Source: a bacterium
Lineage (GTDB): Bacteria; Actinomycetota; Acidimicrobiia; Spongiisociales; ZC4RG35
NCBI GenBank assembly: GCA_028819345.1
Contig: JAPPLW010000102.1
Span: 1-47,872, forward strand
DNA: 47,872 nt
Direction: 5' to 3'
Shown here piece after piece: positions 1-47,872 of the stretch. Made by a program: the position numbers and the translations under genes. Every line of letters starts with the position of its first letter. The first letter of the stretch is position 1. The notes beneath the pieces are model-generated. The model made no database searches. It saw only the letters and a list, made by a program, of their open reading frames with translations, and was not told where the DNA came from.

Positions 1-92
1 TCATCCTCGTGATCGTGGTCGGCGTGATCGTCGTCGTCCTCATCCTCGTGATCGTGGTCGGCGTGATCGTCGTCGTCCTCATCCTCGTGATC
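1..92. repeat. 39-bp tandem repeat coding for a 13-residue His/Asp unit
   Basis: Copies run 1-39, 40-78 and a partial copy 79-92, with identical bases over the visible part. On the minus strand each unit encodes HADHDHEDEDDDD. The period is a multiple of three, so copy-number changes would keep the lipoprotein in frame. The array probably continues to the left. Confidence 0.85.
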
Positions 93-251
93 GTCGGTTG
101 TCGGGGGGGCGGAGGTGGTCGTCGCCTCGGCCGCTGCAGTGGTGGCCACCGCGGCGTCGGTCGCCTCATCGCTCGCTTCCTCTCCGCCGCAAGCCGCGGC
201 CATCACCAGCGCCAGGGCCGCCACCAGGGTCAGTGCCAGTCGTCTAGGCAT
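1..251 (-). CDS. Histidine/aspartate-rich metal-binding lipoprotein, N-terminal part only
   Basis: Only the first about 83 codons lie in the window; the gene runs off the left edge. The ATG at 251 is preceded by GGAGG eight bases upstream. The protein opens with a lipoprotein signal (MPRRLALTLVAALALVMAAC, lipobox MAAC near residue 20), then a short Ala/Thr-rich linker, then repeats of the 13-residue unit HADHDHEDEDDDD. His/Asp-rich stretches of this kind are typical of zinc or manganese ABC-transporter solute-binding proteins (ZnuA type) and of periplasmic metal chaperones. A Fur/Zur-type palindrome lies 47-67 bases upstream, which supports metal-dependent control. Seen: the signal peptide, the metal-ligand repeat and the operator. 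Inferred: zinc or another divalent metal as substrate. The catalytic or binding core is outside the window, so the family is not proven. Confidence 0.7.
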   Translation of the reverse strand, partial: MPRRLALTLVAALALVMAAACGGEEASDEATDAAVATTAAAEATTTSAPPTTDDHEDEDDDDHADHDHEDEDDDDHADHDHED

Positions 252-297
252 CTTCTAAGTCCTCCATTCGATGGATCATGATTGCTAGTCCCAGAAA

Positions 298-318
298 TGA
301 TAATGATTATCATTATCA
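298..318. promoter_or_regulatory. Perfect Fur/Zur-family operator palindrome
   Basis: The arms TGATAATGAT and ATCATTATCA are exact inverted copies around a single central T. The inner bases nearly match the classic 19-bp Fur box (GATAATGATAATCATTATC), and TAATGATTATCA also resembles Zur boxes. It sits between the divergent starts of the metal-binding lipoprotein (251, minus) and the ABC transporter pair (399, plus), so one site could repress both. Iron or zinc as the co-repressor cannot be decided from sequence; the His-rich lipoprotein favours zinc. Confidence 0.85.
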
Positions 319-398
319 GTTATCCGGCATCATAACCACATTGACCTTGACCGTGCCGATCTTCCGGCGCGGAGGCGCGGAAACCAGGGGGGCCACTC

Positions 399-2131
399 AT
401 GATGATCCACCGGCGCATCGTGGGGCTGACTGCAGGCGTGCGTCGGCTCCTGGCTCTCTCGGTCGCGCTTGGCCTTGCCATCTCAGCCACCTGGGTCGCC
501 CAGGGTGTGTTCATCGCGCTCGTCGTGCGGCGTATCCTCGATGGCGGCGGCTGGACGGCGATTGCCGGCTTCGTGGCCGCCGTCGCCGGCCTCACTTTGG
601 TTCGCGCGGCGCTGCTCTTAGCCCGCGAAGTCCTGGCGAAGAAGGTCGCCGCGGTCGTGAAGACCAAGCTGCGGCGCCGGTTGTTCGCTCAGTTGCTCCT
701 GCTCGGACCCGGTTACCTGGAGCACACTGAGACGGGCAAGGTGCAATCGACCCTGGTGGATGGGGTCGAGGCGCTCGAGGCGTATGTTGGCTACTACCTG
801 CCCCAGGCCGTGGTGTCGGTGGTCGTTCCCATCGGCATCGTCGGCGGCATCGTGTCGCTCGATCCGCTCATCGGCATTGTCGTCCTGGCCTGTGCGCTGG
901 CGGTGCCGCTCATCCCCCGGATCTGGGACCGCATCCTGGGAGAATACGGCCAGCGGCACTGGGCGGCGTATTCGTCGCTGGACGCCCAGTTTGTCGACTC
1001 CATGCAGGGCATGGTCACTCTGAAAGCGCTCAATGCGAGCGAACGGCGAGGGGTAGAACTCCGCAGCGCGAGCCATGCTCTCTACCGCGCCACCATGGCA
1101 CAACTCTCGATCTCGATGATCCGCAACGGACTGGTCGGGTTCGCGATGAGCGCCGGCGTGGCCCTGGCGGTCGGTATCGGAAGCTTCCAGGTGGCTGCCG
1201 GTGAGTTGGGCATCGCCGCGCTGCTCATCATCCTTTTCCTCTCCGCCGAGTGCTTTCGGCCTCTTGTCGAATTGGATGTCTACTGGCATGCCGGCTACAT
1301 GGGAATCTCGGCTTCGACCGGCATCTTCGAGTTGCTCGACGCCCAACCGGGGGTCAATGACGCGGCAGCCGAGCCGGCCGACGTCGCCGCATCGCTCGGC
1401 GGACCGATCGCCCTCCGCAATGTCACCTTCCGTTACTCGAATGAGGCGCGCCCGGCGCTGGCGGATGTGTCCCTGGAGATTGGGGAGGGCGAGACCGTGG
1501 CCATCGTTGGGCCCTCCGGCGCCGGCAAGACCACCATCGCATCGCTCCTTCTCCGGTTCTTCGATCCGCAGGAGGGCGGGCTGACATTCGGCGAATTCGG
1601 CTTCCGCGACGTTCCCCTGGACGACCTGCGGCGTCACATCGGCTACGTCTCCCAGGACACGTACCTGTTCTATGGGACCATCGAGGACAATCTCCGGATC
1701 GGTCGGCCGGAAGCCACGCCCGAAGAGATCAGGGACGCTGCGGAGAAGGCGAACATCCACGCCTTCATCCGGTCGCTTCCCGATGGCTACGGAACCATCG
1801 TCGGCGAGCGCGGCGCCAAGCTCTCGGGCGGCGAACGCCAGCGCATCGCCATCGCCCGCGCCCTCCTGAAGGATGCGCCGGTGCTCATTCTCGATGAGGC
1901 CACCTCGAACCTCGACAGCGCCAACGAGGCGGCGATCCGCCAGGCGCTCAGCCTCCTCACCCGGGGGCGGACCACCATCGTCATCGCCCATCGCCTCTCA
2001 TCGGTCGTCCACGCCGACCGCATCGTGGTCCTCGACAACGGCCGGGTGGCGGAATCGGGCCGGCATGAGGATCTGGTGTCGCGCGATGGCCACTACTCGC
2101 AGTTGGTCCGCGCCCAGCGGGAGGGCGCCGC

Positions 2132-2135
<4 letters not shown>
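399..2135 (+). CDS. ABC transporter half, fused permease and ATPase (CydD-like)
   Basis: A 578-residue half-transporter. Six hydrophobic helices occupy about residues 20-300 (type I exporter fold; the VDSMQGMVTLKAL stretch resembles CydD). The nucleotide-binding domain follows, with Walker A GPSGAGKTT at 371-379, a signature LSGGERQR near 475, Walker B VLILDEATS near 495 and an H-loop IAHR. The start ATGATG at 399 follows AGGGGGG. The stop overlaps the next gene (ATGA), so the two halves are translationally coupled and probably form a heterodimer in the inner membrane. The family includes CydDC (thiol/heme export) and IrtAB/YbtPQ-type siderophore importers, which use the same exporter fold. 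The upstream Fur/Zur palindrome suggests metal or metallophore transport; that is inference. Confidence 0.88.
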
Positions 2136-3943
<1,808 letters not shown>

Positions 3944-4035
3944 GCGCTTCGATCCCGACGCGACGTGCGGTTGAGTGAGTTCGAGTTGGTGGGTGCGGTC
4001 ACGGCAAGGCCGTAGATCTTTCTGCGGGTTCCCGC

Positions 4036-4041
4036 TACAGT
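4036..4041 (+). promoter_or_regulatory. Candidate -10 box TACAGT of a leaderless promoter
   Basis: TACAGT ends 6 bases before the GTG start at 4048 and no Shine-Dalgarno motif lies in between. This is the spacing expected if transcription starts at the start codon. No clear -35 element is visible. Confidence 0.45.
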
Positions 4042-4047
4042 CCGTAA

Positions 4048-6684
4048 GTGTTCCGCAGGCTGATTGTCGCGACCTTCCTGGTGGGCCTGGTCCCCGCCAT
4101 CGCCGCTGATGCCCACCACACGCCCGGGTTTGACTTTCAGGGCGCGGGATGGGGCCATGGCGTCGGCATGGGCCAGTGGGGCGCCCGCGGGCAAGCGCTG
4201 GAGGACCCCGCCAAGGCGGGGGAGGACATCGCCGCCCACTACTTCCCGGGCTCGGATCCGGCCTCCCTGGGGGACCTCTCTCTTCCCAGCGATCTGTTGC
4301 GAACACTGGGCAAACCGCTGTGGGTCAATCTGGCTTCCCAGGTCACCCTGCTGGAGTTCACCGCGGTGGGCGGCCCGTTGGACCTGTGTCTGGCCGGGGA
4401 CGGCGAGGGTCCCTGCCCCAAGCCCCAGCACCCCCGGTCGGGCGAGCGATGGGAGTTCCGCCGCATCGCCGCCGGCCGTTGCGGTTTCTTCCACGGGGGC
4501 GAGTTGCAGGGTACGGCGGGCGATTGCCAGGCTTCCATCTCGTGGCCCGACGCCAAGGGGGTCCGGCTCCGCCACGGGGAGGGCAGGGACAAGCCGTGCT
4601 TAGCCCGGGCCCGCGAGGAGTGCGAGTACCGGCACGGGGAGTTGAAGATGCGCGACGACCCGGTCGAGACCGGGTTCCACGTGGTGCTGGCGGTCGGGCT
4701 CGAGGACTATCTGAGGGGCGTCGCCGAACTTCCCGACGACTGGACCGAACCGGGTGTGAACGAGGCCCAGGCGGTCACCGCCCGCTCCTACGCCGCCTTC
4801 AAGTTCTTCCTGTGGGAGACCAGGACCCGTCCCGCCGATCCCGACGAAGACCCCGGGATCAATGACTCCCGCAAGGACAGTTGCTGGTGCCATCTCTACG
4901 ACAGCTGGCGCGACATCAACTACATCGGCTGGACGAAGGAGGCCCGATCGGCCTCGCAACCCTGGCTCGACGGGGTGGAGACCACCAGGGACCGGGTGCT
5001 CGCCTACTTCGGCAACGACTGGGAGAGGGTCACCAAGGGCGGGATCGTGCAGACGTTCTTCTCCGCCTCCTCCGGTGGGATCACCCGCAGCAACGTGTAC
5101 GGGTTCCGCACCGTCCGGGACGGCAACACCTCGGCCCGGGAGTGGCCCTACCTGAGACGGGTCGCCGATCCATGGGATGTCGACCCGGCAGTAGGCAACC
5201 CGCACGCTTCTTGGGAGGAACGGGTGAACGCGGCGGACATCGCAAGATGGCTGGGATGGGATGAGGTGACAGAAGCGGTCCTGGTGGCGAGAGCGTCCGC
5301 GTCCTCGCCCACCCAGGTCCTATTCCGGGGGGTCCGCAACAGCCAAGATGCGTCGGTCACGATAGCCGGGGACGGGTTGCGGACCGCCCTGGGTCTCAAG
5401 TCCTCCAACATCACCGCCATCGACGGAGTGGCCCCGGCCGATCCCACCCCGAGCGACGCCGACGGGGAGGAGAAGCCCCCCGAACCGGACGCCTTCGAGG
5501 ACGATGCCGGCGACTTCCACGAACCGTCCATCAACCAACTGGCAGCCATGGGCGTTCTGGACCGCACCGAGTGCGGCGAGCGGCGCATCTGCCCCGACGA
5601 ACCTCTCCTGCGCTGGGTGATGGCAGTGTGGATGATCCGGATCCTCGACCAGGTTCCCGACTCCTTCGAAGCCGTCACGCGGTTCGAGGATGTGCAGCCC
5701 GACTCCTGGTGGACGCCGTACGTGGAACGCCTGGCCGAGATAGGCGTGACCAAGGGCTGCAACACCGACCCCTTGGAATACTGCCCCGACCAGCCGGTCA
5801 CGCGAGCGGAGATGGCCAGCTTCCTGGTCCGAGCCTTCAACCTGCCTCCTGCCTCTCTGGCGGGATTCACCGACACCGCGGGCAACACCCACCAACCCGA
5901 CATCGACGCACTGGCCGCAGCACGAGTCACCAAGGGATGTGAAACCGCTCCGCTCCGTTACTGTCCGGAACGACCGGTCTCGCGGGCGGAGATGGCCACC
6001 TTCCTGACCCGAGCCCTGGGTCTCATCGACTCGACCCCTGCCCTGGAGCCGGCCCGGTTCGATTTCTCATTCGAGCTCGGCTCCGAGGGCTGGGGGGTCG
6101 GCTTTGCGGACCTACCGGCGGACTATGACCCGTCGATCTACGAATTGGACAGCGGGCACCGCGCCCTGCCAGAGGGTCTCCATGGCGCAGGCATTTACAT
6201 TCAGGGACACAACCGCAGCGACGACCTGTTCATGTACCTGAAGCGACGAGTGGACGGCTTGGTCCCGGGAGCCTCGTACGAGGTGGCGGTGACTGTAGAA
6301 CTGGCGACCAACGTTGCGGCTGGACTGATCGGGATAGGCGGCTCCCCCGGAGAGAGCGTTTTCGTGAAGGCGGGAGCCTCCACCGTCGAACCGACCACCG
6401 TGATCGACAGCATCGGCCATTCCAGGATGAACATCGACAAGGGCAACCAGTCCCGGGGCGGGACGCAGATGGTGGTGATCGGCGACGTGGCCCATCCCGA
6501 CGTGTCAGACAGCGAGTTTCGCATCAAGACCCTTGATAACTCCGGCTCTCCCGTGATCGTGGACGCCGACAGCGCGGGGAGCGCATGGCTCATCGTGGGC
6601 ACCGACTCCGGCTTCGAAGGCTTCACCCGCCTGTACTACGACCGTATCGCCTACCGGCTCACACCGATCGAGCCATCAAGCTGA
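4048..6684 (+). CDS. Secreted SpoIID/LytB-domain protein with SLH-like repeats
   Basis: An 878-residue exported protein. A signal peptide (FRRLIVATFLVGLVPAIA) precedes a SpoIID/LytB domain, recognised by GAGWGHGVGMGQWGARG near residue 30 and EAQAVTARSYAAFKF near 240. SpoIID proteins are peptidoglycan lytic transglycosylases or LytB amidase enhancers. Residues about 490-660 hold two clear SLH-like repeats and one weaker one, each with paired cysteines (GVTKGCNTDP..YCPDQPVTRAEMASFL), the form common in Acidimicrobiia surface proteins; they probably bind the cell wall. Residues about 671-878 form a beta-rich domain (GWGVGFADLPADYDPSIYELDSG) that I do not recognise. Role inferred: cell-wall-attached peptidoglycan remodelling. 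The GTG start gives a good signal peptide and lies just after a -10-like box. Confidence 0.82.
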   Translation: MFRRLIVATFLVGLVPAIAADAHHTPGFDFQGAGWGHGVGMGQWGARGQALEDPAKAGEDIAAHYFPGSDPASLGDLSLPSDLLRTLGKPLWVNLASQVTLLEFTAVGGPLDLCLAGDGEGPCPKPQHPRSGERWEFRRIAAGRCGFFHGGELQGTAGDCQASISWPDAKGVRLRHGEGRDKPCLARAREECEYRHGELKMRDDPVETGFHVVLAVGLEDYLRGVAELPDDWTEPGVNEAQAVTARSYAAFKFFLWETRTRPADPDEDPGINDSRKDSCWCHLYDSWRDINYIGWTKEARSASQPWLDGVETTRDRVLAYFGNDWERVTKGGIVQTFFSASSGGITRSNVYGFRTVRDGNTSAREWPYLRRVADPWDVDPAVGNPHASWEERVNAADIARWLGWDEVTEAVLVARASASSPTQVLFRGVRNSQDASVTIAGDGLRTALGLKSSNITAIDGVAPADPTPSDADGEEKPPEPDAFEDDAGDFHEPSINQLAAMGVLDRTECGERRICPDEPLLRWVMAVWMIRILDQVPDSFEAVTRFEDVQPDSWWTPYVERLAEIGVTKGCNTDPLEYCPDQPVTRAEMASFLVRAFNLPPASLAGFTDTAGNTHQPDIDALAAARVTKGCETAPLRYCPERPVSRAEMATFLTRALGLIDSTPALEPARFDFSFELGSEGWGVGFADLPADYDPSIYELDSGHRALPEGLHGAGIYIQGHNRSDDLFMYLKRRVDGLVPGASYEVAVTVELATNVAAGLIGIGGSPGESVFVKAGASTVEPTTVIDSIGHSRMNIDKGNQSRGGTQMVVIGDVAHPDVSDSEFRIKTLDNSGSPVIVDADSAGSAWLIVGTDSGFEGFTRLYYDRIAYRLTPIEPSS

Positions 6685-6804
6685 CCGCGCTAAAACCCGG
6701 GAAAGACCAGAAGCCGAACTGGACGGCAGCCCGGAGAGTCCCTAGTAGTGGTCACTCGCCGAGACACTCTCTAAGTGGTGTGTGATCCGTGTTTTGGGCC
6801 ACTT

Positions 6805-8676
6805 CTAGTGGTCGGTGCGGTAAAGGTGGCGGATGTCCCACAACGCGTAGAGGGTCGGGATGGAGTTGCCGAAGACGTTGCGTGTCGCGGTAAGCCGCTC
6901 AGCCAGCGACGTGTAGATGAGGGGCACGTTCTCCGCTGCGATTTCCTGGGCTTTGCGATAGTGCGCCACCCGTGTCGCATGGTCGAGTTCCTGGCTGCCC
7001 AACACGTACAGTTCGTCGATGTCGGCCTCCCAACCGCTGGCCGGCTCGGACTGGTTGGGGTGCCACAGGTGGAGATCTCCGCTGCTGTGCCAGGTGCCGA
7101 TGCCGCTGTAGGGATCCGAGCCGCCGCTCAACCCTATGACCACGGCCTCCCAATCGTACGTGCTGGTCAACTGGCCGACCAGTTCCCCGAATTCGATGGC
7201 CGTGTAGTCGACGTCGAGTCCTATAGCCTCCATTCCCTCATAGATGATCCGAGTGGCCTCCTGACGAACGGTGTTGCCGGTGTTGGTCACAAGGGTGAAC
7301 TCGATCGCATTGCCGTCGGAGTCCTCGCGGACGCCATCGCCGTCGGTGTCGATCCAACCCAGGCTGTCGAGGATCTCGTTGGCCTTGTCAAGGTCGTAGG
7401 GGTAGGTACGGACGTCAGGGTTGTGGAAGTCTCCAGCCGCCGGGCTTATGGAGGACCACTGCGTATAGCCCAGACCGTGCTGCACCCCGTCGATGATGGC
7501 GTCCTTGTCGACGCTGTGAGCCACGGCTTGGCGGAACTGCAGGTTGGTGAACCAGTCCAGCTTGGGGCCAGCCACGAAGGGCTCGCCGGTGTCGGGGCTC
7601 TGACCGGGATTCATGTTGAATGCGAGGAACGTCGTGCCGAAGCCAGGCCCCCGACGGTGGATCGTGAAGTTGTGCTCGTCCTGTAAAGGCTCCAATTCGG
7701 CGTACTCCTCGCCCAGCACCCCATGCACATCCGACTCGCCGGCCAGGAAACTGGCAAGCTCGGCATCCAAGTCCTCAACGATGATGTGGACAACACTGTC
7801 GAGGTACGGCAGGCGGTTTCCCTCGTCGTCAGTCAGCCAGTAGTTGGGACTGCGGGCCATGACCACCCGCTCCCCGGGCCTGTAGCTCCCGATAGTGAAC
7901 GGCCCGGTACCAACAATCTCAGCCGGGTCGGTGTCAATGCCCCAAGTGTCGATGAACGTTCCGTCGTCGACGTGCTTCTCGAGGATGTGACGCGGGTAGA
8001 TTGCCGTGCCCAACGACCGCAAGAACGGGGCGAACGGGACCGGGAGCGTAAACGCGACGGTGTGATCGTCGACCACAGCCACGCTCATACGGCTCTCCTG
8101 CCATGCGCCATCATCGTCCATATGTCGGAACTCGAAGGTTGAGCGACTGCTAGCCGGAATCTCGTCGTTGTAGATGATCCGATTGAAGGTGAAATCCACG
8201 TCGTGGGCGGTGAAGGGCTCGCCGTCGTGCCATTCGACGTCCCGGCGCAAATGGAAGGTCCAAGTCAGGCCGTCGTCAGAGTGCTCCCAGGACTCGGCCA
8301 ACGCCGGTTCGACCAGGTCGGTCAGCCAGGAAGTCTCGGTGAGGCCCTCGAAGACATACCCCAACACGTTCGATGAGGACGAGTCATTGGAGATGGCCAG
8401 GTTGAAGGTGAGCGGCTCGGAGATCGTGGCGATAGTGAGCGTGCCCCCGCGCCTGCCAATCGAGTATTTGAACTGGTCGGCATTTCTCTTCAGGCGATCC
8501 ACTATGGAGGCGTCTGGGGGCGCCGCTGCATCGCCGCCGTCGACCGCCTCTGTCTCACCGGCTGACACCCCATCTACGACCTGAACGTCGGCGTCCTGTC
8601 CATCCGAGCAACTGACCAGCAAAAACACCGCAAGAGCCATCAACATCCCCAACACGAACTGGAGCCCTGGTCTCAC
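6805..8676 (-). CDS. Peptide/oligopeptide-type ABC transporter solute-binding lipoprotein (family 5)
   Basis: A 623-residue lipoprotein from the GTG at 8676 (VRPGLQFVLGMLMALAVFLL, lipobox LVSC). A TTG 27 codons earlier would spoil the signal peptide. The mature protein has the family 5 solute-binding layout: a lobe I start with GGTLTIATISEPLTFNLA, the family-typical WTFHLRRDVEWHDGEPFTAHDVDF, and the hinge-region block FRQAVAHSVDKDAIIDGV. Members bind oligopeptides, dipeptides, nickel or sugars outside the membrane and deliver them to a DppBCDF/OppBCDF permease. No permease or ATPase gene is adjacent, so this is an orphan binding protein here. An acidic linker (DGVSAGETEAVDGGDAAAPPD) joins lipid anchor and domain. 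Ligand unknown. Confidence 0.85.
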   Translation of the reverse strand: MRPGLQFVLGMLMALAVFLLVSCSDGQDADVQVVDGVSAGETEAVDGGDAAAPPDASIVDRLKRNADQFKYSIGRRGGTLTIATISEPLTFNLAISNDSSSSNVLGYVFEGLTETSWLTDLVEPALAESWEHSDDGLTWTFHLRRDVEWHDGEPFTAHDVDFTFNRIIYNDEIPASSRSTFEFRHMDDDGAWQESRMSVAVVDDHTVAFTLPVPFAPFLRSLGTAIYPRHILEKHVDDGTFIDTWGIDTDPAEIVGTGPFTIGSYRPGERVVMARSPNYWLTDDEGNRLPYLDSVVHIIVEDLDAELASFLAGESDVHGVLGEEYAELEPLQDEHNFTIHRRGPGFGTTFLAFNMNPGQSPDTGEPFVAGPKLDWFTNLQFRQAVAHSVDKDAIIDGVQHGLGYTQWSSISPAAGDFHNPDVRTYPYDLDKANEILDSLGWIDTDGDGVREDSDGNAIEFTLVTNTGNTVRQEATRIIYEGMEAIGLDVDYTAIEFGELVGQLTSTYDWEAVVIGLSGGSDPYSGIGTWHSSGDLHLWHPNQSEPASGWEADIDELYVLGSQELDHATRVAHYRKAQEIAAENVPLIYTSLAERLTATRNVFGNSIPTLYALWDIRHLYRTDH

Positions 8677-8864
8677 ATCCGGAACTCTAACGCCAAGGTC
8701 GGCCGGGGTGAACGGATGAAGGCCCGAGGCCCGAAACGACCAAACACCCCAAACCAAGGGGAAAGACGGCCTATCAGTGTCCTAAATCGCCAACGATTGG
8801 AAAAAGGCCGCCAACAGTTATAGGTAGGTGGGTCCGTCCGTCCGTTGGTCGGTCGGTCGGTGGG

Positions 8865-8930
8865 CAGTTTGCCACCACCCCTGACCAGGGGCTTAACAGG
8901 GGGTCTGGCGAGGACACCACAATTGGTGAG
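8865..8930. repeat. Dispersed non-coding repeat, copy A
   Basis: The segment beginning CAGTTTGCCACCACC aligns along its whole length with 10255-10316 (CAGTTTGCCACAACC), including shared GGACAC-ACAAT near the end. Most bases agree, with small indels. The two copies flank the coiled-coil gene pair in the same orientation. Confidence 0.65.
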
Positions 8931-8957
8931 AGGGGGGACACCACAATTGGTGAGAGG
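8912..8957. promoter_or_regulatory. Tandem 22-bp direct repeat, probable operator
   Basis: Two identical copies, 8912-8933 and 8936-8957, start GGACACCACAATTGGTGAG and are set 24 bases apart. Each contains the inverted half-sites CACCA and TGGTG around CAAT. The second copy covers the expected -35 position of the promoter whose -10 is TAGCGT at 8967-8972, so a protein bound here would control the gene at 9007. Confidence 0.55.
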
Positions 8958-9006
8958 CGAATCTTGTAGCGTATTCTCATCATTGGAGACCGGAGGACCA
9001 AGAACC

Positions 9007-9603
9007 ATGAGACGTCCACCCCTGGGAACACTCCTCGCGGTCCTATTGGTACTAGCAGTGGTCGTATACGGCAACTGCGATGTTGGCAACGAAAACGACA
9101 TTGAAGACGGAGGGGTGATTGGGACTCCTCGGAGCGCGGGGTGGGCTGCTCAGATCGCGGCGTTGAACGAAGCGAACGATGCGCTTGGCGAACTCGCCGA
9201 TGCTACTCGGGAGAGGGCACTGGCTGTTCAAAGGACCGCAGAGCGGGCTCTAGCCATCTGGGAAGCGGTTGCGGGAGAAGGCGGTGATGGAGGAGCGACG
9301 GGGGCCGATCCCGAGGGCATCCAGGATGCTTTGGAAAAGGCAAACCTGGCAGAAACCGCCGCGGTGACGGCAACCGCCAGAGTCATGGCTGTAAAGACCT
9401 TGGTGGAGTGGACATGGGACCTCTTTCCTGACAGCAGAACTATGGACACTTCACAAGATGCCTACGACATTGCTTCCGCGGCTAGTCGCCGGATCCAGGC
9501 TGCGGCTGCCAGAGCCCAGTCTGCGGCTGCCAAGGCACTGGCTGCGGCTGCTGATGCCGAGGCTGCCATTGTGAACATTGCCGACATCTCGTTAGAGGAC
9601 TAA
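9007..9603 (+). CDS. Alanine-rich coiled-coil envelope protein, family not recognised
   Basis: 198 residues from the ATG at 9007, chosen because CGGAGGA lies nine bases upstream and because the protein then begins with an export signal (MRRPPLGTLLAVLLVLAVVVYGNC). The Cys at about residue 24 could be lipidated, though YGNC is a poor lipobox. The rest is almost wholly helical: an N-terminal heptad-rich segment (AQIAALNEANDALGELADATRERALAV), a Gly-rich break, then a long Ala-rich helix (AASRRIQAAAARAQSAAAKALAAAADAEAA) like bacterial outer-envelope or fibre-forming coiled coils (Lpp-like). It is paralogous to the next gene: ALEKANLAETAAVTATARVMA here, ALEKAVLAETASSTAKARVIA there. No function is assigned. 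Confidence 0.72.
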   Translation: MRRPPLGTLLAVLLVLAVVVYGNCDVGNENDIEDGGVIGTPRSAGWAAQIAALNEANDALGELADATRERALAVQRTAERALAIWEAVAGEGGDGGATGADPEGIQDALEKANLAETAAVTATARVMAVKTLVEWTWDLFPDSRTMDTSQDAYDIASAASRRIQAAAARAQSAAAKALAAAADAEAAIVNIADISLED

Positions 9604-9611
9604 GGAGGGGC

Positions 9612-10151
9612 ATGAAACAGCCACACCTAGCGGTGCTTCTTCTGCTCTTCCTGTGTCTTTGGTCGGTTGCCTGCGGCTGGGACGAAAGACCCGACTTCGC
9701 GCGGTTTGTGGAACTGGAAAACCAGATCCGAACAATGAACGAAGCCGCCGATGCTGTCCAGGAAGATGCGCGCGGTGTCCGACAGGCCGCAGAGAGTGCA
9801 AGAGCTTCCTGGGAGACAACCCGACGAAACCACCAACAAGAAATTCCCCAAGAGGTAGAGCGCGCATTGGAAAAAGCAGTCCTGGCAGAAACCGCCTCAT
9901 CCACAGCAAAAGCCCGAGTCATAGCCGCGGAGATCACAGCCGGCTGGGTAAGGGAAGTGTGGCTGTCGTCGCCAAGACCCCACTACATAGCCCCTCCTAC
10001 CTCTTCTGAATTCCTGGATAGGATCCAAGCTCGGCTCGTGCAGTCCCAGTCCGCTGCTCACAAGGCTCTCCAACACACCGAAACCGCTGTAGCCCGAGCC
10101 CAAACCGCACTCCTGGAAGCCCAAACCGCCGTCGGTACAAACACCCCATGA
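9612..10151 (+). CDS. Coiled-coil lipoprotein, paralogue of the preceding gene
   Basis: 179 residues. The signal peptide (MKQPHLAVLLLLFLCLWSV) ends in a clear lipobox, VAC, so the mature protein is membrane-anchored at Cys21 or thereabouts. The body is helical, with heptads in FVELENQIRTMNEAADAVQEDARGVRQAAESARAS and a C-terminal Ala/Gln-rich helix (SAAHKALQHTETAVARAQTALLEAQTAV). It starts eight bases after the previous stop with AAGGAGGGG as ribosome site, so the two are co-transcribed. Their matching middle block suggests duplication of an ancestral gene and perhaps heteromeric coiled-coil pairing. No known family is recognised. Confidence 0.75.
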   Translation: MKQPHLAVLLLLFLCLWSVACGWDERPDFARFVELENQIRTMNEAADAVQEDARGVRQAAESARASWETTRRNHQQEIPQEVERALEKAVLAETASSTAKARVIAAEITAGWVREVWLSSPRPHYIAPPTSSEFLDRIQARLVQSQSAAHKALQHTETAVARAQTALLEAQTAVGTNTP

Positions 10152-10610
10152 ACAATCTCGGAGCAAAAGCCACAACCCCGCACTTCACCTCTTCAACATG
10201 GGCACCATCCAACCCCTATGCGCCAACGGCTAGTTGCATGTTCGTGACGGCGGCCAGTTTGCCACAACCTCCGACCCGGGCTTCACCAAGAGGTTCTGGG
10301 AGGACACACAATGCGAGTCCCGCCAAAGAGGGTGCTTCCCGAGACCGGCGAGAGCAGAACCTATCGCTGAATTACGAACGGTTCGGTAGTGCTCAGTTCG
10401 GCTTTCTGACCTGCGGGTCTACCCCTTTAAAGTGAGATGCAACGGCGCTGGTGCGACACGCCAAACTCCCAGATCGCAGCCATGCCCGTACGGTGGCTTG
10501 AAACCGCTTTGACCAATTGTGAAACCCGTTGTGGTACATTCCGAAACCGTGGAGGGGCTAGGAACCAGATTGAAGGTGCTTTCTGTTGCTAGTCCGGTTC
10601 GGCCTGTCGC
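10152..10610. other. 459-bp convergent intergenic region with repeat element B
   Basis: Lies between the coiled-coil lipoprotein gene (plus) and the RCC1 gene (minus). Apart from repeat copy B (10255-10316) I see no gene. An open frame 10148-10435 overlaps the repeat and has no protein-like composition. No strong terminator hairpin with a T-run is visible. Confidence 0.6.
10255..10316. repeat. Dispersed non-coding repeat, copy B
   Basis: Diverged copy of 8865-8930, starting CAGTTTGCCACAACC and ending GGACACACAATGCGAG. The tandem operator-like duplication seen beside copy A is absent here, leaving one degenerate half. Confidence 0.6.
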
Positions 10611-12596
10611 CTAGGGTCGTGGTTGCCATTCTGGTAGGACGAGCAGGCTTTTGGGTCCCCAGCAGACGATGGTGTTGTCGGTGCGCAGGCCGCAGGAGTG
10701 CCCCGCGGCTCTGGTGGATACGTCTAGGTACTGGCCGTTAGGCGGGTTGATCTGTCTGTCGTTCTGGTATCTGGCTCCTTCTTTGTTCCACCCCCAGCAG
10801 ACGACGGTGTCGTCGGTGCCCACCGCGCAGGCATGCCTTGGGTTGGTGGAGACCGTCTTGTAACGGCCACCGGGAGCGTCGAGCACGCCGTGTTCATTGT
10901 CGCCCCAGCAGACGATCGTGTCGTCGGTGTCTATCGCACAGGAATGCGCCCCGTTGGCGGAGATGGTCTTGTACCGACCCTCGGGCACTTCCAGCACACC
11001 AGATTCGTTGTCGCCCCAGCAGACGATCGTGTCGTCGGTGTCTATCGCACAGGAATGCAGCGAACCGGCGGAGATGGTCTTGTACCGGCCCTCGGGCGCG
11101 TCCAACTGGTCATAGTCATCGTCGCCCCAGCAGACGATCGTGTCGTCGGTGTCTATCGCACAGGAATGCAGCGAACCGGCGGAGATGGTCTTGTACCGGC
11201 CCTCGGGCGCGTCCAATTGGTCATAGTCATCGTCGCCCCAGCAGGTGATCGTGTCGTCGGCGCGCAAGGCACAGGAATGCCTGAAGCCGGCGGTGATGGC
11301 CTTGAACCGGCCCTCGGGCGGATCCAACCGGCTATCGAAATGGTTGCCCCAGCAGGCAATAGAGTCGTCGGTGCCCAGGGCACAGGAATGAGAGGCACCG
11401 GAGGCTATGGCTTTGAACTGGCCCTCGGGCGCCTCACCCCGCCCCTGATAAGTGTCGCCCCAGCATTCCAGGGTGTTGTCAGCGCGCAAGCCGCAGGTGT
11501 GCCTATCGCCCGCGGTGACGGCCTTGTACTGCCCTTCGGGCGCGTCCAACTGGCCATAGGCCCGGTTGCGGCCCCAGCAGACAAGCGTGTCATCAGTGCT
11601 AATCGCGCAAGAGTGGCGATTGCCCGTCGAGATGGCTTTGAACTCGCCGTCGGGCACTGCGTCCTGCCGGAAGTAGTCGTGGCCCCAGCAGGTTATGGTG
11701 TTGTCATCCCGAATCGCGCAAGCGTTCCATTGGCCAGCCGAGATTGTTTTGACCGTCCCCGGGAGCGCTCTCGCCAACAATCCCGGATTGGACTGGCAGT
11801 GGCCCTCATTACAGATTATGTCCGAGCCCCAGCAGGTCATCGTGTCGTCAGTGCCTATTGCACAGGAATAGAGATCACCGGCGGAGATGCCTTTGAACTT
11901 CCCCTTGGGGACGTTCAACTGGCCGTAGTAATTGTCACCCCAGCAGGCAACGGTGCCGGTGGTGCTCAGCCCGCAGGTGTGGTAGCCACCAACCGACACC
12001 GCCTTGAACTGCCCCTCGGGGGCGTTGAGCATGCCGGAGTGGCTGGCGCCCCAACAGGTGATCGTGTCGTCAACGCGCAAGCCACAAGCGTGGTCTCGAC
12101 CGACCGACACCGCTTTGAACCGTCCCCCAGGCGGCTCGACCAACTCGAACCGATAAGTACAAAGCTCGCCCCGGCACACTTGATCCCTCCCCCAGCAAGT
12201 AACAGTGTCATCGCCGCGGATCGCGCAGGAGTGATCAGTTCCGGCAGACACCGCCTTGTACGGCCCCTCAGAGTCCCCCTCCACCACGGCCCCTTCCACA
12301 AGCACAGACTCCTCCACCACCGGAGCATCCACCTCAGCATCATCAGAATCCCCGTCAGAAACCGCCACTGCATCATCAGAATCCGGAGCCACACCAGGGT
12401 TGTCCCCCTCCCCGTCAGACCCGGACTCGTCGACAGGCGGCACCACCGAAGAATCCCCCTCCACGACAGCATCCTCCACCACAGCCTTTTCCTCTTCCGC
12501 GCTGTCGGTCGATAACAGCGCACCGATCACCCACCACCCACCGGCGACCACCACAACACCGACTACCACCCAAGCCGTCTTGAAACGAGTGCTCAT
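10611..12596 (-). CDS. Membrane-anchored RCC1-repeat protein
   Basis: 661 residues. One N-terminal transmembrane helix (AWVVVGVVVVAGGWWVIGALL) is followed by an acidic Ser/Asp/Glu-rich stalk (about residues 30-115) and then fourteen RCC1-like blades, each ending in a variant of HSCAIDTDDTIVCWG. Each blade has two conserved cysteines, suggesting disulfides in an exported domain. RCC1 repeats form beta-propellers for protein-protein contact; in bacteria they occur in surface or secreted proteins of uncertain role. Blades 10 and 11 are identical in protein and nearly identical in DNA (111-bp period), a sign of recent repeat expansion. No enzymatic domain is visible. Outward-facing topology and adhesion or host-contact roles are inference. 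Confidence 0.85.
   Translation of the reverse strand: MSTRFKTAWVVVGVVVVAGGWWVIGALLSTDSAEEEKAVVEDAVVEGDSSVVPPVDESGSDGEGDNPGVAPDSDDAVAVSDGDSDDAEVDAPVVEESVLVEGAVVEGDSEGPYKAVSAGTDHSCAIRGDDTVTCWGRDQVCRGELCTYRFELVEPPGGRFKAVSVGRDHACGLRVDDTITCWGASHSGMLNAPEGQFKAVSVGGYHTCGLSTTGTVACWGDNYYGQLNVPKGKFKGISAGDLYSCAIGTDDTMTCWGSDIICNEGHCQSNPGLLARALPGTVKTISAGQWNACAIRDDNTITCWGHDYFRQDAVPDGEFKAISTGNRHSCAISTDDTLVCWGRNRAYGQLDAPEGQYKAVTAGDRHTCGLRADNTLECWGDTYQGRGEAPEGQFKAIASGASHSCALGTDDSIACWGNHFDSRLDPPEGRFKAITAGFRHSCALRADDTITCWGDDDYDQLDAPEGRYKTISAGSLHSCAIDTDDTIVCWGDDDYDQLDAPEGRYKTISAGSLHSCAIDTDDTIVCWGDNESGVLEVPEGRYKTISANGAHSCAIDTDDTIVCWGDNEHGVLDAPGGRYKTVSTNPRHACAVGTDDTVVCWGWNKEGARYQNDRQINPPNGQYLDVSTRAAGHSCGLRTDNTIVCWGPKSLLVLPEWQPRP
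11021..11242. repeat. Two nearly identical 111-bp tandem units in the RCC1 gene
   Basis: Units 11021-11131 and 11132-11242 differ by about one base and encode the same 37-residue blade. The neighbouring unit ending near 11020 is also closely related. This is where unequal recombination could add or remove whole blades in frame. Confidence 0.8.
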
Positions 12597-12782
12597 CTAA
12601 GAAACCTACAGCGAACTGCCATCACACAAAGTGCCTGGCCTCAAACATATGGCTTCGGGTCCGATGCTTTTATGCACCAACAACACTATGAACGAAGCCC
12701 ACCGACCCGCACAGCCTGAGGTTGACCCGCTTCGGTGGACGCGCTATGACTTGGGATTGTTCCCAGGAGGAGTGTTCAGAGT

Positions 12783-12944
12783 ATGCCGAAGTCGAGACGT
12801 CCGTATCCGGCGGAGTTCCGAGCGGAGATGGTTCGCCTGGTCAGGGCAGTTCGCACGCCTGGTGAGTTGAGCCGGGAGTTCGAGCCCTCTGATCAGACGA
12901 TCCGCAATTGGGTGAACCAAGCCGGTGTGGATGCCGACCTACCA
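12783..12944 (+). pseudogene. IS3-family OrfA transposase remnant (N-terminal helix-turn-helix)
   Basis: About 54 residues match the OrfA helix-turn-helix opening: KSRRPYPAEFRAEMVRLVRA..GELSREFEPSDQTIRNWV. OrfA proteins are usually about 90-110 residues and continue into a leucine-zipper region, which is missing: homology stops near 12944, where a different transposase fragment begins in another frame. A plausible ribosome site (AGGAGG) precedes the ATG. Non-functional on its own. Confidence 0.7.
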
Positions 12945-13245
12945 AAAGATCCCCTTGGGCACCCCCGCCTGGTTCCTGCGGTACAGAAACCGGTTACAAA
13001 TAGAAAACGTCAACGGCATGCTCAAAAGCCGAGGCGGCATCAAAGACGGGTGGTGCCGAGTACTGAACAAAACCGGACACACCCTAGGAGTGCTCGTTCT
13101 CGCTGTCGCTCATAACCTACGAGAACGGAAACGCTATAGGCATCGCCTCCACCAAAAAATGGCCTGCGAACGGCGACCAGCGGACGCAGAACCGCTACCC
13201 GACGAACCGCAAACCGCGGCGCACCCCTCCCGAGGGCCGCCCTAA
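12937..13245 (+). pseudogene. DDE transposase remnant (C-terminal end)
   Basis: The frame entering near 12937 reads PLGTPAWFLRYRNRLQIENV NGMLKSRGG and AVAHNLRERKRYRHR, resembling the C-terminal part of DDE transposases in which a GT-AW..RY..R..IE..NG.LK block closes the catalytic domain. The catalytic N-terminal two thirds are absent. It follows directly on the IS3 OrfA fragment in a different frame, so the locus is a chimera of two broken elements. I see no terminal inverted repeats. Confidence 0.6.
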
Positions 13246-13458
13246 CCCCAAACCCTGCCTTTCAGCACCGACACCAACACCCTCTTGGTTTCGCCGCGTC
13301 CCAAACCCCCGCCGGTGACACCTAACCGCCCCACCACCCTCCCCGGCTAACCCGAAACACCCCCGGGAACGGCCCAAAACCCTCCAAAACGACCTGAAAC
13401 AGCGCGCCAAGGGCTAAATCGCCAACGAATTCCAGCCTAAATGGCAAACATACCTCGG

Positions 13459-13531
13459 TGGGGCCGGTGGGAATCGAACCCACGACCTCCGGGTTAAAAG
13501 CCCGTTGCTCTGCCAATTGAGCTACAGCCCC
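13459..13531 (-). tRNA. tRNA-Lys (anticodon TTT)
   Basis: The minus strand folds as a cloverleaf: acceptor GGGGCTG pairs with CGGCCCC, the D arm is AGCTCAATTGGCAGAGC, the anticodon loop is CTTTTAA, and the T arm is GTGGGTTCGATTCCCAC. The discriminator base is A at 13459. The 3' CCA is not encoded (CCG follows). Confidence 0.95.
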
Positions 13532-13620
13532 GCCCCACAGGATACGACATGGAGCGGATCCATTCCACTCGAATTGGCTTGAATGGTTCAATACCGCGCT
13601 GGGTCTCACGGCTGGGGTCG

Positions 13621-13626
13621 TAGTAT
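13621..13626 (+). promoter_or_regulatory. Candidate -10 box TAGTAT
   Basis: TAGTAT ends nine bases before the ATG at 13636, with no ribosome site between them, so the transcript would be leaderless or nearly so. Confidence 0.4.
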
Positions 13627-13635
13627 TTCTCTTCG

Positions 13636-14091
13636 ATGTCCAAGCCCGGCGCCTCGCCCTTCTCGATAACCAGGAAGGCCCGGTTGCTGCTGGTTCTCTT
13701 GGTGTTGGCGGGTTCGGTTTCGGCTGCATGCTCGGAGTCGGACGACGTGACGTGCCCGGAGGGCAGTGAGGCATTCGTTCGGTACGAGTTGTTCATGGGA
13801 CGGAGCGGCCCGGGAGGGGAGGTGGTCAGCGACCAAGCGTGGGACGCCTTTCTCGGAGACACCGTCACGCCCCGGTTCCCCGATGGCCTGACCGTCCTCG
13901 ACGCCCGCGGCCAGTGGCGGAACTCGGAGGGGGAGATTCTGAAAGAACGCTCCAAGGTGTTGGTGATAATCGCTCCCCCCGGGGATGAGCCGAGAGGACT
14001 GATCGACGAGGTCTCGGACGAATACAAGCGCCGTTTCAACCAGGAGTCGGTGCTCGAGGTCGAAAGCGACGCCTGCGTTTCCTTCTCCTGA
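13636..14091 (+). CDS. DUF3574-family lipoprotein
   Basis: 151 residues. A basic signal sequence and hydrophobic core (ARLLLVLLVLAGSVSAAC) end in a lipobox at about residue 32. The mature part carries the DUF3574 pattern: YELFMGRSGPGGEVVSDQAW, the block VTPRFPDGLTVLDARGQWRN, ERSKVLVII and YKRRFNQESVLEV. Family members are small secreted or lipid-anchored proteins of unknown function, found in many bacteria. It stands alone between a tRNA (opposite strand) and a potassium channel gene. Confidence 0.85.
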   Translation: MSKPGASPFSITRKARLLLVLLVLAGSVSAACSESDDVTCPEGSEAFVRYELFMGRSGPGGEVVSDQAWDAFLGDTVTPRFPDGLTVLDARGQWRNSEGEILKERSKVLVIIAPPGDEPRGLIDEVSDEYKRRFNQESVLEVESDACVSFS

Positions 14092-14225
14092 CGTCGGCCG
14101 CCGCCCTGAGACTGGCTTCCCGCTAACACGCCACCTCCCATGTGTCCGAGTTTCCCTTCTCTCCCGGCAGGGGTCTGATTAATACTCGGTTTCAGCCCTA
14201 GACAAACGATACGCGGTGATTCCGG

Positions 14226-14675
14226 ATGCCCATGAGACTTGTCAAGCGCCTCTTATTCGACCTTCTGGCCCTTCTCCGCCACCCTTGGATTCTGGCGGTC
14301 CGTCCCCTACTGAGGACGCGGCGTTTCGGAGTCATCACCACAGCGTTCTTGGGATTCGCCGTGGTGGCGGGACTCCTGCACTCCCTGTTCGAAGGTATCC
14401 ATCCTGCTGAAGGACTGTGGTGGGCCCTGGTGACCCTCACAACCGTGGGGTACGGCGATGTCGCCTCGGTAACAACTGGTGGCCGCATAACCGGCGCACT
14501 GCTAATGCTGACAGGCATCGGGGCCCTGGCTTTCATCACTGCAAACATCGCCGCCTTCTTCGTTGAGAGTGACTCCACAAGGGAATTCCAGAGCGAACTT
14601 GTCGCTATTAACGAACGACTCGACCGCATTGAGGAAGCCTTGGCCGACCGGAGCCGGTCCGACAGCAAGGACTGA
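14226..14675 (+). CDS. Two-transmembrane potassium channel
   Basis: 149 residues with the layout of the Ion_trans_2 family: first helix VITTAFLGFAVVAGLLHSLF, pore helix and selectivity filter LWWALVTLTTVGYGDV (TVGYGD is the K+ signature), second helix GALLMLTGIGALAFITANIA. It ends in a short charged coiled coil (SELVAINERLDRIEEALADR) instead of the RCK/TrkA-N regulatory domain of larger channels. It would assemble as a tetramer in the inner membrane and conduct K+. A second in-frame ATG at 14232 is an alternative start. Confidence 0.88.
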   Translation: MPMRLVKRLLFDLLALLRHPWILAVRPLLRTRRFGVITTAFLGFAVVAGLLHSLFEGIHPAEGLWWALVTLTTVGYGDVASVTTGGRITGALLMLTGIGALAFITANIAAFFVESDSTREFQSELVAINERLDRIEEALADRSRSDSKD

Positions 14676-14683
14676 CCCGGGCG

Positions 14684-15832
14684 TTATACCTTGGTGAGCA
14701 CCTCTCGGGGATTGTCCACGAAGATCCGTTGGATCAACTCCTCGGGGAAGCCCTTGTAGCGCATCAGGTTCCTGACCGTCTCGGGGAGATGGCGCCAGCC
14801 GTGGCCGCCGTAGCGTCTCAGCCAGTGCTTCAGGGCAATGTCGGAGGAGACCAGCACCCGGTCGGGGTATCCGGCGTCGGCCACAGTCCTCAGCCAGTTG
14901 AGCCGGATGGCGTCGTTGGGCTGATCGACCGCTGAGCGCTGGCGGAAGGACCCCTCCCAGCCGAAGGTGTCGAACGCCAGGTAGACGCCGGTCTTGGCCA
15001 GTTCGAGGAGCGGCCCGCTGTCGAAGACGTTGGTGCCCGCCGAGGTGTTGAACCGGCTGTCGCAGTGATCAATAACGGTGCGGCTCAAATCCCCCCCTGC
15101 TTCGTCGACCACCCTGACGATGTCGAAGGGCGATGCGGGGTTGAATCCGGGATGCACAGACAGGGCCACCCCGGTGGCGACCGCGGCCTTGGCCGAGGCG
15201 CGCAGTGACTTCTCCTCGTTGGGATGCATGGGGTGGTCCATTCCGACCTCTCCGATGATTCCGGCCTTCACGCCCCCGGCCACGCCCACCTCGATGTCCT
15301 GGACCATCAACTCCACCAACTGCTCCTCGGAGAGATCATCCATGTCCGGTGGGTGATAGTCGGCCAGATACCAACCGGTGGCCATGACGACGTGCACCCC
15401 GGTGGCCCGGGAGATCTCCACCAGGCCGAGGGGGTCCCGGCCCATCCCCCGGGTGGTCTGATCGACGATAGTGGAGCCGCCCACCCGCCGGAACTGGTCG
15501 AACTCGTAGATGGCGTCGTCGATGGAGTCGAGCTTCTGGTCGCCGTAGTAGACCCAGTGCTTCTGGCGGTCGTTGAGGTTCTCCAGGGTGACGGGCTGTC
15601 CCCACTTGGCGCCCCAGGTGGCCGCCGTCCCGGGACCCTCCTGTCCCGGCTCCCAGCCTGCTTCGGCCCGGCGCATGATCGGCACGTACTTCTTGGCGCC
15701 GGTCTTGTACTGCTCGACGCCGGTGATGCCCTTGGTGAGGTCCAAGAGCACGTGCTCGTGGATGAGAGAGATGCCGGCCTGTTCGGGCGGGATGGGCCCG
15801 AGGACCGTCTGGATGTATCCGCCGTCGGCCAT
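14684..15832 (-). CDS. Phosphotriesterase-family metal-dependent hydrolase
   Basis: 382 residues of the amidohydrolase-superfamily phosphotriesterase-related group. The metal-binding HxH is His25-Glu-His27 (LIHEHVLLD); later ligands are in KAGIIGEVG, ALSVHPGF, VIDHCD and LVSSDIAL. The GEVG position has Glu where true phosphotriesterases carry a carboxylated Lys, as in many lactonase or PTE-homology proteins, so the natural substrate is probably a lactone or ester and not an organophosphate. The start overlaps the stop of the cyclase gene by one base (TGATG), making it the last gene of a three-gene operon with cyclase and nitroreductase. Confidence 0.83.
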   Translation of the reverse strand: MADGGYIQTVLGPIPPEQAGISLIHEHVLLDLTKGITGVEQYKTGAKKYVPIMRRAEAGWEPGQEGPGTAATWGAKWGQPVTLENLNDRQKHWVYYGDQKLDSIDDAIYEFDQFRRVGGSTIVDQTTRGMGRDPLGLVEISRATGVHVVMATGWYLADYHPPDMDDLSEEQLVELMVQDIEVGVAGGVKAGIIGEVGMDHPMHPNEEKSLRASAKAAVATGVALSVHPGFNPASPFDIVRVVDEAGGDLSRTVIDHCDSRFNTSAGTNVFDSGPLLELAKTGVYLAFDTFGWEGSFRQRSAVDQPNDAIRLNWLRTVADAGYPDRVLVSSDIALKHWLRRYGGHGWRHLPETVRNLMRYKGFPEELIQRIFVDNPREVLTKV

Positions 15833-16776
15833 CAGAGCACCGCCACCGGGGTGACCAGCGACCCGGTCCCCTTGGGGAGGTTGAGCGGGCCCACCGTCAA
15901 GAGGAAGGTGTCCTGACCGGCCTCGGCGCAGGCGGCGCCCAGGGCCTCGAGGTCCATGTTGTGGATGAGCGGCAACCCGTAGAACACCTCGGCCAGAACA
16001 TGTACAGGGCTCCGGCAGTAGGCCTCGTGGCGGTGCGGGAAGGTGTCGCCCGGCGAGTCGGTGGCCACCAGGCTGACGTCCTTGGAGGCCAGCACGTCGA
16101 TGCAGTCGGTGTCGAGGCCGGCCCAGGTCCCGTGGTGCCAGGTGCCGTGCTCGCTGAGTTCGGTGGCCGCTAGGCCGACCCTGATGGTCCCGCCGATCCG
16201 GATCACGACCGCGTCGCCCGGTTCGATCCTGTCCAGGGCATGCTCCAACTCTTCGGGCATCACCGAGTCACCCGGCTCCAGGGCGTCGAGGCCACGACGG
16301 CGGGCGATGTCGATGAACACCGCACGGGTGGCTATGGCCGCCATGGGGGTAATGTCCATCTCGGGGTTCTTCACCCCCTCGGACATGGTCACCACGTCGG
16401 GGAAGTAGTAGCCGTTGAAGGTCCAGCCCCTGTAACCCATGTGAGCCAGGGCGTCGATGTGGGTGTGGGTCATCCCGTGGATCCGGGTGGAGAGACGGTC
16501 GGAGGAGGACTGGGTGAGGTCGCCCTCCTCGTATCCCCCCTCGTCGGCCTTGATGATCTCGTGCACCACGAACGGGTCCGTGTAACGCTGATGGGTCTCC
16601 TTCAGGTCGAGCGGCCGCGACAGGGGAAAGGCCCTACCGCTCCGGACCGCCGCGGCGCCCCGGAGGGTCGAATCGGAGTCGAGCAGGTTGAGAGTGCCCA
16701 GATCGTTGGGCCAGCGGTTCCAGTTGCCGGAGTGCCCGGGCCACTGGTCGGGGGGCCATTCCTTCAATACGTCCAT
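15832..16776 (-). CDS. Cyclase / kynurenine formamidase-like hydrolase
   Basis: 314 residues from the ATG at 16776, chosen because AGGAGG lies about ten bases upstream; the GTG at 16788 would overlap that ribosome site. The cyclase-family metal motif appears as HGMTHTHIDALAH (family pattern HxGTHxDxxxH). VLASKDVSLVATDSPG and HRHEAYCRSPVHVLAEVFYGLPLIHNMDLE are typical of the larger bacterial cyclase homologues. Characterised members hydrolyse formamides, amides or cyclic intermediates with Mn/Zn. It sits between a nitroreductase (15 bases upstream) and a PTE-like hydrolase (one-base overlap), so the three likely act in one degradation route; the substrate is unknown. Confidence 0.84.
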   Translation of the reverse strand: MDVLKEWPPDQWPGHSGNWNRWPNDLGTLNLLDSDSTLRGAAAVRSGRAFPLSRPLDLKETHQRYTDPFVVHEIIKADEGGYEEGDLTQSSSDRLSTRIHGMTHTHIDALAHMGYRGWTFNGYYFPDVVTMSEGVKNPEMDITPMAAIATRAVFIDIARRRGLDALEPGDSVMPEELEHALDRIEPGDAVVIRIGGTIRVGLAATELSEHGTWHHGTWAGLDTDCIDVLASKDVSLVATDSPGDTFPHRHEAYCRSPVHVLAEVFYGLPLIHNMDLEALGAACAEAGQDTFLLTVGPLNLPKGTGSLVTPVAVL

Positions 16777-16791
16777 TGGGTTTGTCACCTC

Positions 16792-17439
16792 CTAGGGGGC
16801 TGCGGTGAGCGGCGTCCCCTCGAAAGACTCTCTCCGGGCGAAGCTCTCCACGGGGTTGCGGGACAGTCGGGTGGCTCTCCACTCCGGATAGCCGACGGTC
16901 ATGACGGCCGCCAGGCCGTAGCCGTCGGGGACCGACATGGTAGCCGCCCACTCCGCCTCGGCAGGGATCGCCAGCGCGGTGATCCGGGATCCCACTCCCC
17001 GGGCCGACAGGGCGAGTTGCAGATTCTGCACGAACGGGTAAATGGACCCGCCTCCGACGAAGCTCACCCGGTCCAGGTTGCGATCGGTGAGGGCGAACGA
17101 CGCCAGTTCCGCCCACACGAACAGATGGACCGGCGCCTGGTGCATGTTGGCGTGGTAGTCGGTCCCCTCCTGGAGCTTGCGGGCCTGGTCGCCGGTTAGC
17201 TCCTCGGGGGATGGGTACCACTTGGCGGTGTATGCCCTCCACTCCTGGGAACTGATCTCGCTGACTCTCTTTCGGAGGTCGAGATCCCGCACCACCACCA
17301 CCCGCCACGGCTGGCGGTTGCCGCCGCTGGGAGCGAACCGGGCGTCGTCAAGCGCAGAGTAGATCACCTCGTCGGGGACGTCATCGGGCAGATAGAGCCG
17401 GACTCCCGACATGGTGCGCATCACTTCGGACAACTCCAC
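16792..17439 (-). CDS. Nitroreductase-family FMN oxidoreductase
   Basis: 215 residues from the GTG at 17439, which has AGGAG five bases upstream and gives the usual family opening (ELSEVMRTMSGVRLY). ARFAPSGGNRQPWRVVVV is the conserved FMN-binding segment near the N terminus; GSIYPFVQNLQLALSARGVGSRITAL is the second, and YPEWRATRLSRNPVE closes the protein. Members reduce nitro groups, enones, quinones or halogenated rings with NAD(P)H and FMN. First gene of the minus-strand operon with cyclase and PTE-like hydrolase. Confidence 0.85.
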   Translation of the reverse strand: MELSEVMRTMSGVRLYLPDDVPDEVIYSALDDARFAPSGGNRQPWRVVVVRDLDLRKRVSEISSQEWRAYTAKWYPSPEELTGDQARKLQEGTDYHANMHQAPVHLFVWAELASFALTDRNLDRVSFVGGGSIYPFVQNLQLALSARGVGSRITALAIPAEAEWAATMSVPDGYGLAAVMTVGYPEWRATRLSRNPVESFARRESFEGTPLTAAP

Positions 17440-17552
17440 CGCCACTCCTATTTGGTCCACTCGCTCATCTGAGTCCTATGAGCCTATCACCGCATTCTGT
17501 GGGCCTCGTCTGCCGACCATCGTCGGTGTCACGGTTCGCCCAACCTGTGGAT

Positions 17553-17579
17553 TTGACAAAGCCAGATTATGCATATAAT
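17553..17579 (+). promoter_or_regulatory. Near-consensus sigma-70 promoter of the iron importer operon
   Basis: A full -35 TTGACA (17553-17558) and a full -10 TATAAT (17574-17579) are separated by 15 bases, slightly under the optimum. ATTAT-GCAT-ATAAT forms a small palindrome over the -10 and could hold a repressor. Transcription would begin near 17586, so an ATG at 17569 cannot be the start of the gene. Confidence 0.75.
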
Positions 17580-17619
17580 ATTTCGCCAATCCTTATTGTC
17601 TAAAATATGCGGGGTGATC

Positions 17620-18636
17620 ATGTCATCCGGATTCCTGGCCGGCAAGTGTCGGCGGAGCCTGCTGGCGACGCTGCTGACGGCGGGTTTGCTGGTGGGCGCA
17701 TGCGGCGGCGCGGACGACCCTCTCCTGATCTACTCCGGCCGGGGCGAGGAACTGGTCGGTCCGTTGATCGACGAGTTCCGGCGCTCGAGCGGCTTGGAGG
17801 TCGAGGTCAGGTATGCGGGCAGCACCGAACTGGCGGCGACCCTTCTTGAGGAGGGGTCCGGCACCGAGGCGGACGTGTTCCTCGCCCAGGACCCTGCGTC
17901 CCTGGGACTGGCGGCGCCGCTGATGGCGACCCTCCCCTCCGAGGTGATCGACGCCGTGCCCCCCCGGTTCCGGGACCGGAGCCATCGCTGGGTGGGGGTT
18001 TCGGGACGGATCCGGACCGTGATCTACGACCGTGACCAGGTCCAGGTGAGCGACCTTCCCGCCGGCATCGACGACCTGTTGAACCCCCGCTGGGCGGGCA
18101 TGATCGGCGTAGCCCCCACCAACGGGTCCTTCCTGGCCTTCGTGGCGGCGATGATCCTCGATCGCGGCGAAGCCGCCACGCTGGAGTGGTTGAAGGATCT
18201 GGCAGCCCTGGATCCCTTGGACTACCCCAAGAACTCCCCGATCGTGGCGGCGGCCGACGCCGGAGAAGTCGGACTGGGGCTCGTGAACCACTACTACCTG
18301 CTTCGCCTGCAGGCCGAGGGAGGCGGCAAGAGGGCCGCCAACCACTTCCTCTCCGCCGGCGACCCCGGAAGCCTGGTCATGCCGTCGGGCGTGGGAGTGC
18401 TGTCGGGCTCCGAGCAATCGGAGGACGCCCACAGATTCATCGAGTTCCTGCTCTCGGAGACCACGCAGCGACACTTCGCCGAGCAGACCTACGAATACCC
18501 CTTGGCGGCCGGCGTCAGGCCAGCGGCGAGCCTCCCGCCCATCGACTCCATCCCGACTCCGGACATAGATCTCTCCGACCTGCACACGGCGCTGGAGCGG
18601 GCCACCGACTTGGTCGCCGAAGCGGGACTCCTGTAG
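17620..18636 (+). CDS. fbpA: Ferric iron ABC transporter solute-binding lipoprotein
   Basis: 338 residues from the ATG at 17620, which has GGGGTGATC just upstream and lies downstream of the promoter. A lipoprotein signal (RRSLLATLLTAGLLVGAC, Cys28) leads to a family 1-type iron-binding fold: LLIYSGRGEELVGPLIDEF, EADVFLAQDPASLG, and the tyrosine-bearing GLVNHYYLLRL that coordinates Fe3+ in FbpA/FutA proteins. It captures ferric iron outside the membrane for the permease and ATPase encoded next. Twelve bases separate it from the permease gene. Confidence 0.88.
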   Translation: MSSGFLAGKCRRSLLATLLTAGLLVGACGGADDPLLIYSGRGEELVGPLIDEFRRSSGLEVEVRYAGSTELAATLLEEGSGTEADVFLAQDPASLGLAAPLMATLPSEVIDAVPPRFRDRSHRWVGVSGRIRTVIYDRDQVQVSDLPAGIDDLLNPRWAGMIGVAPTNGSFLAFVAAMILDRGEAATLEWLKDLAALDPLDYPKNSPIVAAADAGEVGLGLVNHYYLLRLQAEGGGKRAANHFLSAGDPGSLVMPSGVGVLSGSEQSEDAHRFIEFLLSETTQRHFAEQTYEYPLAAGVRPAASLPPIDSIPTPDIDLSDLHTALERATDLVAEAGLL

Positions 18637-18648
18637 CTTTCCACCGAG

Positions 18649-20235
18649 ATGATGGAGGCAGCGCACCCGGCTCCCCGCCTCAGGGCGCTGCCTCCCAACA
18701 CTTGGTGGTGGGTGCTGGCCGGGGTGGTGATGCTACCGGCCGCCGCTCCCCTCGGGGTGCTGGCCTACGGGCTGGTGAGCGGCGTGGTCACCACCGTGCC
18801 CATCGGGCGACTGCTGGAACTGGCGGCCAACACCGGGGCGCTGGGCGCCGCCGTCACATCGACCTCCTTATTAATCGGCGGCGCCAGCGCCTGGCTGGTG
18901 TCCCGCACCGACCTCCCGGGCAAGAAGTTGGCCACGGTCCTGGTCCTCACGCCCTTCGCCGTCCCTTCCTTCGTGGGAGCCTTGGCTCTCCTGGGCGCCA
19001 CCGGCGCCGACGGGATACTGTCCACCGCCTGGGCCTGGATGGGAGGAGGCGTCATTCGCTACCCGTCGGGGTTCTGGGCGGCTTGGCTGGTGCTGACTCT
19101 GATCTCGGTGCCCCTGGTGCACCTGGCCGTCGCCCCGGCGGTCCGCTCCATCAATCCCACCCTGGAGGAGGCGGCCCGGGGACTGGGCGCCGGGCGGCTG
19201 AAGGTGTTCTGGACGGTCACCCTCCCCCAACTCCGGCCGTCCCTGACCGCCGGAGCGTTGCTGGTGGGCCTGTACACGCTCTCCGATTTCGGGGCGGTCT
19301 CCCTGCTCCGCTACGACACCTTCACCCGCGCCATCTACCTCGAGTACGCCGGCCGGGTCGATCGGCGGCCGGCACTGGGACTGGCGGCGGTGCTGGCCGG
19401 GGTGGCGGTGCTGCTGGTGTGGCTGGAGAGGAGCACCCGCACCCGGGGAGTGTGGTTCACCGCCAGGCCGCGCCGCACCGGGTCGCCGGTGCGCTTGGGC
19501 CTGGGCGGGAAGATCCTCGGGTGGGGGTTTCTCGGAACCCTGGTGACGGTCTCCCTGCTGGTCCCGGTGGCGGTGCTGATCGCCTGGGTGATGAGGGGTC
19601 TGATCTCAGGGGTCCTGGTCGACCAACCGTGGGCCGAGTTGGGGCGTTCGATGTGGGTGGCCCTGCTAACCGCCCTGGTGGCCGCGGTGGTGGTGGCGCC
19701 GGTGGCGATGGTGACCACGCGTTATCGGAACCGTTGGGCAGGCCTCCTGGAGGGCGGGGCGTGGGCGCTGTACGGCGTCCCCCACATCGCGGTGGGAATG
19801 GCGATGATCGTGTTCACCCTGTGGCTGGCGCGGCCCCTGTACCAGACCCTGGCGCTCCTGGTGGGGGTGTACGTGGTGATGTTCCTGCCCCAGATCCTCG
19901 GGCCCAGCCGGGACTCCCTGGGACGGGTGTCTCCCTCCATGGAGGAGGCGTCCCGCAGCCTGGGGAAGTCACCGCTCCGTACCTTCACGGGCATCACGCT
20001 CCCCCTGATGGCCCCGGGTCTCCTGTCGGGGGCGGCTCTGGTTTTCCTGACCACCCTCAGGGAACTCCCCGCCGCGCTGTTGCTCCGCCCGGCCGGGTTC
20101 GAGACCCTGGCCATCCGGGTTTGGAGCGCCACCGGGGAGGGGTTTTACACTCAGGGTGCACTGGCCGGGCTGCTGTTGCTGCTGGTAGCAGCTCTTCCCC
20201 TGGCCGTCGTGACCCGCCATGAACTCATTCGCTGA
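18649..20235 (+). CDS. fbpB: Ferric iron ABC transporter permease
   Basis: 528 residues with about twelve membrane helices, formed of two fused homologous halves as usual for FbpB. Each half has the ATPase-docking EAA loop: EEAARGLGAGRLKVFWTVTL in the first and EEASRSLGKSPLRTFTGITL in the second. It is the channel subunit of the iron importer, between the binding protein and the ATPase gene; the latter overlaps its 3' end by 17 bases. Confidence 0.9.
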   Translation: MMEAAHPAPRLRALPPNTWWWVLAGVVMLPAAAPLGVLAYGLVSGVVTTVPIGRLLELAANTGALGAAVTSTSLLIGGASAWLVSRTDLPGKKLATVLVLTPFAVPSFVGALALLGATGADGILSTAWAWMGGGVIRYPSGFWAAWLVLTLISVPLVHLAVAPAVRSINPTLEEAARGLGAGRLKVFWTVTLPQLRPSLTAGALLVGLYTLSDFGAVSLLRYDTFTRAIYLEYAGRVDRRPALGLAAVLAGVAVLLVWLERSTRTRGVWFTARPRRTGSPVRLGLGGKILGWGFLGTLVTVSLLVPVAVLIAWVMRGLISGVLVDQPWAELGRSMWVALLTALVAAVVVAPVAMVTTRYRNRWAGLLEGGAWALYGVPHIAVGMAMIVFTLWLARPLYQTLALLVGVYVVMFLPQILGPSRDSLGRVSPSMEEASRSLGKSPLRTFTGITLPLMAPGLLSGAALVFLTTLRELPAALLLRPAGFETLAIRVWSATGEGFYTQGALAGLLLLLVAALPLAVVTRHELIR

Positions 20236-21313
20236 CCACCGCCCCCTATCAGCCCGCGCTCTCCACAAGAGCTTCGACGGGACCGTCGCCCTGGATGACT
20301 TCAACCTGGAGGTGGAGAGCGGTTCCCTCCTGACCGTGCTGGGGCCGTCGGGGGTGGGGAAGACTACCGCCCTGCGGATCCTGGCCGGCTTCGAGATGCC
20401 CGACTCGGGGACCGTGCGGGTCAACGGCCAGACCGTCAACGGTCCCGGGGTGTTCGTGCCGCCCGAGCGCCGTCAGGTGGGCATGGTCTTCCAGGACTAT
20501 GCGCTCTTTCCACACCTCAACGTGGGTCGCAACGTCGCCTTCGGGCTCGACGCCCACCCTCGCGACCAGCGCGTGTCGGTGGTGCTGGAGATGGTGGGCC
20601 TGGCCGGTTTCGAGAAGCGGATGCCGCACGAGTTGTCGGCCGGCCAGCAGCAGCGGGTGGCCCTGGCCAGGGCCCTGGCGCCCGGCCCACAGGTGATCCT
20701 GGCCGACGAGCCCTTCTCCAACCTGGACGCCGCCCTGCGCAAGAGACTCCGCGCCGAGGTGCGCTCCATCCTCCGGGAGGCGCGGACCACCACCATCATG
20801 GTGACCCACGACCAGGAGGAGGCCCTAGCGGTGAGCGACCAGTTGGCTCTGATGAACGAGGGCCGGGTGGTGCAGACCGGCCCTCCCGACCACGTGTACC
20901 GGAACCCGGCGACCTCTTGGGTGGCCGAGTTCCTGGGCGACGCCGACTTCTTCGACGCCCACGCCAAGGGAGGGCGGATCACGACCCCGTTCGGCACCTT
21001 TCCCACCACCCGGTCGGGCAAGGTGAAGGTGATGGTGCGCCCCGAGTCGGTCACGGTCTTCCCCCATGCACAGGGAGTAGCCGTGGTTACCTACCGGGAG
21101 TTCTTCGGACACGACCAATTGCTGTCGGTGAAACTGCCGGGAAAGATCACCCTGCGCGCCCGTTGCTGGCCCCAACCGGCCCTGGCGCCCGGAGACCGGG
21201 TGGCGGTGTCGGTGGACGGCATCCACATCTTCGACGAGCCTCAGGCGCCCCCCGCCCCGCCGGAGACCCTGCCGGGCACCCCCCTCCCCCAGCGGGTGGT
21301 CATTCCTCGCTAG
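20219..21313 (+). CDS. fbpC: Ferric iron ABC transporter ATP-binding protein
   Basis: 364 residues. Walker A GPSGVGKTT at residues 42-50, Q-loop FQDYALFPHL, signature LSAGQQQRVALARAL, Walker B VILADEPFSNLD and H-loop MVTHDQEEA are all intact. The C-terminal TOBE-type extension (about residues 230-340) is of the kind seen in FbpC/PotA ATPases and often senses substrate. It powers iron uptake together with the two preceding products. Confidence 0.9.
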   Translation: MNSFADHRPLSARALHKSFDGTVALDDFNLEVESGSLLTVLGPSGVGKTTALRILAGFEMPDSGTVRVNGQTVNGPGVFVPPERRQVGMVFQDYALFPHLNVGRNVAFGLDAHPRDQRVSVVLEMVGLAGFEKRMPHELSAGQQQRVALARALAPGPQVILADEPFSNLDAALRKRLRAEVRSILREARTTTIMVTHDQEEALAVSDQLALMNEGRVVQTGPPDHVYRNPATSWVAEFLGDADFFDAHAKGGRITTPFGTFPTTRSGKVKVMVRPESVTVFPHAQGVAVVTYREFFGHDQLLSVKLPGKITLRARCWPQPALAPGDRVAVSVDGIHIFDEPQAPPAPPETLPGTPLPQRVVIPR

Positions 21314-21372
21314 GGCGCCCTCCAAGGGAGTGAGCCAGGGTCGACTGATCACTCGGAAACTCAGGGCGCATG

Positions 21373-21398
21373 TCTACTAATTCAGTAGAAGTTAGTAG
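21373..21398. other. Short inverted repeats between convergent genes
   Basis: TCTACT (21373-21378) pairs with AGTAGA (21384-21389), and CTACTAA (21374-21380) with TTAGTAG (21392-21398). The mutually exclusive hairpins lie between fbpC and the convergent vapC. They could end transcription, but no T-run follows. Confidence 0.3.
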
Positions 21399-21443
21399 GT
21401 ATTAGTAGTAGGAAGCCCCTGGATCTACTCCGCCCCGAGGCCC

Positions 21444-21842
21444 TTACTCGGCGGCGTTGATCCGGTTGATGGGGCCCGGCCAGTCGAGAACTAGGCGGTC
21501 GGCGGTCATCAGCCGATGTCCTTCCAGGGCGGTGGCCACGATCAGACGGTCCGCCGGGTCGCCGTGCAACTCGGGAAGAAGTCCCGCGCGAGCCGCTATC
21601 ACGCCATCCACGGGGATCTCCACCAGTCCCTCATTGAGGAGGTCACGGCGCCAGGCGCCCAGGTCGATCCGCATGTCCAGACCACCCTTGCGGAGCCGCA
21701 TGCCGACTTCCCAGAAGGAGATCGCCGAGACCGCCGCGCTTCCTTCCTCGACCGCACCCTCCAACAGACGGCGTGACTCCGGGCCCAGCCTGCGGTCTCC
21801 CCTTTCCTGCCACACCAGGACATGGGTGTCGAGGAGTATCAA
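21444..21842 (-). CDS. vapC: PIN-domain toxin (VapC family)
   Basis: 132 residues from the TTG at 21842, which overlaps the antitoxin stop (TTGA) and gives the standard opening LILLDTHVLVW. The acidic PIN residues are visible as Asp in LLDTH, Glu in ISFWEVGM and Asp in GDPADRLIVATAL, with TADR near the end. PIN toxins of this DTHVLxW group cleave tRNA or other RNA and are paired with Phd-type antitoxins. Translational coupling with the upstream antitoxin gene supports a functional module. Confidence 0.85.
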   Translation of the reverse strand: MILLDTHVLVWQERGDRRLGPESRRLLEGAVEEGSAAVSAISFWEVGMRLRKGGLDMRIDLGAWRRDLLNEGLVEIPVDGVIAARAGLLPELHGDPADRLIVATALEGHRLMTADRLVLDWPGPINRINAAE

Positions 21843-22117
21843 AACAGGTCCTCTCCATGACTGGGGGAATCGTCGAACCACTCGGCGGGCATGGGAGAGA
21901 CGATGTCCCCGTCGACGCGAATGTTCTCCCGGTTGCGGCCGAAGGTCATCCTCGGCTTGTCCTGGTAAGGAGCCAGGCGCGAGACAGGGCGGCCGTGCTT
22001 GGTGATGACCAGTTCCTCACCGCTGGCCGCCACCTCGTCCATGAGCTTCAGGCACTTGGCCTTGAACTCCGAGGCCTTGATCTCCCGCGGTCTGGCGACC
22101 TTCTCCCCAGCAGGCAT
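21839..22117 (-). CDS. Phd/YefM-type antitoxin
   Basis: 92 residues from the ATG at 22117, which has AGGAG six bases upstream. The sequence IKASEFKAKCLKLMDEVAASGEELVITKHGRPVSRLAPY is the DNA-binding half of the Phd/YefM family. The acidic C-terminal tail would wrap and inhibit the PIN toxin. A perfect 18-bp palindrome lies 40-57 bases upstream, probably its own operator. Confidence 0.87.
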   Translation of the reverse strand: MPAGEKVARPREIKASEFKAKCLKLMDEVAASGEELVITKHGRPVSRLAPYQDKPRMTFGRNRENIRVDGDIVSPMPAEWFDDSPSHGEDLF

Positions 22118-22156
22118 GACTCTCTCCTGTCGTTTTATGACCACTATCGTACTTTG

Positions 22157-22174
22157 ATATGACTATAGTCATAT
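22157..22174. promoter_or_regulatory. Perfect 18-bp palindrome, likely antitoxin operator
   Basis: ATATGACTATAGTCATAT is its own reverse complement. Weaker related half-sites (TATGACCACTAT before it and ATAGTGACCATA after it) flank it on both sides, giving a symmetric operator region as expected for Phd-type autoregulation. It may also serve as the promoter area for the antitoxin-toxin transcript. Confidence 0.7.
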
Positions 22175-22241
22175 TCCATAGCAATAGTGACCATATTTTC
22201 CCCGGACCATCACCAAGCTGAGGGCGTCCGATCCAGATTCG

Positions 22242-22652
22242 CTAGGGGACCACTTCGAAGTGACCGCCATCGAGGGGGCGCAGCACGCGGAAGTGCGTCT
22301 GGTCCAGGGTGAGTATGGTGCGGGTGCGGTAACGGTGGGCCAGCATCACCAGGGAGGCGTCGGTTATGCCGACACCCAAGTCGCGATAGCGTTCCACCAC
22401 CTCGGTGGCGGCTGCAAGGTCATCGGCATCCATGGTGGCCAGGTGATAGGCACCACCCGCCAATTCCCGTAGTACCTCCAACTCCCACTGCACGCCGTAG
22501 CGGGTTGTCACCAGGTAATCGATCTCGCCGATCACGAACGGAGAGACCACCATGTCCGGGTCCTTGGCCTCTATCCAAGCTGCGACCCGGTCATGTTGTG
22601 AACCGGACTCGATGAAGAAAGAAAGGAGACCGCTGGTGTCAGCGATGATCAC
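22242..22652 (-). CDS. vapC: PIN-domain toxin (VapC family), second copy
   Basis: 136 residues starting with GTG at 22652, overlapping the antitoxin stop (GTGA). The opening IIADTSGLLSFF carries the first PIN Asp; Glu in VIGEIDYLV, Asp in GITDASLVMLA and Asp in ILTLDQTHF complete the acidic site. It belongs to a different VapC subgroup from the preceding toxin, so the two modules are not a duplication. Predicted RNase, held inactive by the ribbon-helix-helix antitoxin encoded just upstream. Confidence 0.85.
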   Translation of the reverse strand: MIIADTSGLLSFFIESGSQHDRVAAWIEAKDPDMVVSPFVIGEIDYLVTTRYGVQWELEVLRELAGGAYHLATMDADDLAAATEVVERYRDLGVGITDASLVMLAHRYRTRTILTLDQTHFRVLRPLDGGHFEVVP

Positions 22653-22867
22653 CTCTCGCCGAATCCCTTCATGTACTCATCGATGTCTCTTAACCACAGG
22701 TCGTCGCCCGGAAGAATCCCCGGCCGAGGCTTGGGGCGGGCCACCGCGTCCTCGATGGCCTGGCGAATCACCTCGGCTTCAGAGCACGAGCGTTGTCGCG
22801 CTGCGCGCGCCACGTCACGCTTCAGTGACTCCGGCAGATAGATCGTGGTCTTGATCATGCCATACAT
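22649..22867 (-). CDS. vapB: Ribbon-helix-helix antitoxin (VapB/CopG type)
   Basis: 72 residues from the ATG at 22867, with GGTGG four bases upstream; an ATG at 22858 is an alternative. MIKTTIYLPESLKRDVARAA is the beta strand and first helix of the ribbon-helix-helix fold, followed by SEAEVIRQAIEDAV. The tail (GDDLWLRDIDEYMKGFGER) would bind the PIN toxin. The stop overlaps the toxin start. Confidence 0.86.
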   Translation of the reverse strand: MYGMIKTTIYLPESLKRDVARAARQRSCSEAEVIRQAIEDAVARPKPRPGILPGDDLWLRDIDEYMKGFGER

Positions 22868-23059
22868 AGTACCACCCGTAGCAAGGCCGGTCCGGTCGCT
22901 ATTGAGGCTGGAAGTCGTCTTGGTCTTACCCATCGGCCACATTCTGCAATGAGACGGGTGGGCCTTGGCGCGTGCAGGGCCGGAGATCTTCGCAACCTTT
23001 CAGTTCTATTGCCCATTCCGGCTCGACGGGCCCGTAGCCAGAGCTACCCCGTCGGCAAC

Positions 23060-23065
23060 TAGCCT
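23060..23065 (+). promoter_or_regulatory. Candidate -10 box TAGCCT
   Basis: TAGCCT ends seven bases before the ATG at 23073. No ribosome site lies between them, suggesting a leaderless transcript and supporting that ATG over the in-frame TTG at 22965. Confidence 0.42.
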
Positions 23066-23072
23066 GTGGCGG

Positions 23073-24464
23073 ATGAACGCCGCGGAGTTCCGCAAGCACG
23101 GGTACCAGTTGATCGACTGGCTGGCCGATTACTGGGAGGGGATCGAGAACCGGCCCATCCTTCCCGACGTCGAACCGGGAGAGATCCGGTCGCGGATGCC
23201 GGACCGGGCCCCCGAGCGCCCCGAACCGTTCGCCGAGATCATGGCCGACCTGGACCGAATCGTGATGCCGGGAATCACCCACTGGCAGTCGCCCGGGTGG
23301 TTCGCCTTCTTCCCTGCCAACTCGTCGCCCCCGGCGGTCCTGGGCGAGTTGGCCGCCGCCGGCCTGGGCGTGCAGGGGATGCTTTGGGCCACCAGTCCGG
23401 CCTGCACGGAGGTGGAATCACAGGTGATGGACTGGCTGGTGGACTTGATGGGCCTGCCCCAGGACTGGAAGACCACCGGACCCGGAGGCGGGGTGATCCA
23501 GGGGACCGCCTCGGAGGCCACCCACCTGGCGGTGGTCATCGCCCGGCACCTCAAGTCCCGCGAAGTCGCCGCCGACGAGATGGTGGCCTACACCTCCGCC
23601 CAGGCGCACTCCTCGGTGGAGAAGGGAGCGCGGGTGGCGGGAATCGGCCACCTGCGCCTGGTGGAGACCGACGAGAACCAGGCCATGTCCCCCGCCGCCC
23701 TCGCGCGCGCCATCGCAGCCGACCGGACGGGCGGCCTGACGCCGGCGTTCGTGGCCAGCACCGTGGGCACCACGGGGACCACCGCGGTCGACCCGGTGCG
23801 GGCGATCGGCGAGATCGCCCGCACAGAGGGCATGTGGCACCACGTGGACGCCGCCTTCTCGGGAACCGCCATGATCTGTCCCGAGTTCCGCCACTTCCAG
23901 GACGGCCTGGAGTTGGTGGACAGCTATGTCTTCAACCCCCACAAGTGGATGTTCACCAATTTCGACTGCTCGGCCACCTACTTCGCCGACCGCCGCCCGA
24001 TGATCGACGCGCTGAGCATCACTCCCCCCTACCTCCGCAACCGGGCCACCGAGGCCGGCGCCGTGATCGACTACCGCGACTGGCAGGTGCCGCTGGGGAG
24101 ACGCTTTCGGGCCCTGAAGCTGTGGTTCGTGCTCCGCTCCTACGGCGCCGAGGGGATCAGGGCAAAGGTCCGCGAAGACGTTCGCCTGGCGCGGTGGCTG
24201 ACCGAACGAATCGAGGCCCATCCGAGCCTCGAGATGGTGGCGCCGACCACCTTCTCCCTGGTCTCGTTCCGCCACTCCGGAAGCGACGAGGAGACCTCCC
24301 GGCTGGCGGAGGGGATCAACGCCTCCGGCTGGGCGTACGTCACCGCCTCGGTGCTGGACGACCGGCCCTTCATCAGGGTCTCGATCGGCCAGACCAACAC
24401 CGCCGCCCGCCATGTCCGCCGCCTCTGGGAACTGATCGACCGGCTATCGAAGGAGCACGCATGA
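23073..24464 (+). CDS. PLP-dependent amino acid decarboxylase (group II, aromatic type)
   Basis: 463 residues from the ATG at 23073; the opening NAAEFRKHGYQLIDWLADYW matches the N terminus of aromatic-L-amino-acid and related decarboxylases. THWQSPGWFAFFPANSS and the cofactor site HVDAAFSG (Asp259) and NPHKWMFTNFD (Lys291, the Schiff-base lysine) are conserved. Members turn tryptophan, DOPA, tyrosine, phenylalanine or histidine into amines. The next two genes follow with ATGA overlap (racemase-like) and a 13-base gap (VOC protein). The amino acid substrate cannot be told from sequence. Confidence 0.88.
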   Translation: MNAAEFRKHGYQLIDWLADYWEGIENRPILPDVEPGEIRSRMPDRAPERPEPFAEIMADLDRIVMPGITHWQSPGWFAFFPANSSPPAVLGELAAAGLGVQGMLWATSPACTEVESQVMDWLVDLMGLPQDWKTTGPGGGVIQGTASEATHLAVVIARHLKSREVAADEMVAYTSAQAHSSVEKGARVAGIGHLRLVETDENQAMSPAALARAIAADRTGGLTPAFVASTVGTTGTTAVDPVRAIGEIARTEGMWHHVDAAFSGTAMICPEFRHFQDGLELVDSYVFNPHKWMFTNFDCSATYFADRRPMIDALSITPPYLRNRATEAGAVIDYRDWQVPLGRRFRALKLWFVLRSYGAEGIRAKVREDVRLARWLTERIEAHPSLEMVAPTTFSLVSFRHSGSDEETSRLAEGINASGWAYVTASVLDDRPFIRVSIGQTNTAARHVRRLWELIDRLSKEHA

Positions 24465-25120
24465 CCGACGCCACCGAAACCAGCGCCAGGGTGGTGATGA
24501 TCAACCCCAACAGCACCGGGTACATCACCCGACAACTCGCCCAGGCCGCCTCGGACACGCCCGGATCAGGACTGGAGGTGGAGGTGATCACCAGTCACGG
24601 GGGGCCGCCGGCCATCTCCTCCGACCAGGACGTGGTGGATGCGGTCGCCCCGATGCTCGAGCGGCTGAGACAGCACCCGGCGGACGCCTACGTGGTGGGA
24701 TGCTTCTCCGACCCGGGCCTGGCCCAGGCTCGGGCGGAGTTCGACGCGCCGGTGTTCGGGATCGCCGAGTCCTCGATCCGGGTCGCCCGGGACATCTCGC
24801 CTTCGATCGGGATCATCGCCGGAATGGAGGGCGCCATCCCCCGCCACACCGTCTACTGGGAAAAGCTGGGCGCCATGGACGACATAGTCGGGGAGATCGC
24901 CTGCGGCCGGGGGGTGCTGGACCTGGAGAGCGAGGAGGCCTACCAGGACGTGCTGTCCGCCGGCGCCCGGTTGCAGGAAGCCGGCGCCGGGGTGCTGGTG
25001 CTGGGCTGCGCGGGCATGACCAAGATGGCCGACCGGCTTTCGGACGACCTCGGCCTTCCGGTGGTGGAACCCTGCCGCGCCGCCCTGCAGAGGGCTGCCG
25101 AAGCCCTGTCCAGCCTCTGA
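24461..25120 (+). CDS. Asp/Glu/hydantoin racemase-family protein
   Basis: 219 residues starting inside the decarboxylase stop (ATGA), with AAGGAG just upstream. VVMINPNSTGYITRQL is the usual opening of hydantoin/allantoin racemases. The two catalytic cysteines are both present: Cys81 in YVVGCFSDPG and Cys183 in LVLGCAGMT. Members invert hydantoins or amino acids, or isomerise maleate. Coupling to a decarboxylase suggests supply of the right substrate enantiomer, which is inference. Confidence 0.85.
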   Translation: MTDATETSARVVMINPNSTGYITRQLAQAASDTPGSGLEVEVITSHGGPPAISSDQDVVDAVAPMLERLRQHPADAYVVGCFSDPGLAQARAEFDAPVFGIAESSIRVARDISPSIGIIAGMEGAIPRHTVYWEKLGAMDDIVGEIACGRGVLDLESEEAYQDVLSAGARLQEAGAGVLVLGCAGMTKMADRLSDDLGLPVVEPCRAALQRAAEALSSL

Positions 25121-25133
25121 ATACCCCGAAGGC

Positions 25134-25595
25134 ATGAACCCGATCTCTCATCCTCACCCCACCCGCATCAAGGCGGTCACCGTGGACGTCAACCATCCCC
25201 ACCTCATGGCCGAGTTCTGGGCCTTCGCCCTGGGATACGTCATCCAGCCCCCGCCCCAGGGCTTCGAAACCTGGGAGGCTTTTGCGGACGCTCTGAACCT
25301 GTCGACCGAGGAGCGGGAGCGATACTCAGCGGTGGTCGACCCTCAGGGGATCGGCCCCCGGATCCTGTTCCAGAAGGTGGCGGAGGGAAAGGCCGTAAAG
25401 AACCGGTGGCACCTGGACATCGACGTTGTGGACCCGTCCCTGCCCGAGGAGGAACATGACCATGACCGGGAGGCCAAGATAGCGGCCCTGATCGCCAGAG
25501 GCGCCACCGAGATAGAGCGCTTCGACGAGCCGGTGGGAAGGTGGGTGTTGATGACCGATCCCGAGGACAACGAGTTCTGCGTCCTGGGCGCCTGA
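25134..25595 (+). CDS. VOC/glyoxalase-like domain protein
   Basis: 153 residues in two beta-alpha-beta-beta-beta modules: RIKAVTVDVNHPHLMAEFWAFALGYV opens the first, and NRWHLDIDVVDP and GRWVLMTDPEDNEFCVLG are in the second. This is the glyoxalase-like subgroup common in actinobacteria, of which few members have a known reaction. The usual metal-binding His/Glu are plausible in VNHPH, WHLDID and DNEFCVL. It follows the racemase gene by 13 bases and is likely co-transcribed with it. Confidence 0.8.
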   Translation: MNPISHPHPTRIKAVTVDVNHPHLMAEFWAFALGYVIQPPPQGFETWEAFADALNLSTEERERYSAVVDPQGIGPRILFQKVAEGKAVKNRWHLDIDVVDPSLPEEEHDHDREAKIAALIARGATEIERFDEPVGRWVLMTDPEDNEFCVLGA

Positions 25596-25651
25596 GCAAA
25601 CCGAGACAAACCACCCCACGGGGAGCCTCACTCGAATGGGGTCCCCGTTAC

Positions 25652-27292
25652 ATGACTGCTCATTCTCCAATCGCTATCGTGCCCGAAATGACGCTGGTTT
25701 CCTCCCGGACGGAGCGCAACCGGACCGCGGCAATCTACACGCTGGTCTCCGTGGTGGGCATCTCGGTGCTGCCCCTGGTCGTGGTGATGGTGGGAGCGCC
25801 GGAGAGCCCGCTGTTGTTCGGCGCCTTCCTGTCGGTCGGCACATCCGCGGGGTCACTGGCTTTCCTGGCGGGCCGGTACCGCGCGCAATTGCGGAACCGG
25901 GAGATCCTGGCCCTCATCAAGAAGAACCTGGCGAGTTGGCCGATTCTCTTCGTCCTGGTCGGCACGTTCGAGTTCACGTTCTTCGCCTGGAGCACCAGGT
26001 TCGTCGACCCTTCGGTGGCCACCATCCTGTGGGGAAGCTGGCCGATAATCTTCGTGTTCCTTCTCCGCCGGATCTTCAGCGGCAAGCGGGCGCAGGCCAA
26101 CCGCTACAAGAAGATCACCCCGTCGCTGGTCCTGCTCATGGTCCTCAGCCTGGTCGGCCTGGCCTTCGTCGTCCTGGCCCAGGCGAGCAAGCAAACCGGG
26201 TTCGACTGGACATCGGACTCATCCTGGGTCGGGTTCGTGTTTGCGGTGTTCAGCGGGGTGCTCATCACTCTCAACATCTTCTCCTTCTCCTGGGCGGCGG
26301 ACCTGGCCAGCAAGGCCAGGACGCTGAACTTCGCCAGGGGGCCCCGGAGCATGGAGTTGTTCTTCATGACGGTGGTGGTGTGTGTCTCAAATGCCTTCAC
26401 CGCGCCGATCAAGGCGGGGTTCAGCCTGGCGGCGTCCGAGCCGATCCAGACCGACGTGATACTGGGAGCCCTGATCATGGGCGGCACGCTGAGGGTGGGG
26501 AGTTCCCTGCTTTGGCGTCACGCCAACCAGATCACCCATGCGCTCGGTATCAACGCCATCGGGTATGGGGAGCCGTTGTTCGGAGTGCTGTGGCTGGCAC
26601 TGTTCTGGGAAGTGGACATCTCTCGGGTCGACTACCTGGTACTCGGAACCTGCGCCATCATCGCCTCCAACATCCTCATCAACTCCGAGGTCGAGATCAG
26701 CCGGGGATTCAAGTCGGCGATCCTGGCGATGTGGGCGACCGGCGCCATCGTCTATTTAAGAGACGATGGCCCGCTGTGGGGAAGCGGGCGGTTCTTCGGC
26801 GTCCTGGCCCTGCTGGCCGGCGCCTTCGCCCTGTTGCAGGCCCTCCGCTCGACCGCCTCGCCTCCCCCTGCCGGAAGGCACGCCCTGGATCGGCCACTCC
26901 CGTCGGAGGCAGCGCCGCGGCGTGCCAGGAGCCCACTGATCACAGACCGACTCAACCTTGCCCGGACGTTCACCATGGGCCTGTACGGTGCGGTGGCGAT
27001 CGCATTGACGATCATCGTCCGACCTGCGGTGACAGGATGGGTGGGGCTGGCCGTTGAGGTGTTCGCGGTCTCTTTTTGCACCGCTATCGCGGCCTCCGCC
27101 TTTTACACCGGCGGCTGGCCCGGGGTGGTTGGTAGACGTCCCGAACGGGCCGTCGGGACGGAACTTCCCGGAGAGGCGTACGCCGGCTGGGAGCAGCGAG
27201 AACGCCGGATTGCGAACTGGACCAACGCCGCGGTGGCGACCGGGACCTATCTCTCGTTCTTGTATCTACTCTGGGACAAGTGGCTGAATTGA
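25652..27292 (+). CDS. EamA/DMT-like multi-pass membrane transporter
   Basis: 546 residues from the ATG at 25652 (an ATG at 25688 is also possible; no strong ribosome site marks either). About ten helices in the first 370 residues follow the drug/metabolite transporter pattern: ILWGSWPIIFVFLL near helix 4 and GYGEPLFGVLWLALFW near helix 9. Four more helices follow after about residue 375, which makes the protein clearly longer than a normal 300-residue DMT exporter. The end overlaps the esterase gene by 13 bases. Substrate unknown; export of a metabolite from the adjacent amino acid genes is a guess. Confidence 0.7.
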   Translation: MTAHSPIAIVPEMTLVSSRTERNRTAAIYTLVSVVGISVLPLVVVMVGAPESPLLFGAFLSVGTSAGSLAFLAGRYRAQLRNREILALIKKNLASWPILFVLVGTFEFTFFAWSTRFVDPSVATILWGSWPIIFVFLLRRIFSGKRAQANRYKKITPSLVLLMVLSLVGLAFVVLAQASKQTGFDWTSDSSWVGFVFAVFSGVLITLNIFSFSWAADLASKARTLNFARGPRSMELFFMTVVVCVSNAFTAPIKAGFSLAASEPIQTDVILGALIMGGTLRVGSSLLWRHANQITHALGINAIGYGEPLFGVLWLALFWEVDISRVDYLVLGTCAIIASNILINSEVEISRGFKSAILAMWATGAIVYLRDDGPLWGSGRFFGVLALLAGAFALLQALRSTASPPPAGRHALDRPLPSEAAPRRARSPLITDRLNLARTFTMGLYGAVAIALTIIVRPAVTGWVGLAVEVFAVSFCTAIAASAFYTGGWPGVVGRRPERAVGTELPGEAYAGWEQRERRIANWTNAAVATGTYLSFLYLLWDKWLN

Positions 27293-28293
27293 TCTCCCCT
27301 CAGGAATCCCCCCAGCGGACCCAGGATGCCGCCATCGACTGGGACCACCGCCTCGATAGCCGGAGCAGGGCCGTGTTGGAGATGATCCCGGCCGCCCTGC
27401 GAGACATGACCGACATCCCGGCCGCTCGCCGGGCCATGGAGGAGTTGACCGCGGCCACACTCGCCGTCAATCCCGACATTCCGGGAGTGGACACAGAGGA
27501 CCACTGGGTGCGGGGCGCCCCGGGTGACCCGGACGTGATGGTGCGGGTCTACACGCCGTCGGGCGTGGGCGCGCCGGCGCCCGGCTATTACTGGATCCAC
27601 GGCGGGGCGATGGTGGTGGGAAGCGTCGCCATGGACGACCTCAGATGCAAGGAACTGGCCGCCGACATGGGCTGCGTGGTTGCCTCGGTGGAGTACCGCC
27701 TGGCTCCCGAGCACCCGTATCCGGCGCCGGTCGAGGACTGCTACGCGGGGTTGAAGTGGTTCTTCTCCCAGGCGGAACACCTGGGAGTGGATCCGTCCAG
27801 GATTGTCATCAGCGGCACCTCGGCGGGCGGTGGGTTGGCCGCCGCGGTGACCCTTCTGGCAAGAGATAGGGGCGAGATGGAGATTGCCTTCCAGCAACTC
27901 ATCTATCCGATGCTGGACGACCGCAACATCACCCCTTCCAGCCACTCGGTCCAGCACCCCAAGATGTGGAACCGCCAGTCCAATATCGCCGCGTGGAGCG
28001 CCTTTCTGGGGAAACCGGCCGGCTCGGAGGATGTCTCTCCCTACGCGTCGCCGGCCAGACACGACGACTTGTCGGGCCTGCCTCCTGCGTTCATCATCGT
28101 GGGCGAGTTGGACCTCTTCGTGGACGAGGACATCGAATACGCCCAACGCCTGACCCGGGCCAGCGTGCCCACCGAACTCCACGTGTTCCCAGGCGCCTTC
28201 CACCTGAGCGACCGTTACCTGCCGACGTCCCCGACCAGCAGGCGCTGGGCGGCCGTCACCCGGGCGGCCCTGCGCGAAGCTCTCCACGGGTAG
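27280..28293 (+). CDS. HSL-family alpha/beta hydrolase (esterase/lipase)
   Basis: 337 residues from the GTG at 27280. The oxyanion-hole motif is H107-G-G (YYWIHGGAMVVGS), the nucleophile is Ser181 in SGTSAGGGL, and the acid and base are Asp278 (GELDLFVDED) and His308 (PGAFHLSD). SVEYRLAPEHPYPAPVEDCYAGLKW is typical of the hormone-sensitive-lipase family, which hydrolyses short-chain esters in the cytosol. The gene overlaps the upstream transporter gene, so the two are coupled. Confidence 0.9.
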   Translation: MAELISPQESPQRTQDAAIDWDHRLDSRSRAVLEMIPAALRDMTDIPAARRAMEELTAATLAVNPDIPGVDTEDHWVRGAPGDPDVMVRVYTPSGVGAPAPGYYWIHGGAMVVGSVAMDDLRCKELAADMGCVVASVEYRLAPEHPYPAPVEDCYAGLKWFFSQAEHLGVDPSRIVISGTSAGGGLAAAVTLLARDRGEMEIAFQQLIYPMLDDRNITPSSHSVQHPKMWNRQSNIAAWSAFLGKPAGSEDVSPYASPARHDDLSGLPPAFIIVGELDLFVDEDIEYAQRLTRASVPTELHVFPGAFHLSDRYLPTSPTSRRWAAVTRAALREALHG

Positions 28294-28330
28294 CCAACGA
28301 TCCCCGGGTATCTAACGCCGGGAGACTCGG

Positions 28331-28703
28331 CTACCTTCCGTCCTGAATGAGAACCCGCCCGCCGTCCTCCACTTCGATGAACAGGCGATGGCGGTCCATC
28401 AACTGCATACCAACGAGAGGGACGTTGTCGGACATGTAGGCATCGACGCGACGGGGGCGACCGTCCCAAAGAACAATTGTCCGGTAGACATCGAGTATCG
28501 CCGTAGTGCCATCGGCCAGAGTCAGGTGAGGTATCCGACAGGCGTAGTAGCTCCAGGGTGGCTACCGATTCCGATGGCAGGGTCAGGAACGCGTTGAAGC
28601 CGGTATCGAGGACGGCTTCGATCTCCGCGCTCCGCCCTGAGGGGCCTAGGACAGTTAGGGTCATGACCGGTTCGTAGTCGGCGTTCACTACGCCCTGTAT
28701 CAC
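28331..28703 (-). pseudogene. Retropepsin-like aspartic protease gene with a frameshift
   Basis: The start GTG at 28703 overlaps the upstream stop (GTGA). The first 54 codons read GVVNADYEPVMTLTVLGPSG and AVLDTGFNAFLTLP, where DTGF is the catalytic Asp-Thr-Gly of clan AA single-domain proteases. Near 28530-28550 the frame breaks. The homologous second half continues one base over: LTLADGTTAILDVYRTIVLW, then VPLVGMQLMDRH and FIEVEDGGRVLIQ, ending at a TAG at 28331-28333. The span is 373 bases, one more than a multiple of three, consistent with a single inserted base. Either the gene is inactivated or the assembly carries one error here. Confidence 0.78.
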
Positions 28704-28957
28704 ACCGCCCTCGGGATGAACCGGCCCCCAATCGTGGCCATGGTCCGGAACCCGACCCGCTCGCTCCAGACGTTGACAGCGTCCGGGCTCTGCTCCCACA
28801 GACGCTCTACCGCCCCCGACACATCGCGGCCGAGAGCCCAAATGCCGGTCTCCACATCGATGACGACCACCTCTCTAAAGTGGTCCGCCTCCACCTGCGG
28901 GCGGATGTCCCGCTGGTAGATCTCCCTGCCCAGGCGGGCAGTCTCCTCCTTAGACAT
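28700..28957 (-). CDS. Small conserved protein paired with an aspartic protease
   Basis: 85 residues from the ATG at 28957 (MSKEETARLGREIYQRDI). The body VEADHFREVVVIDVETGIWALGRDVSGAVERLWEQSP and WSERVGFRTMATIGG forms a compact alpha/beta unit. Its stop overlaps the start of the retropepsin-like gene. Such coupled small gene plus single-domain protease pairs recur in cyanobacteria and actinobacteria, and the arrangement resembles a toxin-antitoxin or chaperone-partner module, but I know of no tested function. Upstream ATGs at 29017 and 29050 are possible but less likely starts. Confidence 0.65.
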   Translation of the reverse strand: MSKEETARLGREIYQRDIRPQVEADHFREVVVIDVETGIWALGRDVSGAVERLWEQSPDAVNVWSERVGFRTMATIGGRFIPRAV

Positions 28958-29133
28958 GGTTGGCACCCTGCGGTCCACAACCTCCCGTCCCGGCGATGCC
29001 ATCTCCACATCCCTCATCGTTGAATCCGCCTTCCAAGGCGTCTTCGACATCGCCCATAGTACCTGGCTCCCGGACTATAAGACTGGCGGAGGGCGCCGGA
29101 CAATCTTGAAGCCGTGTTCGATTCCCTATCCGG

Positions 29134-30615
29134 TCAGGGGACCAGCGCCGCCGCGGCGTCGCCGAAGAAGGTGGCTAGTCCCGGGAACACTCCCACCACC
29201 AGCACCACCACCAGCGCCAGGCCCATGGCCAGGGAGAGGGGCCCGGTGGGGCCGGTCTCGGTGTCCTCGGGGATCTTGTCAGGCGCCTCGTCGAACCAGG
29301 CGCTCTTCACCACCCGGGCGTAGTAGTAGAAGGCCACCACCGCGTTGACCGCGGCGATCACCGCCAGCCACACTCCCGCCGGTCCGGTGGAGATGAGCAC
29401 CGCCCGGAACATCACGAATTTGGCGAACCACCCGGCCAGCGGAGGCAACCCGGCCAGCGACAGGAAGAACACCGCCAGCATCACCCCCAGGCGGGGTGAG
29501 TAGGAGCCCAGACCCCTCCAGTCGGGGATCTCATAGCTTCCGATGCGCCGCCCTCCGGCGATCACCACCGCGAAGGCGCCCAGGTTCATCACCGCATAGA
29601 TGACCAGGTAGATGACGGTGGCGCCCAGGCCTTCCGACAGGCCGTCGGTGGCAATGGCGCCCCCTGCGAAGGGCACCAGCATGAACCCGGCCTGGGCCAC
29701 CGACGAGTAGGCGAGCAGGCGGATCAGATGGGACTGGCGCAGAGCCGACAGGTTGGCCACCGTCATGGAGACCGCCGCCATCAGCCACAACGCCGGGCCC
29801 CAGAAGTCGGTCACCGCCGGGAGAGCCAGGTAGATCACCGCCAGCATGGCCACGAACCCGGCCAGCTTGGAGGAGACCGAGAGATAGGCGGTCACCGGCG
29901 GAGGAGACCCCTGGTAAGTATCCGGCGCCCAGAAGTGGAAGGGGACCGCCGAGACCTTGAAGCCGAACCCCACCAGGATCAGGAGCACCGCCAGGCCCAG
30001 CACCGGCTCGGAGGCCATCCCGCCCGCCGAGATCGCCTCCCGGATGCCGTCGAAGGACAGTTCCCCGGTGAGACCGAAGAGGAGCGACATCCCGTACAGC
30101 ATCAGGCCGGTGGACAGCACCCCGATTATGAAGAACTTGAGCGAGGCCTCGTTGGAGCGGAGGTCGCCCTTGCGCCACCCGGCCAGGAGGAACAGCGGGC
30201 CGGTGGTCAACTCCAGGGCGACGAACAGCACCACCAGGTCCCGCGCCGAGGTGAGAACCATCGAACCCAACAGCGAAGACAGAAGGAGCAGGTAGTACTC
30301 GCCCTGGTAGTAGCGGTCGGACTCGATGTAGGAGACCGAGATGAGGAGCACCAGGTAGCCCGCCACCAGGAACACACCCTTCAGCACCAGCGCGAACTCG
30401 TCCACGACATAGGAACCGTCGAACATCGAGTAGTTGTCGCCGGAGACCGCCATGAGGATCACCGGCACCATGGCCAGGGTGGTCCCCACCACGGCCAGCG
30501 CCGCCACCCAGTATTTTCGCTCCCGGGGCAGGAACAGATCGACTGCCAGCACCACCAGGAGGGCGGCGGCCACCACCACCTCGGGCGCGATGGCCAGCCA
30601 GTCGATCCTCGGCAC
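29134..30615 (-). CDS. nuoN: NADH-quinone oxidoreductase subunit N
   Basis: 493 residues, GTG start with GGAGG seven bases upstream. It is an antiporter-like proton-pumping subunit of complex I with about 14 membrane helices. VSAVPFHFWAPDTYQGSPPPVTAYLS and LLAYSSVAQAGFML are hallmarks. Last gene of the operon; the next gene upstream is nuoM, three bases away. Confidence 0.96.
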   Translation of the reverse strand: MPRIDWLAIAPEVVVAAALLVVLAVDLFLPRERKYWVAALAVVGTTLAMVPVILMAVSGDNYSMFDGSYVVDEFALVLKGVFLVAGYLVLLISVSYIESDRYYQGEYYLLLLSSLLGSMVLTSARDLVVLFVALELTTGPLFLLAGWRKGDLRSNEASLKFFIIGVLSTGLMLYGMSLLFGLTGELSFDGIREAISAGGMASEPVLGLAVLLILVGFGFKVSAVPFHFWAPDTYQGSPPPVTAYLSVSSKLAGFVAMLAVIYLALPAVTDFWGPALWLMAAVSMTVANLSALRQSHLIRLLAYSSVAQAGFMLVPFAGGAIATDGLSEGLGATVIYLVIYAVMNLGAFAVVIAGGRRIGSYEIPDWRGLGSYSPRLGVMLAVFFLSLAGLPPLAGWFAKFVMFRAVLISTGPAGVWLAVIAAVNAVVAFYYYARVVKSAWFDEAPDKIPEDTETGPTGPLSLAMGLALVVVLVVGVFPGLATFFGDAAAALVP

Positions 30616-30618
30616 CGC

Positions 30619-32202
30619 TTAGCCTCCGACGGCCCGGAACGCCGACTCCACCAGGCCCACCACCGCGTCGGTGGTCACCCCCAGCACCAGCTTGGGATAG
30701 ACGCCCACCGCCACGATCAGCACGATCAGAGGCGCCCAGGCGACCATCTCGTAGCGGTCAACGTCTTGGAATTCCTGCCCGGCCCACTCGTCCGACGGTT
30801 CGCCCAGGTTGACCTTCTGGAGCATCCACAACATGTAGCCGGCGGTGAGCACCGTGCCGATGGCGCCGATCACCATGGCGGTGCGGAAAAAGGAGGTGGA
30901 AAGGCCGGGGAGCGGCTGGTAGGAGCCCAGGAGCGCCATGAACTCGCCCCAGAACCCGGCCAGGCCGGGCAGTCCCAGGCTGGCCATGGCGGTGAACCCG
31001 AGGATCCCGCCCATGACCGGCATCAGCTTGAGGTTGCCGCCCAGGCGCGACATCTCCCGGGTGTGGTAGCGGTGGTGGATCGATCCGGCCAGGAAGAACA
31101 GCAGGCCTGTGATCAGGCCGTGGGCCACCATCCCGATGATGGCGGCGTTGATCCCCACCTCGGTGAGGGTGGCGATGCCCAGCATCACGAACCCCATGTG
31201 CCCCACCGACGAGAAGGCGATCAAACGTTTGACGTCGGTCTGGGCCAGGCACGCCAGGGACCCGTAGATGATTCCGATCACCGCCAGCACCGCGATGGCC
31301 GGCGCCCAGTCGCGGGCGGTCTCGGGGAGGATGGGGATGGCGATACGGATGAAGGCGTAGGAGCCGAGTTTCAGGAGGATGGCGGCGAGCAGCACCGACC
31401 CGACGGTGGGCGCCGCGGTGTGAGCGTCGGGGAGCCAGGTGTGGAAGGGCCACATCGGCACCTTCACCGCGAAGCCGAGGAACATCGCGCCGAACACCAG
31501 CCAGGCGAAGGTGCCTTCGAAGAGGTGCCCGCGGGCTATCAGTTCGGGGATGTCGAAGGTGGACTGCTGTCCTCCCGACCCCGACTTGAAGTAGAGGGCC
31601 AAAAAGCCCAGCAGCATGAAGGCCGACCCGAACAGGGTGAAGATGAAGAACTTGATCGCCGCGTACAGGCGGGTCTCCACTTCTTTGCGGAACCCGGGGA
31701 TCTTCCGCATGGTGCGGTCTCCCCAGATGCCGATCATGAAGTACATGGGAAGGAGCACCAACTCGAAGAAGATGAAGAACAGCACCAGGTCGAGGGCCAC
31801 GAAGGTCCCGTTCATCCCGGTGGCGAGGATCATCATGAGGATGAGGAAGGCCCGGGGGTTGCGGGGCTCGTCCCAGTGCTGCCAGGAGTAGATCACGCAC
31901 AGCACCACCACCAGAGCCGACAGCACCAGGAGCGGCAGGCTGATCCCGTCTATTCCGATGTGGTAGTTGGCGCCGATCGCCGAGATCCAGGGAAGGTCCA
32001 CCTCGAACTGGAATCCGGCGGCCGCGCCGAAGTCGAAACGGGCCGCGACCACCACCGCCAGGACCAGGGTCACCACGCTCACCAGGAGCGTCCACTGCTT
32101 CACCGCCTCCTCCCGCTCCTTGGGGATGGCCAGGGCCACCAGCGCTCCCACCAGTGGGAGAAAGACGATCAGGGTCAGAGCCCAGCTATCCAACAAATCC
32201 AT
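30619..32202 (-). CDS. nuoM: NADH-quinone oxidoreductase subunit M
   Basis: 527 residues with GGAG eight bases before the ATG. A proton-pumping antiporter-like subunit; VPMWPFHTWLPDAHTAAPTV and IAFSSVGHMGFVMLGI are typical, and GIDGISLPLLVLSALVVVL near the start marks NuoM. It starts 23 bases after the nuoL stop. Confidence 0.97.
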   Translation of the reverse strand: MDLLDSWALTLIVFLPLVGALVALAIPKEREEAVKQWTLLVSVVTLVLAVVVAARFDFGAAAGFQFEVDLPWISAIGANYHIGIDGISLPLLVLSALVVVLCVIYSWQHWDEPRNPRAFLILMMILATGMNGTFVALDLVLFFIFFELVLLPMYFMIGIWGDRTMRKIPGFRKEVETRLYAAIKFFIFTLFGSAFMLLGFLALYFKSGSGGQQSTFDIPELIARGHLFEGTFAWLVFGAMFLGFAVKVPMWPFHTWLPDAHTAAPTVGSVLLAAILLKLGSYAFIRIAIPILPETARDWAPAIAVLAVIGIIYGSLACLAQTDVKRLIAFSSVGHMGFVMLGIATLTEVGINAAIIGMVAHGLITGLLFFLAGSIHHRYHTREMSRLGGNLKLMPVMGGILGFTAMASLGLPGLAGFWGEFMALLGSYQPLPGLSTSFFRTAMVIGAIGTVLTAGYMLWMLQKVNLGEPSDEWAGQEFQDVDRYEMVAWAPLIVLIVAVGVYPKLVLGVTTDAVVGLVESAFRAVGG

Positions 32203-32225
32203 TTATCAGTCTCCCATTCGGTATC

Positions 32226-34268
32226 TCATAGGACGAAAAGGACCACGACCGCCAGCAGCAGCAGACCCGCCACCAGCAGGCCAGCATACTGCTGAACCCG
32301 GCCGCTTTGAATCCGGCGAATCAGGCCCCCCATTCCCGAGGTTCCCCACGACAGTCCGTGCACCACCCCGTCGATGCCGTGCTGGTCGACCCCGCCGTAC
32401 AACAGGCCGGCCAGGCGCTGACACAGCGCCCCGACCCCGTTCACCACCCCGTCGATCACGTAGTCGTTCACCCAGTTCACCGCCCGGGCGGCCGGTTGGC
32501 GGATCACCCACACCAGCCCCAGGGCGGCATGGTCGAGGTAGTACTTCTGGCGGAGCAGCGGGTAGAGCACCGGGATCTCCACCCGGTCCCGATCTGCTCG
32601 GTCGGCGGCGGACGGTCCGAAGGCTCTCCACCCCAGCCACAGGCCGGCCACCGCGGCGGCCAGGCCCGCCGCGGCCAGGCCCACATCGATCGCCTCGGCG
32701 TGGTGGTCGCCCATCGGAACGCTCCGCACCGAGAGCCAGTCGGTAAAGCTTCCGATCCACGGCAGCTTCAGGCCGGGGATGTTCACCACCCCCGCCAGGA
32801 CGGCGGGGACCGCGAGGGCCCAGAGGGGACGGGTCATGATCGGAGGCGACTCGTGGGGCTCGCCATGGCCCCGGTACTCGCCGAAGAAGGTGAGGGCCAC
32901 AGCCCTCGCCATGTAGAAGGCGGTCACGAACGCTCCGGCCACCGCGATCCACATCACCAGGTTGTATCCCTCATAGCCCAGGGTGGCGAGGATCTCGTCC
33001 TTGGACCAGAACCCCGACAGGGGGAACACCCCGGCCAGCGCCAGGGCGCCGATCACGAAGGTCCGGTAGGTGTCGGGCATGTGGCGACGCAAACCCCCCA
33101 TGTCTGACATGTTGTTGGAGTGCACGGCGTGGATCACCGAGCCCGCCCCCAAGAAGAGAAGCGCCTTGAAGAAGGCGTGGGTGAAGAGGTGGAACAGCCC
33201 GGCGGTGTACCCCCCGGCGGCCACCGCGGTCATCATGTAGCCCAGTTGGCTGACCGTTGAGTAGGCCAGGACCCGCTTGATGTCGTCGGCCACCAGGGCC
33301 AGAAGGCCCATCCCGAACAGGGTGATGGTCCCCGCCGCGATCATCCACGGCCGGGCGGCTGTGGCCAGTTCCTGGTACAGGGGGAAGGTGCGGGCCATCA
33401 GGTAGATGCCGGCGGTCACCATGGTGGCGGCGTGCATCAGGGCCGACACCGGAGTGGGGCCGGCCATGGCGTCGGGGAGCCAGATGTGGAGGGGGAACTG
33501 GGCGCTCTTTCCCATTGCGCCGAAGAAGAGCAGCAGACCGGCCGCCACCGCCACCGGTCCCAGAGCGGCGCTGTGCTCCGCCGCGGCCGCGGCCAGGTCC
33601 CAGAAATGGAAGGAGCCGAGCGTGATCCCGATGATGATCACCCCGATCACCAGGCCCACGTCGGCCACCTTGTTGGTGTAGAAGGCCTTCATGGCCGCAG
33701 ACGAGTTCTCCTTCAACTCCCAGTTGTGGCCGATCAGCAGGTACGAGGCCAGGCCCACGCCCTCCCAGCCGATGATCAACTGCACCAGGTTGGGGCTCCC
33801 CACCAGCACCAGCATCGACCCGGCGAAGAGCGACAGGGCGGCGAAGAAAAAGGTGACCCGGACCTCCCCCTTCATGTAACCGTGGGCGTAGACGAACACC
33901 GCCAGGCCCACCGCCGCCACCACCCAGTACATCATGATCGAGAGGCCGTCCACTATCCACCCCAACTCGAAGACCAGCCCCCCGCCCACCGCTGCGATCT
34001 CGAGGCTCCGTTCGTACAGGACCCCGGAATCGCCCATGTTCAGCAGCAGCAGGACCGACGACCAGACGAAGTTGAAGGCCATCGCGCCGATCGCCACCTC
34101 GGCGCCCTGGTATCTCATCCGCTTCCCGAACAGAACGATCACCACGAAGGCCAGCATGGGCCCGATCAGCATCAGGCCGGCCCATTCCGACCAGATCCCG
34201 CCGGTGGTCGCCGCGGCGGCGGCCCCTTCCGCGGCCAGATAGAGGTTTGTGCTCACACCCATTGTCAC
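32226..34268 (-). CDS. nuoL: NADH-quinone oxidoreductase subunit L
   Basis: 680 residues from the GTG at 34268, which overlaps the nuoK stop (GTGA); an ATG at 34262 is also possible. It is the distal proton-pumping subunit. AQFPLHIWLPDAMAGPTPVSALMHAATMVTAGIYL and VLAYSTVSQLGYMMTAVA are diagnostic. The C-terminal part carries the long lateral amphipathic helix that ties the pump modules together and a final membrane helix (AGLLVAGLLLLAVVVLFVL). Confidence 0.97.
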   Translation of the reverse strand: MTMGVSTNLYLAAEGAAAAATTGGIWSEWAGLMLIGPMLAFVVIVLFGKRMRYQGAEVAIGAMAFNFVWSSVLLLLNMGDSGVLYERSLEIAAVGGGLVFELGWIVDGLSIMMYWVVAAVGLAVFVYAHGYMKGEVRVTFFFAALSLFAGSMLVLVGSPNLVQLIIGWEGVGLASYLLIGHNWELKENSSAAMKAFYTNKVADVGLVIGVIIIGITLGSFHFWDLAAAAAEHSAALGPVAVAAGLLLFFGAMGKSAQFPLHIWLPDAMAGPTPVSALMHAATMVTAGIYLMARTFPLYQELATAARPWMIAAGTITLFGMGLLALVADDIKRVLAYSTVSQLGYMMTAVAAGGYTAGLFHLFTHAFFKALLFLGAGSVIHAVHSNNMSDMGGLRRHMPDTYRTFVIGALALAGVFPLSGFWSKDEILATLGYEGYNLVMWIAVAGAFVTAFYMARAVALTFFGEYRGHGEPHESPPIMTRPLWALAVPAVLAGVVNIPGLKLPWIGSFTDWLSVRSVPMGDHHAEAIDVGLAAAGLAAAVAGLWLGWRAFGPSAADRADRDRVEIPVLYPLLRQKYYLDHAALGLVWVIRQPAARAVNWVNDYVIDGVVNGVGALCQRLAGLLYGGVDQHGIDGVVHGLSWGTSGMGGLIRRIQSGRVQQYAGLLVAGLLLLAVVVLFVL

Positions 34269-34570
34269 CAGCGCATCAGGTTCAACTCGTCCACGTTGGC
34301 CGAGCGCCGGTTACGGAATATCAGGAGGATGATGGCCAGGCCGATCCCCACCTCGGCGGCGGCGATGGTGATGATGAACACCGCCAGGATCTGCCCCAGC
34401 GCCTCCGACGTCTGCCAGAACGCCTCCAGGGCCACCAGGTTGATGTTCACCGCGGCCAGCATCAGTTCCACCGACAGCAGCACCATCACCGCGTTGCGCC
34501 GCACCAGGAGGCCGTACACCCCCATGCAGAACAGCAGCGCCGCCAGGATGAGGAACTGGTTGAGTATCAC
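34265..34570 (-). CDS. nuoK: NADH-quinone oxidoreductase subunit K
   Basis: 101 residues, the normal family length, from the GTG at 34570, which overlaps the nuoJ stop (GTGA) and has GGGAG upstream. Three helices are visible. VMVLLSVELMLAAVNINLVAL contains the conserved membrane Glu of the proton path, and a second Glu is in AAAEVGIGLAIIL. Confidence 0.95.
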   Translation of the reverse strand: MILNQFLILAALLFCMGVYGLLVRRNAVMVLLSVELMLAAVNINLVALEAFWQTSEALGQILAVFIITIAAAEVGIGLAIILLIFRNRRSANVDELNLMRW

Positions 34571-35121
34571 CTGGACTCCCGCTCCCTCTCCTCGGCGGGG
34601 CTGAGGTCCCGGCGGGCGATGGTTATTCCTCCCACCAGGGCGGCCAGCAGCACGAATCCCACCACCTCGAAGGGGAACACGAACCGGCCCAGGAGCCCCT
34701 CGGCGAGCACCGAGGTGGGCGTGCCGGCGGTGATCCCGTCGAGGGTGGTGTCCCCCCACTGGGAGAGAAGGCCCCACGAAAGCAGGGCGAACAGGGCGGC
34801 GGAGACCAGCAAGGCGGGGAGGCGCCGCTGGTGGTCGACCTCCGCCTCGTCGCGGCCGGTGGGGGCGCGGGTGATCATGATCCCGAACAGGAACAGCACG
34901 ATCACAGCCCCTATGTAGACGAGGACCAGCACCCAGGCCAGGAACTCGGCGGCCAGCAGCAGAAAGATGGCGGCGGTCCCGGCCAGGGCGGCCACCAGGA
35001 ACAGGGCGGCGTGGACCACGTTCGGGGAGGTGACCACTCTAAGGCCCGAGATGGTCGTGGCCAGCGCCACCGCCAAAAAGACCCAGTTGAGCGGCTCTGC
35101 CGCCCAGTCCTCGAATCCCAT
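34567..35121 (-). CDS. nuoJ: NADH-quinone oxidoreductase subunit J
   Basis: 184 residues, five helices. VVHAALFLVAALAGTAAIFLLLAAEFLAWVLVLVYIGAVIVLFLFGIMI is the family signature, including the flexible helix 3 region (YIGAVIVLFLF). It starts directly after the nuoI stop (TAGATG). The acidic tail AEERERESR runs into nuoK. Confidence 0.95.
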   Translation of the reverse strand: MGFEDWAAEPLNWVFLAVALATTISGLRVVTSPNVVHAALFLVAALAGTAAIFLLLAAEFLAWVLVLVYIGAVIVLFLFGIMITRAPTGRDEAEVDHQRRLPALLVSAALFALLSWGLLSQWGDTTLDGITAGTPTSVLAEGLLGRFVFPFEVVGFVLLAALVGGITIARRDLSPAEERERESR

Positions 35122-35595
35122 CTACCTCTCCAGGGCCGGGGCGGGGGGCACGGTGTCCAGCCAGTCGAAGAGGCGGTCCTGGTCATGGAGCATCGCCCCC
35201 ATCTCGGTCTCGGAGTACTCGTAGTCAGGGCTCCAGAACAGGGCGTCGAAGGGGCAGACCTCCACGCAGATCCCGCAGTACATGCACAGGGCGTAGTCGA
35301 TGTCGAAGCGGTCGAGGGTGGCCCGCACCCGGGGGCGCCCTCCGGGCCGCGACGGCGGACGCTCCTCCTTGTGACCCTCGATGTAGATGCACCAGTCGGG
35401 GCACTGACGGGCGCACAGCATGCACACCGTGCAGGCCTCGGGCTCGAGGGCGATCACTCCCCTCGCCCGGGGGACGGGGGTCTCCTTCACCTTGGGGTAG
35501 TTGACGGTGACCGGGCGGGTGAAGAGAGTTCGGAGGGTTACCTTCAGTCCCTTCACGAGCCCGAAGCCGGGAACGGAGAGCTTCATCAGTTTCAT
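35122..35595 (-). CDS. nuoI: NADH-quinone oxidoreductase subunit I
   Basis: 157 residues. Two ferredoxin-type [4Fe-4S] sites are complete: [12 protein letters not shown] and [12 protein letters not shown] (clusters N6a and N6b). It links the hydrophilic arm to the quinone site. The start ATG is immediately downstream of the nuoH TAG. Confidence 0.96.
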
Positions 35596-36600
35596 CTAAA
35601 GCACCACCTTCAGGACGCCTGTGACAATGATGTTGGCCAGGGAGATGGGGACCAGCCACTTCCAGGCCAGCGTCTGCAACTGGTCCTCTCGAAAGCGGGG
35701 AAAAGTCCATCGAACCCAGATGCTGACAAATATGAAGAGTGCGATCTTCCCCAGGAGCACCAGGGGCCCCACGAACTGGAGTATCGAGTCGGGGACTCCG
35801 GGCACCCAGTAGCCGCCCAGGAACAGGGTGGCGGCGATCGCCGAGAGAGTAAACATGTTGGCGAACTCGGCCAGGAAGAAGAACAGGAACCGGAAACCGG
35901 AGTACTCGGTCAGATACCCCATGACCAGTTCCGACTCGGCGATGGGCATGTCGAAGGGGATCCGGGACAACTCGGCGAGGCTGGCGACGAAGAAGACCCC
36001 CAGCCCGACGGCCTGCACGATCACAAAGGGCATCCCCAGGCTCCAGCCAGCCTCGGAGAACCACGAGATCTGCGCCTGGACTATCCCGTCGAGGCTCATG
36101 GTGCCCGCCAGGATCACCACCCCGACCACCGCCAGCACCAGCGGCAGCTCATACGCGATCAACTGCCCGGCGGCCCGCAGCCCCCCCATCAGGGAGTACT
36201 TGTTGCCCGACGACCACCCGGCCATCAGCACTCCGATGGTGCCGACCGAAGAGATGGCCAGGGCGTAGAAGATGCCCAGGTCGAGGTTCTGGGGAGTCAG
36301 GCCCGGCCCGAAGGGAATCACCACGAACAGCCCCACCGTGCCCACCATCACCAGCACCGGGGCCATCTTGAACACCGGGCGGTCGGCGTTCTCGGGGACC
36401 AGGTCCTCTTTCTGGAAGAACTTCACCCCGTCGGCGATGAGCTGCGCCCACCCGAACCGCCCACCGGCGAAGTAGGGCCCGATCCGGCTCTGCATGTGAG
36501 CGGAGATCTTCATCTCCGCATAGCCGATCGCCATCCCCATCACCGGGATGATGGTGGCCACCACCAGCAGCCAGATCGCCAAAGCCAGCCAGGGACTCAC
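35596..36600 (-). CDS. nuoH: NADH-quinone oxidoreductase subunit H
   Basis: 334 residues, GTG start. YAEMKISAHMQSRIGPYFAG is the quinone-chamber loop and FDMPIAESELVMGYLTEYSG the conserved Glu-rich loop; LAEFANMFTLSAIAATLFLGG follows. It forms the membrane part of the quinone-binding site. It lies 325 bases after nuoD, with no nuoE, nuoF or nuoG between them. Confidence 0.96.
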   Translation of the reverse strand: MSPWLALAIWLLVVATIIPVMGMAIGYAEMKISAHMQSRIGPYFAGGRFGWAQLIADGVKFFQKEDLVPENADRPVFKMAPVLVMVGTVGLFVVIPFGPGLTPQNLDLGIFYALAISSVGTIGVLMAGWSSGNKYSLMGGLRAAGQLIAYELPLVLAVVGVVILAGTMSLDGIVQAQISWFSEAGWSLGMPFVIVQAVGLGVFFVASLAELSRIPFDMPIAESELVMGYLTEYSGFRFLFFFLAEFANMFTLSAIAATLFLGGYWVPGVPDSILQFVGPLVLLGKIALFIFVSIWVRWTFPRFREDQLQTLAWKWLVPISLANIIVTGVLKVVL

Positions 36601-36925
36601 GGTCGCCGACCCCTCTCGGGGGTCCCCCGAAGCTGGGAAACTTTTCCGGCGGCCGGCGAGAAAACCCGCCCGCCGGGGTTGAAAGTGTCACCGCCCCGAT
36701 CCACACTTACAGCAGTCACAAACACCTCCCGGCCCGAGCAGACGTCCCCGGACCGCACGAAGGTCACACTCCGAACCCGGCAGCCGGCCCCCAACCCGGC
36801 CCCGGCCACCCGCGTTCGACCCACGGAAAGGCGGTGGCGAGGGAGGGCCCAAGGGCCGGGAGAGCCGTGGCGAAATTCGCGAGATAGCCAGTGGGGAATC
36901 GGCGTGCGGGGGGTCCAGGGGCGCT
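36601..36925. other. 325-bp gene-free gap inside the nuo operon
   Basis: This lies between nuoD and nuoH, the position of nuoE-nuoF-nuoG in 14-gene operons. No open frame here encodes any Nuo-like sequence on either strand. Two inverted repeats stand out: GACCCC/GGGGTC at 36608-36624 and CCGGCGG/CCGCCGG at 36646-36676. Confidence 0.75.
36608..36624 (-). promoter_or_regulatory. Hairpin covering the nuoH ribosome site
   Basis: GACCCC (36608-36613) and GGGGTC (36619-36624) form a six-pair stem with a five-base loop, starting seven bases before the nuoH GTG. On the transcript the downstream arm overlaps the purine-rich GAGAGGGG, the only likely ribosome site. Folding could lower nuoH translation. 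Confidence 0.4.
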
Positions 36926-38116
36926 TCATCGGTCCACGTCCCCCAGGACGAAATCCAGCGATCCCAGGATGGCGATTATGTCGGGGACCAGCGTCCCCTC
37001 CAGCACCCAGGGCAGGATGGAGATGTTGGAGAACGACGCCGAGCGGATCTTGAGCCGGTAGGGGCCGAGGCCCCCGTCGGAGACCACGTAGTACCCCATC
37101 TCCCCCTTGGGGTTCTCGGCCCGCACGTAGATCTCGCCGGCCGGCACCTTGATGATGCGGGGCACCTTGGCCTGCAGCGGTCCCGACGGGATGGAGTCGA
37201 CGGCCTGTCGGATGATGGAAGCCGACTGGCGGATCTCCTCGAGTCGGATCCACCAGCGGTCCCAGCAGTCGCCGTTCTCCCCGGTGGGAATCTCGAAGTC
37301 GAACAGGTGGTAGGGCAGGTAGTTCGAGACCTTGCGAAGGTCGAACGGCACCCCCGAGGCCCGGAGGATGGGGCCGGACACTCCGTAGGAAATGGCCACC
37401 TCCGGCGGGATGACCCCGATGTCCTTGGTACGAGCCAGGACGATCTCGTTGCCCGCCACCAGGTCCTCCAGTTGGTCGGCGGTCGACAGCACCTGGTCCA
37501 TGGCGTCCCGGGTCTCCGACAGGAAACCGGCGGGCAGGTCCTGGATGGTCTTTCGCGTCACCGGCCCCGCTCCCACCGCCGGCTTCACGCCGCCGATCCG
37601 GTTGAAATTGGGATGGAACCGCCCGCCGGTGACCGACTCGATCAGGTCGAGCACCCGCTCGCGGTCCCGCAGGGCGAAGAACAGCGGGGTGGCCGCCCCC
37701 AACTCCAGGGGGTAGGAGGCCTGGAAGATCAGGTGCGAGGAGATGCGGGCCATCTCGGTGAGGATCAGGCGGATGAACTGGGCCCGATCGGGTGGCTCCA
37801 CTCCCATCAGCCGCTCGGCCGCCACCATGAAGGGGATCTCGTTGGCATATCCCGACACCCAGTCGATCCGGTTGATCAGAGCGGTGATCTGGGGGTAGTT
37901 CCGCACCTCGGACAGCTTCTCATAACCCCGGTGCATGTAACCGATCACCGGCTGCACGTCGAACGCCCTCTCCCCGTCGACCTTGGCCACCAGGCGCAGC
38001 ACCCCGTGCGTCGAGGGATGCTGGGGACCGATGTTGAGAGTCATGTCGGGGGTCTCCAGTTCGACCGAGACCGCCGCTCCCGAGAGGTGGCGGACCATGT
38101 CGGGCGCCATGGTCAT
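36926..38116 (-). CDS. nuoD: NADH-quinone oxidoreductase subunit D
   Basis: 396 residues, ATG one base after the nuoC stop triplet. LNIGPQHPSTHGVLRLVAKVDGE is the universal NuoD opening, with quinone-site His residues; IGYMHRGYEKLSE and TEMARISSHL follow. GYYVVSDGGLGPYRLKIRSASF and LGSLDFVLGDVDR close it. It makes the quinone cavity together with NuoB and NuoH. Confidence 0.97.
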   Translation of the reverse strand: MTMAPDMVRHLSGAAVSVELETPDMTLNIGPQHPSTHGVLRLVAKVDGERAFDVQPVIGYMHRGYEKLSEVRNYPQITALINRIDWVSGYANEIPFMVAAERLMGVEPPDRAQFIRLILTEMARISSHLIFQASYPLELGAATPLFFALRDRERVLDLIESVTGGRFHPNFNRIGGVKPAVGAGPVTRKTIQDLPAGFLSETRDAMDQVLSTADQLEDLVAGNEIVLARTKDIGVIPPEVAISYGVSGPILRASGVPFDLRKVSNYLPYHLFDFEIPTGENGDCWDRWWIRLEEIRQSASIIRQAVDSIPSGPLQAKVPRIIKVPAGEIYVRAENPKGEMGYYVVSDGGLGPYRLKIRSASFSNISILPWVLEGTLVPDIIAILGSLDFVLGDVDR

Positions 38117-38117
38117 C

Positions 38118-38678
38118 TCAGCCGCCCTCCATGACTTCGGGCATGTCCTCGACGTCCACCTCTCCCGGCCAGGGCTTCACCTCCCGGCTGAGCAGGGGGA
38201 AGGACTTGAGCAGGGGATGGCCCACGAAACCGTTGGGAAGGTAGAGGTTCTCGGGCCGGGGATGGCCCGCGAAGGTGATTCCGAACATCTCCCGGCACTC
38301 CCGCTCGTGCCAGTCCGCCCCCGGGAACACGTCTATCAGGCTGTCGATGCTGGGATCGGTCGCCTCCAGGTCGGTGGAGAACACCACCAACTCCCCGGCG
38401 GTCACGTCCGAGAGCGCGCACAGGAGCTCGAACCGCTCGGTCACCTCCGCCGACAGGGCGTCGCCGACCTGGGGATCGTTGGCCCAGTGCACGGCCGAGA
38501 GCCAGGAGAAAAAGGACAGCCCCAGATCGTCCCGGGCGACCCGCAGCGCCTCGGCCCACCGGTCGGCCGCCACCCCAACCTTGGCGGTCTCCAGGGCCTC
38601 CAGCACCACCCCGCCCACCGCCTCGGCGGCCCGGGCGGCCAGGGAGGCGTCCTCCTCCGAGCCCTCGGCGTCTGCCAT
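38118..38678 (-). CDS. nuoC: NADH-quinone oxidoreductase subunit C
   Basis: 186 residues from the ATG at 38678, which lies just after the nuoB stop behind GAGGTGGAG; a GTG at 38705 overlaps nuoB by 20 bases and is the alternative. FPGADWHERECREMFGITF and NGFVGHPLLKSFPL are the family core. The first about 60 residues are Ala/Glu-rich and not conserved. Confidence 0.94.
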   Translation of the reverse strand: MADAEGSEEDASLAARAAEAVGGVVLEALETAKVGVAADRWAEALRVARDDLGLSFFSWLSAVHWANDPQVGDALSAEVTERFELLCALSDVTAGELVVFSTDLEATDPSIDSLIDVFPGADWHERECREMFGITFAGHPRPENLYLPNGFVGHPLLKSFPLLSREVKPWPGEVDVEDMPEVMEGG

Positions 38679-38685
38679 CTCCACC

Positions 38686-39180
38686 TCAGACGGGCTGGCG
38701 GTCACGCTGGTTCCACTTCTCTTTGATGTCCTCGTTCTTGATCTTCTCCTGCAGAAGAATGATGCCGTCCAGCAGCGCCTCGGGCCGGGGAGGGCAGCCC
38801 GGCACGTACACGTCCACCGGGATGATCTGATCGACTCCCTTGGTGACGGAGTAGGAGTCCCAGTAGGGACCTCCGCAGTTGGAGCACGACCCCATGGAGA
38901 TCACGTACTTGGGCTCGGGCATCTGCTCGTAGAGCCGCTTCACCGCCGGCGCCATCTTGTCGGTGACGGTCCCGGCCACGACCATCAGGTCTGCCTGCCG
39001 GGGCGAGGCGGGAAGCGGGATGATGCCGAAGCGCATGAAGTCGTAGCGGGGGCCGGAGGCCGCCATCATCTCTATGGCGCAGCAGGCCAGCCCGAACTGG
39101 AACATCCACAGCGAGTAGCGCCGCGACCAGTTGAGCAGCCAGCTGACCGGCTTGATGGGGACCCCGAACCGCTGGATCAC
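38686..39180 (-). CDS. nuoB: NADH-quinone oxidoreductase subunit B
   Basis: 164 residues from the GTG at 39180, overlapping the nuoA stop (GTGA). The four cysteine ligands of terminal cluster N2 are present in [23 protein letters not shown] and [12 protein letters not shown]. It passes electrons to quinone. Confidence 0.97.
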
Positions 39181-39542
39181 TCCCACCGCAGGACTCCCTT
39201 CTTGATGGCGTAGAACAGGCCCTCCACCAGGGTGAGCATGAAGATGATGATCGCCACCAGGCCGAACACCCCCAGGTCCTCGGCCAGGATCGCCCAGGGG
39301 AAGATGAAGGCCGCCTCCACGTCGAAGATCACGAACAGGAGGCCGAACACGTAGTAGCGCACGTAGGTCTGGCTCCACCCCTCCCCCACCGGGTCGACCC
39401 CGCACTCGTAGGTGAGTCTCTTGGCGGCGGTCGGCTTGTGGGGTCTCAGGATCGAGGCGACGCCCAGCATGACCAGCACCAACACCACCCCCAGAAGGGC
39501 AAAGGCAGCCACGAACAGATAGTTCTCGAAATAAGAGGTCAT
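39177..39542 (-). CDS. nuoA: NADH-quinone oxidoreductase subunit A
   Basis: 121 residues and three helices, with the usual [12 protein letters not shown] loop and [21 protein letters not shown]. First gene of the operon. No clear ribosome site precedes the ATG at 39542; a -10-like TATACT lies about 33 bases upstream, so the leader would be short. Confidence 0.95.
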
Positions 39543-39574
39543 GCGCGAAAACTTGAAGCAGGCACCCGTTTGTC

Positions 39575-39580
39575 AGTATA
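39575..39580 (-). promoter_or_regulatory. Candidate -10 box TATACT of the nuo operon
   Basis: On the minus strand TATACT lies about 33 bases before the nuoA ATG. A weak -35 (TTGGGG) sits 15 bases upstream of it. No other promoter-like motif is seen in this divergent intergenic region for the minus strand. Confidence 0.4.
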
Positions 39581-39719
39581 GAAAACCCAAACGCCCCCCA
39601 AGACCATCCCCCGCGCACCCCGCGCATCTCTTAGGAGACGGGCGGCGGCATGCGGACACCCTCTTCCCGCGGCGGCGCAGACCGGGCGGACCGGCGCCCC
39701 GGATAGTCCGGAATTCCTC

Positions 39720-39725
39720 TAGGAT
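39720..39725 (+). promoter_or_regulatory. Candidate -10 box TAGGAT of choline sulfatase
   Basis: TAGGAT ends eight bases before the ATG at 39734. AGGA inside it could instead serve as a weak ribosome site. Confidence 0.35.
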
Positions 39726-39733
39726 TGCCAACC

Positions 39734-41248
39734 ATGAGGAAGCCCAACATCGTCCTGATCATGGCGGACCAGTTGGCGCCCCATTTCCTGCCCAGCTACG
39801 GCCACCGGGTGGTGGTGGCGCCCCACATCTCCCGCATGGCCGACGAGGGCGTCACCTTCGACTGGGCCTACACCAACTCTCCGCTCTGCGGGCCGTCGCG
39901 GTACGTGATGATGACCTCCTGCCTGCCGGCGCGGATAGGCGCATGGGACAACGCCGCCGAGTGGTCGGTCGAGATACCCACCTTTGCTCACTACCTGGCC
40001 GACCGCGGCTATCTGACCTGCCTGTCGGGCAAGATGCACTTCATCGGCCCCGACCAGTTGCACGGGTTCGAAGAGCGGCTGACCACCGACACCTATCCGG
40101 CCGACTTCGTATGGCATCCCCGCTGGGACCAGCCCCATGAGAGACAGGACTGGTTCCACACCATGAAGGTGGTGATCGAGGCCGGGAGCACCCTGGCGGC
40201 GGTGAACATCGACTACGACGACGAGGTGACCTTCCGGGCCCAGCGGTGGATCTACGACCGGGCGCGGTCCAGCGAGCGGCCCTTCATGCTCACCGTCTCC
40301 TTCATCCAACCCCACGACCCCTACCTGGCCCGGCCGGAGACCTGGAACCTGTACGCCGACGACGACATCGACATGCCGGTCACCACCTACGAGCAGGCGC
40401 CCCGGGACCCTCACAGCGACCGGCTCCGGTGGTCGATCGGAGCCTCCGACATCGTCCTCACCGAACAGCAGATCCGGGCGGCCCGCCGGGCCTACTACGC
40501 GTCGGTCTCGGACTTCGACCGGCGGGTGGGCCTGGTGCGACAGGCCCTCGAGGAGACCGGCCTGGCCGACGACACCATCGTCATTATCACCTCCGACCAC
40601 GGGGACATGCTCGGCGAGCGGGGAATGTGGTTCAAGATGAGCTTTCTGGAGCGTTCGGTGCGGGTGCCGCTGATCTTCTGGTGCCCCGACCGGCTCAAGC
40701 CCCGCAGGGTGACCGAAGCGGTCTCGCTGGTGGACCTGGGACCCACCCTGGTGGGGCTGGCCACCGACCGCGCGGATATCGACTATCCCACCCGACTGGA
40801 CGGAAGGGCCCTCCTCCCCCACCTGTACGGCGACCGCGGGCACGACGAGGTGATCGGCGAATACTACGCGGAAGGCGCCCTCAACCCGATGTTCATGGTC
40901 CAGCGGGAAGGCGCCAAGTACGTGGTTTCCGAGGGGGATCCCGACCAGGTGTTCGACGTGAAGGCCGATCCGGAGGAACTCTCCAACCTGGCCGGGACCG
41001 AGGCGACGCTGGCCGGGGTGAAGAAGGAGATCTCGGAGCGGTGGGACAGCGCGCAGCTCACCGATCAGGTGCTGGAGAGCCAGCGCCGTAGGGCCTTCGT
41101 GAGCAGGGTGATGCGAACCCAGGGGATCAGTTGGGACTTCACTCCCAGGTTCGGCGGCCAAGACCTCTACATCCGCAGCCACCTGCCGATCGGGGTCCTG
41201 GAGGAACAGTCCCGATTCCCTCGCTACGCGCCCCCGGACTCCCGCTGA
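39734..41248 (+). CDS. betC: Choline-sulfatase
   Basis: 504 residues, the usual BetC length. The sulfatase motif C-x-P-S-R is Cys52-Gly-Pro-Ser-Arg56 ([26 protein letters not shown] in two parts), where Cys52 must be converted to formylglycine by a maturase encoded elsewhere. [13 protein letters not shown] is the metal-binding start, [20 protein letters not shown] the second metal region, and the tail [15 protein letters not shown] with RFPR resembles the choline-sulfatase C-terminal domain. It frees choline and sulfate from choline-O-sulfate. Choline dehydrogenase is encoded next, giving a direct route to glycine betaine. No signal peptide, so it acts in the cytosol. Confidence 0.9.
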
Positions 41249-41267
41249 TCCGTATCCGCATCGGGCG

Positions 41268-42902
41268 ATGGACGGCCACGACTTCCTGATCATCGGGGGA
41301 GGGTCCGCCGGATGCGCCCTCGCCAACCGGCTCAGCGCCGACCCTTCCACCCGGGTGCTGGTGCTCGAGGCGGGACGTCCCGACTACCGCTGGGACGTGT
41401 TCATCCACATGCCGGCCGCGCTGACCTACCCGATCGGGTCGAGGTTCTACGACTGGAAGTACGAGTCGGAGCCCGAGCCCCACATGGGGGGCCGGAGGGT
41501 CTATCACGCTCGGGGAAAGGTGCTGGGCGGATCGAGTTCCATCAACGGGATGATCTTCCAGCGCGGCAACCCCATGGACTATGAGAAGTGGGCGGCCGAA
41601 CCGGGGATGGAGCGCTGGGACTACGCCCACTGCCTTCCCTACTTCAAGCGCCTGGAGACCACCCTGGCGGGTGCCGACGAGTACCGGGGGGGCGAGGGGC
41701 CGCTGATCCTCGAGCGGGGCCCCGCCGTCAATCCCCTGTTCGGGGCGTTCTTCAAGGCCGGGGAGCAGGCGGGGATTCCCACCAGCAGCGACGTGAACGG
41801 CTACCGCCAGGAGGGTTTCGCCCCCTTCGACGCCAACCGCCACCGGGGACGCCGCCTGAGCGCTTCGCGGGCCTACCTGCATCCGGTCATGGACCGCCCC
41901 AACCTGTCACTCGTCACCCGGGCGCACATCACCCGGATCCTCTTCGAGGGGCGCAGGGCCACCGGAGTCGAGTACCGCAAGGGCCGGCGGCTCCGGCGGG
42001 CCGAGGCGGCCGAGGTGATCCTGTGCGGCGGGGCCATCAACTCGCCGCAGACGCTGATGCTGTCCGGAGTCGGGCCGGCTGAGCACCTCGAGTCCTTCGG
42101 CATAGAGGTGGTGGCGGACCTGGCGGGGGTCGGGCAGAACCTCCAGGACCACCTGGAGGTCTACATCCAGCACGCCTCGAAACAACCCGTGTCCCTCCAG
42201 CCCTACCTGGCCAGGTGGCGGATGCCCTGGATCGGCCTGCAGTGGCTGTTCCGCACCGGCCCGGCGACCAGCAACCACTTCGAGGGCGGCGCCTTCGTGC
42301 GCAGCAACGACCAGGTGCGCTATCCCAACCTGATGCTCCACTTCCTGCCGGTGGCGATCCGCTACGACGGGTCGATCCCCGCCCGGGGTCACGGCTACCA
42401 GGTGCATGTCGGCCCGATGTTCTCCGACGTGCGGGGCGCCATCACGCTCCGCTCGGCCGATCCCTTCGACAAGCCGGCGCTGCGCTTCAATTACCTCTCC
42501 ACTCCCGACGACCGCCGCGAGTGGGTGGAGGCGGTCCGCACCGTCCGCAGAATCCTCAGCCAGCCAGCGTTCGAACCCTTTGACGGCGGGGAACTCTCGC
42601 CGGGACCCGGGGTGCAGACCGACCAGGAGATCCTCGACTGGGTGCGGAGGGACGCCGAGACCGCCCTCCATCCCTCCTGCACGGCCAAGATGGGGACCGA
42701 CCAGATGGCGGTTGTGTCGCCGGACACCCTCCGGGTGCACGGCGTCGAAGGCCTGCGGGTGGTGGACGCCTCGGTGATGCCCACCATCACCAACGGAAAC
42801 ATCTACGCGCCGGTGATGATGATCGCCGAGAAGGCCACCGACGCCATCCTGGGCAACACCCCCCTGGCGCCCGAAGAAGTGTCCTGGTACCGCCACGGGT
42901 GA
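41268..42902 (+). CDS. betA: Choline dehydrogenase (GMC oxidoreductase)
   Basis: 544 residues. [17 protein letters not shown] is the FAD-binding dinucleotide fold; [29 protein letters not shown] and [16 protein letters not shown] are GMC signatures. The active-site pair is His468 ([10 protein letters not shown]) and Asn511 ([17 protein letters not shown]), matching the His/Asn of choline oxidase. It oxidises choline to betaine aldehyde. The gene starts 19 bases after betC, supporting one pathway from choline-O-sulfate; a betaine-aldehyde dehydrogenase gene is not in the window, though some family members carry out both oxidation steps. Confidence 0.9.
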
Positions 42903-42946
42903 AGTCCGCACCCCACCCGTAGCTGAACTGCGCCTGCCCAACCGGG

Positions 42947-42952
42947 TAGCGT
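42947..42952 (+). promoter_or_regulatory. Candidate -10 box TAGCGT
   Basis: TAGCGT ends nine bases before the ATG at 42962, again without a ribosome site in between. Confidence 0.35.
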
Positions 42953-42961
42953 GATGTCCCA

Positions 42962-44059
42962 ATGGAACGGATAGGCCCTGCCTACGCGGGCAACAACCTG
43001 GTCAACCTGGTGGCGGAGTTGGAGCGCCGTCTCACCGGGCACTCTCCGACCAGGGGACTCCGTTCCGACCTCGCCGCGCTGATCCCGGCCGCCCGCAATT
43101 ACCTGCTGGTGATCTTCGACGGGTTGGGGGCCGGCCAACTGGCCCATGCCGAAGCCTCCACCTTGGCGGGGTCCCGCCGGGCGATCCTGGAGGCTCCCTT
43201 CCCGACCACCACCACCGTGGGCCTCTCGTCGATATGCACCGGGCTCACTCCCCTCCAGCACGGGGTGATCGGATACCGGCAGTGGATGCCCGACATTAAG
43301 AAGGTGGTGAGCCTGCTGCGCTGGACCGACCTCTCGGGACGGCATGTCCGCTACGACACCGCCTCCTTCCTGCCCGCTCCCAACCTGTGGGAGAGGCTGT
43401 CGGACCGCCAGGTGCGGGGGACGGTCGTCCAGCCGACCGCCTTCCTCGACACGCCTCTCACCAGGATGCTCTACCGGGGAGCGGAGATGCGGGGCTATCA
43501 CTCGCCGTCGGAGGTGGACCCGGCTTACCTTCACACCCGCTCGAAGCGGACCCTGGCCATCGTCTACTACCACGCGGTGGACGTCGCTGCGCACGAAGCC
43601 GGACAGCCCTCGGAGTCCTACCGTCTGGCGATGGCAGACGCAGACCGGCTCTGGGCGCGGCTGGCCGGCCGGCTTCCCCCCGACACGGTGATGGTGGGAA
43701 CTTCCGACCATGGCCACTGCGACATCCCCGAGACGGGAAAGTACATCCTGGAGAAGACCGACACCGAGGGCCTGCGCTGGTGGGGCGACAGCCGGGCGCT
43801 CATGCTCAGCGGCCCTCCCGACCGGATCGGCGCCTTGGCCGAAGAAACCGGCAGCAAGATGATCGACGCCGGGGCGCTGCGGCCCTGGCTGGGCCGGGGA
43901 CGACCCCACCCCGACCTCGATGCCCGGCTGCCCGACGCCCTGTTGCTTGCCCGGGACGGCACGGCAATCTTCCCCAGGGGCATGGACACCCGAAAGACCG
44001 GCCACCACGGCGGCCTGACTCCCGTCGAAGCACAGATTCCCCTGCTAGTCGAGCCATGA
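42962..44059 (+). CDS. Alkaline phosphatase superfamily phosphodiesterase/pyrophosphatase
   Basis: 365 residues of the type I phosphodiesterase/nucleotide pyrophosphatase family. LLVIFDGLGAGQL carries the first metal Asp; FPTTTTVGLSSICTGLTPLQHGVIGY contains the catalytic Thr; YYHAVDVAAHEAG, GTSDHGHCDIP and RKTGHHGGLTPVEAQIPLL supply the remaining metal ligands. No signal peptide is visible. Substrates in this family are phosphodiesters such as nucleotides and phospholipid head groups; placement beside choline genes hints at a choline phosphodiester, but this is not shown. Confidence 0.82.
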   Translation: MERIGPAYAGNNLVNLVAELERRLTGHSPTRGLRSDLAALIPAARNYLLVIFDGLGAGQLAHAEASTLAGSRRAILEAPFPTTTTVGLSSICTGLTPLQHGVIGYRQWMPDIKKVVSLLRWTDLSGRHVRYDTASFLPAPNLWERLSDRQVRGTVVQPTAFLDTPLTRMLYRGAEMRGYHSPSEVDPAYLHTRSKRTLAIVYYHAVDVAAHEAGQPSESYRLAMADADRLWARLAGRLPPDTVMVGTSDHGHCDIPETGKYILEKTDTEGLRWWGDSRALMLSGPPDRIGALAEETGSKMIDAGALRPWLGRGRPHPDLDARLPDALLLARDGTAIFPRGMDTRKTGHHGGLTPVEAQIPLLVEP

Positions 44060-44095
44060 GAGCACTGCCGCTCATAAGCCGTCACAGGATGTTGA

Positions 44096-44101
44096 TACAT
44101 T
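44096..44101 (+). promoter_or_regulatory. Candidate -10 box TACATT of the helicase gene
   Basis: TACATT ends six bases before the ATG at 44108. The intervening TCGGAG is too close to act as a normal ribosome site, so a leaderless transcript is likely. Confidence 0.42.
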
Positions 44102-44107
44102 TCGGAG

Positions 44108-47083
44108 ATGACTTTTCCGGGACCTGACCTTCTGGGCAGAGGGGTGGTGGTGAGCGAGGGAAGCCCGTCGCCCCTCCAAGCCGTCCCGCGGGTCCTCGTC
44201 GACGGATCGGTGCTGGCCGGCCCGCAGGCTCTGGAGGAGACGGTGGAGCGCCTGCACGGCCATTGGGCGGAGCGGCGGCCCGTGACAGTGGAACTGGGGG
44301 TGGAAGCATCAGAGTTGCGGCGGCCGGTGGTGGAGGAGAGGGCGCCGTGGATGCTCGGCCCCGGATACGTTCCCCTGCTCGAGAGGCTCCACTTCCTGGT
44401 GTGGGCCAACAACTGGGACTGGCGTGGGGGCGACCCCGTCTGGTGGTGGAGCAGGAAGGCGACCCGGCTGGGAGCCCGGATCGGCGGACGGGCCGACATC
44501 GTCACACCGCAGGGAGTACATGCCTGGGTCGACGGAGGGCCCCGGTCGCCCCTGGACGTCCCGGTGATCCACTCCCAGACCATCGAAGGCGGCGGGCTCG
44601 CGCTCCAGCCTCCCGCCACCGCATCCAGGGCCGATCTGGCCGGGGACCAGCGGGAGGCCGTGGAGCACCGGACCGGCCCGGTCAGGGTGATCGCGCCGGC
44701 CGGGTCGGGAAAGACCCGCACGCTCGGCGCCCGCCTCCTTCACCTGGTCGATGACCGGGGCGTCGAACCGCAGTTCGTCACGGCGGTGGCCTACAACAAC
44801 CGGGCCGCCCGGGAGATGAGAGAGCGCCTGCAACGCGACGACTTGAGCATCCGCACCATCCACTCTCTCGGATGGGCGATCGTCCGCGACGTCCGGGCAG
44901 ACGCCACTCTGCTGGGAGAGCGGGAAGTCCGCGCCAGGCTGGGGGCCCTGGTCCCCAAGCGGCCCCGCCCCAACACCGACGTCTTGGGGCCCTACCTGGA
45001 AGGCCTGGCCGAGATCATGATCGCCCTCCGGGACCCGGACGAGGTCGAGGAGAGCCGGAGCGACGCCGAGGGTCTGGCCGGGCTGTTCGCCAGGTACCGG
45101 GCGCTGCTTGCCCGGAGGAACGAGGTCGACTACAACGAGCAGATCTACGGCGCCGTCGAGTTGCTGCTGGCCGACCCGGATCTCCGGAAGCGCTGGCAGG
45201 GGCGTTGCCGACATCTGCTGGTGGACGAGTTCCAGGATCTGACGCCCGCCTACCTCCTCCTCCTGCGACTGCTGGCCTCTCCGGAGATGAGCGTGTTCGG
45301 AGTCGGCGACGACGACCAGACCATCTACGGGTACGCCGGCGCCGATCCGAGGTTCCTCATCGAGTTCGGCGAGTACTTTCCCGGCGCGGGCGCCAGCGCC
45401 CTCACCGTCAACTACCGCTGCCCGTCGGAGGTGGTCACCGCCGCGTCGCGGCTGCTCTCCCACAACCGGATCAGGGTCCCCAAGACCATCGAGGCGTCCG
45501 GGGACTCCGCCGAGGGGGGCTTTCGCGTCATCACCCCCGACCGGCAGGGGATGGCGGTGAAGCCGGCGGAAATCGTTAGCCAGTGGGTGGAGGAGGGCAC
45601 GTCGCCAGGCGACATCGCGGTCCTGGCCAGGGTGAACTCGGCCCTGCTCCCGATGCTGGCGGCGCTCGAGAAGGCCGGGATTCCCTTCCGTTCGCAGATC
45701 GATGCCGCTCTCCTGCAGCGGACCACCATGCGAGCCGCCCTGGCATGGATAAGGCTCACCCTGGACCCCGAGTCCATGAGCCGCCGGGACCTCCTCGAGG
45801 CGGTGCGGCGGCCCGCCCGGCGGATCAACCGGCTGGCTTCGGAGTTGATTCCGGCGGGTGACACCTCGATCCGGGAACTCGCCGCCCTCGGGCGGGGCCT
45901 CGACGAACGAAAGGCAGCCACCTGGCGCCGTTTCGTCGAAGCCATCGAGGACGGCGCCCGGGCGGCCGCCCGGGGCAAGTCCGGGCTCTTGCTTGACTAT
46001 CTGTCGAGCGAGGTCGGGCTGGGCCGGGTCGCCCACTCCCTGGACTCCAGGCGCGGCAGGGCCGACCGGTCCACGCACACCGACGACCTAGTGGCCCTGC
46101 GTCGCACGGCCGCCCTGTACGAGGACCTGCCGACCTTCGAGACGGAACTGCGACGCCTGCTGGACCGGGGGCCGTCTCCACCGGTGGGAGTGACGGCGAC
46201 CTCCGTCCACCGGGTGAAGGGACTGGAGTGGGACCGGGTGATCGTGTTCGGGGTCGACCGGGGCCTGATGCCTCATTTGCTGTCCGAGGATGTGGAAGAG
46301 GAGCGTCGGGTGCTCCATGTGGCGATCACCAGATGCCGCCGGGAGGTGGTGGTCGTGGCCGAACGCGGCAGGGAGTCACCCTTCATCCGGGAACTCACCC
46401 GGAAGTACCGACCGGCGCCGGCGGGGATTCCCACCCTGCGAACGGCCCCGCACCCGGAAGGGCCGGCCGCGCCTGACCCCGAGACCCGAGGCGATGGTCA
46501 GGAGTTCCCGGCGGCGGGACCTGCCGGAGTCGACGAGCCATACGACGCCGCCCTCTACGAAGCGTTGCGGGAGTGGCGACTCGAGGCGGCTCGGGACAGC
46601 GGCGTGGCGGCATTCGTGGTCTTCGGCAACCGGACCCTGGAGGAGATCGCCCGGCGCCGGCCCCGCTCGGAGGAAGAACTCCTGGGAGTACGGGGAGTAG
46701 GTCCCAGCAAGCTCTCCCGATACGGACGCTATATCCTCGCCATTGTCTCTTCCGCCGAGACCGACCGAACGGACTCGTCGGATGATCCTCCGACCAGACC
46801 ACCGCAGCCCAGGCCCGCCTCCGCCCCGCCGGACCCACCCCGGCCCGCTTCCTCGGAGGGTTCCGCCCTGTTGGATGCGCTGCGGGAGTGGCGTGCGGCG
46901 ACGGCCCGTCGGGAACAGGTGCCCGCATACGTCGTCTCGGGGAACGAAACGCTGGAGGAAATCTGCCGTCTCCGGCCGAGGACCGAGGCCGAGCTCCTCG
47001 CGGTGCACGGAATCGGCCCGGCAAGGCTCGCCAAGTATGGACGGGACATCCTTGAGTTGGTCGAATCCAACCCGCCGAGCTGA
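44108..47083 (+). CDS. UvrD/PcrA-like SF1 DNA helicase with N-terminal extension and two HRDC domains
   Basis: 991 residues. Residues 1-175 are an extra domain I do not recognise (LHFLVWANNWDWRGGDPVWWWSRKA in two parts). The helicase core begins with the Q motif near 180 and Walker A APAGSGKT (196-203); motif II is DEFQD (373-377), motif III GDDDQTIYGYAGADP, motif IV VNYRCPSEVV, and motifs V-VI are TATSVHRVKGLEWDRVIVF and EERRVLHVAITRCRRE. The C terminus holds two homologous HRDC domains, about 812-885 and 921-988, each with LREWR, NETLEEI-like and GVGPSKLSRYG helices, joined by a Pro-rich linker. HRDC domains bind structured DNA. It unwinds DNA 3' to 5' in repair. A GTG at codon 13 or 14 is an alternative start. 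Confidence 0.88.
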   Translation: MTFPGPDLLGRGVVVSEGSPSPLQAVPRVLVDGSVLAGPQALEETVERLHGHWAERRPVTVELGVEASELRRPVVEERAPWMLGPGYVPLLERLHFLVWANNWDWRGGDPVWWWSRKATRLGARIGGRADIVTPQGVHAWVDGGPRSPLDVPVIHSQTIEGGGLALQPPATASRADLAGDQREAVEHRTGPVRVIAPAGSGKTRTLGARLLHLVDDRGVEPQFVTAVAYNNRAAREMRERLQRDDLSIRTIHSLGWAIVRDVRADATLLGEREVRARLGALVPKRPRPNTDVLGPYLEGLAEIMIALRDPDEVEESRSDAEGLAGLFARYRALLARRNEVDYNEQIYGAVELLLADPDLRKRWQGRCRHLLVDEFQDLTPAYLLLLRLLASPEMSVFGVGDDDQTIYGYAGADPRFLIEFGEYFPGAGASALTVNYRCPSEVVTAASRLLSHNRIRVPKTIEASGDSAEGGFRVITPDRQGMAVKPAEIVSQWVEEGTSPGDIAVLARVNSALLPMLAALEKAGIPFRSQIDAALLQRTTMRAALAWIRLTLDPESMSRRDLLEAVRRPARRINRLASELIPAGDTSIRELAALGRGLDERKAATWRRFVEAIEDGARAAARGKSGLLLDYLSSEVGLGRVAHSLDSRRGRADRSTHTDDLVALRRTAALYEDLPTFETELRRLLDRGPSPPVGVTATSVHRVKGLEWDRVIVFGVDRGLMPHLLSEDVEEERRVLHVAITRCRREVVVVAERGRESPFIRELTRKYRPAPAGIPTLRTAPHPEGPAAPDPETRGDGQEFPAAGPAGVDEPYDAALYEALREWRLEAARDSGVAAFVVFGNRTLEEIARRRPRSEEELLGVRGVGPSKLSRYGRYILAIVSSAETDRTDSSDDPPTRPPQPRPASAPPDPPRPASSEGSALLDALREWRAATARREQVPAYVVSGNETLEEICRLRPRTEAELLAVHGIGPARLAKYGRDILELVESNPPS

Positions 47084-47117
47084 GGATCGGTCCGGCAATG
47101 TCATCCACCGACGCCCC

Positions 47118-47123
47118 TAGCCT
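47118..47123 (+). promoter_or_regulatory. Candidate -10 box TAGCCT
   Basis: TAGCCT lies 34 bases before the ATG at 47158; a normal ribosome site (AAAGGA) follows, so this transcript would carry a short leader. Confidence 0.3.
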
Positions 47124-47157
47124 TATCTGGCGGAGACCTGCGTGAAAGGACCCGGTG

Positions 47158-47571
47158 ATGCGCGACTACAACGCTTGGAACAATGAAGTAATCAAGGAAT
47201 TCAGGGCCAACGGAGGATGGGCCGGCGGGCCGTTGGAGGGAATGCCTCTGCTGATCCTGTTCAACCACGGCGCCAGGACCGGCGCCCTGCGGACCAACCC
47301 GCTCGCCTACCAGAAGGTGGAGGGCGGCTACGCCATCTTCGGCTCCAAGGGCGGCTCACCCACCCATCCCGCCTGGTACCACAACCTGATGGCCAACCCC
47401 CAGGTCGAGATCGAGGTCGGCACCGAGACCCTCGCCGTCCGGGCCCGGTTGACGGAAGGAGAGGAACGGAAGCGCATCTGGACCCAACAGAAGGTCGACT
47501 TCCCGCAGTTCGCCGACTACGAGAAGAAGACCTCCCGCCAGATCCCGGTGCTGGTTCTCGAACCCGTCTAA
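47158..47571 (+). CDS. F420-type nitroreductase-family (Ddn-like) oxidoreductase
   Basis: 137 residues from the ATG at 47158, seven bases after AAAGGA. LLILFNHGARTGALRTNPLAYQKVEGGYAIFGSKGGSPTHPAWYHNL is the deazaflavin-binding signature of Ddn-like proteins (split beta-barrel); NPQVEIEVGTETLAVRARL and the Tyr-bearing end follow. Such enzymes use reduced F420, a cofactor typical of actinobacteria, to reduce nitro compounds, quinones or enones. Confidence 0.88.
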   Translation: MRDYNAWNNEVIKEFRANGGWAGGPLEGMPLLILFNHGARTGALRTNPLAYQKVEGGYAIFGSKGGSPTHPAWYHNLMANPQVEIEVGTETLAVRARLTEGEERKRIWTQQKVDFPQFADYEKKTSRQIPVLVLEPV

Positions 47572-47872
47572 ACGTCCTGTCGCGGTGGGGAGACGACACC
47601 TGTCGTAGGTTTTGCCACAGGCTGTGAAAAATTTGCGGTGGGATAGTTGATTCTGTCCCAACGCCTTTTCATACTGACACCAGCCAAACACCGAGACCGT
47701 CCACCCAGGCGCCGCCCGGACGCGTCGAGGGATCAAATCGACCGAATCAACAAGCCCTGTCCCAGGCTGGACAGAGCTGTTCGACCCATGGAATGGTGGT
47801 GGCGGGGGAGGGCACATTGTGGAGGTTTCGTAGCGTTCCAGGGTCTACCGTAGGGTTGCTGCTAGCCCAGCT
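47572..47872. other. Terminal 301 bases without a recognisable gene
   Basis: GGGATAG (from 47640) and CTGTCCC form an imperfect hairpin over six bases of loop, about 70 bases after the last stop; no T-run follows, so it is at best a weak terminator. No frame reaching the right edge has protein-like features. Confidence 0.5.

Follow-up and report, generated by a model that had tools for sequence, protein, structure and literature searches.

Relatives of the HIV protease have been catalogued in bacteria since 2009, and almost none of their functions is known. The protease studied here belongs to TIGR03698 (clan_AA_DTGF)/COG5550, a family of single-domain proteins of about 120 aa with a DTGF motif. 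The definition of that family takes account of the protease only, and the pair described below adds a partner to it; of COG5550 it was written that 'little is known', and neither function nor partner was described (PMC2642776). TIGR03698 is not mentioned in the literature searched, which consisted of open papers only, where absence is no proof. RimB and RloA are likewise single-domain bacterial retropepsins encoded in small operons, with ATP-grasp ligases and RloB as partners and with known physiological roles (PMC12239564, PMC11957791).

Type II toxin-antitoxin systems such as ParDE and VapBC have much in common with the pair: two small overlapping genes, an upstream partner that sometimes carries an RHH domain, mobility, multiple copies and an effector that is lost first. 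They differ in that neutralisation is known there and is putative for the present pair. To our knowledge, no type II toxin is a retropepsin. Retropepsins go unmentioned in the Makarova survey of type 2 systems, and the open papers searched contain none joined with toxin-antitoxin or anti-phage functions. ImmA/ImmR-type pairs of COG2856 and Xre also combine a small protease gene with a small, sometimes DNA-binding partner, but they consist of a zinc protease and an HTH protein, in contrast to the aspartic protease and DUF5678-like fold considered here. DUF5678 (PF18929) itself, a distant homologue of the partner whose genes also precede clan AA proteases, is named once in the open-access literature searched, in an unrelated plant paper. 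Lastly, proteases of a sister family described below match PADLOC PDC-M08, weakly and in component B only (best E 1.4e-5), whereas the partners match none of its components. PDC systems are unvalidated candidates (PMC12988326; PMC11514479), and PDC-M08 does not occur by name in the open-access literature searched. Window-type proteins matched nothing in PADLOC, and a known defence model was rejected for them on that ground.

The window, i.e. the whole stretch of 47,872 nucleotides that was analysed, makes up all of contig C19 of its assembly. It carries the following features at and around the pair.

27280..28293, plus strand: alpha/beta hydrolase, convergent neighbour outside the module (translation read)
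28331..28528, minus strand: second half of the protease, frame B, stop TAG at 28333-28331 (hmm positions 59-120)
28525..28550, minus strand: interval of the frame-shifting net gain of one base (alignment with three intact congeners)
28547..28703, minus strand: first half of the protease, frame A, GTG start at 28703 (hmm positions 2-57)
28599..28607, minus strand: catalytic motif D33-T34-G35 (DTGF), from the translation; D, T and G invariant in the alignment
28700..28703, minus strand: stop/start overlap GTGA of partner and protease, 4 bases; exactly this length in 40 of 50 distinct pairs, from several phyla
28700..29017, minus strand: partner gene, 105 aa from a conserved ATG at 29017; frame intact and conserved in congeners and other phyla
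29074..29103, minus strand: weak promoter-like site (9/12 match) within the 116-base gap behind nuoN
29134..30615, minus strand: nuoN (NADH-quinone oxidoreductase subunit N), upstream neighbour outside the module; same order in congeners

The original prediction had described a retropepsin-like protease with an intact DTG, broken by one base and overlapped by a small conserved gene, and the analysis agrees with it on each of these points. Frame A reads VIQGVVNADYEPV...AVLDTGFNAFLTLPSESVATLEL, with DTGF at codons 33-36, and the other frame reads HLTLADGTTAILDVYRTIVLWDGRP...VLIQDGR up to the stop at 28331; the span from start to stop is 373 bases, i.e. whole codons plus one, against 372 in the three congeners in which the pair is whole. 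When joined, the two pieces match TIGR03698 with 40.4 bits (E 2.9e-10), each piece alone being a weak match. This read-through stays below the curated cut-off of 57.35 bits, though it is homologous and has the DTG(F) motif; the intact congeners, at 51-56 bits, lie just under the cut-off, and other members of the pair family score 57.6-86 bits. From the sequence, which has the motif, we expect a single-domain, retropepsin-like protein that would contribute one D[ST]G per chain to a putative dimer; among proteins of solved structure, the closest in sequence is the Rickettsia protease APRc (E 0.001). The AlphaFold2 model of the protease (pLDDT 38 with three rows) was set aside, its poor quality being due to too few sequences. 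The same genome has a second clan AA protease (C94:77431-77724), of DTGA type and without a partner, which is present in five of the six congeners.

The partner frame is open from 29050 to 28700, and AAGGCGG precedes the conserved ATG at 29017, where the congeners have AAGGAGG. The boundary first proposed for this gene, 28957, is indeed an ATG, but an internal one at the beginning of the conserved core. The site behind nuoN is no defence island.

Six genomes of the genus, including that of the window (G000), were compared at the locus. In three of them (G001, G003, G004) the position behind nuoN is likewise occupied by the pair, here unbroken, with a protease of 123 aa in one 372-base frame, and for this reason the observation at the window locus is far beyond chance. 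In G005 the partner is kept (L004), and a deletion of about 1.4 kb, starting where the partner stops, has taken away both protease and hydrolase. All that is left in G002 is a remnant of the protease at another place, which lacks the half with the DTG and has no partner. The protease is thus broken or lost in three of the six genomes, and the partner is open in five.

Both halves of the window protease have dN/dS of about 0.4-0.5 against the congeners, like intact copies, and therefore the break is either recent or an error. An assembly or sequencing error, which would leave the module of the window intact, would account for the undisturbed dN/dS, and the contig is one of a MAG. Against this, the alignment with the congeners places no long homopolymer at the break, the same gene is broken repeatedly in unrelated genomes, and within the genus the protease is absent in one species and reduced to a remnant in another; we regard an error as unlikely.

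Recurrence of the pair in other bacteria, which had also been proposed, was confirmed with partner profiles: the two genes stand in the same order in sponge-symbiont Acidimicrobiia, in Rubrobacter-like actinobacteria (family f29, which we take to be Rubrobacter-like, the label coming from our own reading rather than from a tool), in Chloroflexota and on plasmids of Nostocales. Several copies occur per Rubrobacter-like genome, and up to six partner matches per Chloroflexota genome; the weak-scoring L012 and L034 of the first partner search were left out of the partner counts. Over 46 pairs, the divergence of the partner follows that of the protease (Mantel r 0.92, a value reached in 0 of 999 permutations). 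The pair is a genuine two-gene unit that is inherited together, and two small, overlapping and co-inherited genes are what a type II toxin-antitoxin system has. Copies in the same genome are usually only 32-75% identical and have their nearest relatives, up to 99% identical, in other genomes, which indicates that the unit moves between genomes. On plasmid pNSMS101 of Nostoc sp. MS1 the pair (L038:3486-4123) is flanked by the pglZ and pglX genes of a BREX locus, and on plasmid A of Trichormus variabilis it adjoins a ParDE pair. The pglX and pglZ genes of the Nostoc locus are on the strand opposite to the pair. A phage-borne module was rejected, since 50,697 phage records and two scans of IMG/VR gave no match to relatives of the pair. 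Two of the queries against plasmids, and the first against phages, were consensus sequences of our own making that served for locus finding only.

The window partner reached no family in Pfam or NCBIfam, has no solved relative by sequence and did not match DUF5678 at E up to 1 (Pfam cut-off 23.2 bits); one of 23 partner relatives touches DUF5678 (E 0.22). A comparison of profiles joins the partner family to DUF5678 with E 4.4e-5 and probability 69, and one protein, L098, is intermediate, as it matches both the partner profile and DUF5678 (E 7e-4) and precedes a DTGF protease. Taken together, these matches suggest that the window partner is a distant relative of DUF5678, and they support distant kinship only. 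In the AlphaFold2 model of the partner, built from five sequences, residues 23-87 form an alpha-beta-beta-alpha-beta core with pLDDT mostly above 90. Foldseek gave no match to this model in the PDB at E <0.001, and the best VIA-align Z of 3.1 says nothing either way on a known fold.

In Chloroflexota, most short DUF5678 genes are the first gene of another kind of two-gene cassette, in which a D[ST]G protease follows with an overlap like that of the window type; this sister set is larger than the window-type set. In one Chloroflexota order, DUF5678 occurs in 38 of 56 genomes, with up to nine copies per genome. The partner of L188 carries an RHH_1 domain above the curated cut-off; a second of ten sister partners matches RHH_1 more weakly, and the others, to judge by eye, start in a similar way. 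No RHH or other DNA-binding domain is present in the window-type partner, which departs from type II antitoxins in this respect. RHH-DUF5678 proteins gave no tblastn match on plasmids.

Some further loci of these Chloroflexota may be mentioned here. In the order of G496, L191-L276 comprise cassettes of DUF5678, in part preceded by RHH, and a D[ST]G retropepsin, with 4-base overlaps and many broken proteases. At L169 (G496) an RHH-like DUF5678 and protease pair is followed by a DUF2283-like gene. L214 and L215, from sister species, are near-identical pairs with whole partners; one of the two proteases has a nonsense codon, and the other is intact. The DUF5678-like matches L211, L216 and L218 have a different domain setting, within long open frames (about 550 aa) that follow a hypoxanthine phosphoribosyltransferase-like gene. 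L313-L319, from the same order, represent a weaker, separate subfamily of partnerless retropepsins (FDPPAP...LLDSGADVTLVP).

The two genes of the pair do not depend on each other equally. In 350 Chloroflexota genomes, searched for partner and protease independently, a partner accompanies 37 of 39 strong protease matches; of the two exceptions, one is a truncated pseudogene that has no DTG and lies next to the remnant of a partner, and one is a fragment at a contig end. Conversely, 14 of 54 strong partner matches are without a protease. The 296 actinobacterial genomes gave the same picture, with partners beside all nine intact proteases and several partners without protease. Protease-driven searches of the congeners, the Chloroflexota and the actinobacterial sample thus found no intact window-subfamily protease without a partner, and the effector, as in type II toxin-antitoxin systems, was never met without its candidate neutraliser. 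The partner had been called obligate-looking, and frequent partners without protease had been named beforehand as what would speak against it. In one direction the claim holds, given that every intact window-subfamily protease found has its partner; strict two-way obligacy is refuted by the orphan partners of the Chloroflexota and of congener G005. An excess of partners without protease is what a toxin-antitoxin module is expected to show, and therefore it does no harm to that idea.

Decay is equally one-sided. Among window-type loci, a whole partner beside a broken protease was found in about 11 independent cases (the window, L021, L042, L086, L092, L100, L153, L156, L157, L159 and the L137-L139 clade), the protease being broken by frameshift, stop, deletion or insertion sequence. 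In the sister set, as counted in the one Chloroflexota order, 52 pairs are intact, 11 loci have a whole partner and a broken protease, and 15 have the partner only; a possible twelfth locus with a broken protease, L209, is masked and stands outside the 11. Both types together give about 22 loci with the partner kept and the protease broken, and among loci with recognisable remnants none of either type has an intact protease beside a broken partner. A protease-driven search of the same order found no real orphan protease of the sister subfamily, the apparent ones having a divergent partner or lying at a contig end. A sign test weighted by gene length gives p ~0.0015 for the asymmetry in the window type, and p 0.01 on the Chloroflexota set alone, which was searched both ways. 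Partnerless clan AA proteases were dropped as a control for the decay rate, because their broken halves would fall below the search threshold. Where two genes are coupled, the upstream one may owe its better conservation to something else. Of the protease beside the orphan partners L137-L139 about 25 residues are left, and these partners have dN/dS of 0.07-0.09; an orphan partner can therefore stay useful after loss of the protease, and it may have a job of its own or neutralise other copies. In these three species, the partner under strong purifying selection is accompanied by a conserved stump of the protease start.

We tentatively read the pair as a toxin-antitoxin-like module with a retropepsin effector that is dead in the window genome, with a confidence that falls a little short of even. 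What the window holds would then be one copy, broken not long ago, of a mobile two-gene cassette. The upstream gene would yield a small DUF5678-like protein, and the 4-base overlap would couple to it the translation of the downstream retropepsin, a single-domain enzyme that probably acts as a homodimer, each chain bringing one DTG. The partner, as the antitoxin-like half, would be made first and would bind and restrain the protease, and the RHH partners of the sister family could in addition repress their own operon. Upon loss or displacement of the partner, through stress, phage or replicon loss, the protease would cleave cell proteins and growth would stop. In the window genome the effector would be dead, with the partner still open. 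The guess of the original prediction, a toxin-antitoxin or defence module that is costly to keep, is now better supported, by the one-sided decay, the RHH-DUF5678 sisters, the plasmid copies, one of them within BREX, and the weak matches of sister proteases to a PADLOC candidate; it is still something that we infer, the best-supported reading and unproven. More broadly, and with somewhat greater reserve, the pairs may represent a widespread mobile class of toxin-antitoxin or phage-defence modules, with a retropepsin as effector and an antitoxin of the DUF5678 superfamily, in at least two branches (DTGF without DNA-binding domain; RHH-DUF5678, up to nine copies per genome).

The ImmA protease cleaves the repressor ImmR, and this is the model for regulated proteolysis as another explanation, by which the partner would be a regulator, of RHH type in some pairs, that the protease cleaves to switch genes on, the protease being no toxin. 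The RHH domain on some DUF5678 partners, the constraint on the partner after protease loss and the known pairs of protease and DNA-binding protein (COG2856-Xre, PMC2701414) fit such a role. Window-type partners, however, have no DNA-binding domain, yet their pairing is equally tight, and dissimilar copies scattered across genomes resemble a selfish or defence module more than a fixed regulator. Repressor cleavage may apply to the RHH type and leaves the partners without DNA-binding domain unexplained, and as an account of the pair it seems improbable.

Alternatively, a protease with housekeeping or stress duties could need the partner as a subunit or as an adaptor for its substrate and be inactive alone, as in RimB/RimK and RloA/RloB/RloC. 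Known bacterial retropepsins do share small operons with the partners they work with (RimB-RimK, RloABC; PMC12239564), and the protease of the pair is co-inherited with its partner and never without it. A pure cofactor is nevertheless disfavoured, because it predicts symmetrical decay, in which an intact protease should stand beside a broken partner about as often as the other way round, and 0 against about 22 were seen; moreover, partners occur alone. We give this explanation a small share of our confidence.

Plain pseudogenisation of a dispensable pair, in which the downstream overlapping gene breaks first with no toxin-antitoxin meaning, appears less likely still: decay is common in these genomes and partners are also lost, but the asymmetry is strong and one-way in two sister families, and orphan partners are under constraint. 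Programmed frameshifting at the window protease was rejected because frame A continues without a stop well beyond the shift, as far as 28215, and the congeners are single-frame.

The finding holds; what makes it interesting is the family, not the broken copy of the window. One large group of bacterial retropepsins is now tied to a specific small partner, and that partner is linked to the undescribed DUF5678, some members of which have a classic antitoxin DNA-binding domain. This tie, together with the repeated loss of the protease beside its partner, makes the role of these proteases testable by co-expression. If the toxin-antitoxin reading is true, proteolysis by a retropepsin would be a way of killing that is new among toxin-antitoxin or defence modules.

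Two single loci deserve mention. In G501, an orphan partner (L131:1535-1777) lies directly upstream of a Phd-like antitoxin gene and a PIN-like toxin gene, as read from the translation. In G485, the protease frame of L083 is intact and its DTG is changed to DAG, possibly an attenuated or inactive enzyme that is kept with its partner.
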